Of a stretch of DNA of 64,000 nt, positions 1 to 64,000 are shown piece by piece (the stretch's first letter is position 1; every line of letters begins with the position of its first letter). The DNA lies in NCBI RefSeq assembly GCF_002735305.1, contig NZ_PDYG01000123.1, positions 62,001 to 126,000 on the forward strand, written 5' to 3'. The notes below the pieces were generated by a model. It was not told where the DNA came from. It did not search any database and worked only from the letters and a program-made list of their open reading frames with translations. This DNA comes from Agathobacter ruminis. Its GTDB lineage: Bacteria > Bacillota > Clostridia > Lachnospirales > Lachnospiraceae. A program made the position numbers and the translations under genes.

Positions 1-762
1 CGTATCTGTCAAAAGCAGCTCCTGCTTGCCGGACAATTCCAGCACACGCGTCGTCGGATCAAGTGTCGCAAACAGTTTGTCTTCCTCAAGCACCTCTGCC
101 TGAGTCAGATGATTCAGCAATGTGGATTTTCCGGCATTGGTATAGCCGACAATGGCAGCAACCGGTTTTGCGTTCTTTTTGCGCTTTGCACGCGTGATAT
201 CACGGTGCTGTTCCACCTCTTTTAATTCCCGCCGCAATTGTGCCACACGCGCCTGAATCAGTCGGCGATCCAGTTCCAGTTTCTTTTCACCTGGACCTTT
301 GTTTCCCATCTGACCGCCCTGTCGTGACAGGGATTTGCCAAGTCCGATCAGTCGACTGCTCCGATAGCGCAATTGTGCCAACTCAACCTGTATTTTTCCT
401 TCGCTGCTGGTCGCATGCGCCGCAAATATATCAAGAATTACGAGAGTACGATCGAGAATACGGACAGACAGCAAATCCGACAGATTCGAAATCTGTGCCG
501 GTGACAGCTCATCGTCACAGATGACGGAAGTTGCCCCCGTGCGTGCGATTGCTTCACGGATTTCTTCTACTTTTCCGCTTCCCACGTAGGTTCCCGGATG
601 TACATGCTCTCTGTTTTGAATAATGGTCTCAACCGCCTGTGCGCCCGCAGTCTGTACGAGTTCCGCAAGTTCTGCAAGGGAATCTTCCGTATCATCCCCT
701 TCATTGTCGCATACGCCGACCAAAATTACTTTTTCAAGTTCCTGTTGTGTTGTTTCTATCAT
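1..762 (-). CDS. hflX: GTPase HflX, 3' part outside the window
   Basis: The first 254 residues of an HflX-family GTPase run off the left edge; the family is usually a little over 400 residues. HflX is a ribosome-associated GTPase that splits stalled or stressed ribosomes. The N-terminal HflX domain contains the motif HPGTYVGSGKVEEI, followed by a basic linker with SRQGGQMGNKGPGEKKLE, and then the G domain with the P-loop GYTNAGKST near residue 211. The start ATG overlaps the stop of the upstream TPR lipoprotein gene in an ATGA arrangement, so the two are probably translationally coupled. The remainder of the G domain cannot be seen. Confidence 0.93.
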   Translation of the reverse strand, partial: MIETTQQELEKVILVGVCDNEGDDTEDSLAELAELVQTAGAQAVETIIQNREHVHPGTYVGSGKVEEIREAIARTGATSVICDDELSPAQISNLSDLLSVRILDRTLVILDIFAAHATSSEGKIQVELAQLRYRSSRLIGLGKSLSRQGGQMGNKGPGEKKLELDRRLIQARVAQLRRELKEVEQHRDITRAKRKKNAKPVAAIVGYTNAGKSTLLNHLTQAEVLEEDKLFATLDPTTRVLELSGKQELLLTDT

Positions 763-1790
763 TCGGTATCCTCAGTCTGCAGCCCTTCCCTTGTCTTCAA
801 AAACTGCAATTCTGCAGCAGCTTCGTCATCCTTCGGGAATTCATTTACATATTCTTCCAGTATTTCTTTTGCTTTCTGATAATCGCCCATCTTTTCATAT
901 GCGACCGTCAGATTCTTGAGCAGGTTCTGCCGATCCAGCAAATCTTTTTGGTCTTTTGCCCCTTCAAAGAAACGAATTGACCATTCATAATCCTTGTTTG
1001 CAAATGTCTCCTCGCCCGCATGGACCAGTGCCTGCGCATCCACTTTATCAGAGCTTAGATAGGCATTCAGATAAGTCTCTGCCGCCTCATTTTCGCCCAG
1101 TGCTTTTTCGATCATTGCCAGATAAAAATTGGCTTCTACATAATCCTGCTCAATGGCCTGTTTCAGCAGGGAAACAGCATTCTCATATTCTTCCAGATAA
1201 TAGGCAATGCGTCCTTTGTAAAAATGATCTCTGCCCTTTTCACCGGACTGCTCATAGCCCTTTTGCAGATAATCACGCGCCCGCTCATCCTGTCCTTTAT
1301 TTTTAAGTGTTTCATAAATGCCGATATACAATTCATAATTCTTTTTGTCTTTTTGAATTGCCTGATTATAATCGGACAGCGCCTCATCCGTACGCCCCTG
1401 CTCCATCAGCAGATTGCCTCTCTGGAAATATGCCGGCGCATAATCATTATAAGAGATCAGCGCATCATAAGTTTCGAGAGCCGAGTCAATATCATTCAGA
1501 CGATAATAGGATTCTGCCAGATACAGATTGATGTCCAATTCCATATCTCCGACAGAATGCGCTGCTGACAGCGCCTTTTGAAATGCCTTTACCGCTTCCT
1601 CGTAATTTCCCTGACTCATACAGGTAATTCCATAGGAACGATAAGCCTCCTCATCATTGTCTTCCGCCGCTTTTCCGCAGGACACAAGAAGAAGGGATAC
1701 TGCCGAAATCAACAGCCCCCTTCTGATATGTTTCATGATCTTATTATTCTTGATTTTATTTTGCGTAATCCGTATCATTTTCTGATTCAT
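759..1790 (-). CDS. TPR-repeat lipoprotein
   Basis: A 343-residue protein built almost wholly of tetratricopeptide repeats, a helical scaffold for protein-protein contacts. After a long basic N-terminal stretch there is a hydrophobic segment ending in the lipobox LVSC followed by GKAAEDNDEE, so it is expected to be lipid-anchored on the outer face of the membrane. The start at 1790 has AAGGA five bases upstream; an alternative ATG at 1736 would give a normal-length signal peptide (MKHIRRG...) but has no clear ribosome site. The stop overlaps the hflX start. Partner and function are unknown. Confidence 0.8.
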   Translation of the reverse strand: MNQKMIRITQNKIKNNKIMKHIRRGLLISAVSLLLVSCGKAAEDNDEEAYRSYGITCMSQGNYEEAVKAFQKALSAAHSVGDMELDINLYLAESYYRLNDIDSALETYDALISYNDYAPAYFQRGNLLMEQGRTDEALSDYNQAIQKDKKNYELYIGIYETLKNKGQDERARDYLQKGYEQSGEKGRDHFYKGRIAYYLEEYENAVSLLKQAIEQDYVEANFYLAMIEKALGENEAAETYLNAYLSSDKVDAQALVHAGEETFANKDYEWSIRFFEGAKDQKDLLDRQNLLKNLTVAYEKMGDYQKAKEILEEYVNEFPKDDEAAAELQFLKTREGLQTEDTE

Positions 1791-1811
1791 GATTTCCTTT
1801 TTCTTCCATGC

Positions 1812-1867
1812 AAAAACTCTTCTTGCATTATTGCTCAACAAAGCAATTATAACACAAGAAGAGTTTT
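1812..1867 (-). terminator. Probable glgP terminator with a promoter in its loop
   Basis: Thirteen-base perfect inverted repeat, AAAACTCTTCTTG at 1813-1825 and its complement at 1855-1867. A smaller hairpin (1830-1835 with 1842-1847) sits between the arms. Read on the minus strand the structure follows the glgP stop and ends in TTTTT. The loop also carries a TATAAT on the minus strand at 1846-1851, which is placed to start the TPR lipoprotein transcript. Confidence 0.55.
1846..1851 (-). promoter_or_regulatory. -10 box for the TPR lipoprotein / hflX pair
   Basis: TATAAT on the minus strand, about 55 bases before the chosen start at 1790. Only a weak -35 (TTTTAA-like) lies at the right distance. 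It sits inside the loop of the inverted repeat at 1812-1867. Confidence 0.45.
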
Positions 1868-1891
1868 CTTAAAAGAATCGGCTACAATTAA

Positions 1892-4141
1892 TTATAAGTG
1901 CCAGATATCCTGATTGTACTGTTCGATGGTACGGTCTGAAGAGAAGAATCCTGCCTTTGAAATATTCACAAGCATCTTCTTTGCCCAGGTCTTGCGATCG
2001 TCGAAGTCTGCTACGACGCGATCCTTGGTTTTGCAATAATCCTCAAAATCAGGGAATGTCATGAACCAATCTTTTACGATCAATTCCTTATGCAGTCTCT
2101 CAAGATTTTCTTTCTGACCAACCTTCATCATTTCCGGTCCGACAATGAATTCTACCGCACGCTTAATCAGCTTATTCTTCTCGATGTAATCCTTTGAGCA
2201 ATAATCTCCTCTCTCATAGCGATCGATGACAGTCTGAGAATCCTCTCCGAATACATAGATGTTGTCTTCGCCGACCAACTGAGCGATTTCAACATTCGCA
2301 CCGTCGCTGGTGCCAAGTGTAACTGCTCCGTTCAGCATGAATTTCATATTTCCGGTTCCGGATGCTTCCTTGGAAGCAAGTGAAATCTGTTCTGAAACAT
2401 CACATGCCGGAATCAGCTTTTCTGCGAGGGTCACATTGTAGTTTTCTACCATAACAACCTTTAAGTATGGGCTTACCTCAGGATCGTTTGCAATGATTTC
2501 CTGCAGACATAAAATCAAATGAATGATGTCTTTTGCAATGATATATGCAGGCGCTGCCTTCGCACCAAAGATTACGGTAATCGGATGATTTGGCTTTTTG
2601 CCTTCTTTGATTTCAAAGTATTTGTTGATGACATAAAGTGCATTCAGTTGCTGACGCTTGTACTCATGCAAACGCTTTACCTGGATATCAAAAATTGAAT
2701 TTGCATCCACTTCGATGCCCTGCTTCTCTTTCAAATAAGCGACAAGCTCGTTCTTCTTTGTCTGCTTTACATCAAGAATCTTCTGCAATACCGCATCATC
2801 ATTGACATAATTGCCAAGCTTTTCAAGCTCATTTGCATCCTTCTTCCATCCTTCTCCGATCAATTCGGTTACGAGATTGGAAAGTTCAGGATTACAGCTC
2901 ATCAGCCAGCGGCGGAAAGTAATTCCGTTTGTCTTGTTGTTGAAACGTTCCGGATACAGCTTGTAGAAGTTGTTCAGCTCGGTATTCTTCAAAATCTCGG
3001 TATGAAGGTATGCTACACCGTTGATGGAATATCCGTAATGGATATCCATATGCGCCATGTGAACCAAATCATTCTGAATGATATAGGTTGTCTCATCCTT
3101 TACCTTGCTTCTCACACGGTTGTCAAGCTCAACAATGATTGGCATCAACTGTGGAACAGCCTTGTTCATGAAGTGGATTGGCCACTTCTCAAGTGCTTCC
3201 GCAAGAATGGTATGGTTGGTATATGCACACATCTTGGATACGATTTCAATCGCCTCATCCATCAGGAGTCCCTTCTGGCAAAGCAGACGAATCATTTCCG
3301 GAATGATCATGGACGGATGGGTATCATTGATCTGAATGACTGCATAGTCAGCAAGATCATGGAGATTTGAACCGTGTTCAATCGCCTCATCAATAATCAG
3401 CTGTGCCGCATTTGAAACCATGAAATACTGCTGATATACACGAAGGATACGACCCTTGTCATCCGAATCATCCGGATACAGGAACAAGGTCAGGTTCTTT
3501 TCTACTTCATCCTTATCAAAATCAATAGTATCGCCAACAAGGCTCTCATCGATTGTCTCAATATCAAATAAATGTAATTTGTTGGTACGGTTGTTGTATC
3601 CGACAACATCGATGTCATACATCTTCGAAGTCACTTCAAATCCACCGAAGTTTACTTTGTAGGTCTTCTCTGTCTTGTTCAGCCAGCTTTCCTTTGTAAT
3701 CCATGGATTTGGTGTCTCATGCTGAAGATTGTTCTCAAATACCTGCTTGAACAATCCGTAATGATAATTCAAACCAACACCGTCTCCAGGCAGTCCGAGG
3801 GTTGCAAGTGAGTCAAGGAAACATGCAGCAAGTCTTCCGAGACCACCGTTTCCGAGAGATGGCTCCATCTCGATTTCCTCGATCTGTGCAAGTGACTTAC
3901 CCTGCTGCTCGAGTGCTTTCTTGGTTTCTTCATAGATACCAAGATTGATCAGGTTGTTGGATAATAATTTTCCGATCAAAAACTCAGCGGAAACATAATA
4001 TAATTTCTTTTTTCCTTCGAGCTTTTCTTTTTTCTGTGCTTTTTCTTTTACGAGATCTAAAAGCGCAAAATAAATCTGTTCATTGGTTGCAGCGGTAATG
4101 CTGTTGCAGAGCTTGCGCTCCAATTCATTCATAATAGACAT
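1892..4141 (-). CDS. glgP: Glycogen/maltodextrin phosphorylase
   Basis: A 749-residue glycosyltransferase family 35 enzyme that phosphorolyses alpha-1,4-glucans to glucose-1-phosphate in the cytoplasm. The pyridoxal-phosphate site is clear: [14 protein letters not shown] with the Schiff-base lysine at K600, followed by [35 protein letters not shown]-type family sequence is near the N-terminus (first part [16 protein letters not shown]). It is shorter than the enterobacterial enzymes (about 800 residues), a common size in Clostridia. Ribosome site GGAGG lies seven bases before the ATG. It is monocistronic: a divergent AraC regulator lies upstream and a hairpin terminator downstream, and no glycogen synthesis genes are nearby. 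Confidence 0.95.
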
Positions 4142-4212
4142 ATGATTTCCTCCATATCTGTTTGCTCTTACTCAATGACAAGATTATTATTTCACACTTG
4201 TCTGACAAATAC

Positions 4213-4242
4213 TTGCAGTATCTGTGCAAAAAGTGGTACAAT
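4213..4242 (+). promoter_or_regulatory. Promoter for the AraC-family gene
   Basis: TTGCAG at 4213-4218, 18-base spacer, TACAAT at 4237-4242. The transcript would have a leader of roughly 78 bases before the start at 4327. The glgP promoter must lie in the same 185-base divergent region on the other strand. Confidence 0.55.
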
Positions 4243-4326
4243 CCTATCATGTTATTGCGTAATCAATACCAAAACGGCTATTTAATCGCTAAATTTATGT
4301 TGTGATTGTATCATTGAGGAATCAAT

Positions 4327-5205
4327 ATGAATATTGTAGAATACGAAAATTATCAGGAAAACAAGGACCATTCCCTGGCCGACTTTCCCTATAACACTTA
4401 CCTTTGCTCCATCCCACTGGACTTCACGGAAGTGCCGTTGCATTGGCATGATGAAATGGAAATCATCTATATCAAGAAAGGCCATGGCATCGTCACCGTC
4501 GATTTTCGCAGCTATCATGTAGAAGGACCGAATCTGATTCTTGTCCGCCCCGGTCAGCTGCATTCCATCGAACAATATCTGGACGATTCCATGGAATATG
4601 AAAATATTCTGTTTTCTCCGAATCTGCTGATGTCCAAGGCCGAGGAGTCACGAATTATGGATTTTATGTCCGGCTTTTTATCGGGTCTGATTCGTGTGCC
4701 GACGCATTATACGCCGGTCTATCCTTATTACGAGGATATCGCTTCCTGCATTGATGCCTGCGATGAAATTATGAAGACACGGCCCCAGGGATATGAATTC
4801 TTTATCAAGAGCAAACTCTTTGAACTGCTGTTTGTACTCGACAACCGCTGCAAGAATTTCGGCCCGGAAGACTCCAACAAAAAGACATTGGAAAAAATGC
4901 GCATCGTGTTAAAATATGTCGAAAACCATTATCGGGATCATATTGCGGTTGCGGATGTTGCAAAGATTTCCGGATTCTCAGAATCGCATTTCATGCGCTA
5001 TTTCAAAGATGCAATGGGCAGTTCCTTCATCGATTATCTGAAGGATTACCGGCTGACAATGGCAGCCCGTATGCTGCAAAGCTCTGAAGAAAGCATCCTC
5101 ATCATTTCTGAGGAGGCGGGCTTTTCGAACCTCTCCTACTTTAACAGGAGTTTTAAAGACAAATATAAAATGACACCGCGCGAATATCGCAAGCAGTGTC
5201 AATAA
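4327..5205 (+). CDS. AraC-family transcriptional regulator with cupin sensor
   Basis: A 292-residue regulator. Residues about 30-100 form an AraC-type cupin sensing domain (LHWHDEMEIIYIKKGHG, VRPGQLHSI). The last 100 residues hold two helix-turn-helix motifs: VADVAKISGFSESHFMRYFK and ISEEAGFSNLSYFNRSFKD, ending in the standard MTPREYRKQ. Such proteins usually sense a sugar or related metabolite. It is divergent from glgP, so control of glucan use is possible, but there is no direct evidence. Ribosome site GAGG lies eight bases before the ATG. Its end overlaps the convergent PAP2 gene by seven bases. Confidence 0.93.
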   Translation: MNIVEYENYQENKDHSLADFPYNTYLCSIPLDFTEVPLHWHDEMEIIYIKKGHGIVTVDFRSYHVEGPNLILVRPGQLHSIEQYLDDSMEYENILFSPNLLMSKAEESRIMDFMSGFLSGLIRVPTHYTPVYPYYEDIASCIDACDEIMKTRPQGYEFFIKSKLFELLFVLDNRCKNFGPEDSNKKTLEKMRIVLKYVENHYRDHIAVADVAKISGFSESHFMRYFKDAMGSSFIDYLKDYRLTMAARMLQSSEESILIISEEAGFSNLSYFNRSFKDKYKMTPREYRKQCQ

Positions 5206-5693
5206 TAATATACGATCAGACTGCACAGGACTGCAAATGCAGCACCTGCCAAAACATCGCTGATATAATGTACGCCTGTCAGTACACGAATGGTGGCAAG
5301 CAAAAGCGCACACAAAATCAAAATGATACCGGCCACCGGAATCCCGGACCATAACAACCATGCACAGGCGATGGCCATCGCGGAATAGACATGACGACTC
5401 GGAAATGATTTTCCTTTTGTCTGTTTCTCTATAATCGGATGAATCGGCAATGACTCATAAGGCCGCTTTCGATTGCGAATGAATCGATAAACCGTCACAA
5501 ACAAAAAACCGTCAAGCGGTGCAACGATTGCTTCAAACAAATGTGCATCTTTCTGCAAAAACAGGAAAAGCAACAGCACCGGATATGCGACGAATGACAA
5601 CACTGTCAGCAGACGGTTCGAAGCTTTCAGGAACCGGCACAAAGCCGGTTTTTCTGCGGTTGTCGTCACCAGGCGAATATAAAAATCCCGCAT
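5199..5693 (-). CDS. PAP2-family membrane phosphatase
   Basis: A 164-residue integral membrane protein of the type 2 phosphatidic acid phosphatase family. All three active-site motifs are present: RKRP (residues 75-78), SFPSRH (96-101) and R136-x5-H142-x3-D146. Hydrophobic spans flank them. Likely substrates are lipid pyrophosphates such as undecaprenyl diphosphate or phosphatidylglycerol phosphate; sequence alone does not decide. It starts three bases after the TetR stop with AGAGG as ribosome site, so it is the last gene of the rsmF-trmO-apt-tetR unit and may be controlled by that regulator. Confidence 0.88.
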   Translation of the reverse strand: MRDFYIRLVTTTAEKPALCRFLKASNRLLTVLSFVAYPVLLLFLFLQKDAHLFEAIVAPLDGFLFVTVYRFIRNRKRPYESLPIHPIIEKQTKGKSFPSRHVYSAMAIACAWLLWSGIPVAGIILILCALLLATIRVLTGVHYISDVLAGAAFAVLCSLIVYYY

Positions 5694-5696
5694 CTT

Positions 5697-6233
5697 CTAC
5701 CTCTCATATAATAAATGTTCCAACAGAAAAATATAAAACCGGCAATCTCTCTCGCCCGCCTGCAGCAATGCAAGCAGATTGGCACGCACATGCTCCACAA
5801 AATTATCCGGGGTCAATTCAAGATTCCAGATAGAGCCGTTGATGCGACTGTCATTTGCCAGCACTTCCGAGAACAGTTTCTGCACAGAGTGCATGGTGGA
5901 CTGATCCATGACACGCAGCCAGCTGTTGTCGTCCTGTGCCAAACGAATCGCCATAAAGGAATAGTATTGTGTCAAAAAATCCGTAAATCCCATTCCCGGT
6001 CTGACCAGTTTTTCCTGATCTTTTAATATTTCTCCCCAAAACAGACTCCGACATGCGGCAACAACCGCTTCCTTGTTTGCAAAATAATTATACACCGAGC
6101 CAACCGCAATGCCACATTCCGTGGCAAGCTTGCGGATGGTCAGCGCATCAATACCTTCCCGTCTTGCAATTACAAATGCTTTCTCCAAAATCGCATCGGA
6201 TGTCGTGATTTTGTAATTGATAAATTCTCCCAT
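5697..6233 (-). CDS. TetR-family transcriptional regulator
   Basis: A 178-residue regulator with a typical N-terminal helix-turn-helix (LTIRKLATECGIAVGSVYNYF, first 20 residues of it at about 36-55) and a variable helical ligand domain. Its start shares one base with the stop of apt, and PAP2 follows after three bases, so it is embedded in an operon. The target and ligand are not identifiable; the closely coupled PAP2 phosphatase is the most plausible controlled gene. Confidence 0.9.
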   Translation of the reverse strand: MGEFINYKITTSDAILEKAFVIARREGIDALTIRKLATECGIAVGSVYNYFANKEAVVAACRSLFWGEILKDQEKLVRPGMGFTDFLTQYYSFMAIRLAQDDNSWLRVMDQSTMHSVQKLFSEVLANDSRINGSIWNLELTPDNFVEHVRANLLALLQAGERDCRFYIFLLEHLLYER

Positions 6234-6757
6234 TATTTTCCTTCGTAACTAACTACGGAAGCGACATCATATCCTTTTAATACATCTCTTCCTTTTAATC
6301 CTGCAAGCTCCATCAAAAAGATAATCTTTTCCACTTTTCCGCCGAGTTCCTCAATCAACTCCGCAGCAGCTTTCATGGTACCTCCGGTTGCAATCAGATC
6401 ATCCACCAATACCACTTTTTGTCCAGGCTTTACCGCATCCTTATGAATCTCAATGGTTGCCTGTCCGTATTCAAGATCATAGCTCTTGGAAACGGTTTCG
6501 CGCGGAAGCTTTCCTGCCTTGCGCACCAGTACAAACGGTTTGTGAAGAAGATATGCGATTGGCATTCCAAAAATGAATCCTCTTGATTCTGCACCTGCAA
6601 TAACATCAAAATCCACACCGTCCAACAGCTTTACCATCTCGTCAATGGCAAGCTTTAATCCGTCCGCATCCTGAATCACGCTGGTAATATCGCGAAACAT
6701 AATGCCAGGCTCCGGAAAATCCGGAATCGTTGTAATATAATCCTCTACTTTTTTCAT
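6233..6757 (-). CDS. apt: Adenine phosphoribosyltransferase
   Basis: A 174-residue cytoplasmic purine-salvage enzyme that converts adenine and PRPP to AMP. The PRPP-binding loop VVLVDDLIATGGT and the upstream SRGFIFGMPIAYLL segment are characteristic, and the length is that of the family. It starts two bases after the trmO stop and overlaps the tetR start by one base. guaB, another purine gene, is transcribed divergently from the head of this operon. Confidence 0.96.
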   Translation of the reverse strand: MKKVEDYITTIPDFPEPGIMFRDITSVIQDADGLKLAIDEMVKLLDGVDFDVIAGAESRGFIFGMPIAYLLHKPFVLVRKAGKLPRETVSKSYDLEYGQATIEIHKDAVKPGQKVVLVDDLIATGGTMKAAAELIEELGGKVEKIIFLMELAGLKGRDVLKGYDVASVVSYEGK

Positions 6758-6759
6758 CT

Positions 6760-7506
6760 CTAATCATCCATCCTCTCTGGTTTATTTGGCACATCAGATG
6801 CGCCTTTGATGTGCGAAAAATTCGCATCTATTTTTACCACATCACATACGGTTAAGATATCATCTGAAACGGTAAAACGCAAATCATATCCTCCAAAACT
6901 GAGTCCGTATATGTAATCCGGCTTCTTGTTGTAAGAAGCGCGTGGATCCTGTGCAAGTATATCATATGCTGCCTGTCTTTTTTCCTGCGGCATTTGTGCA
7001 AGCAAAGCTTCCGGAAATACGACTTCAATCCGGTCAGCCTTGTGCTGTTCCGCAAAACTTCCTTTTGCATCCGGATGAGAATCCGTATATGCCAGATACG
7101 GTTTGATATCATAAATCGGTGTGCCGTCCATCAGATCCGCTCCGCTGACCACCAAAACCGGGCCCCGGTTTTCGTCAATATAAACCGCTTCGAGTTTCAC
7201 GGAAGAAAGCCCAAGCGAATTCGGTCGAAACGGCGAACGCGTCGCAAAAACACCTTTCTTTTCTTTTCCACCGAGACGCGGTGGCGCCACCGTCGCTGCA
7301 AAATCTTTCTGCCGATTTTTGGAAAAATCCCAGATTAGCCACAAATGTGAAAATTCCTCAATGCCACGGATGGCATCCGGATTGCGGAATTTCGGTTCAA
7401 ATACAATCTCCGCGCGCAGGGAGGATACCAATCCGCTTTGGCGCGGGATGCCGAATTTGTCCGGAAAATCAGTATGTATTTTTGCAACAATTTCAATTTG
7501 CTTCAT
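6760..7506 (-). CDS. trmO: tRNA (adenine-N6)-methyltransferase TrmO family (TsaA-like, UPF0066)
   Basis: A 248-residue member of the TrmO/VirR family, which methylates the t6A37 base of tRNAs using S-adenosylmethionine. The beta-barrel signature is visible: KFGIPRQSGL, EFSHLWLIWDF, then GVFATRSPFRPNSLGLS. The C-terminal region (YIYGLSFGGYDLRF) matches the longer TrmO form. The gene lies between rsmF and apt with very short gaps, so it is co-transcribed with another RNA methyltransferase. Confidence 0.9.
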   Translation of the reverse strand: MKQIEIVAKIHTDFPDKFGIPRQSGLVSSLRAEIVFEPKFRNPDAIRGIEEFSHLWLIWDFSKNRQKDFAATVAPPRLGGKEKKGVFATRSPFRPNSLGLSSVKLEAVYIDENRGPVLVVSGADLMDGTPIYDIKPYLAYTDSHPDAKGSFAEQHKADRIEVVFPEALLAQMPQEKRQAAYDILAQDPRASYNKKPDYIYGLSFGGYDLRFTVSDDILTVCDVVKIDANFSHIKGASDVPNKPERMDD

Positions 7507-7536
7507 CTTATAAACTACCTTATACCTGTTCCAAAG

Positions 7537-8925
7537 TCAACGGCGCAGCCCCTTTGGATAATGGTTTTTCATCTGGTTTGCAGTCGCTTTGCCCCATCCG
7601 AGCGGATAACTGCAATAAGTTGCGAGGCAATAGCCGCAGTCCTTCTTTTCCAGAGCAAGGCCCATCTTTGCCTCTCCTCTCAGATAGGCATAAGCTTCTG
7701 TCTCATTCAACTCGATTGCGCGCAACACCTGATCTTTTTGCAAAGCCATGGCCCACGCATGTTCCGGTTCAAACCGGTCTTTTTTAAATCCGCCGAGCGC
7801 CAGACCCGCGCGCAGAACTTTCAGGCCTGACAAGTTCGGACATTGCGGCGGCGCCAGATACCATTGCTCACCAAAGGTCAATATGCCGTTTGCTTCGATT
7901 CTTTTTTCAAATGCATCCGCATATTCCGGTGTGAAATTATCCTGCAGGAATGCAGAAAAGATAAGGCCGTACTGCATTGCATTGGCAGAACCTTTTTTCT
8001 TTTTGTTTTTTGCACCTGCATCCGCTTTGAGTGAATGAATCACCGGTGCACGTGTCGCAAAATCCAGTCCGGACAGTTCCCCTTCTTTTTGCAGCAGCGC
8101 CATAAAATGGCCTTCGCCCTTGTCTTTGTGTGGCCAGAACCTCACCTGTTTCAGCAAAGAAAAATCCGGATGGCGGGACAAAAATGCATTGACCGTATCT
8201 TCATTTTCTTCCTTTGCAAATGTACAGGTCGAATAGACCATGGTGCCTCCCCGCATCAGCATGGACGCGGCATTGTCCAGAATCATTGACTGGCGCTTTG
8301 CGCAAAGTTGCACATTCTCCATACTCCATTCCCCAATCGCATCCGGATTCTTGCGGAACATTCCCTCTCCGGAACATGGTGCATCTACCAGAATCCTGTG
8401 AAAGAAATCCGAAAAAATTGCAGCCAGATGATCGCTATCCTCATTGAGCACCAGCGCATTGGTGATTCCCATCCGCTCGACATTGGAGGCAAGGATTTTG
8501 GCTCTTGCCGGATGGATTTCATTTGCGACAAGCAGTCCTTCATTTTTCAAAAAAGCGGCAAGTTCTGTCGTCTTTCCGCCCGGCGCTGCACACAGGTCCA
8601 AAACGCGTTCTCCCGGATTCGGCGACAAAAGCGCTGCCGGTCCCATCGCAGACGGCTCCTGAATATAATAGAGGCCCATCTCATGAAAAGGATGAAGCCC
8701 CGGTCTTTTCTCATTGTTATAATAGTAGGAAAGCGGTGCCCACGGAACAGGATCCTCCAGTCCGATTTCATCTGCAAAATTACTCACCAGTTTTTCCCGA
8801 ACCGCTTCATTGCGAAAGCGAAGTCCGTGATATTCCGGTCGGTCATACGATTGCAAAAATGCATCCATCTCTCCTTCGTCCAGCAGTGGACGAACATGTT
8901 CTATAAATTCATTTGGTAATGTCAT
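7537..8925 (-). CDS. rsmF: rRNA (cytosine-C5)-methyltransferase, RsmF/NOL1-NOP2-Sun family
   Basis: A 462-residue SAM-dependent RNA m5C methyltransferase. SAM motif DLCAAPGGKTTELA, motif IV DAPCSGEGMF with one catalytic cysteine, and motif VI YSTCTFAKEEN with the second cysteine are present. The C-terminal half is the PUA-like/RsmF extension, basic linker around KNKKKKGS. The ATG at 8925 gives the family-typical MTLPNEFIEHV start; the frame also allows a TTG nine codons upstream. AGAGGG lies 12 bases before the ATG. First gene of the five-gene minus-strand operon. Confidence 0.92.
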   Translation of the reverse strand: MTLPNEFIEHVRPLLDEGEMDAFLQSYDRPEYHGLRFRNEAVREKLVSNFADEIGLEDPVPWAPLSYYYNNEKRPGLHPFHEMGLYYIQEPSAMGPAALLSPNPGERVLDLCAAPGGKTTELAAFLKNEGLLVANEIHPARAKILASNVERMGITNALVLNEDSDHLAAIFSDFFHRILVDAPCSGEGMFRKNPDAIGEWSMENVQLCAKRQSMILDNAASMLMRGGTMVYSTCTFAKEENEDTVNAFLSRHPDFSLLKQVRFWPHKDKGEGHFMALLQKEGELSGLDFATRAPVIHSLKADAGAKNKKKKGSANAMQYGLIFSAFLQDNFTPEYADAFEKRIEANGILTFGEQWYLAPPQCPNLSGLKVLRAGLALGGFKKDRFEPEHAWAMALQKDQVLRAIELNETEAYAYLRGEAKMGLALEKKDCGYCLATYCSYPLGWGKATANQMKNHYPKGLRR

Positions 8926-8975
8926 TTTAGGTTCTTTCCCTCTTTTTGCCAAATTGCCTAGTTATTTTACCATAA

Positions 8976-10538
<1,563 letters not shown>

Positions 10539-10551
10539 CAGAAAAAATCAA

Positions 10552-10580
10552 GGGACTGCATTTGCAGTCCCTTTTTTATT
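10552..10580. terminator. Bidirectional terminator between guaB and the pilus operon
   Basis: Nine-base perfect stem, GGGACTGCA (10552-10560) and TGCAGTCCC (10563-10571), with a two-base loop, followed on the plus strand by TTTTTTATTTT. On the minus strand it lies directly after the stop at 10576 and is followed by TTGATTTTTT, so it can serve both convergent units. Confidence 0.9.
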
Positions 10581-12291
10581 TTGCTTCAAACGCTTTCATC
10601 AACAGAGCACGATACACCGGATTGTTCCACCAAACAGATTTTTCAGACAGCCCGGTTTGCAAATCTGCATACGGTTTAGAGATCAGTCTGACCCTGATTT
10701 TTCGACGAGATGATTCCGTATCCACGACAGTCAGATAAACTGTCTTCTTCGTACAATTGCCATCCGAATCGGTCGCTGCAAAAATAAGAGGAAGAGTTGC
10801 ACGATCTGCAAGTCGACCGATTGCGGCAGCATCATAATTCATAATCACCGGAGTCAATATCCCATCTTCCATATCATATGCGCGCGCATATTTGCAAAGA
10901 AATGCCTCAGTCAGCTTTCCGCTTCGCGCCTCCTGTACTGTAAAATACATGTCCCGCGCTTCCACCGCAGGAACCGCATCTGAGAGCGCATATATGGTAA
11001 TGACAGCCTGATCTGTATTCAAAACACCTGCTTCTTTTGCAAGTGCAGCAACAGTCATTTCTGTTTTTGCATCATACAGCTTCCCGCTCTTGGGCTTCGC
11101 ATGCAGACTCCATCCGGCAAAACTGTCCATCGGCGCATCCGGCATCACAATCGTCTGTGTCACATCCACTCTCATCGTTTTGATCACCGCTTGTGGATTT
11201 TGCCGTACAAAGCGGATGGTATATGTATTGGGCAGCCATATCGCATACAATTTTGTGCTTGCATAATGTTCTACAATCCAATTATCGCTCACGGCCGCTG
11301 TTGTTGAATAATCACGTCTGCTTTGACTGCGTGTACTGCCCCATCCGCTCTGATAATATCCGGCGCGTGTCCAGCCCGGATTAGGAAATGCCTGGTTCTT
11401 TTTTTGAAACTGAAAAGTCGCTTTGACACTGGTCTGATCCGTCCCACTTTGGTTACGATAAAAAGTAACCGTCGTCTTCATCACGGTTGCATATGCGGTC
11501 CATTTGGAATTGTCATTGACCAGAAAAGAGACTTTTGCAGTTGTCTCTGTCGAAGGCCCGCTCCATTTTGAAAAGGTATATCCCTTTTGCACCTGCGCCG
11601 ATATGACCGCTTTGGTGCCGTAACAATAGTTTCCTTCACCGGATACCGAAGCGATTCCGCTTCCTTTCGATAATTTCACGGAATAGAAAAGTCCCTGCAC
11701 CGATTTCCCGTAGTAGCTTTGCAATGCCACCTTCGATGCCACGGACCAGTCCTGTGCTCCGACAATCCCATCATAGGTTGTATAGACCACACCGCTGATC
11801 GGTCCGGAGTCATTCATGCTGCCCTGCACCACTCCATTTTTTACTACAACCATACATGCATTCAGCCGAATCGACACCTTGCCCTCCCGCAACAGATTCA
11901 GCGCCTGTCCTGTCATGCGCGATTGCATGTCCGACAACTGAAATGCATACAGATTGTATTCATAATCTCCGCTTTTTCGATTATCAACCCGCTTCAAATA
12001 TTTCCCGCCAAGCGCAAAATAGATTGTCTGCAGCAACTTGTCATTGTTATCACGGATCAGCAGTTTCCAGCCGATGGTACGATATTTGATTCCTGATGTA
12101 GAACTTGCCCCACGGCTTCCGAAATAGACTTTTCCGTCTTTTTCCGAGGTCGGATGAAAAACCGGCTCACCACCATATTCGAGATAATAGTCCGTAGCCT
12201 GGTTCCAGACGGATGCACGCACAGTCTGCGTACAACCGGTCCACAGAATCAACGCCAAAAGAAGCGGCCGGATATATTTTTTTGCCTTCAA
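10576..12291 (-). CDS. Secreted surface protein of the pilus operon
   Basis: A 571-residue exported protein, last gene of the Tad-like operon. The N-terminus has a signal sequence (IRPLLLALILWTGCTQTVRA) that could be cleaved at TVRA or lipidated at WTGC. Two segments resemble InlB B-repeat/beta-grasp modules: GYTFSKWSGPSTET near 240 and a second ending in KLYAIWLPNTY near 350. The C-terminal third resembles DUF5011-like Ig folds (YDMEDGILTPVIMNYD). No sortase motif is seen. Context suggests a pilus-associated or tip adhesin, but this is inference. It starts two bases after the preceding gene. Confidence 0.72.
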   Translation of the reverse strand: MKAKKYIRPLLLALILWTGCTQTVRASVWNQATDYYLEYGGEPVFHPTSEKDGKVYFGSRGASSTSGIKYRTIGWKLLIRDNNDKLLQTIYFALGGKYLKRVDNRKSGDYEYNLYAFQLSDMQSRMTGQALNLLREGKVSIRLNACMVVVKNGVVQGSMNDSGPISGVVYTTYDGIVGAQDWSVASKVALQSYYGKSVQGLFYSVKLSKGSGIASVSGEGNYCYGTKAVISAQVQKGYTFSKWSGPSTETTAKVSFLVNDNSKWTAYATVMKTTVTFYRNQSGTDQTSVKATFQFQKKNQAFPNPGWTRAGYYQSGWGSTRSQSRRDYSTTAAVSDNWIVEHYASTKLYAIWLPNTYTIRFVRQNPQAVIKTMRVDVTQTIVMPDAPMDSFAGWSLHAKPKSGKLYDAKTEMTVAALAKEAGVLNTDQAVITIYALSDAVPAVEARDMYFTVQEARSGKLTEAFLCKYARAYDMEDGILTPVIMNYDAAAIGRLADRATLPLIFAATDSDGNCTKKTVYLTVVDTESSRRKIRVRLISKPYADLQTGLSEKSVWWNNPVYRALLMKAFEAK

Positions 12292-12293
12292 AT

Positions 12294-12659
12294 CTATCCC
12301 TCCTGTTCTACAATCGCAGTCTTTTCATACTCCCGCTGTGTCATGATTCCAAATGGATTCCGATATTTTTCCGTAATGCAAACGGACAGAATCCCTTTGT
12401 CTGTATCACAGACTCTGACTGCAATCTCAAATTGCGAATCTGAAGCAATCCGGGTTGCCAGCTCCCCGGACAAAAGCGCACGGACTTGTGTTTCATCCGC
12501 TTTGGTTCCGTAAGATTGTTTTAATACAGTCGTAACTGCCCTTGAAAGGATATGCTCCATCTCGTTTTTGCGTGAGATATTTCCATAAATCGACATGCAG
12601 GTCAATATCGAATACAGCATAATCAGTCCACAGACTGTCCCCATAATAATATTTTTCAT
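12294..12659 (-). CDS. Pseudopilin-like membrane protein of the pilus operon
   Basis: A 121-residue protein with a single N-terminal membrane segment (IIMGTVCGLIMLYSILTCM) and a soluble outer domain of about 95 residues. It starts in an ATGA overlap with the preceding gene, so the two are coupled. The layout matches TadE/TadF-like minor pilins, which help to prime assembly, but the sequence itself is not recognised. Confidence 0.6.
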   Translation of the reverse strand: MKNIIMGTVCGLIMLYSILTCMSIYGNISRKNEMEHILSRAVTTVLKQSYGTKADETQVRALLSGELATRIASDSQFEIAVRVCDTDKGILSVCITEKYRNPFGIMTQREYEKTAIVEQEG

Positions 12660-13129
12660 GTCAGGCCTCCCGGAACCGGTGTCTGGACCGGAATCGTAAC
12701 TGTGCAATTTTGGATTATGCCATTTTGATCCGTCCCCGAAAAAGAAAAATCATAAATTCCCGGTTCTTCGAGACAAATGACCGCCCCATCATTTTCCTGC
12801 TGAAACAGGAAAGATTGTCCATTTTGGTTTTGCACCATTGTCAGCTGTAGTTGCACAGGACTGCCGGTGCTGTCTTTCGCCTCAAAATGATCTTTGACCT
12901 CCGTCCGGACACCTGCGACAATCGGATGGTCTACCAGATATCCGATATGAATTCCCGTCTGACGCTCATATTTTGAAAATGCCACATTATCCTGTTGCAC
13001 CTGCCGGTGGGAAGGATACAGTTGACCGATTCCATTTGTGAGATGATTTTTTCCCACAAACAGAATCATCACCGCCAGCACACTGACCGCAATCATCATC
13101 CCTCCGAATTGCGATATAATTTCACGCAT
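12656..13129 (-). CDS. Minor pilin-like protein with beta-rich outer domain
   Basis: A 157-residue protein. The N-terminus MREIISQFGGMMIAVSVLA continues as one hydrophobic helix and mirrors those of the short pilin-like proteins of this operon (Q7-F8-G9 where they have E7-Y8-G9). The remainder is a soluble domain rich in beta-type sequence (GIYDFSFSGTDQNG) resembling an Ig-like or cadherin-like fold. Likely a minor subunit of the pilus. Its stop overlaps the next start. Confidence 0.58.
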   Translation of the reverse strand: MREIISQFGGMMIAVSVLAVMILFVGKNHLTNGIGQLYPSHRQVQQDNVAFSKYERQTGIHIGYLVDHPIVAGVRTEVKDHFEAKDSTGSPVQLQLTMVQNQNGQSFLFQQENDGAVICLEEPGIYDFSFSGTDQNGIIQNCTVTIPVQTPVPGGLT

Positions 13130-13138
13130 ACAGACCTC

Positions 13139-13285
13139 CTATCCTGCTCCGTTGACCAGTAAAAACAATAATTTTGAAAGCCCGCCGTCTCCGGACAAAA
13201 ACATCATCCGAATCACCCAGAATATTGCAGTTGCTCCCAGAACAGAAAGCACTGTCAGGCCATACTCACTCAAAAGATTTTTCAT
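13139..13285 (-). CDS. Short Flp-like pilin, 48 residues
   Basis: A small protein, MKNLLSEYGLTVLSVLGA followed by a hydrophobic helix and the tail NGAG. GGAGG sits eight bases before the ATG. The N-terminus shares E7-Y8-G9 with the other short proteins of this operon. Its genomic place beside CpaF and the Tad platform, its size and the single helix all fit an Flp-type pilin, although the usual longer leader peptide is missing. Confidence 0.62.
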   Translation of the reverse strand: MKNLLSEYGLTVLSVLGATAIFWVIRMMFLSGDGGLSKLLFLLVNGAG

Positions 13286-13303
13286 TTAATATCCTCCTCG
13301 GAT

Positions 13304-13402
13304 TTATAAGAGCGTCGCTATGTATCTGATTGCATGAACAGCGCTCAAGCCTATAATTGCCAAGACGAGACTAATCCCATATTCTTCCAGTATTTCTACC
13401 AT
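13304..13402 (-). CDS. Very short Flp-like protein, 32 residues
   Basis: MVEILEEYGISLVLAIIGLS continues for twelve residues to the stop. GGAGG seven bases upstream supports translation. It again has E7-Y8-G9 and one hydrophobic helix. It may be a pilin subunit or a small membrane adaptor. The gap to the next gene is 18 bases. Confidence 0.5.
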   Translation of the reverse strand: MVEILEEYGISLVLAIIGLSAVHAIRYIATLL

Positions 13403-13415
13403 GCAAACCTCCTTA

Positions 13416-13790
13416 TCAATAGGTATATGCCGACAAAATATGCGTCTGTTCTTCCTGCAATCCGAAAATGTGGAGCGCATATTTCAATTCCACTTTTGCT
13501 GTCTCGCATTGAATCTGCGCCGGAACCATTGCCGCATCCTGTATCACAATCGGTGTTTTCCCGGGTTGATACAGCGTCACCTCCAGCCTGCAGCCTGCAG
13601 TCTGCGCGCGCATGCAACATTCGCGCAAAACATCCGGATAATAATCACTTTCTTCCAGTTCTTTGACAATTTTAGCATGCAGATTCTGCGCTTCCATGAC
13701 ATGCAAAAATTGAGCAAACATTCCGATGCAGCAGCTGCACATCAACAAAATCAAAAATACTCCCAAAAAAGTTTTGATAATCTGATTCAC
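13416..13790 (-). CDS. TadE-like minor pilin (tentative)
   Basis: A 124-residue protein with one N-terminal membrane helix (KTFLGVFLILLMCSCCIGMF) and a soluble domain with several cysteines (ECCMRAQTAGC, CETAKV). Position directly after the inner-membrane platform gene matches TadE-type pseudopilins or the DUF4320-like proteins found in clostridial Tad clusters; the match is by layout, not by a clear motif. Confidence 0.6.
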   Translation of the reverse strand: MNQIIKTFLGVFLILLMCSCCIGMFAQFLHVMEAQNLHAKIVKELEESDYYPDVLRECCMRAQTAGCRLEVTLYQPGKTPIVIQDAAMVPAQIQCETAKVELKYALHIFGLQEEQTHILSAYTY

Positions 13791-13799
13791 CCAAGCCTC

Positions 13800-15182
13800 C
13801 TATCCGGTCTGTCCCATAAATGCAAACAAAAACATTAGCATGTCCGCGATCAGTTTCATGGATGCTGTCAGCACCGGAGCCAAAAACAGCAAATACATCC
13901 CACTGCATTTGTCTTTCAGGCGTACCTGTTCCGCCTCATCCAGCGCGCGATAATTATTGCTGACGAGATTCATCAGTTGTCCCTTTGCATTCCCGCTGTT
14001 TCCCATGGAAAGTGCATATAACATACTCATCGCTGTTGAAATCTGAGGCATCTGAAAGTCCTGCAAAAAATGATGGTAAGGTCGCGCCGACTCCGGATCC
14101 ACAATCAGTTCCTGTTCCAGCCGGCTCAAATCCGTCATCAGAATCTGCGGCGCATGCAATGTGGATTTTTGAATTGCAACCTGTACATTTTCGGTTTGCA
14201 GCAGCAATACCAGATCGACCAGCCAATGTGGAAAGGCACTTCGTATTTCCTTTTGCACCTGACGCCGGCGCAGTGTTTGCCCGATATAATGCTGATTCAG
14301 CACAACAAATGAAACCGCAAGCCCAAATGCACCGTACCATGGGTGCTTTAATATGATACAGATTGCCGAAAGAATCATAAAAGGAATCCCGGCAAGAAGT
14401 GAATTCCGCCAGCCTTTTGACATATCATAATTACGATAATCATTCAGTCTTTGCGTGCTTCTCTTCTCATCCGAAAAAGCATCCAATTTAATCCAATCTT
14501 CATTTAAGAATTTTGCTCCGCCGAATATAATCAATACATCCAGCGCAATTACGACAACACTCAAAGTCTGTGTGACAATATTTGCACTAATGTCCAGATT
14601 CATGACCGGCAGATAGAGAATACAGCTGCAAATCACAAGAGAAGCAATCACGGAAAGAACAATTTCACGCAGGGACTTTTTACGGTCGCGAATCGAATCC
14701 TCAATGCGCATTTTCCATCGATTCTCATCCTCCTCCATCAATGCAATTGCCTCCCTTCGTTCTCCGCCTGTCATTTCCACACGCAGCATAAAATCATGCA
14801 GGTCTTTCACACGCTTGCAATCATATGCTTTTGCGATCATTTCCAGTGCATCAGCTGTCACTTCCGATTCATCAAAGGTTAACTGGATATGGTCGCAGGC
14901 CTCCGTCAGGATTGCTTTAAGCGGGCCCGGATTGACAGAAATTGCAGTATCCGATAAAGCAGCATCGATTTTGCCGGATTTCAAAAAGGCGCGAAACATC
15001 ATTTCAAGGTATAAGCAGGTCTCCTGAAATCTTTGATACTGCCGTTTTTGCAAGACATCCTTTTTGCGCCAGAATAACACTGCAATCATTCCAATCGCCA
15101 GGACAATGGCCGTCACAATCCAATTCAGTTTCAACATCAGATGAAGGAAATAAACAATCATCATCATTCCAAGATATTTCAT
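13800..15182 (-). CDS. Tad pilus inner-membrane platform, TadB/TadC fused
   Basis: A 460-residue membrane protein with two T2SS-F-like cytoplasmic helical domains in one chain. The first lies at about 45-170 (FRAFLKSGKIDAAL ... RVEMTGGERREAI), is followed by membrane spans (IVLSVIASLVICSCILYLPV), then a second pair of spans near 265-300 and a second domain at about 310-430 (SAFPHWLVDLVLLLQTENVQ), ending with a last span. In most Tad systems these are separate TadB and TadC. It starts immediately after cpaF with GGAGGTG. It should form the assembly base on which the CpaF ATPase acts. Confidence 0.82.
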   Translation of the reverse strand: MKYLGMMMIVYFLHLMLKLNWIVTAIVLAIGMIAVLFWRKKDVLQKRQYQRFQETCLYLEMMFRAFLKSGKIDAALSDTAISVNPGPLKAILTEACDHIQLTFDESEVTADALEMIAKAYDCKRVKDLHDFMLRVEMTGGERREAIALMEEDENRWKMRIEDSIRDRKKSLREIVLSVIASLVICSCILYLPVMNLDISANIVTQTLSVVVIALDVLIIFGGAKFLNEDWIKLDAFSDEKRSTQRLNDYRNYDMSKGWRNSLLAGIPFMILSAICIILKHPWYGAFGLAVSFVVLNQHYIGQTLRRRQVQKEIRSAFPHWLVDLVLLLQTENVQVAIQKSTLHAPQILMTDLSRLEQELIVDPESARPYHHFLQDFQMPQISTAMSMLYALSMGNSGNAKGQLMNLVSNNYRALDEAEQVRLKDKCSGMYLLFLAPVLTASMKLIADMLMFLFAFMGQTG

Positions 15183-16256
15183 TTACACCTCCGCATGCTC
15201 TACTGTTTCAGATCCGCTGTCGACAATGTTTTGCGCAAACGGGTCCACGATTCCAGACCGGTTCAGCCGATGCAGAATGTGCGCCGGTATTTCATGTGTA
15301 CACAGTCGCCCGGATTGCACCAGCATATAAATATGATTCCCCTGCTCATCGCGATCAAACAGGCAAAGCTGATCAATATACCGATAAATCTTGTGCTGCG
15401 CGTTTTTTTTGCGGCGAATCAAAATGCCGACATCGATTGCTTCGTAGATATCATTTTCGAGCCGGTCCGCATCAATGCGATTCTCCAACATACTCAATAT
15501 CCTGTCCGGCACATGATGCACATCATCGGTATGCAGTGTGGTCATTCCGCATACGCCGGTGGACCAGCTTTCCAGCAAATATTTCACTTCCCTGCCGCGC
15601 GCCTCTGAGAGCATAATCCATTTCGGATTCAGCCGCAGTGATGACTTGATTGCCTGTGCATAATCAAATTGATCTCCGACACGCACTTCCACACAGTCCT
15701 TTCCCGGATTGGTCTGGCGGTATCGCAATTCCATCGTATCCTCGATGGTAATTACCCGGTCACTGGCCGGAATAAATTGCGACAGGAACTTCACACACTC
15801 TGTTTTTCCCACTCCTGGCATGCCACAGAAAACCATATTCATCTTTGCATGAACAAAGTTCAAAAGGAGATTTAGAACCGCCTCCTCACAATAATCCTCG
15901 CGTAGGGCTGACTCAGCCGTCAGCCGAATCACGGGAGGGGTTTTTCTGATGCTGACAGTTCTGCCGTTTCTCGCCACAGATTCATGCAAAATGGTCACAC
16001 GCAAATCCGGAGTCTCTGCTTCGAGCACAGGATTTTGTTTGTTGAATTGCCGGCTGATGACGTTTGCAATCCGATTGGTGAATTGTTCAATAAACGCTGT
16101 CGTAATATTGGCTTTTACATACGCGTCCGGGACAGGATACCGTTCATTGAGAATATTGGTCAGCCATACCTGATTGCCATTGTAATCGATATCCGTCACT
16201 TCATCGCTTTCCACAAAGCGCCAGAAAGGTCCAAAATAATCTTTGCCCAGTTCCAT
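15183..16256 (-). CDS. cpaF: Pilus assembly ATPase CpaF/TadA family
   Basis: A 357-residue secretion ATPase that powers pilus assembly from the cytoplasm. Walker A GMPGVGKTE (145-153), acidic box ITIEDTMELRY, Walker B-like WIMLSEARGRE (213-223) and the histidine box TTLHTDDVHHVPDR are present. The N-terminal domain (DIDYNGNQVWLTN) matches the CpaF N-domain but is short. It is the second gene of the operon, seven bases after the Flp-like gene, and the only ATPase seen, so it probably drives both extension and any retraction. No TadZ or prepilin peptidase is encoded here. Confidence 0.93.
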   Translation of the reverse strand: MELGKDYFGPFWRFVESDEVTDIDYNGNQVWLTNILNERYPVPDAYVKANITTAFIEQFTNRIANVISRQFNKQNPVLEAETPDLRVTILHESVARNGRTVSIRKTPPVIRLTAESALREDYCEEAVLNLLLNFVHAKMNMVFCGMPGVGKTECVKFLSQFIPASDRVITIEDTMELRYRQTNPGKDCVEVRVGDQFDYAQAIKSSLRLNPKWIMLSEARGREVKYLLESWSTGVCGMTTLHTDDVHHVPDRILSMLENRIDADRLENDIYEAIDVGILIRRKKNAQHKIYRYIDQLCLFDRDEQGNHIYMLVQSGRLCTHEIPAHILHRLNRSGIVDPFAQNIVDSGSETVEHAEV

Positions 16257-16263
16257 GGCACAC

Positions 16264-16440
16264 CTACATACCGGCCGCGCTGTCTGCTGTGCTGATAAAA
16301 TGCTCGATCAGATTTGCAAACGCTTTGCCGACCACGCCGGAACCGTCCGTGCCTACAACGACAAGGATCACTGCCAAAACGGCAAGAATCGCAGTAATCG
16401 TAATCAAAATACCACCGTATTCCTGAAATATTTCTTTCAT
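16264..16440 (-). CDS. Flp-like major pilin candidate, 58 residues
   Basis: First gene of the pilus operon: MKEIFQEYGGILITITAILA, then more hydrophobic residues and a small polar tail rich in glycine and alanine (TDGSGVVGKAFANLIEHF). GGAG lies seven bases before the ATG. Glutamate 7 and tyrosine 8 followed by glycine and a hydrophobic helix fit the mature Flp pilin pattern, but only two residues precede the point where the canonical leader would be cut. Its leading position fits a major subunit. Confidence 0.68.
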   Translation of the reverse strand: MKEIFQEYGGILITITAILAVLAVILVVVGTDGSGVVGKAFANLIEHFISTADSAAGM

Positions 16441-16515
16441 ATTGTCTCCATTCCGATGGGGGAAAGAGTGTGCGAATGCACTTGATTTAAATTGAATTCC
16501 AAAAAAGTAATTCTA

Positions 16516-16544
16516 GTTATACAAAATAATTTTGGATTTGTAAA
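16516..16544 (-). promoter_or_regulatory. Promoter of the Tad-like pilus operon
   Basis: On the minus strand TTTACA (complement of 16539-16544), a 17-base spacer and TATAAC (complement of 16516-16521), about 75 bases before the first gene. Its -35 box overlaps that of the divergent promoter on the plus strand. Confidence 0.55.
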
Positions 16545-16566
16545 TAGGACATTTATCCCTTATAAT
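16538..16566 (+). promoter_or_regulatory. Promoter of the sugar-binding-type gene
   Basis: TTGTAA (16538-16543), 17-base spacer, TATAAT (16561-16566). The gene starts about 35 bases after the expected transcription start. Confidence 0.65.
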
Positions 16567-16606
16567 AATGGAGTAAAGATATTTTTCATCCGAAAGGAGT
16601 ATGTCT

Positions 16607-17464
16607 ATGCAAGACAAGGAAACATATCGAATCGGTATCGTCCTGACAAATTTCATGTCCTATACGCCAAGCGGTATTCTGGAAGAAATTTCAAAAGTTT
16701 TTCGCGAGCAGGGACATATCACCTTATATACCGAAACAAACGGAAATCTTGAAGACGAACGAAGAGCCATCTCCTATCTGGTTGAAGAGACAGACGGTTT
16801 GATTATCATGTCCTGTGCCAAAGACTATTCAGAGATTGAAGATGTGTTGCCGGATTCTTTCCCGGCCGTTTTTCTGCTGAGTTATCCTCGCAACTGCAGA
16901 AAATCCGTCATCATCGAAAATGATTATTCAGCCATTTATCAGGGCATTTTATCCCTTTCGAATCAGAATTTCCGCAAAATTGCCTGCGTAATCGAAAATC
17001 CGGACACTTTGGTCGGACAGTCTTACATAAAGGCATACGAAGATGCATTAACTGCCATCGGCCAGCCGATTGAAAAAAATATGATGATCGAAATCGATGA
17101 CTTTACATCCATGAATCCGACAAAAATCTTTTCACAGATTATTGCCTGCGGTGCCGAAGCAGTCTTTTGCACTTCGAGCGCTTTAACCGTATCGCTTTCC
17201 GATTGTCTGATTTATTATAATCACAATATCAACAACAAGCCGATTCCCCTTCTGGGTTACGGTGTCAGCGATGTCAGCATCGCCAGTTTTTTAAGTGTAG
17301 ATTTAATAAGCCATTCAGTTGCTGAATTTGCGAACCTTGCGTTCCAGACACTGATCTATTGCATTCGTCATCCAAATGAGACAGTGCAAAAAGAAAGAGT
17401 GCTCCAGTTAAAAGGAACACTCCAAATGCACAGATATAACGGATTAAATATTACAGAAGATTAA
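16607..17464 (+). CDS. LacI-type ligand-binding protein without DNA-binding domain
   Basis: A 285-residue protein with the periplasmic-binding-protein-like fold of LacI/GalR sensor domains: [20 protein letters not shown] at the start, [28 protein letters not shown] and [18 protein letters not shown]. It has neither a helix-turn-helix nor a signal peptide, so it is a cytoplasmic sensor domain alone. AAGGAG lies seven bases before the chosen ATG; an ATG two codons earlier is too close to the ribosome site. It is divergent from the pilus operon and convergent (four-base overlap) with the chemoreceptor-like gene. Ligand unknown. Confidence 0.8.
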
Positions 17465-18399
17465 CAATCTTCTTTCTCACAAATCTCGGAAGCCAGTTCC
17501 GAGATTTGTTTCATATTATCGATAAATCCTCTGATATGATCAGCCGAATCATTGGCAACATTCTTCATCGCATCAATTGAACTGGTGGAGGACTCCACCT
17601 GCGTGGTCAGATTCTGTGCGATATATGTGAAATCCTGCATTTTATCAAACATAATCTTGGAATCATTCTGATATTTGCGGCCAACCTCAACCAACTCATT
17701 ATAGCTGCCGATGGTCTTATCCTTCATAAATTCAAGCACCTTGGTCGCCTCTTCCGCAAGGCCCGATACCGCATTCAAAACAATATTGGAAATATCCTTA
17801 ATCTGAGACGCCGTCTCGCTGGAATTGGCTGCAAGTTTTTTGATTTCTTCCGCAACAACGGCAAATCCTTTACCTTCCTCGCCAGCGTGTGCCGCCTCAA
17901 TGGAAGCATTTAATGCAAGCAGATTGGTCTGATCGGAAATCTCGATAATATTGGATGTCAGATTGAGAATCAGCTCCGCTTTTCTGGATTCCTCGATTTT
18001 TTCATTCATATTCTGTTCAATGGTAACCGCCATTGCTTCCACTTCCTGGCGTTCCTTCTCCGAACGCATCATAATCTCATATGCATCTTTATTGGAATTT
18101 TCGGCATAATCGGCACCGTCTTTCGACTCTTCGCTCATTCCAAGGAATGAATCCTTCATGTCTTCCATCACATTGCTGATATTTGCAATTTCATCCGACA
18201 TGGTAAGAATGGAATCATAAGCATCTGACATTGCACCGGTCAAATCTGCAGAAGCATCACTCACACTCTGAGACTTTCGCTCTACGTTTTCGAGCATTTT
18301 TGCAAGGTCACTTGCATTTTTTTGAACAGCCGCAAGTTGCTCTTTCAAAATCTGATTTTTTTCTTCAATTTCGCTTAATGCCTTATTTCTTCTAGCCAT
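17461..18399 (-). CDS. Soluble methyl-accepting chemotaxis-type signalling protein
   Basis: A 312-residue all-helical protein with no membrane segment. The conserved hairpin tip that contacts CheA/CheW is intact: [20 protein letters not shown] followed by [17 protein letters not shown]. The N-terminal 100 residues are coiled coil without a recognised sensor domain. It is probably a cytoplasmic chemoreceptor that receives its signal from a partner or from the C-terminal stretch. The convergent neighbour is a ligand-binding domain lacking an output domain. The C-terminus ends in EICEKEDC. Confidence 0.88.
17480..17508 (+). terminator. Strong hairpin inside the 3' end of the convergent gene
   Basis: Perfect 12-base arms at 17480-17491 and 17497-17508 with a five-base loop. 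It is 15 bases past the stop of the plus-strand gene, where a terminator is expected, but only TTT follows. It also encodes residues near the C-terminus of the minus-strand chemoreceptor-like protein. Confidence 0.45.
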
Positions 18400-18535
18400 A
18401 TTCCACTCCTATATTCCTGATTATATTTTATAATTCGAAGAATTTTTTATTTTTTCAAATCCCTGCAGGTCCGATAGACATCGCCATCAGTCCTAAAATT
18501 AAAGTGCTGTTTATCAAAAAACACCATATACATTT

Positions 18536-18563
18536 ATTATAGCAAACTACATATTTTTGTAAA
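18536..18563 (-). promoter_or_regulatory. Promoter of the soluble chemoreceptor-like gene
   Basis: On the minus strand TTTACA (complement of 18558-18563), 16-base spacer, TATAAT (complement of 18536-18541). The transcript would have an untranslated leader of about 130 bases, in which no known riboswitch was recognised. Confidence 0.65.
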
Positions 18564-18624
18564 CCTTTTATGTTTTCTCACAAACGTCCTCGCCCCATGG
18601 CCCCGGTAAGTTCAGGACATACAA

Positions 18625-18650
18625 AAAGGCCCCGAAGGGCCCTTTAACTC
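18625..18650 (-). terminator. Terminator of the aminotransferase gene
   Basis: A GC-rich hairpin around a TTCG loop (AAAGG and CCC arms with one G-G mismatch), followed on the minus strand by TTTTTG. It lies 40 bases after the stop at 18690. The rest of 18400-18689 holds the chemoreceptor promoter and leader and no gene. Confidence 0.75.
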
Positions 18651-18689
18651 AGTCGGGCTACAAGCTCCGAGCGAGTCTTGACAAATTGA

Positions 18690-19970
18690 TTATTGTGCGA
18701 GCATCTTTTCGCAGCTGACCAGGCGAACGACAGTCACGAATACTTTTGCAGCCTCGGTCAATTCCTCCAAAGAAGGATATGTCGGTGCAATTCGAATTAC
18801 ACTATCCTTTGGATCCTTTTTGTAAGGGAACGGAGAACCGGCTCCGGTCATGGTCACACCGGCTTCCTTGCATTTTGCAATAATTTCTTTTGCGCATCCC
18901 TGCAATGCTTCAAACGAAATGAAATATCCACCCAGTGGCTTTTTCCAGTTGCCGATGCCTCTCGGTGCAATTTCTTCGCTTAAAAGGTCATTTAACATTT
19001 CGAATTTTGGCCGGATAATTGCGGCCTGTTTCATCATATGAGCATCGATTCCGGCGCGGTCCTTAAAGAATGCGACATGGCGATACTGATTGATTTTGTC
19101 AAAGCCGATGGTCTGATAAGTCAGCTGACTCTTGATGTCCTCGAGATTCTTCTTTGATGCAGCAACACCTGCAATACCACTTCCCGGGAAAGAGACTTTG
19201 CTGGTTGAGCAAAACTCAAAGATCATATCTTCATTGCCGTATTTCTTTGCTTCATCAAAAATATTCAAAATCTCAGCCTGCTCATCCTCATAGAGATGGT
19301 GTACAACATATGCATTGTCCCAGAAAATACGAAAATCTTCTGCAGCAGGTTTCAGGGCAGCGAAGCGACGAACGGTTTCATCGGAATAGACAACACCTTC
19401 CGGGTTGGAATACTTCGGCACACACCAGATTCCTTTGACACTTGGATCCTTTACCGCTTCTTCCACCTGATCCATCAGAGGTCCATCATCATTCATGTCG
19501 ATGTTGATCATCTCGATTCCGAAATGCTCCGTAATCGCAAAATGGCGATCATATCCCGGAACCGGGCAGAGGAATTTTACTTTTTCAAGCTTGCACCATG
19601 GTGTATGGCCGCAGATACCTTCGTAATAAGCGCGTGCCACCTGGTCGTACATACTGTTTAAGCTGGAATTGCCATATACCAGAATCATTTCAGGATCCAC
19701 ATCAATCATGGATGCAATCAGGCGCTTAGCCTCCGGGATACCATCCAAAATACCATAATTGCGCAAATCAGTGCCGTTTTCACTCTTTAAAACAGTTTTT
19801 GAATTCACAACATCAAGCATTGGCATTGCAAGTTCCAACTGTTCTGTTCCCGGCTTTCCGCGTGACATATCAAGTGAAAGTCCCTTGGCTTTGATTTTGT
19901 CAAATTCTGCCTGTAATGATTGCTGTTCAGCCAAAAGTTCTTCTCTTGTCATTTCCTGGTACTTTTTCAT
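18690..19970 (-). CDS. Class I PLP-dependent aminotransferase (aspartate aminotransferase Ic-like)
   Basis: A 426-residue aminotransferase of the family with the conserved start LSLDMSRGKPGTEQLELAMP. The Schiff-base lysine is in EFCSTSKVSFPGSGIAG; substrate and cofactor residues include YGNSSLNSMYD, PVPGYDRHFAI and FWDNAYVVHHLY. The family is annotated as aspartate or alanine-glyoxylate type transaminases; the true donor is unclear. It stands alone between two terminators. The start has GGGAATT-type spacing to an AGGAGAGACAGGG ribosome region. Confidence 0.88.
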   Translation of the reverse strand: MKKYQEMTREELLAEQQSLQAEFDKIKAKGLSLDMSRGKPGTEQLELAMPMLDVVNSKTVLKSENGTDLRNYGILDGIPEAKRLIASMIDVDPEMILVYGNSSLNSMYDQVARAYYEGICGHTPWCKLEKVKFLCPVPGYDRHFAITEHFGIEMINIDMNDDGPLMDQVEEAVKDPSVKGIWCVPKYSNPEGVVYSDETVRRFAALKPAAEDFRIFWDNAYVVHHLYEDEQAEILNIFDEAKKYGNEDMIFEFCSTSKVSFPGSGIAGVAASKKNLEDIKSQLTYQTIGFDKINQYRHVAFFKDRAGIDAHMMKQAAIIRPKFEMLNDLLSEEIAPRGIGNWKKPLGGYFISFEALQGCAKEIIAKCKEAGVTMTGAGSPFPYKKDPKDSVIRIAPTYPSLEELTEAAKVFVTVVRLVSCEKMLAQ

Positions 19971-20011
19971 AATTCCCTGTCTCTCCTTACTTGTTAAATC
20001 TCTATTATACT

Positions 20012-21346
20012 TTATTCACTTTCTTGATTCGATTCATGAATCCAATCAAAGTATTCACGAATCTTCTTCTCATATCCGTTGTCTGTCGGCTCATAGAATT
20101 TCCGATCCGTCAGTCCATCCGGCAAATATTGCTGCTTTACATAATGCTTTGGATAAGCATGCGCATATTTGTAGCCAATGCCATGGCCGAGTTTCTCGGC
20201 AGATTTATAATGTGCATCCTGCAAATGAGTCGGAATCGGCGGTGTCTTTGTCTCTTTCACGCATGCCATCGCAGAGCCAATGGCTTCGTAGGCTGCATTG
20301 CTCTTTGGTGCGCTTGCAAGATATGTTGCTGCCTGTGACAGAATAATCTGTGCCTCTGGCATTCCGATTCGTTCAATGGCCAGCGACGCCGAAGTTGCAA
20401 CGGTCAGTGCCATCGGATCGGCATTTCCGATATCCTCGGACGCAAGAATCATCATTCGTCTTGCAATGAATTTGATATCTTCTCCGGCATAGAGCATACG
20501 GGCGAGATAATAAACTGCTGCATCCGGATCCGATCCGCGTACACTCTTGATAAATGCGGAGATGGTATCATAATGATTATCTCCGTTTTTGTCATACGAA
20601 ACCACGCGCTTCTGGATACATTCCGATGCCACATCAATCGTGATATGAATCAGACCGTCCTCGCTTCGTTCCGTAGTCAAAACGCCGAGTTCCACCGCTG
20701 TCAAAACGGCTCTTGCATCTCCGTTTGCCACATTTGCGAGGAATTCCAATGCGTCATCATCAATAGTCGCATGAAATGATCCAAGTCCTTTTTCTGTATC
20801 ATTGATGGCACGCAGAATCAATTCTTTCAAATCATCCGCAGATAATTTTTGCAGTTCAAAAATGACAGAACGCGAAAGCAACGCGCTGTTGACTTCAAAA
20901 TACGGATTCTCCGTGGTGGCGCCAATCAGGATAATGGTTCCATCCTCCACAAACGGAAGCAGATAATCCTGTTGTCCTTTGTTGAAGCGATGAATCTCAT
21001 CAATGAACAGGATGGTCTTTCGTCCATACATGCCCTGATTATCTTTTGCCTGCGCAACGACTTCTTCCATGTCCTTTTTGCCTGCAGAAGTCGCATTAAT
21101 CTGCATAAATTCAGCACTTGTCGTATTGGCAATCACCTTGGCCAGGGTTGTCTTCCCGGTCCCAGGCGGTCCGTAAAAAATGATCGAGCTGAGTTTGTCG
21201 GCCTTGATGGCACGATAGAGCAATTTATCTTTCCCGACAATATGCTGCTGTCCAACCACCTCTTCAAGTGTTGTCGGACGCATTCGGGATGCAAGCGGTG
21301 ATTCCTCATCCTTTTTCTGTTGTCTCATATACTCAAACAAATCCAT
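20012..21346 (-). CDS. rarA: Replication-associated recombination protein A (AAA+ ATPase)
   Basis: A 444-residue RarA/MgsA/WRNIP1-family ATPase that acts at stalled replication forks. Walker A GPPGTGKTTLAK, Walker B ILFIDEIHRFNKGQQD, sensor ATTENPYFEVNSALLSR, and a C-terminal tetramerisation/MgsA domain (GSDPDAAVYYLARML, EDIGNADPMAL). The ATG at 21346 gives the family-typical MDLFEYM start and has GAGGAG nine bases upstream; two earlier in-frame ATGs lack usable ribosome sites. Confidence 0.95.
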   Translation of the reverse strand: MDLFEYMRQQKKDEESPLASRMRPTTLEEVVGQQHIVGKDKLLYRAIKADKLSSIIFYGPPGTGKTTLAKVIANTTSAEFMQINATSAGKKDMEEVVAQAKDNQGMYGRKTILFIDEIHRFNKGQQDYLLPFVEDGTIILIGATTENPYFEVNSALLSRSVIFELQKLSADDLKELILRAINDTEKGLGSFHATIDDDALEFLANVANGDARAVLTAVELGVLTTERSEDGLIHITIDVASECIQKRVVSYDKNGDNHYDTISAFIKSVRGSDPDAAVYYLARMLYAGEDIKFIARRMMILASEDIGNADPMALTVATSASLAIERIGMPEAQIILSQAATYLASAPKSNAAYEAIGSAMACVKETKTPPIPTHLQDAHYKSAEKLGHGIGYKYAHAYPKHYVKQQYLPDGLTDRKFYEPTDNGYEKKIREYFDWIHESNQESE

Positions 21347-21571
21347 CGATTCCATCTCCTCATTCAATTTCATCGATCATACATAACTGCAATTTATAAA
21401 TCGGTATTATAGTGTCCATAATTTGCAATTATGAATAATTCAAACTTGCAAAATTCATTTTCGCATTATTTTTGCAAGTTTACTATGCATTTTAGATTCA
21501 TTTTTGCATAATTTTATATCGAAAATTTCATTTCTCATAATAGGATACTATTTTTTCTATTTCTTTACAAT

Positions 21572-21624
21572 AAAAAAGTGGAATTTCTGCGGTTTGTATG
21601 AAAAACCGTACAAAATTCCACTTT
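21572..21624 (-). terminator. clpB terminator
   Basis: Long hairpin with outer arms AAAGTGGAATTT and AAATTCCACTTT and an inner stem near the loop, followed on the minus strand by a T run. It begins about 20 bases after the clpB stop. Between it and rarA (21347-21571) is AT-rich sequence with the rarA promoter region and no gene. Confidence 0.85.
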
Positions 21625-21644
21625 ATGTGTGCATATTTCGCGTT

Positions 21645-24143
21645 TTACAAGTCCGAAACCTCAATGTGAATGACATCTCCCGGCTTTACCTCGTCTGCCA
21701 GAATTCTGCGTGCGCAAAGTGTTTCCACATGTTTTTGCAGATAACGTTTCAAAGGACGTGCACCATATGCCGGATCATATCCGTGATCGGCAATATATTT
21801 TTCCGCCTCCTCACTTAATTCCACAGAGATTTCACGGTCTGCCAGACGGCGGTTCAAATCTGCAAGCATCAGTTTGATGATATGACCGATATGCTCTCTG
21901 GTCAGCGATGCAAATACAATGATTTCATCCAGACGATTCAGGAATTCCGGTCTGAAATGATGTTGCAAATCCTCTGTCTTCAAATTACTTGTCATAATGA
22001 TGATGGTATTTTTAAAATCAACCGTACGGCCCTGTGAATCCGTAATCCGGCCATCATCAAGCACCTGCAACAGGACATTAAAGACATCCGGATGCGCCTT
22101 TTCAATCTCATCAAAGAGGACAACCGAATATGGTTTTCTGCGCACAGCTTCCGTCAGCTGTCCACCCTCATCATATCCGACATATCCCGGAGGCGCTCCG
22201 ATCAGTCTGGATACCGAATATTTCTCCATATATTCGCTCATGTCGATGCGCACCATATTGGTCTCATCATCAAACAGGCTCTGTGCGAGTGTTTTCGCAA
22301 GCTCTGTCTTGCCGACACCGGTCGGTCCCATAAACAGGAAGGAGCCAATCGGTCGGCGCGGATCCTTGATGCCTGCCTTGGAACGCATGATTGCTTCCGA
22401 TACCTTCTGAATTGCTTCATCCTGACCGATTACGCGCTTGCGCAGTTCCTCATCCAGATGAAGGGTCTTATTTCTCTCACTCTCCGTCAATTTTGCAACC
22501 GGAATGCCCGTCCAGCGCGATACAATCTGTGCGATTTCTTCGTCGCTTACATTCTCGCGAATCAATGACAAATCACGATTCTTTAATTGTTCTTCTTCAT
22601 ATTCGAGCTGTTTTTCGAGCTGAGGAAGAATGCCATACTGCAATTCCGCAGCCTTTTCGAGATTGTAGGACTGATTGGCCGCCTCTATCTCGCGTCTCGT
22701 CTGATCAATGTTTTCGCGCAGCTTGCTAACCTTGTCGATGGCACTCTTTTCATTGCTCCACTGTGCCTTCTTTTCATTAAACTGATCGCGCAATTCAGCC
22801 AGCTCACGCTGCAGATTCTGCAAACGCTCCTGTGACAAATGATCCGTTTCTTTCTTTAAAGCCGTTTCTTCGATTTCCAGCTGCATGATACGGCGATTCA
22901 TTTCATCCAACTCCATCGGCATTGAATCAAGCTCTGTCTTGATGAGAGCGCAGGCTTCATCCACCAGATCAATCGCTTTATCCGGCAGAAACCGGTCTGA
23001 AATATAACGATTTGACAGCACTGCTGCCGATACCAGTGCGGAATCCGTAATTTTGACACCGTGATAGACTTCATATCGCTCTTTCAAGCCACGCAAAATC
23101 GAGATGGTATCCTCCACAGTCGGCTCATCTACCATGACCGGTTGGAACCGACGCTCAAGTGCCGCATCTTTTTCGATATATTCACGATATTCATCCAACG
23201 TGGTCGCACCAATGCAGTGCAATTCCCCGCGCGCCAGCATCGGTTTTAACAGCTGCCCCGCATCCATCGCCCCGTCTGTCTTTCCGGCACCCACAATGGT
23301 ATGCAGTTCATCGATAAACAGGATAATCTGCCCTTCTGAACTCTTAATTTCATCGAGCACAGCCTTCAGTCGTTCTTCGAATTCACCTCGATATTTTGCG
23401 CCGGCAATCAAAGCGCCCATATCCAAAGCAAAAAGTCGTTTGTCCTTTAATCCGTCCGGGACATCCCCTTTGACAATTCGCTGTGCAAGTCCTTCCACAA
23501 CCGCCGTCTTTCCGACACCCGGTTCTCCGATTAAAACCGGATTATTCTTGGTCTTCCGGGACAGGATACGGATGGCATTTCGAATTTCATCATCTCGTCC
23601 GATTACCGGATCAAGTTTTTGCTCTCTCGCGCGCTCCACCATGTCATATCCGTATTTTTCCAATGTATCATAAGTTGCTTCCGGATTGTCATTCGTAACA
23701 CGCTGTGTACCGCGTACCATTGACAGCGCCTCCAAAAAGCGTTCTCTCGTCAATCCGTACTCACGCAACAAATCCTTAATTGCTGCATTCGGATAGCGAA
23801 TCAGGGACAAAAACAGATGCTCTACAGAGACATATTCATCTCCCATCTTCTTCGCCTCATCCTCCGCGTGAATCAGCACATTGTTCAAATCCTTGCCGAC
23901 ATATAACTGTCCGTTTCCACTTACCTTTGTACGGGCATTTAATTTTGTAATTGCATTTTGCATCATATGCTCGAGGCTGATTTCCATCTTTTCGATCAGC
24001 TTTGGAATCAATCCCTGTTCCTGCTGAAGCAGGGCAACCAGAAGATGTTCCTGCTCGATTTCCTGATTTCCGTATTCATAAGCCAGCTTTTCACATTCAT
24101 TGATGGCTTCTACCGATTTTTGTGTGAATTTTTGAATATTCAT
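21645..24143 (-). CDS. clpB: ATP-dependent chaperone ClpB
   Basis: An 832-residue Hsp100 disaggregase that threads aggregated proteins with help from DnaK. Order: Clp N-domain (two repeats, residues 1-140), AAA-1 with [13 protein letters not shown], coiled-coil M domain at about 400-510, and AAA-2 with [14 protein letters not shown] and [13 protein letters not shown]. It is slightly shorter than typical ClpB (about 860) because the segment after MTSNL is short. The ribosome site GGAGGTG is six bases upstream, and a CIRCE element overlaps the promoter, so HrcA repression is expected. Confidence 0.97.
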
Positions 24144-24169
24144 GTGCTCACCTCCCTTATTCTGTTTCT

Positions 24170-24198
24170 GTTATAACATGAAAATTAGCACTCGTCAA
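24170..24198 (-). promoter_or_regulatory. clpB promoter
   Basis: On the minus strand TTGACG (complement of 24193-24198), 17-base spacer and TATAAC (complement of 24170-24175). The -35 box falls inside the CIRCE element, so bound HrcA would block polymerase. Confidence 0.75.
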
Positions 24199-24211
24199 CC
24201 GAGAGTGCTAA
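24185..24211. promoter_or_regulatory. CIRCE operator (HrcA binding site)
   Basis: Perfect TTAGCACTC (24185-24193), nine-base spacer, GAGTGCTAA (24203-24211): exactly the CIRCE consensus bound by the heat-shock repressor HrcA. It lies about 40 bases before the clpB ATG. Confidence 0.97.
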
Positions 24212-24241
24212 CAATTTATAAATATTTTATTTTCATAAAAA

Positions 24242-24373
24242 AGAATCTCGCTTGCGAGATTCTACGCGCCGAGCGCGTGTTGCTTTAGCAACAATCTTCA
24301 TCTCGCGCGAGTGCGCATCCTTAGCGGAGCGCTTTTTACTTTATAGAAAATTCGGAGGAATTTACTATAAAGT
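24242..24373. repeat. Array of consecutive hairpins, candidate small RNA or repeat element
   Basis: Six adjoining dyads: 24242-24251 with 24254-24263 (10 bp, followed by TTTTTT on the minus strand), 24265-24269 with 24273-24277, 24279-24284 with 24287-24292, the self-complementary 24302-24311, 24313-24320 with 24326-24332 (one bulge), and a 36-base near-palindrome at 24338-24373. No reading frame accounts for them. It may be a dispersed repeat or a structured RNA ending at the terminator-like hairpin 24242-24263. Confidence 0.6.
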
Positions 24374-24374
24374 C

Positions 24375-24404
24375 AAAAAGCAAGGCCTGTTTCCAGGCCC
24401 TGCT
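24375..24404 (-). terminator. Terminator of the large surface-protein gene
   Basis: Eleven-base stem (24379-24389 with 24394-24404, one wobble) with a four-base loop and a T tract on the minus strand, 18 bases after the stop at 24423. Confidence 0.88.
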
Positions 24405-24422
24405 CCATGCTGTTTACAGTTC

Positions 24423-27400
24423 TTATACGATTATTTCATCATCCTCTTCTTCATCTTCATTTCTCTTATAGAGAATCAGGAAGAAGAAGCAAACTAGTAC
24501 TGCTGCCCATACAGCTGCAAACAAGAAGCGCATGCTGACGATTGTTGGTGCAGTTTCCTGATGGGTCCACTTTGCGACAAGTGCTGATCCAATGGTTGCA
24601 ACTCCTGCATCTCTTACTTCATTCAGTTTCTGAAGGAATGCATTGCGCTGTATTTTGTTGCGCTGAACCAGTGCGCGTGCATTTGCGTTTGCATTGGTAT
24701 CAATGCTCTGCTCAAGCAGCCGGTTCCAAAGTGCCTGATCCATTGTAGGAGCATTGGCCTTCATTTCGTCCACATAAGTCAGTGCGTAGGTCGAGAATTT
24801 GCTGGTATAGAATGTAATGGTATGATTTCTTTCATTATATTTGCCGGCGAGATTCTCTGCCACACCGTCATGTACACGGACAATACCAAATGTACGAATC
24901 ACTTCCACATCTACATTCCAAAGGTTTCTCGGTACGGTTACCACAACCATGATTGCACTGTTTCGTGTGTCTGTGATGCGGACTGCAGGATTTGCATGTC
25001 CCTGTGCATCATAGATGCGCTTGAAGAGTGACAGATCCAGATAATGTCCAAACTTCATGCCGTTTTCCTGGCGGGTCAGGAAATTCTTTAACTGCTGTCC
25101 GTCGCGCTCCGGAACCTGCTTTTCATTCAAAGCAACTGCTTCCATAAAGACTTCTACTTTATTTCCGTCGCGATATGCCTGCATCTCTTCTTCATCGAGG
25201 AGGTTGCTTGCCAATTCGGTATCGAAGTTGCCCAGTTCTACGGATCCGGCATCCTTGTCACCAACGAATGTGGTATACAATTCACCGCCCTTTTCATTCT
25301 TCTTCACATCGAGAATGCTGTTTTCGGTTGTTCTTTCAATCTTGGTACCTTCTACTTCACGAACATCTTTATATCCGCAATGTTCACAGTATGCATGCTC
25401 TGTCGCATTTGCGCCTGTTGTTGCATTGTCATCATACTCATACTCTGCGTAAGAATGTCCGCTGTATACGGTGATATCCTTAAGCTGAACCACATTTCCG
25501 GCGCGATCTGCTACGGTGATGGTATACACTTTGCCGTTGCCCGGCAAAATGTATGTGCCATCAGCGGTAGGAGAAACAACAGAACCATTCACCTTGACTG
25601 CTGCGAGATTGGAATCTGAAACGGTAAAGGAAGGGGTTTCGCAGTATAAGGTGTTTGAGGAAATGCCACTGATTACCGGTAAGGTTGCATCAAGTACAAC
25701 ATTATCTGAAGCTGCATAGCTGATATTTCCGGCTGCATCCACTGCCTTTGCATAGATGTAACAGGTCTGATCCGGTGTAACCATGACAGACTTTCCGCTT
25801 CCGATTGCGGTCCAGTCTGCAGTTGTCAATGCACCAAGCTGTGCAACATTTAATTTTGTTTCGCTCTTATAATATCCAAGTGATGCCAGTCCACTTTCCT
25901 TTTCGCCATCACTTCCCTTGATTACGAATGCGCAATTGGTGTTAAAGAACAATCCTGCGCGTGTGCCGTCATTGATATGATTCCAAACCTTTGTATCCAG
26001 TGAAACAGATACTGACGGTTCATACGGATCATCAATCTGCCATACGATTTCCTGAGTTGCGTCATAATTGCCGATTCCCTGTACGATAACGCGATAGGTA
26101 CCGTAAGCGTCTGCTGAAAGGTCTCCTGAAAGGATATAATCAACGCCTTCGGTCAGCACGCGGTCACCATCCACAATCACGATTTCCGGGCTGATTTCGC
26201 CGCGTGTCATAACATAGACATTGTCATTTCGATTGGTCTGCACTTCGAGAAGTTCTGCAGCCTTCGGTACAACTCTGTATCCATGTACACAATCGTCGCG
26301 GTTCTCCGGAAGCTTATAATTCGGATTGCTCAGAGAAACAATTTGTGCTTCATATTCGCCGACATTCGAACCTGCATTGGTCAGTCCAGCCAGGCATTCG
26401 TCACCGTCGATCAAATCTGCCGGATCAACGATTACGCGCGGAAGCTGTTCAGTCTGATTATAAACCAGATCGGAATCATCCCAGATAAATCCTACTTCCT
26501 TCGGCTCAATTACTACGGTTGAAGAACCGTAAACGGTCTCATAGCCTCTTGCTTCAATCTTGTAATAAACGGTATAAGTTCCTTCGCCGGTCTCTACATC
26601 TTTGAAGGATACCGGAGTTTCCGTGTAAATACCGTTTCTGGAGGTCGAATAGGTAATGGTTGCGCCCTCCGCCGGTGCGCCGACATTGACACTGATTCCA
26701 TGATTTTGTCCATCATAGGTTCCTACATATGCCTCTGCGGTCACACCGAGGGTTGCGCGATTTATGGTAAAGGTAAATGGGGTTGTAGTATAAACGTTGT
26801 AATTTTCGGTTTCGGTTAAGGTTGCATATACAAAGTAGGTTCCCGGATCCAGGGTATCTTTCTCAAGTTCGGTCCATGGAGTTCCGCCTACATTTGAATT
26901 TGTTGTATTGTAATAGAATGTAACTTCTGCATTTTCCTTTACATTGCGAATTACCGGGGTAGATACTTCGCCGTCAAATGTGTAATCGGAAATAGAAATG
27001 GTTGCATTCTGATCTGCGCGTACAATTGAAAAATCAATTGATGCTACAAGGTTTTCATATGTCACTTCTGCGCGATATGTTCCAACGCGTGTCGGTGCAG
27101 ATGCGAGCTGTTCGCTGCCCTTGTAGTAACGCACGTTTGAAGGGCTTTTGCCGGTTTCACCCGTAAGCGGGTTCGTAATGGTTGCGACAATCGGTCTTCC
27201 GGTATAAACAGCTGTTCCAATTTCATTCAATGTCAAAGCCATTGCATGATTACGGCCGATATATGCACAATCTTCTTGATAAATTTCTCCGTCACAATAT
27301 GCATAAATTGCATTGCCCTGTGCGTAGTAATTCCAATGATGTTCATGGAACCGGAACTCACTGGTCTTTGCACTGATATCAGACCAAGGAGTAGACGATG

Positions 27401-29138
27401 TTGCTGCCACACGGGTATAAACTACATACTGCTTGCTGACGTCAAATGCTGCACCGGTAGAATCACTGGTAAAGCTGATTGCACCGTTTGCTGAAAGTGC
27501 ATGATTCCATACAGATGAATAATGATCGATTGTGATATTGCTCGGTACACAGATATATTCCTGTCCCGCTGCAGTCTCAATATTGATCTTGCGCTGTTTG
27601 CTGTCAACCGTTACTTTTGCTTCCTGTACTACAGGAGGGGTATTCGGCTTTGTTTCAATTTGAAGTTCAGACGGATCTGATTCTTTTCCATCTACAATCT
27701 GTACAATATTTAATGTCTTTCCGCGGAAATCATATGCGGTTCCACGGCTGTCTTTTCCTACAAACTGAATATAATCATGAGGGATATTATCAAAATAATA
27801 CTTGTTTGATCCTACTGTGATCACATAAGAACCATTCTGATCCAAACCGGTTACGACACCGGATTCATAATCTGCACTTGTTGAAATTCCAAATCCTACA
27901 TCTGCGAGAGAACCAACTCCAAATGAGAAGACAACTTCCGAAGTGGAAAGATTTTCCCATGAAACTGACATTCCGGAGTCTCCGCCTTCATATAATGACA
28001 ATACATTTTTGCCCTTATAATTGGTTGCTTCTTTATGTTCGCTCACACCGCTGTCATAAGTTTTTGAATCCCAGACATTAACTTCCGAAAAATCATCGAT
28101 CCAAACTTCGCTTGCAGCGGTCTGCGGAGTAATCGCAAATGCAGCATCATCATCTCTTGGATTTGCATAGGAACCGGATACCATTCCGATCTGTTCAATC
28201 TTATTGTTCTTGATAATCGCTTTTACAGGAGCACTGTCATTGGTATTAATCTGTACATCTGTCTCAATCGCAAACGACTTCTGTCCACTTGGCATTCCCA
28301 CACGGAAATCCACCTGGAATGCATTGGTCTTCTGGAATGATACCTTGACATTGCTCAATGATGCCATTGTAGCCGAGCGGTAATTCACGCCCTGAGGGTT
28401 TGTTTCTGACGATGTATAGAAGCCCCAGTTTGCCCCATACGAAGTCTGGATATAAGAGCCCTGATACAATCCTACAACATCAAACGATTGGATTGCGCCT
28501 TCGCTTCCAACCAGAGTATATGCCATCGAACCATTTCCGATATACCATCCGGTTGATGAGCCTCTGCGGAACGGAACTTCACCGCTTGTGCTGACCGTCT
28601 GTACCGGCTCGGTAAAGGTTGAATCTACTTTGCACTTATACCAGTATCCGTCACGGCCTGCAAATGTATATGTCTGTCCATTAGCACCGCTAATTGCCTC
28701 ATAGTTTCCGTTTTTCTCGCTTGCTACATACCATGAATAGGAAGAAGCATTTGTGCAGTCAACTGCCAGCTTAATCTGTCCGTCGCTGACTGAAACCAAA
28801 TACGGATACTTATTGTTTCCAATCGTTGCCGCCTTGATAAAGGAATTTGCATAATGTGTCAACGGAATCGCAGTCACCATCACTGCAATTGCCATTCCAA
28901 AAGCCATTGCGCGTGACAAGCCTTTGTTCGCACGGCTTTTTCCAACTGCGTAAATCATCAGATTATACAGGAACAGGAATGGCACCAAAAGGATCAGGAT
29001 TGGATAAACCAACTTTTTGTTGCGTCTTCCCACTTCTGTGATTTTCTGCAATGTTGCTGCTTTTGTCTGGCGCAGATGGTTCATCATCTGGTTGGCCTGA
29101 CTTTGATTGTTCTGTTTTTTCTCCGCTCTTGTTCTCAT
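24423..29138 (-). CDS. Large membrane-anchored surface protein with MBG/Ig-like repeats
   Basis: A 1571-residue protein. A basic cytoplasmic N-terminus of about 45 residues is followed by two hydrophobic spans (PILILLVPFLFLYNLMIY and AMAFGMAIAVMVTAIPL). The long outer region has Ig-like segments, three or more MBG/YDG-type repeats in the middle (GEGTYTVYYKI, VGTYRAEVTYENL, DPGTYFVYATL) and two small modules with paired histidines and cysteines (HEHHWNYYAQGNAIYAYC; EHAYCEHCGYKD). A final membrane span (FLFAAVWAAVLVCFFFLILY) precedes an acidic tail. It lacks LPXTG. The ATG at 29138 has AGAGGGG upstream; the frame stays open to 29327 but that extension is not convincing. Confidence 0.8.
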   Translation of the reverse strand: MRTRAEKKQNNQSQANQMMNHLRQTKAATLQKITEVGRRNKKLVYPILILLVPFLFLYNLMIYAVGKSRANKGLSRAMAFGMAIAVMVTAIPLTHYANSFIKAATIGNNKYPYLVSVSDGQIKLAVDCTNASSYSWYVASEKNGNYEAISGANGQTYTFAGRDGYWYKCKVDSTFTEPVQTVSTSGEVPFRRGSSTGWYIGNGSMAYTLVGSEGAIQSFDVVGLYQGSYIQTSYGANWGFYTSSETNPQGVNYRSATMASLSNVKVSFQKTNAFQVDFRVGMPSGQKSFAIETDVQINTNDSAPVKAIIKNNKIEQIGMVSGSYANPRDDDAAFAITPQTAASEVWIDDFSEVNVWDSKTYDSGVSEHKEATNYKGKNVLSLYEGGDSGMSVSWENLSTSEVVFSFGVGSLADVGFGISTSADYESGVVTGLDQNGSYVITVGSNKYYFDNIPHDYIQFVGKDSRGTAYDFRGKTLNIVQIVDGKESDPSELQIETKPNTPPVVQEAKVTVDSKQRKINIETAAGQEYICVPSNITIDHYSSVWNHALSANGAISFTSDSTGAAFDVSKQYVVYTRVAATSSTPWSDISAKTSEFRFHEHHWNYYAQGNAIYAYCDGEIYQEDCAYIGRNHAMALTLNEIGTAVYTGRPIVATITNPLTGETGKSPSNVRYYKGSEQLASAPTRVGTYRAEVTYENLVASIDFSIVRADQNATISISDYTFDGEVSTPVIRNVKENAEVTFYYNTTNSNVGGTPWTELEKDTLDPGTYFVYATLTETENYNVYTTTPFTFTINRATLGVTAEAYVGTYDGQNHGISVNVGAPAEGATITYSTSRNGIYTETPVSFKDVETGEGTYTVYYKIEARGYETVYGSSTVVIEPKEVGFIWDDSDLVYNQTEQLPRVIVDPADLIDGDECLAGLTNAGSNVGEYEAQIVSLSNPNYKLPENRDDCVHGYRVVPKAAELLEVQTNRNDNVYVMTRGEISPEIVIVDGDRVLTEGVDYILSGDLSADAYGTYRVIVQGIGNYDATQEIVWQIDDPYEPSVSVSLDTKVWNHINDGTRAGLFFNTNCAFVIKGSDGEKESGLASLGYYKSETKLNVAQLGALTTADWTAIGSGKSVMVTPDQTCYIYAKAVDAAGNISYAASDNVVLDATLPVISGISSNTLYCETPSFTVSDSNLAAVKVNGSVVSPTADGTYILPGNGKVYTITVADRAGNVVQLKDITVYSGHSYAEYEYDDNATTGANATEHAYCEHCGYKDVREVEGTKIERTTENSILDVKKNEKGGELYTTFVGDKDAGSVELGNFDTELASNLLDEEEMQAYRDGNKVEVFMEAVALNEKQVPERDGQQLKNFLTRQENGMKFGHYLDLSLFKRIYDAQGHANPAVRITDTRNSAIMVVVTVPRNLWNVDVEVIRTFGIVRVHDGVAENLAGKYNERNHTITFYTSKFSTYALTYVDEMKANAPTMDQALWNRLLEQSIDTNANANARALVQRNKIQRNAFLQKLNEVRDAGVATIGSALVAKWTHQETAPTIVSMRFLFAAVWAAVLVCFFFLILYKRNEDEEEDDEIIV

Positions 29139-29191
29139 ATGCAGTACCCCTCTCTCGAAAATTTTATAGTCCAATGGTACTACTTGGATAC

Positions 29192-29209
29192 GGACAAATG
29201 ATGGACAAA
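29192..29209. repeat. 18-base direct repeat, left copy
   Basis: GGACAAATGATGGACAAA, itself two GGACAAA half-sites 11 bases apart. It lies 53 bases before the start of the large surface-protein gene. An identical copy in the same orientation occurs at 30093-30110, after the TPR gene. Confidence 0.8.
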
Positions 29210-29297
29210 AGTACCACTTTTCGAAAACTATTTTTACAGTTTCCTTTTCCTCCCGTAATTGTGCGACATTTTCCTGCAAAAAAATATCCATTACTAG

Positions 29298-29926
29298 TGC
29301 CAAAGTACCATCTTTATCCCATTCCATCGGCTAAATCCTCCAGCCCTGTCCCGTCTTGCCAACCGGTCAGGACACACGGCATTCGAAAGCAAGATTCTCC
29401 GCAAAGCCGCGCACCGCTTCTATGATTGAGGTTGTTCTTTCAACTATTTGCACTTCTCCGGCACTGTCTTTTCCACGCAAACACCCGATATTCCTGATCA
29501 CTTTCCTGGGCCATATAGACCGGTGAAGGAACATCGTTGGGAACGCGCTTAGTAAAACAGAAGCCGCTTTTGCGAAGCGCTCGATACGAGCCGCCACGGA
29601 CGGCGGCGAGAGCCGATGGCGTCCCGGATGGACGCTCTGAGGCGGTATCGAGCGCTCAAAAGCGGCTTCGTTGTTTTACTTAGCAAATGGACAGTGTTCC
29701 GAACCGGTCTATATAGGACAGGAAAGCGATTTGAAACACTTCAAGGTGTTTGCGATAAAAAGACAGTTTGTCGAAGTGCAAAATCGGTGAAAGTACAACC
29801 CCTTGAAGCGGCGCGTATGGCTTTGGAGAATCTAAGCTTCCGTGCCTATCGTGTCCTGACCGGTTGGCAAGATGGGACAGGGCCTGAGGACTTAGCCGAT
29901 GGAATGGTACAGCAGAGGGAATGGCA
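29298..29926. repeat. Diverged 0.6 kb inverted repeat
   Basis: Two arms of about 300 bases face each other around a centre near 29616. They share long matches: CCATTCCATCGGCTAA, TCTTGCCAACCGGTCAGGAC, GCAAACACC, TATAGACCGGT, AGTAAAACA, AAGCCGCTTTTG and GCGCTCGATAC, roughly 70 percent identity overall by eye. Each arm can be read as VLTGWQDGTG-x-EDLADGM toward its outer end, but only the right arm keeps a longer open frame (29616-29963) and no ribosome site supports it. The central 57 bases contain further small hairpins. No transposase is present. It looks like two copies of a short repeated sequence joined head to head. Confidence 0.75.
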
Positions 29927-29974
29927 CGGTAGAGGGAACAGGGGCGGGGGAATAAAGGCCTGAAAAAAGGGCAT

Positions 29975-30013
29975 AAAAAAAGCAAGTGGCCACAAAAATG
30001 AATTTTGTGGCCA
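29975..30013 (-). terminator. Terminator downstream of the zinc-ribbon/TPR gene
   Basis: Perfect 11-base stem TGGCCACAAAA (29987-29997) with its complement (30003-30013), followed on the minus strand by CTTGCTTTTTTT. It is about 140 bases past the stop at 30155. Confidence 0.82.
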
Positions 30014-30092
30014 TCTCGCTCTTTTGGGAGTATGAAATAAAAAATAGATTATGGGGAATAATCTTTGTAAACATATAATAACATTGTATGGT

Positions 30093-30110
30093 GGACAAAT
30101 GATGGACAAA
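30093..30110. repeat. 18-base direct repeat, right copy
   Basis: Same 18 bases as 29192-29209, 44 bases after the stop of the zinc-ribbon/TPR gene. The two copies bracket the inverted repeat, about 880 bases apart. Confidence 0.8.
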
Positions 30111-30154
30111 TTCCGAAAATTTCCGGAAAAATTTTCGTTTCCATCAAGTATCTG

Positions 30155-31516
30155 TTATTGGACGTATTGAGATGCTGTTCTTGCCATGTCAGTTCCTTCA
30201 TAATGATCCAGAATATACTGGTAGAACTTTCTTGCATTGGCATCATCCCCGTTTTTGCGGTAGGCCTGCGCAAGATAATATGCAGCCTGACCGTCTTGAT
30301 AGGCCTTGTCCTGATCGCATACCGCTTTGAGGTCTGTGACTGCGGTCGTATAATCGCCCTGATTGTACGCTTCATATCCCTGCTTAAATGCAGTTTCAAG
30401 ATATGTGGCACTGACAGCAGCATTCAACTCTTTGTAAGTGCTCTTTCCGCTTTTGCCAAGCAGGGTCTTATCCACTTTTTGAAGAATATTTCCGGCCTTT
30501 ACGACATCTTCTTTTACATAATAATAGTAATAGCCGCGCACAAGTGCTTCATAGGTGGCCGATACTTTGTCGACCTGTTCCTTGGTCTTGGTCTCCGAAT
30601 CAAGCTGTTCCTGCAATTCTTCAATCTGCTTGTTTAAGGTCTCGATCATTTGCGCATTCTGGGAAATGGTATCATTGGCATCGACCAGCTGCGCTTTCGC
30701 ATCTGCTTTTGCATTTTTGCGGACATTCGGAACCACAAGCACACCAATGGTAGCACAGCCGATGAGAATTCCGATTACCAGTGCGACCAGAGTGCCGGCC
30801 AGAGAAGTCTCTCGGAAATGCTTTGGCATAATAATGGTATCATTGCCGCTCTGGTACGAAATCAAATCGTCACCTGATGTATTCCGGTTTGGCTTTTCTT
30901 CTTTGATACGGCGGTTGACCTCTTTCAGATAACGAAGCGTCGTCGTATTGTCTGTATCGATTTTACCGGCATTACGCAATGTCTTTTTGGCGGTCTCAAG
31001 TTTGCCTTCCTGCATATATAATAATGCAAGAAGCTGATGTGCCTTCACCAGACGCGGATTTAAACCGATGACTTTCTTTAATTGGATGATGGCAAGATCG
31101 CGGCTGTCCTGCTGACAATACAGCAGCGCCTGATTGTATTTTTTGATGGTCTGGTTGATGGCGTCGAGTCTGCTTTTGTTCGACTGCACCTGATCCAGAT
31201 ATTCGCTTGCGCGATTCTCCTGTGGCTGATAATTCTTGCTGATGACCCACTCGGAAAGAGCCGCAACGGTCTCTCCCGTTTCCAGATAACATAAGCCAAG
31301 GAGATTTCTCGCATCGGTATTGTATTTATTGAATTTTAAACTTGCCTTTAAGCTGATAATTGCGCCTGAAATATTACGTACACCGGCCTTTTCGAGTCCG
31401 TCATTGTAATATTGATTCGAAATTTTGCGCGCTTTTTGAAAATAATACAGATTCGCACCACATTTTGGGCATATTACCTCAGAACCTGCCTGATTATTGC
31501 ATCGATAGCAAAACAT
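30155..31516 (-). CDS. Zinc-ribbon, TPR and membrane-anchored coiled-coil protein
   Basis: A 453-residue protein. It begins with a zinc ribbon (CYRC at 3-6 and CPKC at 16-19), then a cytoplasmic TPR block to about 215, one membrane span (TLVALVIGILIGCATIGVLV), a coiled coil (TISQNAQMIETLNKQIEELQ) and a second TPR block at the C-terminus on the outer side. This links cytoplasmic and extracellular scaffolds in one chain. GGGGGAT precedes the ATG. It follows the 45-residue gene by 11 bases and belongs to the DUF342 operon. Function unknown. Confidence 0.82.
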   Translation of the reverse strand: MFCYRCNNQAGSEVICPKCGANLYYFQKARKISNQYYNDGLEKAGVRNISGAIISLKASLKFNKYNTDARNLLGLCYLETGETVAALSEWVISKNYQPQENRASEYLDQVQSNKSRLDAINQTIKKYNQALLYCQQDSRDLAIIQLKKVIGLNPRLVKAHQLLALLYMQEGKLETAKKTLRNAGKIDTDNTTTLRYLKEVNRRIKEEKPNRNTSGDDLISYQSGNDTIIMPKHFRETSLAGTLVALVIGILIGCATIGVLVVPNVRKNAKADAKAQLVDANDTISQNAQMIETLNKQIEELQEQLDSETKTKEQVDKVSATYEALVRGYYYYYVKEDVVKAGNILQKVDKTLLGKSGKSTYKELNAAVSATYLETAFKQGYEAYNQGDYTTAVTDLKAVCDQDKAYQDGQAAYYLAQAYRKNGDDANARKFYQYILDHYEGTDMARTASQYVQ

Positions 31517-31527
31517 GACAAATCCCC

Positions 31528-31665
31528 CTATGATAAATGCTCACGAAGTGCTTCTGCCAACAGATCCGTGACATCCGTCAAATCTTTATTCTTAATCGCC
31601 TCTTCTACCTCTTCCACTTCAAGGCTCGGCTGGTAATTCTTCAATTCTTCTTCAAAATTAATCAT
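31528..31665 (-). CDS. Small acidic protein, 45 residues
   Basis: MINFEEELKNYQPSLEVEEV continues with a helical, acidic segment ending REHLS. AGGAGAATATC before the ATG is a good ribosome site, and the gene lies between the DUF342 gene (9-base gap) and the TPR gene (11-base gap). No family recognised; tight packing and the ribosome site make it likely to be real. Confidence 0.65.
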   Translation of the reverse strand: MINFEEELKNYQPSLEVEEVEEAIKNKDLTDVTDLLAEALREHLS

Positions 31666-31674
31666 GATATTCTC

Positions 31675-33063
31675 CTAATACTCCACCGGAATCATAATCA
31701 CTTTTCCCTCTCGCAAAATGAATTGCACAGAGTGCTGTGTGTCCTTTACAATCGCAGTGATATTATCAATAGTAACATTTACCCCCGCATGGACATTATT
31801 CATGATGCAAACGGTAGCACCCTTTGACGACTCGATGATGGTATCATAATATGATAATTTTTCTTTTGCCTGCGCCAGTTCTGCCTGTGTTGCAATGCGC
31901 GCGCGCAAAAGTCCGACTCTTCGCTCGTCACTTGAGATATCAACGCCTTTTTCGATTGCCATTTCCTCGAACTGTTTCAGTCCGATGTTCAGCTTGTCAA
32001 TCATAGCCTGTTTTTCTCTGACGATATTCTGAAGTGTGACAACTTCCGCTCCCATCACCTTGTCCATACCAACCTGGATTTCGGTGCGCATCTCGCTCTC
32101 GTTGCCGCAATTGTAAATCTCAGCGCCTCTGGCGGCATAAATATGACCACCGACCACTGCCGAATTCAGCGAGTTCATCAGAACTTTATCATATATTTCG
32201 ATATTACAATCCAAAGCCGATGATGCTTCCAAAAAGCCCTCTGCCTTCACTGTTGCATATTCGATGAATTTTGCGGAAATATTGGATTTGGAATAAATGA
32301 AGGCGCGGCCCTTTCCGAGCACACCACCTCGAAGAACAATATCCTTTTCGGCTTCAATACGTGCTGCCTCAACAATTCCGTCGATGGTAACGGTTCCTGT
32401 CGCGCGGATCTCCGCGCCGGTCAACACATTGCCGTGAATCAGCACATCGCCTCTGAAATCAATATTTCCGGTCTTTAAGTCCACATTTCCATATACTTCA
32501 TATACCGGGGAAATCTGAATTCGGTTGCCTGTCTTTTCAATCTTTCCGGTAATATCCGCCACATACAGTTTGCCATCCTCGGATCTGGTGAATCCTTTTC
32601 CGGCCAATGGCGGAAGCGGTCTGCCTCTCTTTGCGATCAGCATCTTGCCGGATACGCCCATGCCATTTGATCCCGCAACCGGTTCATGATAAATGGCAAT
32701 TACCTGTCCTTCCTCCACGATTTCAACCACATGGATACTCCAGTAGTCGACCGATCCGTCCGGACGAATGGTAGGCTTGGTGTTAAAGTCTAAATTAAAA
32801 TTCAACTGAAAGAAGCCATCGATTCCATCCTTGGATGGAGTTCCGACAGCCACAAGGCGTTCATGATTATACTGTTCTCCTTCGATCATTTCACGGACAA
32901 CATCTTCTTTTACCCCGTAACGCAACCCCTTTGCCGCAATTTTCGACATAATCATATCGAAATCATATTTTTGATCATCTGCCGGTCTGCGCAGCGAGAC
33001 AAATCCTTTCATGTCATCCTGTGAAATACGAACTGAAAGTTCTTCCACAGTCTTCTCAGCCAT
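31675..33063 (-). CDS. FapA-type DUF342 protein
   Basis: A 462-residue protein of the DUF342 (flagellar assembly protein A-like) family. The N-terminal half has the family region (KSNGMGVSGKML-like glycine motif, here AGSNGMGVSGKML). The middle is a run of short beta-helix turns with glycine and hydrophobic spacing (VLIHGNVLTGAEIRATGTV), and a coiled coil lies near 340-400. Relatives affect cell morphology, motility or polar organisation in some bacteria, but the biochemical role is not known. First gene of a unit with the 45-residue and TPR proteins. Confidence 0.85.
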   Translation of the reverse strand: MAEKTVEELSVRISQDDMKGFVSLRRPADDQKYDFDMIMSKIAAKGLRYGVKEDVVREMIEGEQYNHERLVAVGTPSKDGIDGFFQLNFNLDFNTKPTIRPDGSVDYWSIHVVEIVEEGQVIAIYHEPVAGSNGMGVSGKMLIAKRGRPLPPLAGKGFTRSEDGKLYVADITGKIEKTGNRIQISPVYEVYGNVDLKTGNIDFRGDVLIHGNVLTGAEIRATGTVTIDGIVEAARIEAEKDIVLRGGVLGKGRAFIYSKSNISAKFIEYATVKAEGFLEASSALDCNIEIYDKVLMNSLNSAVVGGHIYAARGAEIYNCGNESEMRTEIQVGMDKVMGAEVVTLQNIVREKQAMIDKLNIGLKQFEEMAIEKGVDISSDERRVGLLRARIATQAELAQAKEKLSYYDTIIESSKGATVCIMNNVHAGVNVTIDNITAIVKDTQHSVQFILREGKVIMIPVEY

Positions 33064-33104
33064 GCGAATCCCCCGTTGATTTACACATAAACTCTACCAC
33101 TTTT

Positions 33105-33133
33105 ATTTTATCTATTTCACTCTGCTAATGCAA
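33105..33133 (-). promoter_or_regulatory. Promoter of the DUF342 operon
   Basis: On the minus strand TTGCAT (complement of 33128-33133), 17-base spacer, TAAAAT (complement of 33105-33110), about 40 bases before the start at 33063. Confidence 0.6.
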
Positions 33134-33187
33134 CCATCAATTCCACATTTGATCATTCACAAACTGTGAATGGGAACCATTCTTAAC

Positions 33188-33226
33188 AAAAAAGGAGCAG
33201 GTTTTGAAAAATTCAAGACCTGCTCC
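33188..33226 (-). terminator. valS terminator
   Basis: Long stem formed by GGAGCAGGT and ACCTGCTCC with extension toward the loop, followed by TTTTTT on the minus strand, 12 bases after the valS stop. Confidence 0.92.
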
Positions 33227-33238
33227 GAATCGTGCAAA

Positions 33239-35878
33239 TTACATTTGAGAGAGACGCTCTTCAACAGAGGCCATCATCTGCTCATATTTGGCGAGTTTTT
33301 CTTTTTCTTCCGCAACCTTTTCCGGCTTTGCATTGGAAAGGAATTTCTCGTTGGAGAGCATACCGCGGGAACGGGCAAGTTCCTTTGTCAGTTTCTCCTT
33401 TTCTTTGGTCAGGCGCTCGCGCTCCTTTTCAAAGTCTACAAGATCTTCCAAAGGCAGATAGCAAACTGCATCAGGGATTACGCAGCTGACTGCATTCTCG
33501 GAGATACCGGTCTTGTCGCTTTGGATTTCGATGCCGTTTGTAAAAGCAAGGTTGACATATACTTCCTTGTTGGCTTCAAATACCTCGCGTACAGCTGCAT
33601 CCTCGGATACAAGGATGAGTTTTGCCTTGCGTGACGGCGGTACCTCCATGCTGGTTCGGGTGTTACGAACCGCGCGAACCAGATCCTGACAACGGGTCAG
33701 TGCTGCTTCTGCATCGGTGAAGTTCCACTCTTCCTTGTATTCCGGCCATGCGGAAAGCATGATGGTTTCTTCTTCCGGACAAAGGGTGGTAAAGATTTCT
33801 TCCGTGATGAACGGCATGAACGGATGAAGCATCTTCAATCCGTTGGTCAGTGCTGTGCGAAGCGTCCAGAGTGCTGCATTTGCAGATGCCGGATCCTCAT
33901 CCTTCTTGTACGTACGAACCTTTGCGATTTCGATGTACCAGTCACAGAATTCATCCCAGATGAAATCATATACTTTTTGAACTGCGATACCGAGTTCATA
34001 TTTGTCCATGTTCTCGGTCATGTCTTTTGCAAGTGTATTGACACGGGAAAGAATCCACTTGTCAGCTGTATGAAGCTCATCGATGGAAGGCTCTTTGATT
34101 TCCATACCTTCGAGGTTCATCATAATGAAACGGGATGCATTCCATACTTTGTTTGCAAAATTGCGGGATGCCTCTACACGCTCCATATAGAAACGCATAT
34201 CATTGCCCGGTGCATTTCCGGTAATCAGGGTCAGACGAAGTGCGTCTGCGCCATACTGATCGATGATTTCGAGCGGATCGATACCATTGCCGAGGGATTT
34301 GCTCATCTTGCGTCCCTGTGAATCGCGAACAAGGCCGTGAATCAATACGGTATCAAACGGCGCTTTGCCTGTATGCTCGATTCCGGAGAACATCATACGC
34401 ATTACCCAGAAAAGAATAATATCATATCCGGTTACCAATACATTGGTTGGATAGAAGTAATCCAGATCTTCGGTTTTGTCCGGCCAGCCTAAGGTTGAGA
34501 ATGGCCACAAAGCAGACGAGAACCATGTATCGAGGGTGTCCGGATCCTGACGCATCGGTTTGCCACACTTCGGGCAGTTGCAATGGTCTTCTTTGGTAAC
34601 CACCAGTTCACCGCACTCATCACAATAGAACGCAGGGATACGATGTCCCCACCACAGCTGTCTGGAGATACACCAGTCCTTGATGTTCTCAAGCCAGTGG
34701 AAGTAAGTCTTCTCAAAATGCTCCGGCACAAATCTTGTCTCGTTGTTTTTTACCGCATCGATGGCCGGCTTTGCAAGTTCGTCCATCTTTACAAACCACT
34801 GCTTTGATACACGTGGTTCAATGGTGGTATGACAACGATAGCAGGTTCCTACATTGTGATCGTGGTCTTCGATCTTAACCAGTGCGCCTTCTGCATCCAA
34901 TGCCTTTACAATCGCCTCACGGGCCTCATAACGGTCCATTCCGGCAAATTCCGGATAGTCGTCGGTAATCTTTGCATCATCGGTCAAAACATTGATGATG
35001 GCAAGGTTATGGCGCTGTCCTACCTCGAAGTCGTTCGGGTCATGTGCAGGTGTAATCTTAACCACACCGGTACCGAATTCCATATCTACATAGTCGTCGG
35101 CAATAATCGGAATCTCACGATGTACAATCGGAAGGATTACAGTCTTGCCAACATAATCCTTATATCTTTCATCCTTTGGATTGACAGCAACTGCGGTATC
35201 ACCGAGCATGGTCTCCGGACGGGTGGTTGCCATCTGGATATATCCGCTTCCGTCAGAAAGAGGATAACGCAGATGCCAGAAATGTCCTGCCTGATCTTCG
35301 TATTCTACTTCCGCATCGGAAAGAGAAGTCAGACAGCATGGGCACCAGTTGATGATGCGCTCACCGCGATAAATCATTCCCTTATTGTAAAGATTTACAA
35401 ATACTTCTTTTACGGCCTTGTTGCAGCCCTCATCCATGGTAAAGCGCTCTCTCTGCCAGTCTGCAGACGAACCCATCTTGCGAAGCTGCTTTACGATGCG
35501 TCCGCCGTATTCCTTTTTCCAATCCCATACGCGGTCAAGGAATTTTTCACGGCCGAGGTCTTCTTTGGTCAGTCCTTCTTTTGCAATCTGCTCTACTACC
35601 TTTACCTCTGTGGCGATGGACGCATGATCGGTTCCCGGAAGCCATAATGCCGAATAGCCCTGCATTCTCTTGTAGCGGATAATAATATCCTGCATCGTAT
35701 TGTCAAGCGCATGTCCCATGTGGAGCTGTCCCGTGATATTTGGTGGTGGCATCACAATGGTAAACGGCTTCTTGCTGCGGTCAACTTCGGCATGGAAGTA
35801 TCCCATCTTTTCCCAGTTTGCATAAAGACGATCTTCGATGTCTTTTGGATCGTAAGTCTTGCTTAATTCTTTGCTCAT
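33239..35878 (-). CDS. valS: Valine-tRNA ligase
   Basis: An 879-residue class I aminoacyl-tRNA synthetase that charges tRNA-Val. HIGH motif in PPPNITGQLHMGHALD, editing domain with the GTGVVKITPAHDPNDFEVG signature, KMSKS in GRKMSKSLGNG, anticodon-binding domain, and the C-terminal coiled coil (KEREKLTKEKEKLTKELA region). Full length for the family. AGGAG lies nine bases before the ATG. Expression is expected to be controlled by the T-box leader upstream, responding to uncharged tRNA-Val. Confidence 0.98.
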   Translation of the reverse strand: MSKELSKTYDPKDIEDRLYANWEKMGYFHAEVDRSKKPFTIVMPPPNITGQLHMGHALDNTMQDIIIRYKRMQGYSALWLPGTDHASIATEVKVVEQIAKEGLTKEDLGREKFLDRVWDWKKEYGGRIVKQLRKMGSSADWQRERFTMDEGCNKAVKEVFVNLYNKGMIYRGERIINWCPCCLTSLSDAEVEYEDQAGHFWHLRYPLSDGSGYIQMATTRPETMLGDTAVAVNPKDERYKDYVGKTVILPIVHREIPIIADDYVDMEFGTGVVKITPAHDPNDFEVGQRHNLAIINVLTDDAKITDDYPEFAGMDRYEAREAIVKALDAEGALVKIEDHDHNVGTCYRCHTTIEPRVSKQWFVKMDELAKPAIDAVKNNETRFVPEHFEKTYFHWLENIKDWCISRQLWWGHRIPAFYCDECGELVVTKEDHCNCPKCGKPMRQDPDTLDTWFSSALWPFSTLGWPDKTEDLDYFYPTNVLVTGYDIILFWVMRMMFSGIEHTGKAPFDTVLIHGLVRDSQGRKMSKSLGNGIDPLEIIDQYGADALRLTLITGNAPGNDMRFYMERVEASRNFANKVWNASRFIMMNLEGMEIKEPSIDELHTADKWILSRVNTLAKDMTENMDKYELGIAVQKVYDFIWDEFCDWYIEIAKVRTYKKDEDPASANAALWTLRTALTNGLKMLHPFMPFITEEIFTTLCPEEETIMLSAWPEYKEEWNFTDAEAALTRCQDLVRAVRNTRTSMEVPPSRKAKLILVSEDAAVREVFEANKEVYVNLAFTNGIEIQSDKTGISENAVSCVIPDAVCYLPLEDLVDFEKERERLTKEKEKLTKELARSRGMLSNEKFLSNAKPEKVAEEKEKLAKYEQMMASVEERLSQM

Positions 35879-35926
35879 CCTGTCTCTCCTTTTTATTTCT
35901 TATGTATTATGGTCAGATTGTCTGAT

Positions 35927-36190
35927 AAAAAAACGCCCTTCCGACCATAGTCAGAAGGGCGCATGAAAACGCTGTACCACCTTCGTTTGCGTCGGTGCTA
36001 AGCACGAACGCCTCATACCCTTTAACGGGGGTGAATCGGAATCTCTTACTGCTGCCGGACGAATGCGGACAGGTTCGGAAATTCGGTTCGAAAGCTACCT
36101 TCGGCAAATCTCTTTCCGGCATCTTACAGCCACCCTGACGGGGGATGCCTTCTCTGTAGGAAAGCGGGAATTGCTTACTCCTCTTTCTCA
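35927..36190 (-). promoter_or_regulatory. T-box riboswitch for valS
   Basis: Minus-strand leader of about 260 bases between the small membrane gene and valS. The antiterminator bulge sequence AAGGTGGTACAGCG (complement of about 35971-35984) matches the T-box core. It is followed by a strong terminator hairpin with arms CGCCCTTC-type (35934-35961) and seven T residues (35927-35933). The 5' part can form a Stem I (AGTAAGC region near 36175). The valine specifier triplet was not fixed by eye; the downstream gene implies tRNA-Val. Confidence 0.92.
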
Positions 36191-36247
36191 TTACCTTTAC
36201 ATGTAATCTTATTTACTAATGTATTCTACGAGGTCAGGTGAAAAATG

Positions 36248-36400
36248 TCAAGCACCTCCGGATGCTTCTTCTTCCTCTTCTTCCTCTTCATTGGCTGCTG
36301 CAACTGCAGAAACCACTGCTGCAACGACTGCCACAACCGCAACAATCACTACAAAAATAACTACGATTAAAAAGAATATCAATAATTGTGATTCAGACAT
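36248..36400 (-). CDS. Small membrane protein with polyglutamate tail, 50 residues
   Basis: MSESQLLIFFLIVVIF opens one long hydrophobic span rich in valine and alanine, followed by a cytosol- or surface-facing tail with eight consecutive glutamates and ending ASGGA. The start has GGATGG about nine bases upstream. It lies 56 bases after mtnN and just before the valS T-box. No family recognised. Low complexity makes it less certain than its neighbours. Confidence 0.5.
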   Translation of the reverse strand: MSESQLLIFFLIVVIFVVIVAVVAVVAAVVSAVAAANEEEEEEEEASGGA

Positions 36401-36456
36401 ATGCACGCCATCCTTTTCATTCTTTTCCGTTACTAGTTCTAGTGTATCGTTTTCTG

Positions 36457-37155
36457 CTATGAATTGCAAGAATCTAATTTAGCAATCGCTTTCAATACGA
36501 CATCAATGGAACGCTCTGCCGCGCGCTCCGCAAATGTCTGATAATCCATCTCTGCGCCTTCGCTGTCCGAGATTGCACGCAAAACAGCAAACGGAACCTT
36601 GTTGACATAACATACATGTCCGATGCTTCCGCCTTCCATCTCTGCAGCAATCGCCTCAAAATGATCCCGGATGAAATCGCGTTGCTCGTCCCGCGCGATA
36701 AACTGATCGCCGGATGCGATAATGCCTTTTCGATAATTGATTCCTTCTTCTTTGATGCAGGAACAAAGCAGTTCCACCAGTTTCTGATCCGCTGGAAGCA
36801 GTATCTCATTGATTCCGGAGAGCAGTCCGACCGGATCTCCGATTGGAGAGGTATCCATATCATGCTGACAGACAGCCTTTGCCACTGCGATATCAAGCAC
36901 GCTCAAATCTCTGGTCAGCGATCCCGCCACACCGATATTGATGACGCAATCCGGTGCAAAATGAAGGATCATCGCCTCGGTACAGATTGCCGCAAATACT
37001 TTTCCAACGCCGGATACCGCAGCAACCACCTCAATATTGCCGATGGTTCCGCTGACGAATTCCACGCCGCTGATTGTCGTAATCTGCTGATTCTGCAATG
37101 CCTCCTTGAGGTTGTCCACCTCCATTTGCATCGCACCAATGATTCCGATTTTCAT
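36457..37155 (-). CDS. mtnN: 5'-methylthioadenosine/S-adenosylhomocysteine nucleosidase
   Basis: A 232-residue nucleosidase that cleaves adenine from MTA and SAH, feeding S-ribosylhomocysteine to LuxS. Catalytic residues are visible: E12 (GAMQMEVD), E174 (AAEMEGGSIGH) and D197 (RAISDSEG). Length is typical. It follows luxS by 48 bases with ribosome site AAAGGAAAG, so the two-step SAH detoxification pathway is encoded in one operon. Confidence 0.96.
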   Translation of the reverse strand: MKIGIIGAMQMEVDNLKEALQNQQITTISGVEFVSGTIGNIEVVAAVSGVGKVFAAICTEAMILHFAPDCVINIGVAGSLTRDLSVLDIAVAKAVCQHDMDTSPIGDPVGLLSGINEILLPADQKLVELLCSCIKEEGINYRKGIIASGDQFIARDEQRDFIRDHFEAIAAEMEGGSIGHVCYVNKVPFAVLRAISDSEGAEMDYQTFAERAAERSIDVVLKAIAKLDSCNS

Positions 37156-37203
37156 AAACAGTTCTTTCCTTTCGCTTCCTGTCTTATCTTATCCTATCCT
37201 GTC

Positions 37204-37668
37204 CTACCTGGTCGGATATGCAAATGTCATATCTTTCTGAGCTTCTAAAGCTGCCAGATATGTCTTGCATTCCTCTTTGGCCAGACTGAGATCCAGATTT
37301 TCGAAATGGCCGCATTCTTTTGCACTCTTGCCAAATATATCCCCTTCATGGGCAATGGTCTTGCGCAGGATATCCTTTGTCAGTTCAAACGCCTGCTGCG
37401 GTGTCACCGTATTGCGCAGGAGAAAATAAAATCCGGTCTGGCATCCCATCGGTCCGAAATAAATCACCGAATCCGCATATTCACTGTTGCGCGCATAAGT
37501 CGCAAACATATGCTCCACGGAATGCATCACTGCATCGGACATATAATCTCCCATATTCGGACGTCTCGTCCGTAAATCATAGGTAATCACATCGCCATCC
37601 TCACGGGAAATATAAAATCCCGGCACAAGAACATCATGATTGATTTCAAAACTTTTAATTCTTTGCAT
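37204..37668 (-). CDS. luxS: S-ribosylhomocysteine lyase LuxS
   Basis: A 154-residue metalloenzyme that converts S-ribosylhomocysteine to homocysteine and DPD, the precursor of autoinducer 2. The metal-binding HSVEH motif, catalytic cysteine in FGPMGCQTGFYF and the third ligand cysteine in KECGHF are present. The ATG at 37668 (MQRIKSFEINHD) has GGAG six bases upstream; upstream residues in frame are not needed. It starts 16 bases after the stop of a membrane chemoreceptor gene. Confidence 0.97.
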   Translation of the reverse strand: MQRIKSFEINHDVLVPGFYISREDGDVITYDLRTRRPNMGDYMSDAVMHSVEHMFATYARNSEYADSVIYFGPMGCQTGFYFLLRNTVTPQQAFELTKDILRKTIAHEGDIFGKSAKECGHFENLDLSLAKEECKTYLAALEAQKDMTFAYPTR

Positions 37669-37684
37669 AATAGTCTCCAAATAA

Positions 37685-39151
37685 TTATTCGGCAACCTCT
37701 TTCATATTTCCGGCAATCTGATGAATCTCTTCAAGCAATTCATTCATGTTCTGCAGTGCACCCATAGATGAATCACTGACTGAGAATGCAGTTTCGGTAG
37801 AAGCTGCAACTTCCTCACTGGTTGCGGAAAGGTTGCTGATATTGTCCATAATAATCTGACTTGCAGATTCAACACTGACAACCGAATTGGTAATACCGCT
37901 TACGCTTGCTGTCAGTTCGTCTGTATCAGACTTGATATTTTTGAGCATCTCTTCGGTCTCTTCGATCAATGCATTTTGCATATCTGCATATTCTGCGGAT
38001 TTTGCCATAGAACTTACAGCATTCTCCGCATCACTGGTCAGATGCTCGATGATGATGCCAATCTTTTCGGTTGCAAGACGGGTCTGTTCTGCGAGCTGGC
38101 GAATCTCATCCGCAACAACAGCAAAGCCTTTTCCCGCTTCTCCGGCACGCGCTGCCTCAATGGATGCATTCAAAGCCAAAAGGTTGGTCTGGCTGGAAAT
38201 GCCAAGGATCGTTCCTGTAATATCCTGAACGTCCTGGATGCTGTGATTGAGCTGTTCCGTGGTCTCACGGGTATCGCTGTTGATTTTAACCACTTCCTCC
38301 GCCTGCTCACGCAGCTTGTGAATCAGGACAACGCCCTCATCCACGGTCTCAATGGTTCTGTGTGAAATATCGTTCATGTTGCGTGCTTCTTCCGCAACAT
38401 TCTGGATGCTTCTCTGGATATCCGCAGTCTGACCGGTCTGCTGTTCAATCGCTTCAGCGGTCGTCTTGGAACTCTCGGAAATATCATAAATAGAACTGTG
38501 TGAAGTCTCCATACTCTGATTCAGATTGTCGGAAACTTCTTTTGCTTTTTCAAATTTATTGGTCAGGTCTGTAGCCAGATCTACCACAAGTCCTGCTGTC
38601 TTTGCCTGTGCTTCGGCACCCTTTTGCACTGCCTCAATGGTCTCCTTGCTCTGACGGCCCTGCATGATGGAAATCAATCCGGCCATGAAACATGCGATGA
38701 CGATAAATGTCACATGCAAAATATAATCACCCATCACAATCGTTCCGAATTTTACAAGTCCCAAGGTGTCATGCATCAGGGTTGCAATAACTGCCAAAGT
38801 TGAGCCGGCCAGCGTAATCTGTTTGCTTCCGAATACCATAACGGTAATCGCAATCGGAAAAGCGATGGCATAAATTCCGCTTTGACGATATACCGTCAAA
38901 GTCACCATGTAAAGTAATGCCAATCCACAGCAACAGATATGGCTGTACACTTCCGACTTGTCAAATTTCAAAAATGTGACATAGGCTGCAATTGCAAGCA
39001 CAACCGCCACAATCAGTAATGCGACATATTTTGGCTCCGGCCCCTTTGCCATAGAATACACGGTCGGAATCATCACTCCAATACAAAGCATAATTACCGC
39101 AAGCATTCCTCGTTGGTTTTTTTCAAACAAATGTCTTGTCTTGATATCCAT
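37685..39151 (-). CDS. Methyl-accepting chemotaxis protein with polytopic membrane sensor
   Basis: A 488-residue chemoreceptor. About six hydrophobic spans in the first 180 residues replace the usual large periplasmic ligand domain, with only short outer loops. No HAMP domain is obvious. The signalling hairpin tip is intact ([19 protein letters not shown] then [19 protein letters not shown]), with coiled coils and methylation regions to both sides. GGAGG is seven bases before the ATG. It is followed by luxS after 16 bases and preceded by pepF. Confidence 0.93.
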
Positions 39152-39186
39152 AAGAACATCCTCCTTGTCTGGCTAAAATAACATAA

Positions 39187-40989
39187 CTATTTCAGTTCCT
39201 TTTTGAACAATTGTAGATAATCCCCAAATACTTTCAATGCCGATTCCACAGGTTGTGGAGTGCTCAAATCGACTCCTGCTTCCCTCAATAATTCAATTGG
39301 ATCCTTTGAACATCCCCCGCAAAGGAAGTGATGAATATAACGTGTGGCAGCCTCCTGTCCGCCCTCCAAAATTAATTTTGCAAATGCTGTTGCAGCCGAA
39401 TAACCGGTTGCATATTGATAAACATAAAATGATGTGTAAAAATGTGGAATACGCATCCATTCGTGTCGCGTCTCATCATCTATGGTCAGATCCGGTCCGT
39501 AATATTGCTCAATGAGCTGTCCGTAGATTTCGTTCAATTCGGTCAGTGTCAACGCCTCATCGTTCCAGATTTTCTCATGAACGATTTTTTCAAATTCGGC
39601 AAACAGACATTGACGGAATACGGTTGCACGGAATCCTTCCAGATAATGATTGATCAGATACCTGCGTTCCTTTACATCGGCAGTTGTCATAAGCAGATAT
39701 TGCATCAGCAGATTCTCGTTACAGGTAGATGCAACTTCCGCGACAAAAATCAGGTAATCACTGTAGGTAATTGGCTGTGTTCGGTTGGAATAATACGAAT
39801 GAATCGCATGTCCCATCTCATGTGCCAGCGTAAACACGCTGTCCAGCGTGCCGTTGAAATTCAGGAGGACATACGGATGTGTGCCATATGCCGCCCAGGA
39901 ATATGCGCCGGAGCGCTTATTGGTATTTTCATATACATCAATCCAGCGGTTTTCAAATCCTTCCCGCATGATTTTGACATATTCTTCACCCATCGGTTCC
40001 ACCGCTTTGAGCACCAATTCCTTCGCTTCTTCAAAGGTATAGCGCTTCTCGCTGTTTTCCACGATTGGCACATAAAGGTCATAGGTATGTAATTCTTCGA
40101 CATCGAGAATCCGCTTACGTAAAGACACATATTCATGCATCTTCGGCAGATTTCGATGCACGGTTTCAATCAGTTGATCATAGACCGATTCCGGAATGTT
40201 TCCATCATCCAGATGCATCGCCCGGGTCGAATGATACCTGCGGCTCTTCGCAAAATATTTTTCCCCGCGCAGATGGCTTGTATATGTCGTGGCAAGTGTA
40301 TTTCCCCACTGCTTAAACGAACCGTACAGACTCTCATATGCAGCCTTGCGAACACTTCTCTCTGAATTTTCAAGCAACTGACCAAAGGTGCCATGTGTCA
40401 CGGCAAGCCGGTTGCCTTCCACATCGCGAATGGACGGGAATTTGATATCCGCATTGTTAAACATTTCAAAAATATTCGAAGGTGCGGATTTTAGTTCATT
40501 TGCATTTGCCAGCAATGCTTCCTCCGCTGCCGAAAGCACATGTTCCTTTTTCCGAAGCTGTTCGGACAATGCCCTCTCGTAAGCCGCAAGCTTGGGCTCA
40601 TTTTCCAGAAAGCCTTTCAGTACATCCTCCGGTATTTTCAAAATTTCCGGAGAGGCAAATGCCGTCGCCGATGAAAAAATCATAAGCGCGTTGTCAGCCT
40701 TGGCCGCCATCGCCTGATATTTTGCCACAGTCGTATCCTGATGAAACCGCTCATTTGCATAAACCACAAGACGGTTCACATAATAGGTCATCTCATCATA
40801 CTGTTCAAAATAACGAAGCAGATTTCCGGAATCCTTGCCAAGATTTCCATCCAGATCTTTCATGGCATCCGCCAGAGAAACCAGTTTCCGGTATTCCTCC
40901 TCCCAAAGCTCGTCTGTCTCATACATATCCTCGAGACACCATTGAAATTGCTCATCAATTTCACTTCGCTTTTTAATCTCGCCTGCCAT
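39187..40989 (-). CDS. pepF: Oligoendopeptidase F
   Basis: A 600-residue cytoplasmic M3 zinc metallopeptidase that degrades short peptides. The zinc motif is TLAHEMGHAIHSYY with H390, E391 and H394; the third ligand region and the conserved FYVYQYATGYSAA follow. Full length for PepF. AGGAG precedes the ATG. Probably co-transcribed with arcC upstream (23-base gap) and the chemoreceptor downstream. Confidence 0.96.
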   Translation of the reverse strand: MAGEIKKRSEIDEQFQWCLEDMYETDELWEEEYRKLVSLADAMKDLDGNLGKDSGNLLRYFEQYDEMTYYVNRLVVYANERFHQDTTVAKYQAMAAKADNALMIFSSATAFASPEILKIPEDVLKGFLENEPKLAAYERALSEQLRKKEHVLSAAEEALLANANELKSAPSNIFEMFNNADIKFPSIRDVEGNRLAVTHGTFGQLLENSERSVRKAAYESLYGSFKQWGNTLATTYTSHLRGEKYFAKSRRYHSTRAMHLDDGNIPESVYDQLIETVHRNLPKMHEYVSLRKRILDVEELHTYDLYVPIVENSEKRYTFEEAKELVLKAVEPMGEEYVKIMREGFENRWIDVYENTNKRSGAYSWAAYGTHPYVLLNFNGTLDSVFTLAHEMGHAIHSYYSNRTQPITYSDYLIFVAEVASTCNENLLMQYLLMTTADVKERRYLINHYLEGFRATVFRQCLFAEFEKIVHEKIWNDEALTLTELNEIYGQLIEQYYGPDLTIDDETRHEWMRIPHFYTSFYVYQYATGYSAATAFAKLILEGGQEAATRYIHHFLCGGCSKDPIELLREAGVDLSTPQPVESALKVFGDYLQLFKKELK

Positions 40990-41012
40990 AAGTATCTCCT
41001 ATTTTTTGTTGT

Positions 41013-41945
41013 CTATTTTTTGATCAGGGTTCCCATACCGCCGGTAAGCTGAGCCCCGTTCTTGTTCAATTTCGTAATCAGCGTACTGCGGATCGCAGAC
41101 TCTCCGATAAATCCGATGGCCGCTTCAATCTTCGGTGCCATGGTTCCTTCATGGAATTCTCCCGCATCGAGATATTTCTGTGCATCTGCCAGATTCAATG
41201 TATCCAGTTCCACCTGATCGTCTGTTCCGTAATTCAGGCAAACTTTATCTACTCCGGTCAGAATGACAAGCATATCTGCATCCAAAAGTTCCGCAAGCTT
41301 TCCTGCCGCCAGGTCCTTCTCAATTACCGCACTCGCACCTTTTAAGTGGTTTCCCTGTGACAAAACAGGGATTCCGCCGCCTCCGCATGCAATTACAATC
41401 TGGTCTGCGTCGCAAAGTGCACGAATTGCATCGATTTCCACAATATCAATCGGCTTCGGTGCCGCAACGATTCTGCGATAACCACCTTCTACCGGTGTCA
41501 CATGATTGCCCTTCTGCTCCTCTGCATCAGCTTCTTCCTTGGTAAGCAAACGGCCAATCACTTTGGTCGGATGATAAAATGCCTCATCATACGGATCTAC
41601 CACAACCTGTGTCAGCACCGTGCTGACCGGCTTATAAATTCCGCGGTTCAACAGTTCCGTACGGATTGCCGACTGCAAATCGTATCCGATATATCCCTGG
41701 CTCATCGCTGAGCATACGGCAGTCGGTGTATTGGTATATTCCGGGTAAAGTTTTGCAAATTCGCTCATTGCAGTATGGATCATTCCCACCTGCGGTCCGT
41801 TGCTGTGTGTAATCACAACCTGGTAATCATCGCGAATAAAATCCGCGATTGCGGCAGCCGAACGTTTTGCCGCCTCCTGCTGCTCCGGAAGCGTGCTGCC
41901 GAGGGCTTCATGCCCGAGAGCGATTACAATTCTTTTTTTCTTCAT
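41013..41945 (-). CDS. arcC: Carbamate kinase
   Basis: A 310-residue amino-acid-kinase-family enzyme that makes ATP from carbamoyl phosphate. Family signatures are visible: IVIALGHEALG, THSNGPQVGM, VIACGGGGIPV and the C-terminal GFIGESAIRSTLITKL and GGMGTLI. Note ALGHEALG where most members have ALGGNALL or GGNA-type glycines. The partners arcA and arcB are not in the window. AGGAGGTATAAGGA precedes the ATG. It lies in an operon with GtrA and pepF. Confidence 0.93.
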   Translation of the reverse strand: MKKKRIVIALGHEALGSTLPEQQEAAKRSAAAIADFIRDDYQVVITHSNGPQVGMIHTAMSEFAKLYPEYTNTPTAVCSAMSQGYIGYDLQSAIRTELLNRGIYKPVSTVLTQVVVDPYDEAFYHPTKVIGRLLTKEEADAEEQKGNHVTPVEGGYRRIVAAPKPIDIVEIDAIRALCDADQIVIACGGGGIPVLSQGNHLKGASAVIEKDLAAGKLAELLDADMLVILTGVDKVCLNYGTDDQVELDTLNLADAQKYLDAGEFHEGTMAPKIEAAIGFIGESAIRSTLITKLNKNGAQLTGGMGTLIKK

Positions 41946-41960
41946 TCCTTATACCTCCTG

Positions 41961-42350
41961 TTACTCCAAAAACACTTTTCTGGAGATAAAATTAAAGACA
42001 GAAACAATGATACTCGCCAAAATTTTCGCAAACAGATAATAGACCATCATCTGTTCTACAACAATCCACATAATCATCTGATTCAGTCCAAGTCCAATCA
42101 ATGACAGTGCTATAAAAATTCCCATTTCCGCCCAGCGGTTCATGCCCTCTTTCCCGCGGAAAACAAATCTCATACTCAAAACATAATTCAGCAAGGTCGA
42201 CAAAATAAACGAAATCGCACTTGAATTAAAATATTCCAGGCTCGTAAATTCGGTCAAGATAATCAAAAGACCATAATCCACCGCAAAGCAGGTAACCCCG
42301 ACTGCACTGAACCTGGCAATCTGATAAATCAGCCTTTTTATTTTTCTCAT
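41961..42350 (-). CDS. GtrA-like membrane protein
   Basis: A 129-residue protein with four hydrophobic spans, typical of the GtrA/DPMS family (FSAVGVTCFAVDYGLLIIL, NYVLSMRFVF, final NFISRKVFLE). Relatives help move lipid-linked sugars across the membrane or act next to glycosyltransferases. No glycosyltransferase is adjacent here. GAGG lies seven bases before the ATG. First gene of the probable operon running to 36.2 kb. Confidence 0.9.
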   Translation of the reverse strand: MRKIKRLIYQIARFSAVGVTCFAVDYGLLIILTEFTSLEYFNSSAISFILSTLLNYVLSMRFVFRGKEGMNRWAEMGIFIALSLIGLGLNQMIMWIVVEQMMVYYLFAKILASIIVSVFNFISRKVFLE

Positions 42351-42422
42351 ATTTTCCTCAATCTTGTTCTCTTCGTACTGTCAAGGTTCTTCCCCCGAGA
42401 AATACATATAACTTGACACTTT

Positions 42423-42451
42423 ATTATATCCGATTTCATGCTTTACATCAA
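42423..42451 (-). promoter_or_regulatory. Promoter of the GtrA-arcC-pepF operon
   Basis: On the minus strand TTGATG (complement of 42446-42451), 17-base spacer, TATAAT (complement of 42423-42428), about 70 bases before the GtrA start. Confidence 0.72.
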
Positions 42452-42511
42452 GAATCTCCATAAAAGTTATCGCCCAAAAGTCCCATTTTTAGCGTACGGC
42501 CCGGAGCGCAC

Positions 42512-42541
42512 AAAAAAAGCTGCGCTATTGCGCAGCTTTTA
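42512..42541 (-). terminator. htrA terminator
   Basis: Stem AAGCTGCGC with GCGCAGCTT, four-base loop, seven T residues on the minus strand. It begins 11 bases past the htrA stop. Confidence 0.92.
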
Positions 42542-42551
42542 AGATGTCTGG

Positions 42552-43913
42552 TTAGTTGATATTTGCAGTGGCGGTACTGCCGAGTGTGACGGTGACCGTC
42601 TGTTCTTTGTATTCGCCCTTCTTGTTGGCACGTGAGATTACAATGTCAACCTTCGTGTCGGCAGAATAGTATGCGATGAGTTCCTTGAGTGCTGTCATCG
42701 TATAGATTTTCTGGCCATCGAATGCAGTCAGAATATCGCCCTCCTGAAGACCTGCCTTGTCTGCAGCAGAACCGGACATTACTTTGTAGATATAGATACC
42801 TTCCGGCATATTATAGGCCTGTGCGACACTTGAAGAAATTGGCTGTCCCTGGATACCAAGGTAGGCACTCTCACTTTCATCAACCTTCTCACGGGTAATC
42901 AGCTGCTCGATGATTGGCCATGCATCCTCCATCGGGATGGCAAATCCGAAGCCTTCCACACTGGTGTCGGAATATTTTGCGGAATTGATTCCGATGACTT
43001 CTCCGGAAGCATTGATCAATGCACCGCCGGAATTACCAGGGTTGATGGCTGCATCGGTCTGAATCAGATTGTCATTGGTGATGGCAACATCGCTGCCTTC
43101 TCCCGCCACGGTGATCTCACGGTCGAGTGCACTGATGACACCGGTGGTAACGGACTGTCCGTAACCAAGGGCATTGCCGATGGCAATGGCGGTCTCTCCG
43201 ACAGAGAGTTTGGTGGAGTCCCCTACGGAAGCGACTCTGATTGCTTTTAGGGTATCTGCATCAATGTCCGATAAAGCAACCTGCACAACCGCAAGATCTT
43301 TTGCTTCATAGGTACCTTTTACGGTTGCGTTGACGCTGGTTCCGTTTACAAATTGTACGGATAAAGTCTTGGCACCGCTGACCACATGGTTGTTGGTTGC
43401 AATATATAAATTGTCATCCGACTGGGCAACAATGATACCGGAACCGGCACTCTCACTGTCATAGGACTGAGACTGACCAAACATGCCGGTATAAGTGGTT
43501 GTGCTGTAATTGGTGATTGCAACAATGCTTGGCATCACCGCATCCACAACAGAGGATACATCAACTGCTTTCAAATTTGATGTCTTTACTGCTGCTACCG
43601 CGCCATCCTTGTAATCGCTGTTGTCTGCGGAAGCATGATTTGCTTTGATTGAATCGCTGTCATTTGTCTCTTCATTTTGTGTCAAAAACGGAAGGTCGAG
43701 TAAATGGAATCCTGCATAGCTGACTCCCGTGAAGGTTGCACCGCCAATCATTCCGATGAGCAATGCACCGACAACCGTCTTTGCAATAAAACGCTTCCAT
43801 CCGCTCTGTGTCTTTTTCTTTGGCTCTGCAAGTACAAAATTCGGTTGTACCTGCTGATATTCCTGCAGGTTGTTATATTCCTGTCGATTCATATCCTGAT
43901 GATTAAAGTCCAT
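42552..43913 (-). CDS. htrA: HtrA/DegP-type membrane serine protease
   Basis: A 453-residue S1C protease. A polar N-terminus of about 40 residues is cytoplasmic, one span follows (FIAKTVVGALLIGMIGGATF), then the trypsin-like domain with H176 (ATNNHVVSG), D206 (YEAKDLAVV) and S295 (NPGNSGGALI), and a single PDZ domain near 345-440 (YLGIQGQPISS ... LQEGDILTAFDGQKI). It degrades misfolded exported proteins. GGAGG is eight bases before the ATG. Two palindromes overlap its promoter region. Confidence 0.95.
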   Translation of the reverse strand: MDFNHQDMNRQEYNNLQEYQQVQPNFVLAEPKKKTQSGWKRFIAKTVVGALLIGMIGGATFTGVSYAGFHLLDLPFLTQNEETNDSDSIKANHASADNSDYKDGAVAAVKTSNLKAVDVSSVVDAVMPSIVAITNYSTTTYTGMFGQSQSYDSESAGSGIIVAQSDDNLYIATNNHVVSGAKTLSVQFVNGTSVNATVKGTYEAKDLAVVQVALSDIDADTLKAIRVASVGDSTKLSVGETAIAIGNALGYGQSVTTGVISALDREITVAGEGSDVAITNDNLIQTDAAINPGNSGGALINASGEVIGINSAKYSDTSVEGFGFAIPMEDAWPIIEQLITREKVDESESAYLGIQGQPISSSVAQAYNMPEGIYIYKVMSGSAADKAGLQEGDILTAFDGQKIYTMTALKELIAYYSADTKVDIVISRANKKGEYKEQTVTVTLGSTATANIN

Positions 43914-43931
43914 AATATAACCTCCTAATAA

Positions 43932-43958
43932 AACGCTTGTAATGATCTTACAAGCGTT
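43932..43958. promoter_or_regulatory. Palindromic operator candidate over the htrA promoter
   Basis: Perfect 11-base arms, AACGCTTGTAA (43932-43942) and TTACAAGCGTT (43948-43958), with a five-base centre. It spans the -10 box and start point of the htrA promoter, so RNA would begin inside it; that favours a protein-binding site over an RNA hairpin. Confidence 0.65.
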
Positions 43959-43972
43959 ATCTTAGTCTTCAA
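43945..43972 (-). promoter_or_regulatory. htrA promoter
   Basis: On the minus strand TTGAAG (complement of 43967-43972), 16-base spacer, TAAGAT (complement of 43945-43950). Confidence 0.6.
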
Positions 43973-43980
43973 CTGTGAAG

Positions 43981-43998
43981 AAATTGTGTTCACAATTT
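43981..43998. promoter_or_regulatory. Second palindrome upstream of htrA
   Basis: AAATTGTG (43981-43988), TT, CACAATTT (43991-43998): a perfect 18-base palindrome eight bases upstream of the htrA -35 box and 16 bases after the next gene's stop. It has no T tract, so an operator is more likely than a terminator. Confidence 0.5.
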
Positions 43999-44014
43999 GA
44001 AAAAAATATGTTTT

Positions 44015-45235
44015 TTATAAAATAATACCGTTTTGCTGCAACAGTGCACGCGCTGATTCAACCGAATCCACGCCTGTAGCATTCTTGATTGGCGCAAATT
44101 CCTTGCTTCGCTCCACCTCAATCGGCAGGCAGTCGTCCATCAGGTAGACCATGTCTAGAATCAAGGTCTCAAATTTATAGGCATTTGGGGTCTCCGGTTT
44201 CACGGAATTGCCGTTCTCGTCGAGATAAGGCACTTTTTTCTCCACAATATGAAGTGGCATCTGACGATCGGAAATGGCAAACAATTTGTCCAGGCGGAAC
44301 AGATAATTCAGAATCACGCCGAATCCGTACTGCAATGATCCGTTTGGATTCTTTGCCTCTGCCATCTCATCGGTCAGTTCATAATATTCCACGATGGATG
44401 GTTTGCCATCCTCGAGACAGATTGCACCAACCTTCTCATGCGGGTCCGCTTTCTGCACACATTTCGCACCGCTGACACGGCCCGATTCAATGACAGCACC
44501 TACGAAGACAGGATCTGCGATCTGCTGAAGCACATTGTCTACTGCAAATACATTGAGCCATTCGACGCCCTTTTCTTTTAAATCCGCATCGAGTCCAGCT
44601 CTCATCAGAGACGAGAACCATCCTCCGTTTCCGTTTGGACTCATGGCAAGGGAATCTTCACTTTCTACAAGAACATTGCCCTCAAAGTCTACGGCCGGAA
44701 CCATCTCCTGTACAAAAAATTTCACGAAATCAGAATCATATCCGAAATAATCATGCGCTTCAAAAAATGCTCTCGTATCCGCATCATTTTTGTCTGATGT
44801 CATAATATAAAGCGGCACCGGTACACCTGCAGCATCGGTCACCTTCTTCAGGTTTGCAATCAGCTGCTCGAAAATATAGAGTTCTCTGGTGATTCCGACA
44901 TTGTACATGCCCTTTGCCTTGTCAAACCCAAGACGGGTGCCCTGTCCGCCGGCCAGAAGAATTGCTCCGACTTTGCACTGCCTGATTGCCTCGAGACCAA
45001 CTGCATAGAAGCGGTCATGATTTGCTTCCACCTCTGCAAGTTCCATCGCACCAAGCGGTGAAAATGTTCCTCTTTGATTCTCTTTGTGATGAATCATGTC
45101 CAGATAGGACCAGTTCATCTGTTCCAGCTGATTTGCCAGACGCTCCGGCACTTCCTGCGTCAACACATTCTGCAAATATTTCTGATTGGTTGATGCTACT
45201 TTTTCTTTTACAAATTCATTTACCAAACGATTCAT
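44015..45235 (-). CDS. UDP-N-acetylhexosamine / UDP-sugar pyrophosphorylase (UAP1-like)
   Basis: A 406-residue nucleotidyltransferase of the eukaryote-like UDPGP family that joins UTP and a sugar-1-phosphate. The nucleotide motif AILLAGGQGTRLGFDKAKGM is near residue 100, followed by YIMTSDKND, LAMSPNGNGGWF and VDNVLQQIADPVFVG. Substrate is likely N-acetylglucosamine- or N-acetylgalactosamine-1-phosphate. The ATG at 45235 has GAGGACAGG upstream. It follows the LytR-CpsA-Psr gene by 28 bases, and a phosphohexomutase lies one gene further up, so precursor supply for envelope glycans is a plausible role. Confidence 0.9.
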   Translation of the reverse strand: MNRLVNEFVKEKVASTNQKYLQNVLTQEVPERLANQLEQMNWSYLDMIHHKENQRGTFSPLGAMELAEVEANHDRFYAVGLEAIRQCKVGAILLAGGQGTRLGFDKAKGMYNVGITRELYIFEQLIANLKKVTDAAGVPVPLYIMTSDKNDADTRAFFEAHDYFGYDSDFVKFFVQEMVPAVDFEGNVLVESEDSLAMSPNGNGGWFSSLMRAGLDADLKEKGVEWLNVFAVDNVLQQIADPVFVGAVIESGRVSGAKCVQKADPHEKVGAICLEDGKPSIVEYYELTDEMAEAKNPNGSLQYGFGVILNYLFRLDKLFAISDRQMPLHIVEKKVPYLDENGNSVKPETPNAYKFETLILDMVYLMDDCLPIEVERSKEFAPIKNATGVDSVESARALLQQNGIIL

Positions 45236-45263
45236 TTCCTGTCCTCTTTTTGTCCCGATTGGC

Positions 45264-46439
45264 TTATTGCGCCGGCTGATCCTTAAAATAGGTGCCGTCC
45301 GCGCCAATTGTATTATTGTAACGGCTGATATCCATCGCATCTTCCTCCGACCGGATGCCGCTCATATTGATAATCGCATTATTGGTAGAGGATACGGATG
45401 CAGATACATGATATCCTTCCTCTCCAAACAAAAATTCATGTAGTTTCGAAACATTGGTCTCGAGCGTACATGGAACCACCACCGATCCCAGGCCATCCAG
45501 TCTCGGAGTTGCCACCGTAAACGGGAATCCTGTGGAGGCGGTAATCTGAAATGCGGATGCATTCTTTGCCAACGACAGTAACTGCTTTAAACTCAGTGAA
45601 GTCGCAATATCATCAAATGTGTCATTGCAGATGGAAAGCAATGTTGCCACATCCGCTGTTTTCACCTTATCGAGCATCGCCTGCAGCACAATTCTCTGAC
45701 GCGACGTGCGCAGGAAATCGTCTCCTGCCGTCTTACGGATACGCGCATAGCAAACAGCCTGCGTGCCGTCGAGATGCATCACTCCGGAGCCTGACAGATG
45801 AGAGGTATCCTTACCTGTCACATTGTCGACATCCCGCAGATAAGTGTTGAGCAGGCCGACTTCCTCCGCGGTGACGTTCAGTTCAAGCCCGCCAAGGTCG
45901 TCGATGACTTCCACCAAAGCAGCCCAGTCCACGCACAGATAGTCCGTGATATTCAAATCCAGATTGCTGTTTAACATTGCGACAGCCTGCTGCGCTCCGC
46001 CATTTGAGAATGCGGAATTGGCTTTTTTGTATTTGCCGTCACCGATATGCAAAACCGTATCGCGGAATACCGATACCAGTTTTACTTCTTTTGTATCATG
46101 ATTGATGCTTGCAATCATGATGGTATCCGAATTGCCACCGGTATAATTTCCGGCACTGCGGTTATCGAGTCCAAAGAGCGCAATATTCTGATAACCCTTC
46201 ATTGTCTCCATGGACTCGTCCGCAATATCTTTGTTGATTCCGGCATCCTTTTCGGAAAACTTTTTAAAATTAATTTTGCCAATCAAACTGATGACATAAA
46301 TACCGATCAATACAACGGCCAGTATCATCACTTCCGTGAAGAATACCGCTATTTTGCGCTTTCTTTTTTTCTGTTTGCGCAGTTGTTGCCTTCTCCGCTC
46401 CTCATAGCGCCTGTTCCCCGTTCTATTGTATGTTGCCAT
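45264..46439 (-). CDS. LytR-CpsA-Psr family glycopolymer ligase
   Basis: A 391-residue membrane-anchored enzyme of the LCP family, which attaches lipid-linked glycopolymers to peptidoglycan. A very basic N-terminus (RRYEERRRQQLRKQKKRKRK) is followed by one span and the outer LCP domain: LFGLDNRSAG, SDTIMIASINHDTKEVKLVS with VFRDT, HLDGTQAVCYARIRKT and FLRTSRQRIVLQAML. The arginines that bind pyrophosphate are retained. It lies between the phosphohexomutase and UDP-sugar pyrophosphorylase genes. Confidence 0.95.
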   Translation of the reverse strand: MATYNRTGNRRYEERRRQQLRKQKKRKRKIAVFFTEVMILAVVLIGIYVISLIGKINFKKFSEKDAGINKDIADESMETMKGYQNIALFGLDNRSAGNYTGGNSDTIMIASINHDTKEVKLVSVFRDTVLHIGDGKYKKANSAFSNGGAQQAVAMLNSNLDLNITDYLCVDWAALVEVIDDLGGLELNVTAEEVGLLNTYLRDVDNVTGKDTSHLSGSGVMHLDGTQAVCYARIRKTAGDDFLRTSRQRIVLQAMLDKVKTADVATLLSICNDTFDDIATSLSLKQLLSLAKNASAFQITASTGFPFTVATPRLDGLGSVVVPCTLETNVSKLHEFLFGEEGYHVSASVSSTNNAIINMSGIRSEEDAMDISRYNNTIGADGTYFKDQPAQ

Positions 46440-46454
46440 ATTGCCAAATTCCTT

Positions 46455-48188
46455 TTACTGACCGAATGTCTTTAATACATCAGCCTTTAATTCTTCTAAT
46501 TCTTTGTCTGCACTTTCGAGTGCAGTGCCTTTGATTCCGCAATAGAATTTAATCTTTGGTTCTGTTCCGGAAGGTCTTACGCAGCACCATGCGTCATTCT
46601 CAAGCTCAAAATATAATACATTGGAAGACGGAAGTCCGGTCTTGGTCACCTCACCGGTCTTCATGTCTTTTCTGGTATCAGCTTTGTAATCGCGCACTGC
46701 TGTCACGGCATACGCACCGATTTTTGCAGGTGCATTCTGGCGCGCACTGTCCATGATCTGCTGGATCTGAGCAGCACCGTCGATTCCCTTTAATTCAAGC
46801 GTTGCAATACCTTCACGGTAGTATCCGTATTTCTCATACAGTGCAATCATCTCATCCCAGAGTGTCTTACCCTGTGATTTGCAATAAGCTGCTACTTCGC
46901 AAAGCATGGTAACTGCCGCAGGTGCATCCTTGTCACGCGCATAGGTTCCCGGCAGACAGCCGTAGCTTTCCTCCATACCGAATACATAATTCTTGCTTCC
47001 GGTCTTTTCAAACTCGAGCATCTTCTCACCGATATATTTGAAACCGGTCAATACTTCGATCAATTCCACATTGTATGCTTTTGCAATTGCCTTTGCCATA
47101 TCTGTCGATACAATGGATTCCACCATTGCAGGATTTTCCGGCAAGGTATGATTCTTTGTCTTTTCGGCAAGAATATATTCTGCGATCAGCATTGCAGACA
47201 TATTTCCTGTAAATGTTACATACTCTCCGCTCTTGGTATCCTTGCAATAAACGCCGAGACGGTCTGCATCCGGATCGGTTGCCAATACGATATCGGCATC
47301 TTCCTTCTTTGCCAGTTCAAGTGCCAGCTTCCATGCATCCGGATTTTCCGGGTTCGGATATGGACAGGTTGGGAAATTGCCGTCTGCGACTGCCTGTGAA
47401 GGCTCAATCATAACATTCTCAAATCCAAGATCCTTCAATACTCTCTGAACCGGACGAAGACCGGTGCCATGAAGCGGAGTATATACAATTTTGATATCCT
47501 TTGCCATCTCTTTAATGATTTCAGGGTGGATAGAAAGCTTGCGCAATTCACCAAAATATCCTTCTTCAATTTCATCGGAAATCACATTGTATAATCCGGC
47601 ACGGATTGCCTCTTCCTTATCCATGGTCTTTACCATGTCAAATGAAGTCACCTTTGCCACCTCTGCCATAATATTGCTGTCATGTGGCGGGGTAACCTGT
47701 GCGCCGTCTTCCCAATATACTTTATATCCGTTATATTCGCGTGGGTTGTGGCTTGCGGTCAAAACAACTCCGGCGATGGTATGCAGGTTGCGCACTGCAT
47801 AAGACAATTCCGGTACCGGCGCAAGCTGTGGGAATACATAAGTTTTGATTCCGTTTGCAGCAAGACAAAGTGCGGTTGCCTCTGTGAATTCATCATGCAT
47901 ATTGCGTGAATCATGGGCAATTGCGACACCTCGCTCAATTGCTTCCTTTCCCTGCGAAATAATATAATTTGCCAAACCTTGTGTAGCCTGACGAACGGTG
48001 TAGATATTCATGCGGTTGGTTCCCGCACCGATTACACCTCTCAGTCCTGCCGTACCGAATTCAAGCGTGCGGTAAAATCGATCCTCTATCTCTTTCTCGT
48101 CATTTGCTATCGATTTCAATTCTGCCTTTGTAGCATCATCGAAATATGGGTCCGTACACCAGATCTCATACTGCTTCTTGTAATCCAT
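46455..48188 (-). CDS. pgcA: Phosphoglucomutase / phosphomannomutase
   Basis: A 577-residue alpha-D-phosphohexomutase that interconverts hexose-6- and hexose-1-phosphates. Active serine loop VVLTASHNPREYNGYKVYW, metal loop ATDPDADRLGVY, sugar loop GMEESYG, and phosphate loop RPSGTEPKIKFY. Length and motifs are those of the Firmicutes PgcA/PgmB2 type. GGAGG is eight bases before the ATG. It heads a three-gene unit with the LCP ligase and UDP-sugar pyrophosphorylase and can supply glucose-1-phosphate or a hexosamine-1-phosphate. Confidence 0.95.
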   Translation of the reverse strand: MDYKKQYEIWCTDPYFDDATKAELKSIANDEKEIEDRFYRTLEFGTAGLRGVIGAGTNRMNIYTVRQATQGLANYIISQGKEAIERGVAIAHDSRNMHDEFTEATALCLAANGIKTYVFPQLAPVPELSYAVRNLHTIAGVVLTASHNPREYNGYKVYWEDGAQVTPPHDSNIMAEVAKVTSFDMVKTMDKEEAIRAGLYNVISDEIEEGYFGELRKLSIHPEIIKEMAKDIKIVYTPLHGTGLRPVQRVLKDLGFENVMIEPSQAVADGNFPTCPYPNPENPDAWKLALELAKKEDADIVLATDPDADRLGVYCKDTKSGEYVTFTGNMSAMLIAEYILAEKTKNHTLPENPAMVESIVSTDMAKAIAKAYNVELIEVLTGFKYIGEKMLEFEKTGSKNYVFGMEESYGCLPGTYARDKDAPAAVTMLCEVAAYCKSQGKTLWDEMIALYEKYGYYREGIATLELKGIDGAAQIQQIMDSARQNAPAKIGAYAVTAVRDYKADTRKDMKTGEVTKTGLPSSNVLYFELENDAWCCVRPSGTEPKIKFYCGIKGTALESADKELEELKADVLKTFGQ

Positions 48189-48211
48189 GTTTGAATCCTC
48201 CTAAATCTAAT

Positions 48212-48250
48212 AAAAAAACCATATGCACTCACATTTTAGCACATATGGTT
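48212..48250 (-). terminator. Terminator after the phosphodiester glycosidase gene
   Basis: Nine-base arms AACCATATG (48217-48225) and CATATGGTT (48242-48250), followed by seven T residues on the minus strand. It separates the upstream gene from pgcA. Confidence 0.85.
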
Positions 48251-48280
48251 CTTGTTTACAAAATATAGTTGCAGAAAACT

Positions 48281-49507
48281 CTAATTCGGGAAATCACTGT
48301 ATTCGTCCGTCCAGTTGTCCTTCTGGGATGCCGGAATGACGATCAGGGAATCCGGACAGTAACGTCCACGACCGGATACACTCGAAGATTTGGTAATCAA
48401 ATCTCCGTTATAATACATAACTGCAGAGCTTCCTCCGTCCAATGCGCCCGCCTGAACCGCATTGTAGCGCTCCATGATTGTCGCACATTCACCGACTGTG
48501 GCTCCTAGGCTGTATCCCACCTGACGACCGTCGATGATCAGCATCATAAAGGTCTTGTTTGCCTGCTGACCGATGATGGTTCTCGGCTGAATACCGTTTC
48601 CACCCGAATCGGAAGTCAGTACATTTTCGCCGTCGATAATCAGCGCCGGGAAAAACTGTACACCCCAGCGATATTGAGAAACCGTATCCTTGGAATAATT
48701 CGTCACATAAAGCAGATCATCAAAGTTCATTGCATACAACTTCATGGAATTCGGATGCCCGTATTCCTTTCCGTCAATGATGCACGAACCACGGATAATC
48801 GCTCCGCTTCCGTGTCCACCGACATCCTCAAACGGAGAGGCATTAATTGCAATCAATGCACCATAAGAATCACCGAAGTCTTCGATTTCTTCACCGTATG
48901 ATCCAAAGCTCTTTGAAAGAACATGCTTTACCTGTGCAGGTTCCTTGACAAATGCCATCTTTCCGACATAGCCGTCTCCCTGGACAGCGGTCAAGAAAAT
49001 GTTGTTGGCACAGTCCACCACAAGGACACGATCACCCTTTGCGGTAAAAATATCAAGCTCACCATCGAGATTATCAATCTTCAGATTCTCATATCCGGAT
49101 GCAATGCAGGATGGGTTCTGCTCGATATATTCGTTGACTGACGGGCTGTCGAGCTCCCAGTATACATTGGTAAACCATTCTTTTCCGCTGAGATTCTTGT
49201 TTGCATCCGTCTCGCCGTTTTTCCAGGTACTTTCCATATTTTCCTGTGCGAGGGTCTGTGCATTGATATTGGCCACGACCTGATTCACCACACTGCGCGG
49301 GAAAATCAAGGTTGCCAGCCACTGATGTGAATGCGTTGTCACTGCGGTTTCAATATAAATATTACGCCATTTTACAATAAACGGATTCTGGCTATAGCTG
49401 ACATACTCTCGTATACCAAATGCAATTACACCGAGAACACCGATTATGGTAAATATTTTTGCAGCCTTTTGTCCGGCTGTCTTTTTCTTCTTTCGTCTAT
49501 TTGCCAT
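48281..49507 (-). CDS. NAGPA-domain phosphodiester glycosidase, membrane anchored
   Basis: A 408-residue protein with a basic start, one span (IFTIIGVLGVIAFGIREYV) and an outer phosphodiester glycosidase domain: IAINASPFEDVGGHG, LTSDSGGNGIQPRTIIGQ, LIIDGRQVGYSLGATVGE and AGALDGGSSAVMYYNGDLI. The family hydrolyses sugar phosphodiesters such as GlcNAc-1-phosphodiesters; in bacteria it is often linked to wall polymers. GAGGTAGCT precedes the ATG. Neighbours in envelope glycan metabolism support the assignment. Confidence 0.9.
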   Translation of the reverse strand: MANRRKKKKTAGQKAAKIFTIIGVLGVIAFGIREYVSYSQNPFIVKWRNIYIETAVTTHSHQWLATLIFPRSVVNQVVANINAQTLAQENMESTWKNGETDANKNLSGKEWFTNVYWELDSPSVNEYIEQNPSCIASGYENLKIDNLDGELDIFTAKGDRVLVVDCANNIFLTAVQGDGYVGKMAFVKEPAQVKHVLSKSFGSYGEEIEDFGDSYGALIAINASPFEDVGGHGSGAIIRGSCIIDGKEYGHPNSMKLYAMNFDDLLYVTNYSKDTVSQYRWGVQFFPALIIDGENVLTSDSGGNGIQPRTIIGQQANKTFMMLIIDGRQVGYSLGATVGECATIMERYNAVQAGALDGGSSAVMYYNGDLITKSSSVSGRGRYCPDSLIVIPASQKDNWTDEYSDFPN

Positions 49508-49517
49508 AGCTACCTCA

Positions 49518-49566
49518 TAAAAAACAAACTAGGAGTATTATAGCACCTTTTCGGAAAAATCCTAGT
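49518..49566 (-). terminator. Probable terminator of the phosphorelay operon
   Basis: Seven-base arms TCCTAGT (49560-49566) and ACTAGGA (49528-49534), with TTTGTTTTTT after them on the minus strand. The 25-base loop holds the -10 box of the next gene. Confidence 0.5.
49537..49542 (-). promoter_or_regulatory. Extended -10 box for the phosphodiester glycosidase gene
   Basis: TGCTATAAT on the minus strand (TATAAT complement of 49537-49542), an extended -10 with no good -35, about 30 bases before the start at 49507. Confidence 0.5.
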
Positions 49567-49593
49567 CTTATTTTTCTTAAGAAATTATGAAGA

Positions 49594-50889
49594 CTACTCC
49601 ATTTCTGTATCATATGTATTGATGGAGATCCGTTCGTCACGGCATTCTTCTCTAAAATTCGCCACAATGCGCTCCTGAATCTGTGCAATCTGCTCCTGTG
49701 TTCCCGGATCCACCAAAATGAGCAAAAAGCTCGAAGTGGAATATCGGGTACAAACATCAACGCTTCGGATGGTTTCACGAATGGCATCCTCGAGTCTGAC
49801 CATTGTCTCCTCCGTCTCCTCACGTGTAAGCTTTTCGTTTTCACGAATTCCGAGCATCACCAGATGAAAACTGTGCTGGAATCTGCGCTTTAAGTTGCTG
49901 AAATATTCATAGAGTTTTGCGAACTCACGGAATTCGACATTCATTGCACCATGATAACTGCCAGATTTTTTGAGTGCGGATTTCAATCTTGTCAGATTGC
50001 CGCTGTCTTTCTGTTCCTCTTCATCATTGGTCTCTTTATATAAGAAATATCCGTCCTTACCATTTTGCTTTACATGATACAGGGCTTTGTCAGCCTTGCT
50101 GTATGCCTCTTTATAAGAAATCGCCGGATTCGTCTCCACCAGACCGATGGAAATGGATGCCGCACGAATTGCAATATCCTCTTCTTTCTTGGTCAGGAAT
50201 CCGGAGATCATCGCCTCAATCGTCTCGAACATTTTCTCTTTTGTAATATTCTTGATAAAGAGGAGAAATTCATCTCCGCCAAGGCGACATGTCAGTGCGG
50301 TACCGGCGCAGTCACTCAGAATTGTTCCAATCAGTTTCAGGACACGATCACCTGCCTCATGACCAATGGTATCATTGATGCGCTTAAGATTGTCGACATC
50401 GAGAAATGCCAGGAATCCCGGATCGCGTGACATTGCTTTTTCTATTTCAGATTCGCCGACCGTACGAATATTCAGTCCGGTCAGGCGATCCGTACTCAGC
50501 TCGCGCTGTCGTTCATTCAGCGTCAGGACACGATTGATGCGCTCACGCAGCACTTCTGCGACCATCGGCTTTGTAATAAAATCCATTACGCCCAGCTTAA
50601 AGCCTTCCACTTCGCTGGTTTTGTCATCATCCGCCGTCAGGATAATTACAGGCAGCTGGTCAAAGCGAACATCTTTTTTGAGTTCTGCCAGAACTTCAAA
50701 CCCACTCATATCCGGCATATGCAAATCCAAAAGCATCAGCGACGGAAGCGGATGTGTATCGAGGTATTCAAGCGCCTCACGGCCTGACATTGCCACATCC
50801 ACCCGATAGCGATATTTCAAGATGGCGGTCCCCAATTTGACATTTAAATTGTCGTCATCCACCAATAAAATTACCGTTTCCTTATTCAT
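49594..50889 (-). CDS. Response regulator with GGDEF diguanylate cyclase output
   Basis: A 431-residue protein. Residues 1-122 are a receiver domain with phospho-acceptor D55 (LMLLDLHMPDMSG), the acidic pair DDD11-13 and K108 (ITKPM). Residues about 130-290 are a GGDEF domain with an intact active site (CRLGGDEFLL, GGDEF at 204-208) and FLDVDNLKRINDTIGH; the inhibitory RxxD site is absent. Residues about 305-431 look like a second, degenerate GGDEF fold (RYSTSSFLLILVD). It should make c-di-GMP when phosphorylated. The ATG at 50889 overlaps the upstream stop (ATGA). Third gene of the phosphorelay operon. Confidence 0.92.
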   Translation of the reverse strand: MNKETVILLVDDDNLNVKLGTAILKYRYRVDVAMSGREALEYLDTHPLPSLMLLDLHMPDMSGFEVLAELKKDVRFDQLPVIILTADDDKTSEVEGFKLGVMDFITKPMVAEVLRERINRVLTLNERQRELSTDRLTGLNIRTVGESEIEKAMSRDPGFLAFLDVDNLKRINDTIGHEAGDRVLKLIGTILSDCAGTALTCRLGGDEFLLFIKNITKEKMFETIEAMISGFLTKKEEDIAIRAASISIGLVETNPAISYKEAYSKADKALYHVKQNGKDGYFLYKETNDEEEQKDSGNLTRLKSALKKSGSYHGAMNVEFREFAKLYEYFSNLKRRFQHSFHLVMLGIRENEKLTREETEETMVRLEDAIRETIRSVDVCTRYSTSSFLLILVDPGTQEQIAQIQERIVANFREECRDERISINTYDTEME

Positions 50890-52130
50890 ACACTCTCCCG
50901 GCCGATTACAGCCTCTATCTTTCTGCAATAACTATGATAATGCTCCATTACCTCTTCATGATGATCACATACATATGCATAATCACCATCTTTGCATGCG
51001 AATTCCAGCAAACGTGCTTCTTCCGACAGCTCATTCAGACCGATTGTCTTAGAAGAGCTCTTGAGCGCATGCACGGTCACACGATAGTCATTCCAGTTTT
51101 GCTCGTCCAGATAAGTTTTGAGCAAAACGGCCTTATCATCCGCCAGGTATTCCTGCAAAATCTCAATATATAATTCTGCATTATCCGCAACATAAACCAT
51201 ACCGGTGCGCCAATCGAGAAAATCCATTCTCTGCAACATCGCCATAGGCTCATTGGACTGTGGAAGCAATCCATTCTCCTCCGACTTGCGTGCAAAGAGC
51301 ACACCTACCGTACCGCTTCCGCAATTGCAGGAAATTGCAGCAGAAGCATCCACAAAAATAATGGATTCGAAATTCACACGGCGCAGAATTTCTTTTTTAA
51401 TCATATCAAGCATATCCGGCTCCAGTGCCACATGTGTCACAAAAACCCTTCTTGTATCAATATCCCGCGGGTGCTTCAGCAAATGATTCACATATTTGCG
51501 CACCACCGGATGCCAGCGTCCAAACATCACTTTTTTTACTGCAATTCGGCCCTGTTTCATATACAAAACCGGACGGAACAGCAGTCGGTATGAGAGATTG
51601 CGGACAAATCTGGACAATCGTTTGGCCCGATACATATATTCCAGGTCAAAGAGCAAAAATGCACTGCTGACCTTATCGGTATACGCTTCCAGCTTCTCGA
51701 TAATTGTATCCGCATCCATCATGCGCTCTGCCAATTCTGCCGCATAAAGTGCAATCAGCCCCAGTGAACTTGACAAATGCTTGGAGTGAAACACTCTGAC
51801 ATTTGAAAATTTTGCAGCTGCTGCAGTCGCATTATCATATCCCACGCTTGCATATCGTCCCATGGCAATATGTATGATTGTCTCTGCCTGATCAACACAG
51901 GACGCGAAGAAGGCTTCGTATTCTTCCACCTTTGGGCTTTGCGATTTTGCAAAATTTCCTGCACGGATGTAGGAGACCAGATCTTCTGACCCCACTTCGA
52001 TTTCATCGCGAAATCTGCCCTGCTCCGTGACAACATAATACGGATTGACGAGAATATGATACTGTTCTGTCAGCTGCCCCGGCAAATCGCATACACTGTC
52101 TGTTGTAATCAATACAGGAAGTTTATTCAT
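50886..52130 (-). CDS. DegV fatty-acid-binding domain fused to HPt phosphotransfer domain
   Basis: A 414-residue two-domain protein. Residues 1-285 match DegV/FakB proteins, which bind a fatty acid in a buried pocket: LITTDSVCDLPGQL, AKSQSPKVEEYEAFF, VFHSKHLSSSLGLIAL, LFDLEYMYRAKRLSRF and CNCGSGTVGVLFARKS. The usual serine-glycine-threonine of the second motif reads AMGRYASVGYDNA here. Residues about 305-412 form an HPt domain with the phospho-acceptor H354 in VHALKSSSKTIG. It overlaps the kinase gene by eight bases and the receiver-GGDEF gene by four, with ribosome site GGAGGT inside the kinase gene. A sensor-modulated phosphotransfer role is inferred. Confidence 0.88.
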   Translation of the reverse strand: MNKLPVLITTDSVCDLPGQLTEQYHILVNPYYVVTEQGRFRDEIEVGSEDLVSYIRAGNFAKSQSPKVEEYEAFFASCVDQAETIIHIAMGRYASVGYDNATAAAAKFSNVRVFHSKHLSSSLGLIALYAAELAERMMDADTIIEKLEAYTDKVSSAFLLFDLEYMYRAKRLSRFVRNLSYRLLFRPVLYMKQGRIAVKKVMFGRWHPVVRKYVNHLLKHPRDIDTRRVFVTHVALEPDMLDMIKKEILRRVNFESIIFVDASAAISCNCGSGTVGVLFARKSEENGLLPQSNEPMAMLQRMDFLDWRTGMVYVADNAELYIEILQEYLADDKAVLLKTYLDEQNWNDYRVTVHALKSSSKTIGLNELSEEARLLEFACKDGDYAYVCDHHEEVMEHYHSYCRKIEAVIGRESV

Positions 52131-53802
52131 TTTTGTTACCTCCCGTCAGTTCTTCCACGACTCGTTTGAGGCGCTCTATTTCTACCGGTTTCTCAACAAA
52201 CTCATCAAATCCCAGCTCAAGCAGCTGCACGCGTGCAGAGCTGGCGGCATTTGCCGTCAATGCCACAATCGGAACCTGCTGATAGAATCCGTTTCTGACA
52301 CTGCGGATCCGGCGAAGTGTCTCCTCGCCGTCCATTCCCGGCATCATATAATCCAAAAAGATAAAATCAAAATCTTCGAGCTCACAAAGTGCCAGTCCTT
52401 CGGATCCGCCCTCTGCAATCTTGACCTGATATCCGACGGTCTCAAGCATGCCACGAACCACTTTCAAATTCAGTCGTTCATCATCGATGACCAGAATCCT
52501 CGTATTCCCCGGTGCTGTCGTCTGCTCCTCTTTGACCGGTTCGATTGGCTTCTTTGCCTCAATAACCGCAGGCTTTTGCGGAATGGTCACGCGAATATCC
52601 GTACCGTTCCCTACGCGGCTCTTCACATAGATAAAGCCGTTCATGGCACGTGTCAGCTCATGTGCAATCGTAAATCCGATTCCGAGTCCGCTCGTCAGGC
52701 GCGCACTGTCTGCATCCTCTTTATAGGCGCCTTCAAACAGGCGATGAATCAGTTCTTTGCTCATTCCCACACCGGTATCACTGACCTCAAAAATCAAATT
52801 GATGCCATAATCTTCCCGGCGAGAGAATACACGCAGACGAATGCTGCCGTAGTTTGTAAATTTGTATGCATTATCAATCAGCTGGTGCATGGCCCGGACA
52901 ATCTTCTCCCCGTCACCGTACAAAAATGTCGGAATTGCCGAATCCACATCCACTGAAACTGCGAGATTCTTGCCATCGCGGTTCGCGTACAATGTATATG
53001 CACAGCGGTCCACCAGCTCACGGACATTATACACCTGCTCATTCAATACCATGGTTCCGGTATTTAATTCGGCATAATCCAGGATGCCATTGATTTGAGA
53101 CTGAATTCTCTGGCCGGACTGATGGATGTCATCAATCTGTCCCATCAATGATTCGTCCAGCTGCCGCTGCAGCAGGATCTCCGTCATTCCGTTGATTGCG
53201 GTAATCGGCGTACGCAGTTCATGGGATACATTGGCAAGCAGATTTTTGGTCTGATTGCGTGAAGTCTCGATTTCTTTTTGCATCTTGAGCAGTTCCTGTC
53301 TTTTATTTTCATTTGCACGAATAAAGAAATGTGAAATAAAAACGGACAGACCGACGCAGACCACGCCCAGAACCAGGCGCGAGAGAACCAGTTTGGTCAT
53401 GTTTTCGGACAGATATTGTGTGATAAATATATGATGCAATATCATCAGAGGATACGAGATTGAAATCAGATAAATCAAGCCCATATCTTCCTGTAAGGAT
53501 AAAACAATCAGAATCAGGCACAACACCAGCGGCATATCCGTGATGGATGCACGATGGCTGCCGTAATACATCAAAAACAGCGTGGCTGTAATCGTATAAA
53601 AATAGACGCGCTGTGATGCTGTTCCGATTTGCGTACAATGTGCAACCCAAATCAAAATCAATACCAGCAGGCACAAAATCCGAATCACAATCGGTCGCCC
53701 GGCACCTGTCTCCACCCACAACATAACCAGACCGAGAATTGTTAGTACACACAGATAAATCAAATGAAATGAGATTTCAAATTCTTTCCCTTTTTGTTTC
53801 AT
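52123..53802 (-). CDS. Hybrid sensor histidine kinase with receiver domain
   Basis: A 559-residue kinase. About six membrane spans occupy residues 10-165 with no large outer domain. Then HisKA with H194 (ANVSHELRTPITAING), HATPase with N311 (QLIDNAYKFTNYG), SDTGVGM and GLGIGFTIA, and a C-terminal receiver with D484 (FIFLDYMMPGMDGEE) and the lysine of VEKPVEI. Phosphate can pass from H194 to D484 and then needs an HPt protein, which the next gene supplies. GAGGATGAAGTT precedes the ATG. It starts 32 bases after the end of the transporter cluster. Confidence 0.94.
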   Translation of the reverse strand: MKQKGKEFEISFHLIYLCVLTILGLVMLWVETGAGRPIVIRILCLLVLILIWVAHCTQIGTASQRVYFYTITATLFLMYYGSHRASITDMPLVLCLILIVLSLQEDMGLIYLISISYPLMILHHIFITQYLSENMTKLVLSRLVLGVVCVGLSVFISHFFIRANENKRQELLKMQKEIETSRNQTKNLLANVSHELRTPITAINGMTEILLQRQLDESLMGQIDDIHQSGQRIQSQINGILDYAELNTGTMVLNEQVYNVRELVDRCAYTLYANRDGKNLAVSVDVDSAIPTFLYGDGEKIVRAMHQLIDNAYKFTNYGSIRLRVFSRREDYGINLIFEVSDTGVGMSKELIHRLFEGAYKEDADSARLTSGLGIGFTIAHELTRAMNGFIYVKSRVGNGTDIRVTIPQKPAVIEAKKPIEPVKEEQTTAPGNTRILVIDDERLNLKVVRGMLETVGYQVKIAEGGSEGLALCELEDFDFIFLDYMMPGMDGEETLRRIRSVRNGFYQQVPIVALTANAASSARVQLLELGFDEFVEKPVEIERLKRVVEELTGGNKNE

Positions 53803-53814
53803 AACTTCATCCTC

Positions 53815-53848
53815 AAAAAAAGAACCGCCGCAGATTACGGCGATTCTT
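53815..53848 (-). terminator. Terminator at the end of the transporter cluster
   Basis: Stem of about ten pairs (AGAACCGCCG at 53821-53830 with 53838-53848), followed by seven T residues on the minus strand. It overlaps the stop of the ApbE-like gene at 53835 and lies 13 bases before the kinase start, so the kinase operon needs either read-through or a promoter inside the ApbE-like gene. Confidence 0.85.
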
Positions 53849-55070
53849 TATACTCATTGTTTGGGAGATTCGTATATGCTTTTCCATTTTCGGTATAAAT
53901 GACATAGATTCCGTTTTTGGACAATGCATAAACAGCATCCACATCCCATTCATCGGTAATATAATGTGGAAGAAGCTGCAGCAAAATCTCCGCGCATCCG
54001 GAGTTTTCCGACGCCGCATACAGATATGGTATCGCGGCATAATCTTTTCCGTCTGACAAACTCATATAAGAACTACGGGCAGTGCCGTCGCCATATTTAT
54101 AATAACGGTATTTCTCCAAGTCTGCAACCGCAAAATCTTTCAGTACAACCGTTGCATTCATACCTGAAATTGTTTCATCCGCAATCTTTCCGGTTTTCGC
54201 CCCGTTCCGGCCGTAAATGGTACCGGTATAGGAATAGTCTTCCCTGTTCAGATAACGGGTATAGCCCTCATAGGAGCTGACAAAACCGTTGGTATATCCC
54301 TCTTCGGTCAGCTTATCGGCAATATAATCGCAGACAAATGCATTTCGCATATAAGACAATTCGACGAACTGATCGATTTCATTGTCTTTCGCGAATTGCA
54401 TATATTCCTGTGAAACCTTTAAACAAACCTGATTGTTTCCCTTTTTCTCAATTTGAATCTGTTGCGGATCACGCGCAAAATCTGCGATTTTTTGATAAAA
54501 ATCTGCCAGACTCTGTTCCCTGTACGGATCATAATCCGATGCAATCACATCATCTTCACTTTGAAACAGATTCGTCGATAATGCATATACCGGTCCAAGA
54601 TAAATCCAGCGCGCATCATATTGTTCTAAGGTCTCAAGGGCCTGATACAATTCTTTTGAAACGGTCAGCGTTTCATTTGGATGCTGATTCAAATCATACA
54701 GATTTGCGCTGTCTTTGCCCTGTTCATCCGCATTAAAAATATCATATGCCTCTGTCAGTGCCTCTGTATAGGTTGCGGTAACATTCCTCTTTTCGACGCC
54801 TGCGCTCACACCCGAACGCCCGATGTCATATTGTAAGGAAAATTCCGAACTGTAGTTGGTCTCCTGTGATGATTCAATGGTGATTTCCTGCCAACCATCC
54901 TGTGTTCCAAAATAGCGTGCGCAGGAATGCGCCAGCAAAATCGTACCAATCAGTAAAAGCACTCCGGCCGCGATTGCACGCGGCCAGAAATATTTCTCTG
55001 AAATATTAACTTTTTCAATTTTCGGGCCAAAGCGTTCTTTGACCCGCGTTTTAACATATCTCTTTGACAT
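53835..55070 (-). CDS. Membrane-anchored, diverged ApbE-like protein
   Basis: A 411-residue protein with one N-terminal span (AIAAGVLLLIGTILLAHSCA) and an outer domain. The order of elements resembles ApbE flavin transferases: SVSKELYQALETLEQY-like helix (here LTVSKELYQALETLEQY), IDQFVELSYMRNAFVCDYIA followed by DKLTEEGYTNGFVSSYEGY, which parallels the family's KGYAAD...GG segment but lacks the key lysine and glycines. It may bind FAD or a peptide without catalysis. It begins one base after the oppF stop and so is co-transcribed with the transporter. The ApbE relation is tentative. Confidence 0.55.
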   Translation of the reverse strand: MSKRYVKTRVKERFGPKIEKVNISEKYFWPRAIAAGVLLLIGTILLAHSCARYFGTQDGWQEITIESSQETNYSSEFSLQYDIGRSGVSAGVEKRNVTATYTEALTEAYDIFNADEQGKDSANLYDLNQHPNETLTVSKELYQALETLEQYDARWIYLGPVYALSTNLFQSEDDVIASDYDPYREQSLADFYQKIADFARDPQQIQIEKKGNNQVCLKVSQEYMQFAKDNEIDQFVELSYMRNAFVCDYIADKLTEEGYTNGFVSSYEGYTRYLNREDYSYTGTIYGRNGAKTGKIADETISGMNATVVLKDFAVADLEKYRYYKYGDGTARSSYMSLSDGKDYAAIPYLYAASENSGCAEILLQLLPHYITDEWDVDAVYALSKNGIYVIYTENGKAYTNLPNNEYKESP

Positions 55071-56372
55071 TTAGAAATGAATTCCTATAAATCCAATCAG
55101 ATAGAACAAAATAATCAATCCAAGCAAAATGAAGAAGAGCTTCACACCGCGCTTACAAGCTTTGTAATTGCGGATATAATTGTGCTTCTTGAAAAGAATT
55201 GCTGCAATAATACCAGGGATGAAAAGCAGGAAACTCAAAACAGTCAGCCATACATTTCCGGTATCATGAAGCGGAGGAAGTTTGATTTCCTCTGCTCTAA
55301 GCTCCGTTGCCTTCTCCGCGTTTCCAAACTCATCTTTCTTGTTTGGATCTACGATGGTGATGGACTGAAGCGGTACATTCTTCTCACGGATTGCCTTATA
55401 TTCTTCGATTTCTTTCTTGTTGCCCCATACCCAGTGATTATGTCCGATATTGACAAATTCAGGCTGATCCTCACTGTAATCATGAATGGATGGATCATAG
55501 ATATAGAGTTTTTTGTTTTTCTCAAGCTGCGGATCCGGAATCGGGATTGCAGACAAAAGGGAGCGTGTGTACGGATGCAATGGGAAATTAAATAATTCCT
55601 CTGACTCTGCAACCTCCACAATATTTCCTTTGTAAATAACACCGATACGGTCTGAGATGAATCTTACTACAGAAAGGTCATGCGCAATGAAAAGGTAGGT
55701 TACCTCTTTCTCTTTCTGGAATTTCTTTAACAGGTTCAATACCTGTGCACGGATGGAAACATCCAATGCAGAAATCGGTTCATCCGCAACAACAAGTTCC
55801 GGTTCCATAACCATCGCACGGGCAATTCCGATACGCTGGCGCTGTCCGCCGGAGAACTCGTGTGGATAACGGGTCAAATGCTCCGGAAGCAAACCAACCT
55901 CCTGAATCATATGCTCTACCTTTGAGACACGCTCTGCCTCATTCTCATAGAGTTTGAAATTGGTCAGACCTTCCGAAATAATATAGTCAACCGTAGCACG
56001 CTCATTCAGAGAAGCGGCCGGGTCCTGAAATACCATTTGTACGTTTCGAATCACTTCACGGTCAAGGCTCTTCGGGATTTTGCCGGAAATACGCACACCC
56101 TTGTAATCAATCTCTCCTGCTGAAAGAGGATTGACACGGATGACCGCACGACCGATTGTGGTCTTACCGGATCCGGATTCTCCTACCAGCGAGAAAGTCT
56201 CGCCTTTGTAAATATCAAAGCTGGCATTCTTGACAGCCTTGACAGCAGACTCGCCTTTGCCGAATGTGATATCAATATTCTTGACCGAGAGTAAAATCTC
56301 GCGGCCATTCTCATCTACCGGACCATGCTCCGGAAAGTGCGATGCACTATTATTTGTTTGATTATTAGACAC
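55071..56372 (-). CDS. oppF: Oligopeptide ABC transporter ATPase OppF with C-terminal membrane segments
   Basis: A 433-residue ATPase. Walker [14 protein letters not shown]-loop [11 protein letters not shown], signature [15 protein letters not shown], Walker [16 protein letters not shown] and the switch histidine in [11 protein letters not shown] are intact. The usual C-terminal OppF region ([17 protein letters not shown]) is followed by about 110 extra residues with two hydrophobic spans ([20 protein letters not shown] and [20 protein letters not shown]). The subunit would itself be anchored in the membrane. It follows oppD by 15 bases. Confidence 0.93.
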
Positions 56373-56387
56373 GATTTTTCTCTCCTA

Positions 56388-58202
56388 TTACAGATTATAT
56401 GTTTTTAACAGCTTCTCATGAATATCCTGGATGATTTCAGGTTTGTCAACCTTTGGTGCATCCGGATGAAGAAGCCATGTTCTGGCGTAATGTGTATCCG
56501 TCACCTTAAACATTGGCGGCTCTGCAAGTGTATCCACCTTCAGGCAATATGGGTTACGCGGTGCAAAAGCATCTCCCACAATCGCATTGTAAAGTGATGG
56601 CGGTGTACCGGTAATGGAATACAGTTTTGCATTCTTGGTCGCAAGCTGTGGAAGGGATGAAAGCAATGCCCAGGTATATGGGTGCTTTGGATCGTAAAAT
56701 ACTTCCTCAACTGTTCCTACTTCAATTACCTGTCCTGCATATAATACAGCTACACGGTCAGCCACATTCGCAACAACACCGAGATCGTGTGTAATAAATA
56801 CAGTTGTGAAATTAAATTCTTTCTGCAGATCCTTGATCAACTGAAGAATCTGTGCCTGAATGGTTACATCGAGCGCTGTAGTCGGCTCGTCACAAATCAG
56901 AATCTTTGGCTGGCAGGAAAGTGCGATTGCGATAACAATACGCTGTCTCATACCACCGGAATACTGGAACGGATAATCATCAAAACGCTGTTCCGGATTC
57001 GGGATTCCAACTTTGCCCATGATTTCAATTGCACGAAGTCTTGCATCATTTTCAGAGCAATGCTGATGCTTCATGATAATGGATGAAATCTGCTTACCGA
57101 TGGTAAGAATCGGGTTCAAAGAAGTCATCGGATCCTGGAATACGGTTGCGATCTTTGCACCACGCACCTGCATCCAGTCTGTTGCATCATTAAAGCTTGC
57201 AAGGTTCAAAATGCAATATCCGTGAAGCAGCATCTTCTGTGATTTCTCATCCGTGCGAAGCGGCTGATCCGGATGAAGAAGCTTTTCATGCTCTGCAACC
57301 GTAATTTCATTTAAGAACTTCACACGGAAGGTAACTGCATCAAATACCTGATTGCGCTCTGACTCGTTGTTTAAGTCTACGCCCATCTCCATTGCCTTGC
57401 GCAGTGCTTCAAGCAATCCCTTGATGCACTTTCTGCGCTTGCGAAGGCTGAAGCGGCCTGATGAAAGCAGGATTTCTTTTGCGAGCACAAGGTTGCGTTC
57501 TTTGGTCTCTTCAGAGACAGCCTGCTTGATGGCCTCATCATATTTTGCTTTGAGCGCTGCCTTCTTTTCATGATACTGTCTCATGAATTCAGGATCCTGC
57601 TCAGCAGCATTTTTGCGCTCCTTCTTCAAATCGTCGCGCTTCTTCTCATAAGCTTTGTATTCAGCTTCCATTTCTTTGAGACGTGCAGAAGCTTCTTTGA
57701 TCTTGTCTTTTTCCTGTTTCGGATCATAGGTCTGCTTTAAGTTAAAGAGGTTGATCCGGTCGTCCTTCATTGCTTTTAAGTTCTTTTTGAATTCTGCCTC
57801 TTCCTCATCAGAAAGACCGTTCTTGGCACGCTTTTGCGCATCAAGTTCGAGCATTTCTTTGTAAATATCCGCACCGAATTCAAGATGTGAATACTCATTC
57901 AATTTTTCGGCAAATGCAGCTACCAGACGCTTTGCAGAGTCGTCATAAGCAACTACGGTATCTGACAATTCCTCATCGTTGAAGATGATGGATCCCTGGT
58001 CAATAAAGCCATTGGTATCGAGCATGCCGGCAAATGTCTTGGTAAATACGGATTTACCTGATCCGGACTCTCCTACGATTGCAATTGTCTCATTTTCATA
58101 AATATCGAGCGAAATTCCACGAATCGCTGTAAGAATACGACCACGCACACGGAATTTCACATATAAATCTTTAATCGATAAGATTGTTTTCTTGTTTTCC
58201 AT
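56388..58202 (-). CDS. oppD: Oligopeptide ABC transporter ATPase OppD with large insertion
   Basis: A 604-residue ATPase, against about 330-350 for the family. Walker A GESGSGKS at 44-51 is followed by a charged, helical insertion from about 80 to 345 ([20 protein letters not shown]), after which the normal sequence resumes with Q356 ([13 protein letters not shown]), signature [15 protein letters not shown], Walker [15 protein letters not shown] and [14 protein letters not shown]. The insertion replaces the short loop between Walker A and the Q-loop. All catalytic motifs are intact, so it should be active. Confidence 0.92.
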
Positions 58203-58229
58203 TTTGATATGTGTCCTTTTTCTTTCGTT

Positions 58230-59198
58230 TTACATATGTGTACGAGGGTCGGAAGCATCTCCTAAGTTCTGTCCTGCTACATAAAGTACGACAGTGATGA
58301 TGGAAGCAACTGCTACCGGGCACCAGAATTCAAACTGCCATCCCGGAGTAAGCATTGCTGACTCAGCCTCAAAAATCAAACGGCCAAGAGAAGCGTCTGA
58401 CATACCCATTCCGATATATGATAAAAATACTTCGTACGAAATATAAGAAGGGATCTCCGTAGCTACAACAGTCATGATGATAGAAGTCAGGAACGGAAGG
58501 ATGTTCTTCATTGCAATCTTAAAGGAGGAGGTACCAAGGCATTTAGAAGCAAGGTTATATTCACGGTCTCTGATGATTAAAACCTGGGTACGCATAAAGT
58601 ATGCAATTGCAAGCCATCCTGTAACGGTCATGGCAAATACCAATGTCCAGAAGCTGGCGGAGAAAATCATTACCATTACGGAAATTACCAAAAGATAAGG
58701 CACATTCGCAACGATATTGTAAATCTCAATCATAACCACATCGACTTTCTTGGAGAATCCCCAGATTGCTCCAAAAAGCACGCCGATAGTCATATTAATC
58801 AAAGCGCAGACAAATGCCAGTGAAATAGAGATTCTTGATCCATACCAGATAGAATCCCATGTGGACTGTCCTGCACCACCGGTTCCCATGATCCAATGGA
58901 TACTGAAACCAAAACGTTCGATTGCTTTCGCCGGAGTCAAATGCTTGGTAGAAGCATCAAGCACGTTCATATAGCGATCGTAATCCACAAAAAGCGGATA
59001 CAGATATGCAAGCAATACAATCACACCCAAGAGGGCAAGAATAAAGATATTGATCTTTTTCTTAAAAAATACACGAAATACCGAATGCCAATAGGAATAA
59101 CGCGGAGCTGTAATCTTCTCTGATTCCAGATCGTTATGGTCTACCGGAGCAAAAAGCTCCTCCTTTGACATTCCAAACTGATCTAAATTATATTCCAT
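58230..59198 (-). CDS. oppC: Oligopeptide ABC transporter permease OppC
   Basis: A 322-residue permease with about six spans, the first (IFILALLGVIVLLAYLYPLF) preceded by a cytoplasmic N-terminus. The coupling motif is YNLASKCLGTSSFKIAMKNI. The ATG at 59198 has AGGTG six bases upstream; a GTG three codons earlier is possible. The ATG comes five bases after the oppB stop. Size is normal, unlike its partners. Confidence 0.94.
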   Translation of the reverse strand: MEYNLDQFGMSKEELFAPVDHNDLESEKITAPRYSYWHSVFRVFFKKKINIFILALLGVIVLLAYLYPLFVDYDRYMNVLDASTKHLTPAKAIERFGFSIHWIMGTGGAGQSTWDSIWYGSRISISLAFVCALINMTIGVLFGAIWGFSKKVDVVMIEIYNIVANVPYLLVISVMVMIFSASFWTLVFAMTVTGWLAIAYFMRTQVLIIRDREYNLASKCLGTSSFKIAMKNILPFLTSIIMTVVATEIPSYISYEVFLSYIGMGMSDASLGRLIFEAESAMLTPGWQFEFWCPVAVASIITVVLYVAGQNLGDASDPRTHM

Positions 59199-59203
59199 CG
59201 TTA

Positions 59204-60775
59204 TCACCTATCCTTCGTAGAGAATGAAATTCGTGGGTCAACCACTGACATTAAGGTATCGCCGAGTACCAATGCAAGTACGGAAAGTACTGCATAGAAC
59301 AAGGTAACACCAACGATTACACCGTTGTCATATTTTCCGATTGCCTGTGTCAAAACATCACCGACACCAGGAACCCCGTATACACGCTCTGTAATAATCG
59401 CACCGGTCAATGCACCCAATACACTTGCAGGAATATCGTGGCACATCGGCACAGCCGCATTCTTCATAATATGTTTAGAGAAGATTTCCTTCTCGCTCAG
59501 ACCGCCGGAGCGGGCAAATTTTACATAATCGGCGCTCATCTGGTCGATCATGAATCGTCTCATCCACTTCATCAAACCTGCAATAGCCGGTAAGCACAAT
59601 GAGATAATCGGCAGAATGTACATCGGCCAGATTTCGTCTTTGGTATCAAACTGTGTCGGCAGATGGAACAGAGAACCACCGATTGCCTTGAACAGGAAAA
59701 TATATGCCAGAGACGGAATCGCAATAATAAACATGATATAAACCGTACCGAGCTTATCGATGAATTTGTCTTTCTTACGAGCCATCAATACACCGAGTGG
59801 AAGACCAATCAGATATGCAAAGATGACATCAAAGATACCGATGATGAAGGAATATCCAAGTTTGGATTTACCGCCACGGCGCAACTGTACTCTTGTATAA
59901 TTGTCCGTAAAACGTGCTTCATTGATCGGATTATCAACCAGCGAACCTGCGGAATATACAGCACTGTGTAAATCGTCTGCACTTTCTTCCTGCAATCCTG
60001 TCGGATATGTTGTCATAACTGACTTTGTCATACCCTGTGACTGTGTCATCGTGGTTGTAATTTCCACGCCCTGGTTGACAGTATATGAAAGACCCAGATT
60101 TAAACTGAGCATGTTCTGATGTACGAACGGGAATTTATTATCCACATATATCAGATATTTATGGTTTGTACCATTGCCCATCAAAGCCGGAGCGAACTTG
60201 TCTCCGCCGTATGCCGGATCCTTCCAGGTAAAGGTCAAGCCTCTCTTTCCTTCTATATCTTCTATGGTGTTGACGCTGTCAAATTTAAAGATTCCGGTTA
60301 AGTAACGAAACAGTCTGGTTGTAACCGGAGTATTCTTATACGCAAATAACAGGGATGCACCACCGTCTGCAATTCTGTTTCTCTGTGTGATTGCGTCAAC
60401 ACGCTCGACGGTATACCCCTTGGACTCATAATACTTCTTAAATTTTGCGGCATTTTCCTTGGCAATCTTCTTGTCCTGCTTTGCAGTCTTGCCAAGCTTA
60501 ACACTTTCCTTGTAAGTGGCTTCATCAATATCGCCACTCTTCATAAGCGATTTCATATAATCGCTGTATGGTACATAATCTAAGTATCCATACTCTTCCC
60601 ATTTCTGGTACATGTATGCAATTTTTGCATTATTCTTCTGATGTGAATAAGCACTGTCGCTACTGAAAATCTTATCGCGATCCATCAGCGAGTAGATTAA
60701 CAGCATTACAATTGCCACCACAAATATAATTGAAATCACTCCATGCAGGAGTCTTTTTAACAAATATTTAGTCAT
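59204..60775 (-). CDS. oppB: Oligopeptide ABC transporter permease OppB with large outer insertion
   Basis: A 523-residue permease, against about 310 for the family. After the first span (GVISIIFVVAIVMLLIYSLM) there is an outer region of about 260 residues with no close family equivalent, then five spans beginning YSFIIGIFDVIFAYLIGLPL. The coupling motif is YVKFARSGGLSEKEIFSKHI and the C-terminal TERVYGVPGVG is typical. The ATG at 60775 was preferred; a GTG three codons upstream is also open. A strong hairpin separates it from oppA. Confidence 0.92.
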   Translation of the reverse strand: MTKYLLKRLLHGVISIIFVVAIVMLLIYSLMDRDKIFSSDSAYSHQKNNAKIAYMYQKWEEYGYLDYVPYSDYMKSLMKSGDIDEATYKESVKLGKTAKQDKKIAKENAAKFKKYYESKGYTVERVDAITQRNRIADGGASLLFAYKNTPVTTRLFRYLTGIFKFDSVNTIEDIEGKRGLTFTWKDPAYGGDKFAPALMGNGTNHKYLIYVDNKFPFVHQNMLSLNLGLSYTVNQGVEITTTMTQSQGMTKSVMTTYPTGLQEESADDLHSAVYSAGSLVDNPINEARFTDNYTRVQLRRGGKSKLGYSFIIGIFDVIFAYLIGLPLGVLMARKKDKFIDKLGTVYIMFIIAIPSLAYIFLFKAIGGSLFHLPTQFDTKDEIWPMYILPIISLCLPAIAGLMKWMRRFMIDQMSADYVKFARSGGLSEKEIFSKHIMKNAAVPMCHDIPASVLGALTGAIITERVYGVPGVGDVLTQAIGKYDNGVIVGVTLFYAVLSVLALVLGDTLMSVVDPRISFSTKDR

Positions 60776-60799
60776 AATAGTCACTCTTCATAAACACAA

Positions 60800-60830
60800 C
60801 GGGAAGCAGTGCTTGCGCACTGCTGTCCCG
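60800..60830 (-). terminator. Intercistronic hairpin between oppA and oppB
   Basis: Stem GCAGTGC with GCACTGC extended by CGGGA/TCCCG, loop TTGC, and only a weak T tract on the minus strand. Such hairpins after binding-protein genes usually allow partial read-through and protect the upstream message, giving more receptor than permease. Confidence 0.65.
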
Positions 60831-60858
60831 AATGTTTGTATTTTATTTTTGGTATCTT

Positions 60859-63036
60859 TTAGTAAATACCGAAGTTCTTGGTGAATGCACCGCTGTAGTA
60901 TGGTGCAAGAGTTCCAAGGTAGCTGCAAGGATCACCGAAGTCAGGACCCCAACCGGTATTGTCGTTGATATCGAAGTTGCTTTCCTTACCGTCTTTGGTG
61001 TAGTAAGTAGCATCAAGAATTGTGTCATACTTAGGATCAACATTCAGGTTGATGATGACTTTGTTACCTAATACTTTCTCAATAGACTGCTTGTAAGCAT
61101 TTGCACGGTTAACCATGTAAGTAGCTTCGCTGGTAACAGGGAGATCAAGAACGATTGGGTTCTCTTCTGTAATTTCTACTCCTTCAGCCTTGAGCTCTTC
61201 AATTGCCTTGTCAAGCTCCTTAACAGCCTCTTCCGGATGATACCATCCGTCATATCCGGTACTTCCACCGATTCCGTCGTTTGCTTCCGGATTCCATGCA
61301 ACGATTGGGTATCCGTCTGCATTCAACTGAGCCTGAAGAATTTCACCATAGTAGGTTCCTGCCTTGAAGGTCTGCTCGCTTCCATTGATTTCAACAGTTA
61401 CATCCTTTGAAAGGGTAACGAAATCACCAGGTGTATATGAATTTGTCAGGTTTGCAAGCTTCAGGTCAGCACCTCTTGTCTGCTCATTCCATGATGCACG
61501 ATCGTCAGCATAGCTAATAGCAAGACGGAAATGCTGGTTCTTAAGAGCCTTGTCAGAAGCGACCTTCTGCTCATCGGTCTTTTCAGATTTCAGCTTGGTA
61601 TCGTCGGTAACATTTGCATATGCCTGACGATTGATGTTGTAAGTTACAAGATAGCTTGTAGCATCGGTAGAAGATACATGAACATACTTGTCGAAACGAT
61701 CTCCGTCTGCCTTACAAATAGCAACCATAGCCTCTGTCAAACCAACACCGTTGGTAACACCGTTGATTGCATTGTCATATGTCTTCTGAACATCACCGAG
61801 ATTATCATAAATCCAGTTCAAAGTCTTGATTGTAACTTTGTCCTTGTTCCAATAGCTGTTGTTCAATTCGAAGGTGATTGCACTCTTCTGATCAGCTCTC
61901 TTTACAAGGTATGGTCCACAGTAAAGGATGTTATCCTGAGTCTTACCGTAATCACCTGAGGTGTAGTTATCACCTTCAGCGCTGAAGGTACCACCCTGTG
62001 ACTTGTAGTAAGCACGGTTCAAAGGAGCAAATGTTGTATACTCAAGCAAGGTTACGAAGTAAGGAACTTCTTTCTTCAAAGTATACTCAAGTGTGTAATC
62101 ATCAACTGCCTTTACACCAACCTTGGAGAAGTCAGTCTCATCACCTGCAATATATTCATCTGCATTTACGATGTTTGCACCTTCAGATCCCCAAAGAGCT
62201 TCCATACCGCTACCGGTATCGAATAAGTGCTCAGCACCTGCAACGAAGTCGTCTGCAGTTACATCTGCATATTCACGTCCCTGAGAGTCAACCCACTTAA
62301 CACCCTTACGAATGTTGAAAGTATAGGTTACGGTTCCGTCATCGTTCTTCTTCTCAGTATAGCTTTCTGCAAGAGAAGGCTGAAGTGTATTCTCACAGTC
62401 ATACTGTAAGAGACGGTCAAATGTCAGGCAAAGTGGCTCGTACATAGATGCGTTCCACTCTGTAAATACATCCCATGACTTGTTGTCATCAGTATAAATC
62501 ATGCTGAAAGTATCTGTGAGTGTGTAACCATGAGAGGTAAGATATTCTTTACATTTCTCATAATAAGTACCGGTTCCCTTTAACTCACCATACATTGCAC
62601 GCATTGCGTCCCAGTCTTCTTTCGTAACGAATTCCTTCGTTGCAAGAAGTGTTTCATAACGCTCTGCATCACCACCGTATAATACAGAAGAGATGGTATT
62701 AGGAGCGTTACGGGTAAGTACATATGCACCACCCTTTGATGTGGTAGGAAGAATGGTTCCTGACTCAAGCATCTTTGCTTCTGCAAGAGCTTCCAATGCA
62801 TATCTCTTGTCAGCATCGGTTTCTTCCTGTGCCTGCTGATAAAGTTCATAGAAATCGCCGAGTGCGTCCATGTAAATCACTTCGGAAAGTCCCTCATAAT
62901 CAGTAGGTAATGCTTCGCTTCCGTTTGTGTCGGTTTCTTTAGAGGTGTCATTTGGCTTCTCTTTTCCACCGCACGCTGTTAAGCCGACTGTCATTGCTGC
63001 AACAAGCAGAAGGCTTAATAACTGCTTCTTTTTCAT
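60859..63036 (-). CDS. oppA: Oligopeptide-binding lipoprotein OppA
   Basis: A 725-residue extracytoplasmic solute-binding protein of family 5, larger than usual (about 540-600). Lipobox LTAC after MKKKQLLSLLLVAAMTVG; conserved stretches include CENTLQPSLAESYTEKKN, YTFNIRKGVKWVDSQGRE, TADDFVAGAEH and FRLAISYADDRASW. It captures peptides for the OppBCDF complex. AAGGAGG is seven bases before the ATG. It heads the operon, behind a long leader with a terminator-like hairpin. Confidence 0.94.
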   Translation of the reverse strand: MKKKQLLSLLLVAAMTVGLTACGGKEKPNDTSKETDTNGSEALPTDYEGLSEVIYMDALGDFYELYQQAQEETDADKRYALEALAEAKMLESGTILPTTSKGGAYVLTRNAPNTISSVLYGGDAERYETLLATKEFVTKEDWDAMRAMYGELKGTGTYYEKCKEYLTSHGYTLTDTFSMIYTDDNKSWDVFTEWNASMYEPLCLTFDRLLQYDCENTLQPSLAESYTEKKNDDGTVTYTFNIRKGVKWVDSQGREYADVTADDFVAGAEHLFDTGSGMEALWGSEGANIVNADEYIAGDETDFSKVGVKAVDDYTLEYTLKKEVPYFVTLLEYTTFAPLNRAYYKSQGGTFSAEGDNYTSGDYGKTQDNILYCGPYLVKRADQKSAITFELNNSYWNKDKVTIKTLNWIYDNLGDVQKTYDNAINGVTNGVGLTEAMVAICKADGDRFDKYVHVSSTDATSYLVTYNINRQAYANVTDDTKLKSEKTDEQKVASDKALKNQHFRLAISYADDRASWNEQTRGADLKLANLTNSYTPGDFVTLSKDVTVEINGSEQTFKAGTYYGEILQAQLNADGYPIVAWNPEANDGIGGSTGYDGWYHPEEAVKELDKAIEELKAEGVEITEENPIVLDLPVTSEATYMVNRANAYKQSIEKVLGNKVIINLNVDPKYDTILDATYYTKDGKESNFDINDNTGWGPDFGDPCSYLGTLAPYYSGAFTKNFGIY

Positions 63037-63113
63037 AGTTTTCCTCCTTAAAACTAAGTATTTTTTATATTAACTGTCTCCAGTATAATATCATAATGCT
63101 TTGTAGGTACACG

Positions 63114-63131
63114 ACTTTACTGTGATAAAGT
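63114..63131. promoter_or_regulatory. Dyad in the oppA leader
   Basis: ACTTTA, six-base centre CTGTGA, TAAAGT: perfect six-base arms about 110 bases downstream of the expected transcription start. It could be a repressor site or part of an RNA fold. Confidence 0.35.
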
Positions 63132-63142
63132 ACCCTATAACC

Positions 63143-63176
63143 AAAAAAAGTGCCGTTGGCGCCATTGCCACTGCAC
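63143..63176 (-). terminator. Terminator-like hairpin (possible attenuator) in the oppA leader
   Basis: On the minus strand GTGC and TGGC pair with GCCA and GCAC across a short loop, followed by seven T residues (63143-63149). It lies between the oppA promoter and gene, so it could stop transcription early. Confidence 0.45.
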
Positions 63177-63249
63177 ATTTCTATCTTACGTCGTCTCTGT
63201 CTTTTCGTTTGAAAAACAAGTGTCTACCACTGACGAACAGTCTTATATT

Positions 63250-63277
63250 ATTATACACGACAATTCTCGTTTGTCAA
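63250..63277 (-). promoter_or_regulatory. Strong promoter of the opp operon
   Basis: On the minus strand a perfect TTGACA (complement of 63272-63277), 16-base spacer and a perfect TATAAT (complement of 63250-63255). The leader to oppA would be about 205 bases. The rest of 63280-63450 is AT-rich with no gene recognised. Confidence 0.85.
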
Positions 63278-63452
63278 TTTGTGTATACACTTTTATAAAT
63301 ATTCATTCAACCATTGATTTAGTTGATTTCATGTATATACAATGAAAATATACACTATAATTCCCTGTATATATATGCTTTATAACCCTTAGTTATGGTA
63401 CTTTTTCCATATTAATATATCTTGATTGTGCGCTATCGATTTCTGATATATC

Positions 63453-63486
63453 AAAAAAGGGCCACAGATATTATCTGAGACCCTTT
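63453..63486 (-). terminator. Terminator of the right-edge gene
   Basis: Imperfect stem AAAGGGTC-CAGATA with TCTG-GGCCCTTT and a T tract on the minus strand, 18 bases after the stop at 63505. Confidence 0.82.
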
Positions 63487-63504
63487 CATTACCTTTCATT
63501 ATTA

Positions 63505-64000
63505 TTATGCCAAAAGCGCCATTGCATGCGCGTTGTTAATCGTTCCCTGTGCGTGATAAGAATCCTCTGCATTGAGTAGAATGTTTTCACGGGAGTGTCG
63601 AACCATATCGCCGTTCATCTGAATCGTATGCTCCAATACTTTGGTTGCATCCACTGCCGTATCGGCACTCAAATTGTTTACCACACGATTGATCTTGTTG
63701 ATTTCATTCTTGATTACCTGACGATCTGCCTGTGTGATATCTTTCTCCTGTGCTTCACTTCCAAGCTGAAGACCTCTTGCCATATATTTCTGGATACGGG
63801 CAAGTACATTCTCGACATTGTCCTGCGCGTCTTCCTTCTTTATATGAAAGTTTTCTTCGCGACTTTCCTGTCTGAACTGTCCCGGACGATTCTGTGACTC
63901 TGTTACTGTCAGGCGACGCACACCTTCATGAGACAATTCAAGAACTGCAGCATCTTCATCAAAACCATTTCCCGCCGTTTGCTGATTCTGCGAATCAGAT
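63505..64000 (-). CDS. Unrecognised helical protein, 5' end outside the window
   Basis: The frame is open through the right edge, so the start lies beyond 64000; at least 164 residues are seen. The sequence is hydrophilic and mainly helical (DVATKVLE-like heptads, here DATKVLEHTIQMNGDMVRH) with a conserved-looking tail ending NNAHAMALLA. No membrane segment or signal is in the visible part. Helical C-terminal repeats of this style occur in flagellar and surface-associated proteins, but no family can be named. A terminator follows. Confidence 0.75.
   Translation of the reverse strand, partial: SDSQNQQTAGNGFDEDAAVLELSHEGVRRLTVTESQNRPGQFRQESREENFHIKKEDAQDNVENVLARIQKYMARGLQLGSEAQEKDITQADRQVIKNEINKINRVVNNLSADTAVDATKVLEHTIQMNGDMVRHSRENILLNAEDSYHAQGTINNAHAMALLA

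Follow-up and report, generated by a model that had tools for sequence, protein, structure and literature searches.

The DegV-HPt gene of the window (the whole analysed stretch of DNA, 64,000 nucleotides from Agathobacter ruminis) is a rare derivative of a large and widespread family of hybrid kinases with the domain order HK-REC-DegV. The right unit of study is this family, rather than the DegV-HPt gene alone. DegV domains inside phosphorelay signalling proteins were found in many Lachnospiraceae and Oscillospiraceae. GTDB species genomes yielded 426 candidate stretches, of which the best 80 were examined; 76 of these 80 best named loci showed the HK-REC-DegV architecture. A culturable carrier of such a kinase is Acetatifactor muris DSM 23669 (L123). 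A genome search for DegV-HPt fusions and their neighbours, suggested along with the original prediction, yielded a second operon, bringing the fusion without kinase to two species, while most relatives turned out to be HK-REC-DegV kinases. For neither the DegV-HPt relay, of which the original prediction knew no description, nor the HK-REC-DegV family was a description found in the full text of open-licence papers. The available parts of two sources mention DegV only as a separate protein (PMC9912610) and only as the neighbour of a hemolysin III gene (PMC3146951). As far as our searches of the open-licence full-text literature show, the DegV-carrying hybrid kinases are thus an undescribed family; the part of the prediction that changed is the standing of the fusion, now a rare offshoot of that family.

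Further long DegV frames were also examined. Two of them (L216, L217) encode HATPase-DegV proteins in which local profiles found no REC; for L216, Pfam likewise detected neither HisKA nor REC. A third, L218, encodes a divergent protein of the HK-REC-DegV type, and a 469-aa frame (L214) carries DegV at its C-terminal end with no other domain found. A score gap separating kinase-linked from lone DegVs was considered and dropped as a rule: with the local profile, L216, L217 and L218 score 270, 265 and 213 bits, two of them inside and one beneath the span of the lone L206-L214 (232-276 bits).

Anatomy of the operon

The features of the operon are summarized in Table 1. As originally predicted, three overlapping genes on the minus strand encode a hybrid kinase, a DegV-HPt protein and a REC-GGDEF protein, and H194, D484, H354, D55 and the GGDEF motif at 204-208 were each recovered exactly where they had been placed.

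Table 1. Genes, domains and key residues of the DegV-HPt operon (positions in the window)
Feature	Position	Strand	Evidence or remark
HK1, hybrid histidine kinase HisKA-HATPase-REC	52123..53802	-	Pfam HisKA 2.1e-16, HATPase_c 6.1e-20, Response_reg 1.2e-25
HK1 membrane sensor, about res. 1-165			5 hydrophobic segments
H194, phospho-accepting His of HK1 HisKA, motif SHELRTP	53221..53223	-	kept in L115
D484, phospho-accepting Asp of HK1 REC	52351..52353	-	kept in L115
DegV-HPt fusion protein, 414 aa	50886..52130	-	Pfam DegV 3.4e-38, Hpt 1.1e-6; AlphaFold pLDDT 94.3
DegV (EDD/FakB-like) domain, res. 1-282	51285..52130	-	Foldseek 1pzx 4.9e-24; FakB2 4x9x TMt 0.90
S63, FakB2 Thr61 position	51942..51944	-	
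R92, FakB2 Ser90 position	51855..51857	-	
S95, FakB2 Ser93 position	51846..51848	-	
N269, FakB2 His266 position	51324..51326	-	Asn in 112/117 kinase-linked DegVs
Flexible linker between DegV and HPt, res. 288-292			
HPt domain with N-terminal cap helices, res. 294-414	50889..51251	-	Pfam Hpt 29.2 bits; helical bundle in model
H354, phospho-accepting His of HPt, motif VHALKSSS	51069..51071	-	kept in L115
REC-GGDEF response regulator, 431 aa from ATG	49594..50889	-	Pfam Response_reg 1e-25, GGDEF 1.8e-35
D55, phospho-accepting Asp of output REC	50725..50727	-	kept in L115
GGDEF motif, res. 204-208 of REC-GGDEF	50266..50280	-	
Second GGDEF-like domain, degenerate, without GGDEF motif, C-terminus of REC-GGDEF	49624..49899	-	24.9 bits, Pfam cut-off 23.8

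The genes for HK1 and DegV-HPt overlap by 8 nt (52123-52130), those for DegV-HPt and REC-GGDEF by 4 nt (ATGA, 50886-50889). For REC-GGDEF the ATG at 50889 was used as start; the ORF caller begins at TTG 50928. The membrane sensor of HK1 was modelled with confidence (pLDDT 92.6), and a PDB fold search with it gave no match with E <= 0.001. The Pfam Hpt match of the fusion protein was modest against its cut-off of 24.6 bits. In REC-GGDEF, D164, presumably a metal-binding Asp of the GGDEF domain, is present together with the GGDEF motif, and both are kept in the second copy of the operon. The degenerate second GGDEF-like domain of this protein had been absent from the original prediction.

With HisKA and HATPase_c, H194, D484, H354 and D55, the set of relay residues is complete. 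Together with the GGDEF motif, this anatomy bears out the chain proposed earlier, and a His-Asp-His-Asp route to a diguanylate cyclase is well supported by it as a predicted path. From these residues we infer the phosphate route and a c-di-GMP output of the operon.

The second copy was found in an independent MAG of a second species (L115), as the same three-gene operon with proteins 56-69% identical to those of the window. All four phospho-acceptors and GGDEF are kept, and the codon differences lie mostly at third positions. An assembly artefact or a chance ORF is therefore very unlikely, and both were rejected; a sequencing artefact had been named with the original prediction as a possible origin of the fusion. 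The fusion is real, with Pfam matches to both DegV and Hpt in a protein found in the same operon twice. Between the two species, the three operon genes have diverged faster than PGM and NAGPA, the genes that flank them.

Relay membership and genomic surroundings

Where the DegV protein of a scorable pair is without HPt, the partner kinase always carries one (92 of 92 pairs); where the partner kinase is without it, the DegV protein does (9 of 9). We are aware of the fact that these are related sequences, with at least two clades carrying HPt on DegV, and not 101 independent cases. Outside the scored pairs, L218 and L219 also fit this complementarity. HK1 of the window itself groups in a clade of kinases which bear HPt in other loci. 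The complementarity places DegV and HPt in the same relay; together with the anatomy it supports the membership of the DegV domain in the phosphorelay, at the level of sequence and much as had been predicted. At three loci (L046, L080, L162) extra HK-REC-HPt genes of another clade adjoin the module.

For the neighbourhood count, 102 modules with more than 4 kb upstream were used. A GGDEF or HD-GYP gene was found nearby in 46 of them, a lone REC with no c-di-GMP gene in 36, and neither in 20. GGDEF genes also lie near L216, L217 and L219. The genome of the window gave 29 GGDEF and 3 PilZ matches.

A mobile or phage origin was rejected on the basis of a single-protein scan of viral contigs, in one run, that found no relative, and of the plasmid collection, in which 16 records matched, each at less than 60% identity and without any one stretch spanning 80% of the query. 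The only plasmid record opened, from [Eubacterium] eligens, has a DegV gene in the size range of lone ones, next to an oppositely oriented REC gene.

The DegV domain and the proposed mechanism

The structure prediction called for earlier gave a confident AlphaFold model with a FakB-like fold and an HPt helical bundle. The fusion protein scored 132 bits with the Pfam DegV family (cut-off 27) and 148.9 bits with TIGR00762 (cut-off 99.7); with the FakB1 equivalog NF038249 it reached 70.2 bits, well under the cut-off of 350. Thr61, Ser93 and His266 are what we take to be the head-group residues of FakB2. This set is incomplete in the window, where S63 and S95 keep the hydroxyls and N269 replaces the histidine. 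A class search added 8 non-duplicate kinase-linked DegVs, and all 8 likewise have Asn at this position. The window keeps Gly268 and Gly270 of FakB2, and Ser89/Ser90 of FakB2 are changed to Gly/Arg; Lys or Arg occupies position 90 in 84 of 117 kinase-linked DegVs, in 0 of 33 lone ones and, within the family sample, in 18 of 42. In the broader family sample Ser/Thr61 was found in 36 of 42 and Ser93 in 27 of 42, and in the 8 further proteins of the class search in 4 and 2, respectively; the hydroxyl totals of the 117 sequences are higher, leaning on loci chosen as best matches to window-like sequences. As these residues split by sample, the claim of a uniformly remodelled site is weakened: the FakB-like fold is kept, and the head-group site of kinase-linked DegVs is not uniform. 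FakB2 position 170, which we take to be equivalent to FakB1 Arg173, carries Arg in 70 of 117 kinase-linked versus 33 of 33 lone DegVs, and in the window (R171). According to the accessible part of PMC9136124, Arg173 of FakB1 is essential for the kinase reaction, and Arg205 serves FakA and membrane docking. At the Arg205 column Arg was not conserved in either of two alignments, which place the column differently. The available portions of PMC10146087, PMC12594616 and PMC7773995 yielded no roles for head-group residues.

In the proposed mechanism, the membrane kinase HK1 would autophosphorylate H194 and pass the phosphate to D484 of its own REC, from there to H354 of the DegV-HPt protein and on to D55 of REC-GGDEF, setting c-di-GMP synthesis. 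The DegV domain would be a ligand-binding input modulating phosphotransfer, its most likely ligand being an acyl-type amphiphile, which would lie in a tunnel like that of FakB but with an altered head-group site. Lipid sensing by the domain is plausible as a prediction; the identity of the ligand and the gating of the relay are speculative. The ancestor would be the family-wide two-kinase module HK1-REC-HPt plus HK2-REC-DegV, and we infer an evolutionary route in which the window lineage lost the second kinase, HPt now being carried by DegV. Taken together, a single linear phosphorelay, modulation by a DegV ligand and derivation from the two-kinase module form a reading that we regard as evenly balanced between right and wrong.

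The DegV domain might instead be a ligand-free structural module for docking or dimerisation, positioning HPt or REC in a relay that works and senses nothing through DegV. To this explanation we give a considerable chance, though one well short of even. His266, present in 31 of 33 lone DegVs, is lost in 116 of 117 kinase-linked ones, so that fatty-acid binding may be gone; the incomplete conservation of Arg170, the replaced Ser89/Ser90 and the uneven site in the less selected sample (Ser93, Lys/Arg90) point the same way. However, the uniform Asn at 266 speaks against pure decay, which would give more scatter there, and Gly268 is present in 117 of 117; moreover, the window DegV aligns to FakB2 over the whole length (target TM 0.90) with only one-residue gaps inside the domain.

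Two further explanations concern the phosphate itself. A DegV-HPt protein acting as a common sink for the phosphate of other cellular kinases, and not serving the adjacent kinase and cyclase, would suit a genome with 7 HPt matches, hence more than one relay and possible cross-talk, but the overlapping genes stay together in two species despite their faster divergence, and HPt complementarity holds with the adjacent HK1; we consider it very unlikely. Acetyl phosphate acts as phosphodonor for receivers, and DegV could similarly deliver FakA-made acyl-phosphate to the relay, feeding fatty-acid activation directly into c-di-GMP. The genome encodes one FakA and, in frames the size of lone proteins, five DegVs; Arg92, located at FakB2 position 90, would be a suitable residue for a phosphate, and acyl-phosphate stays bound to FakB after the kinase reaction, as the accessible part of PMC9136124 has it. 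Against this, the kinase-essential arginine is kept in just 70 of 117, though the window has it, and structural support for a head group reaching Asp or His is lacking, which makes such a donor extremely unlikely.

Comparison with known systems

The usual view of HPt proteins is that they carry phosphate passively; a ligand-binding domain on an HPt would make it a gate under regulation midway along a relay. With a metabolic lipid-carrier fold recruited into hybrid kinases, and c-di-GMP enzymes adjacent in 46 of 102 scored loci, the family gives direct access to the question of what these bacteria sense and why. Of the versions encountered, the window operon, with one kinase, one DegV-HPt protein and one cyclase, is the simplest and therefore the best place to test the relay logic in vitro.

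With FakB/DegV proteins (PF02645; FakB2 4x9x, 1pzx, TM841 1mgp) the window protein shares the full-length fold (TMt 0.90), the hydroxyl groups of FakB2 positions 61 and 93, the Arg of position 170 and the glycines Gly268/Gly270; its family differs in being fused to HPt or hybrid kinases, in the exchange of His266 for Asn and in the non-conserved Arg170. In PleC/DivJ-PleD and WspE-WspR a kinase drives a REC-GGDEF diguanylate cyclase, and we know of no HPt protein with a DegV domain there; the window resembles them in a kinase feeding REC-GGDEF and differs in its DegV-bearing HPt. LuxU is a separate-HPt phosphorelay protein, and to our knowledge the separate HPts of PA1396/LuxU-type relays carry no ligand-binding domain. 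The likeness to these relays lies in a hybrid kinase without HPt which would pass phosphate to a separate HPt protein; for PA1396, the accessible part of PMC4504480 describes a phosphorelay using an orphan HPt.

By analogy, RpfC/RpfG of Xanthomonas is the nearest functional analogue. In the same part of that source it consists of an HK-REC-HPt kinase with five membrane helices coupled to REC-HD-GYP, with a fatty acid (DSF) as signal and c-di-GMP as output (PMC4504480). That many Lachnospiraceae and Oscillospiraceae read an intracellular lipid (fatty acid or acyl-phosphate) via a relay DegV, as a Firmicute counterpart of DSF-RpfC/RpfG made from a different protein, is a tentative and rather unlikely proposal; if it was true, sensing in the window would fall to the very protein that carries the phosphate, with a lipid-binding domain on HPt. 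The layout REC-HDGYP plus HK-REC-HPt, a common one in the family, is matched by relatives (e.g., L015, L050, L118) but not by the window operon with its HK-REC, DegV-HPt and REC-GGDEF. The family further differs from RpfC/RpfG in a second hybrid kinase with DegV, and the window in that its output is GGDEF (synthesis) and its HPt sits on DegV.

The predicted relay operon and an independent copy

Reading of open frames and domains bore out the original prediction of three overlapping genes for a hybrid kinase, a DegV-HPt protein and a REC-GGDEF protein, in this order, with H194, D484, H354, D55 and GGDEF 204-208 at the expected residues when the third protein was counted from the ATG at 50889. 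The genes overlap by 8 nt and then by 4 nt. A weak terminator-like site lies directly ahead of the kinase gene, so the three genes may form a separate unit; this site is only a pattern match in a region with 8 sites found versus 4.3 expected. The adjacent hybrid kinase (HK1) carries five hydrophobic segments. Its membrane sensor is common to 24 aligned family members, with Trp52 invariant; neither a Pfam match in the window protein nor, by structure search of its model, a match among solved structures was obtained for this sensor.

The same three genes in the same order (557, 434 and 431 aa) were found at locus L115 of a Lachnospiraceae MAG (SIG321), with synteny beyond the trio on both sides. 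Identities over aligned codons were 57.5%, 55.6% and 68.7% for genes one to three versus 80% and 93% for the downstream NAGPA and PGM, thus the signalling genes diverge faster. Codon differences were mostly at third positions (0.54-0.57 versus 0.19-0.22 at second positions). H194, D484, H354, D55 and GGDEF are all conserved in L115; the trio encodes maintained proteins. The 411-aa protein upstream of the kinase is also kept there (62% identity, a divergence about that of the relay genes), as is the 604-aa ABC ATPase (83%).

Coordinates of the features, in the window or in the locus named
Feature	Position	Strand	Remark
HK1 (HisKA-HATPase-REC)	53802-52123	minus	
DegV-HPt	52130-50886	minus	
REC-GGDEF	50889-49594	minus	
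Terminator-like site	53841-53824		
Upstream protein	53835-55070		411 aa, directly upstream of kinase; probably membrane-anchored; no significant Pfam family
Oligopeptide-type ABC ATPase	55071-56372		hydrophobic C-terminal tail, by eye probably membrane-spanning
Oligopeptide-type ABC ATPase	56388-58202		604 aa, long charged insert within ATPase domain
HK-REC-HPt, L015	7030-9783		
HK-REC-DegV, L015	9795-12485		directly after HK-REC-HPt, near REC-HD-GYP
HATPase-DegV region, L216	1790-7433		two GGDEF proteins follow
HATPase-DegV region, L217	1951-7621		two GGDEF proteins follow
Gene after HK-REC-DegV, L161	9872-10684		family 3 solute-binding protein

Kinase-linked DegV proteins and the distribution of HPt

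A DegV-part match in an open frame of at least 500 aa (E up to 1e-20) was found in 37 of 250 genomes of the window's taxonomic family, a count that leaves out G010 (509-aa frame, 27% identity). Architecture was read for 40 regions, taken from 30 of the 37 genomes or from their loci, and for L015, L204, L205 and L216-L218; L015 is a second case in the window genome. By tblastn, 426 relatives turned up in GTDB species genomes; the best 80, those retained, comprised 76 HK-REC-DegV, one DegV-HPt (L115), one DegV-HK-REC (L137, equal to L048 in length and gene positions), one DegV-HK-REC-HPt (L162) and one DegV truncated at the end of its contig (L168). Carriers include Lachnospiraceae and Oscillospiraceae, for example Acetatifactor muris and Oscillibacter sp., and many are MAGs. 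Of 31 relatives, the window genome alone showed DegV in a frame near 414 aa; among the loci read, L115 was the one further instance. In 10 loci of the best 80 (L161 and nine others) a similar gene follows HK-REC-DegV.

Among the matches listed for 393 genomes of the class, kinase-like frames scored at least 299 bits and the remainder at most 284, with 412.7 for the window DegV-HPt. Since the divergent kinase-linked L216-L218 fall in the lone-DegV range of the local profile, the score by itself does not part kinase-linked from lone DegVs. In L216 and L217 the HATPase-DegV proteins may represent a pseudokinase form of this family; against Pfam, L216 matched neither HisKA nor REC.

For 117 distinct DegV proteins (of 122, after removal of 5 with identical domains; including the separate DegV gene L071 and the cut L168) the partner was defined as a same-strand kinase gene no more than 400 bp upstream, with HPt scored by local profile. 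Where HK-REC-DegV lacked HPt and a partner was scored, this was HK-REC-HPt in 92/92; where the DegV protein carried HPt (6 HK-REC-DegV-HPt, 2 DegV-HPt, 1 DegV-HK-REC-HPt), an HPt-free HK-REC was the partner in 9/9. The remaining 16 are 12 HK-REC-DegV without scored partner (9 near record ends, L052 and L140 with the partner split over two frames, L184 with it beyond 400 bp), one HK-REC-DegV-HPt at a contig end, L168, L048 (cut, HPt status not readable, partner HK-REC) and L071, a lone DegV after HK-REC-HPt. L218 and L219, outside the 117, agree, and extra HK-REC-HPt genes of another clade adjoin L046, L080 and L162. These cases have common ancestry and fall into two or more clades with HPt on DegV; nonetheless, the distribution indicates that a single HPt serves both HK1 and the DegV protein.

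Fold, head-group site and history

The AlphaFold model of DegV-HPt (pLDDT 94.3, pTM 0.73) consists of DegV, a short flexible linker (288-292) and a helical HPt with H354 inside a helix. The closest solved structures are DegV/FakB proteins (4x9x, target TM 0.90). We take FakB2 Thr61, Ser93 and His266 to be head-group residues and position 170 to be the equivalent of FakB1 Arg173.

Residues in FakB2 numbering; the 117 are biased by 75 distinct GTDB-scan sequences chosen as best matches to window-like DegVs, and the lone controls (best Pfam matches plus five from the window genome) favour canonical residues
Position	Residue	Kinase-linked (117)	Lone (33)	Family sample (42)	Class search (8)	Window
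61	Ser/Thr	111	33	36	4	S63
90	Lys/Arg	84	0	18	1	R92
93	Ser	97	33	27	2	S95
170	Arg	70	33	19	1	Arg
266	Asn	112	His in 31	38	8	N269

The class search added 8 non-duplicate kinase-linked DegVs (L195, L197, L199, L200, L201, L203, L204, L205). As Asn266 stayed steady across samples while 61, 93, 90 and 170 varied, it is the sole change going steadily with recruitment to kinases. His was found at 266 in 8/9 of the lone relatives closest to the kinase-linked group (L206-L214), and Ala in the DegV of L015. L199, L200, L201 and L203 carry Glu at the Ser93 position and, in 3/4, Pro at Thr61, a family branch with a quite different head-group site. The window carries the full set S63, R92, S95 and N269 and retains Arg at 170. 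The relaxed Arg at 170 elsewhere is consistent with a domain no longer serving FakA; Arg173 of FakB1 is described as essential for the kinase reaction in PMC9136124.

A 78-row DegV tree (60 kinase-linked and 17 lone domains plus FakB2; L199-L205 and L216-L218 left out) placed all kinase-linked DegVs on one side of one branch (SH-aLRT 100), and the window paired with L115 (100), then joined with L048 and L162 (96). A tree built on 66 kinase domains put the window's kinase among HK1 kinases bearing HPt elsewhere, apart from the DegV-fused kinases (HK2). A likely route would start from a two-kinase module, HK1-REC-HPt plus HK2-REC-DegV; a split ahead of DegV and its fusion onto another HK-REC-HPt, as in L162, would follow, and loss of that HK-REC would leave DegV-HPt. 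The HPt tree, with two starred branches only, did not confirm the final loss.

Output and likeness to known systems

Output genes were surveyed by local profiles for GGDEF and HD-GYP, with EAL outside the survey, at 102 distinct loci whose records extend more than 4 kb upstream (same strand, from 4.5 kb upstream to 2.5 kb downstream). Such a gene was nearby in 46 loci (20/35 family sample, 26/67 GTDB set), a lone REC without one in 36 and neither in 20. One GGDEF gene lies near L219. In the window genome, 29 matches to GGDEF and 3 to PilZ were counted.

Phosphate would pass from HK1 via D484 and H354 to D55, whose phosphorylation would set c-di-GMP output. More speculatively, DegV might bind an acyl-type ligand and gate H354. 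Searches of open-licence papers found no description of DegV joined to HPt, a hybrid histidine kinase, a response regulator or c-di-GMP, of DegV in Lachnospiraceae two-component systems or histidine kinase domain architectures, or of FakB with histidine phosphotransfer or a histidine kinase sensor. In RpfC/RpfG, according to PMC4504480, a membrane kinase of five helices that carries REC and HPt phosphorylates an HD-GYP regulator, with a fatty acid as signal. The likeness lies in this layout, with five membrane helices in RpfC and five hydrophobic segments here, and is one of function, not of membership.
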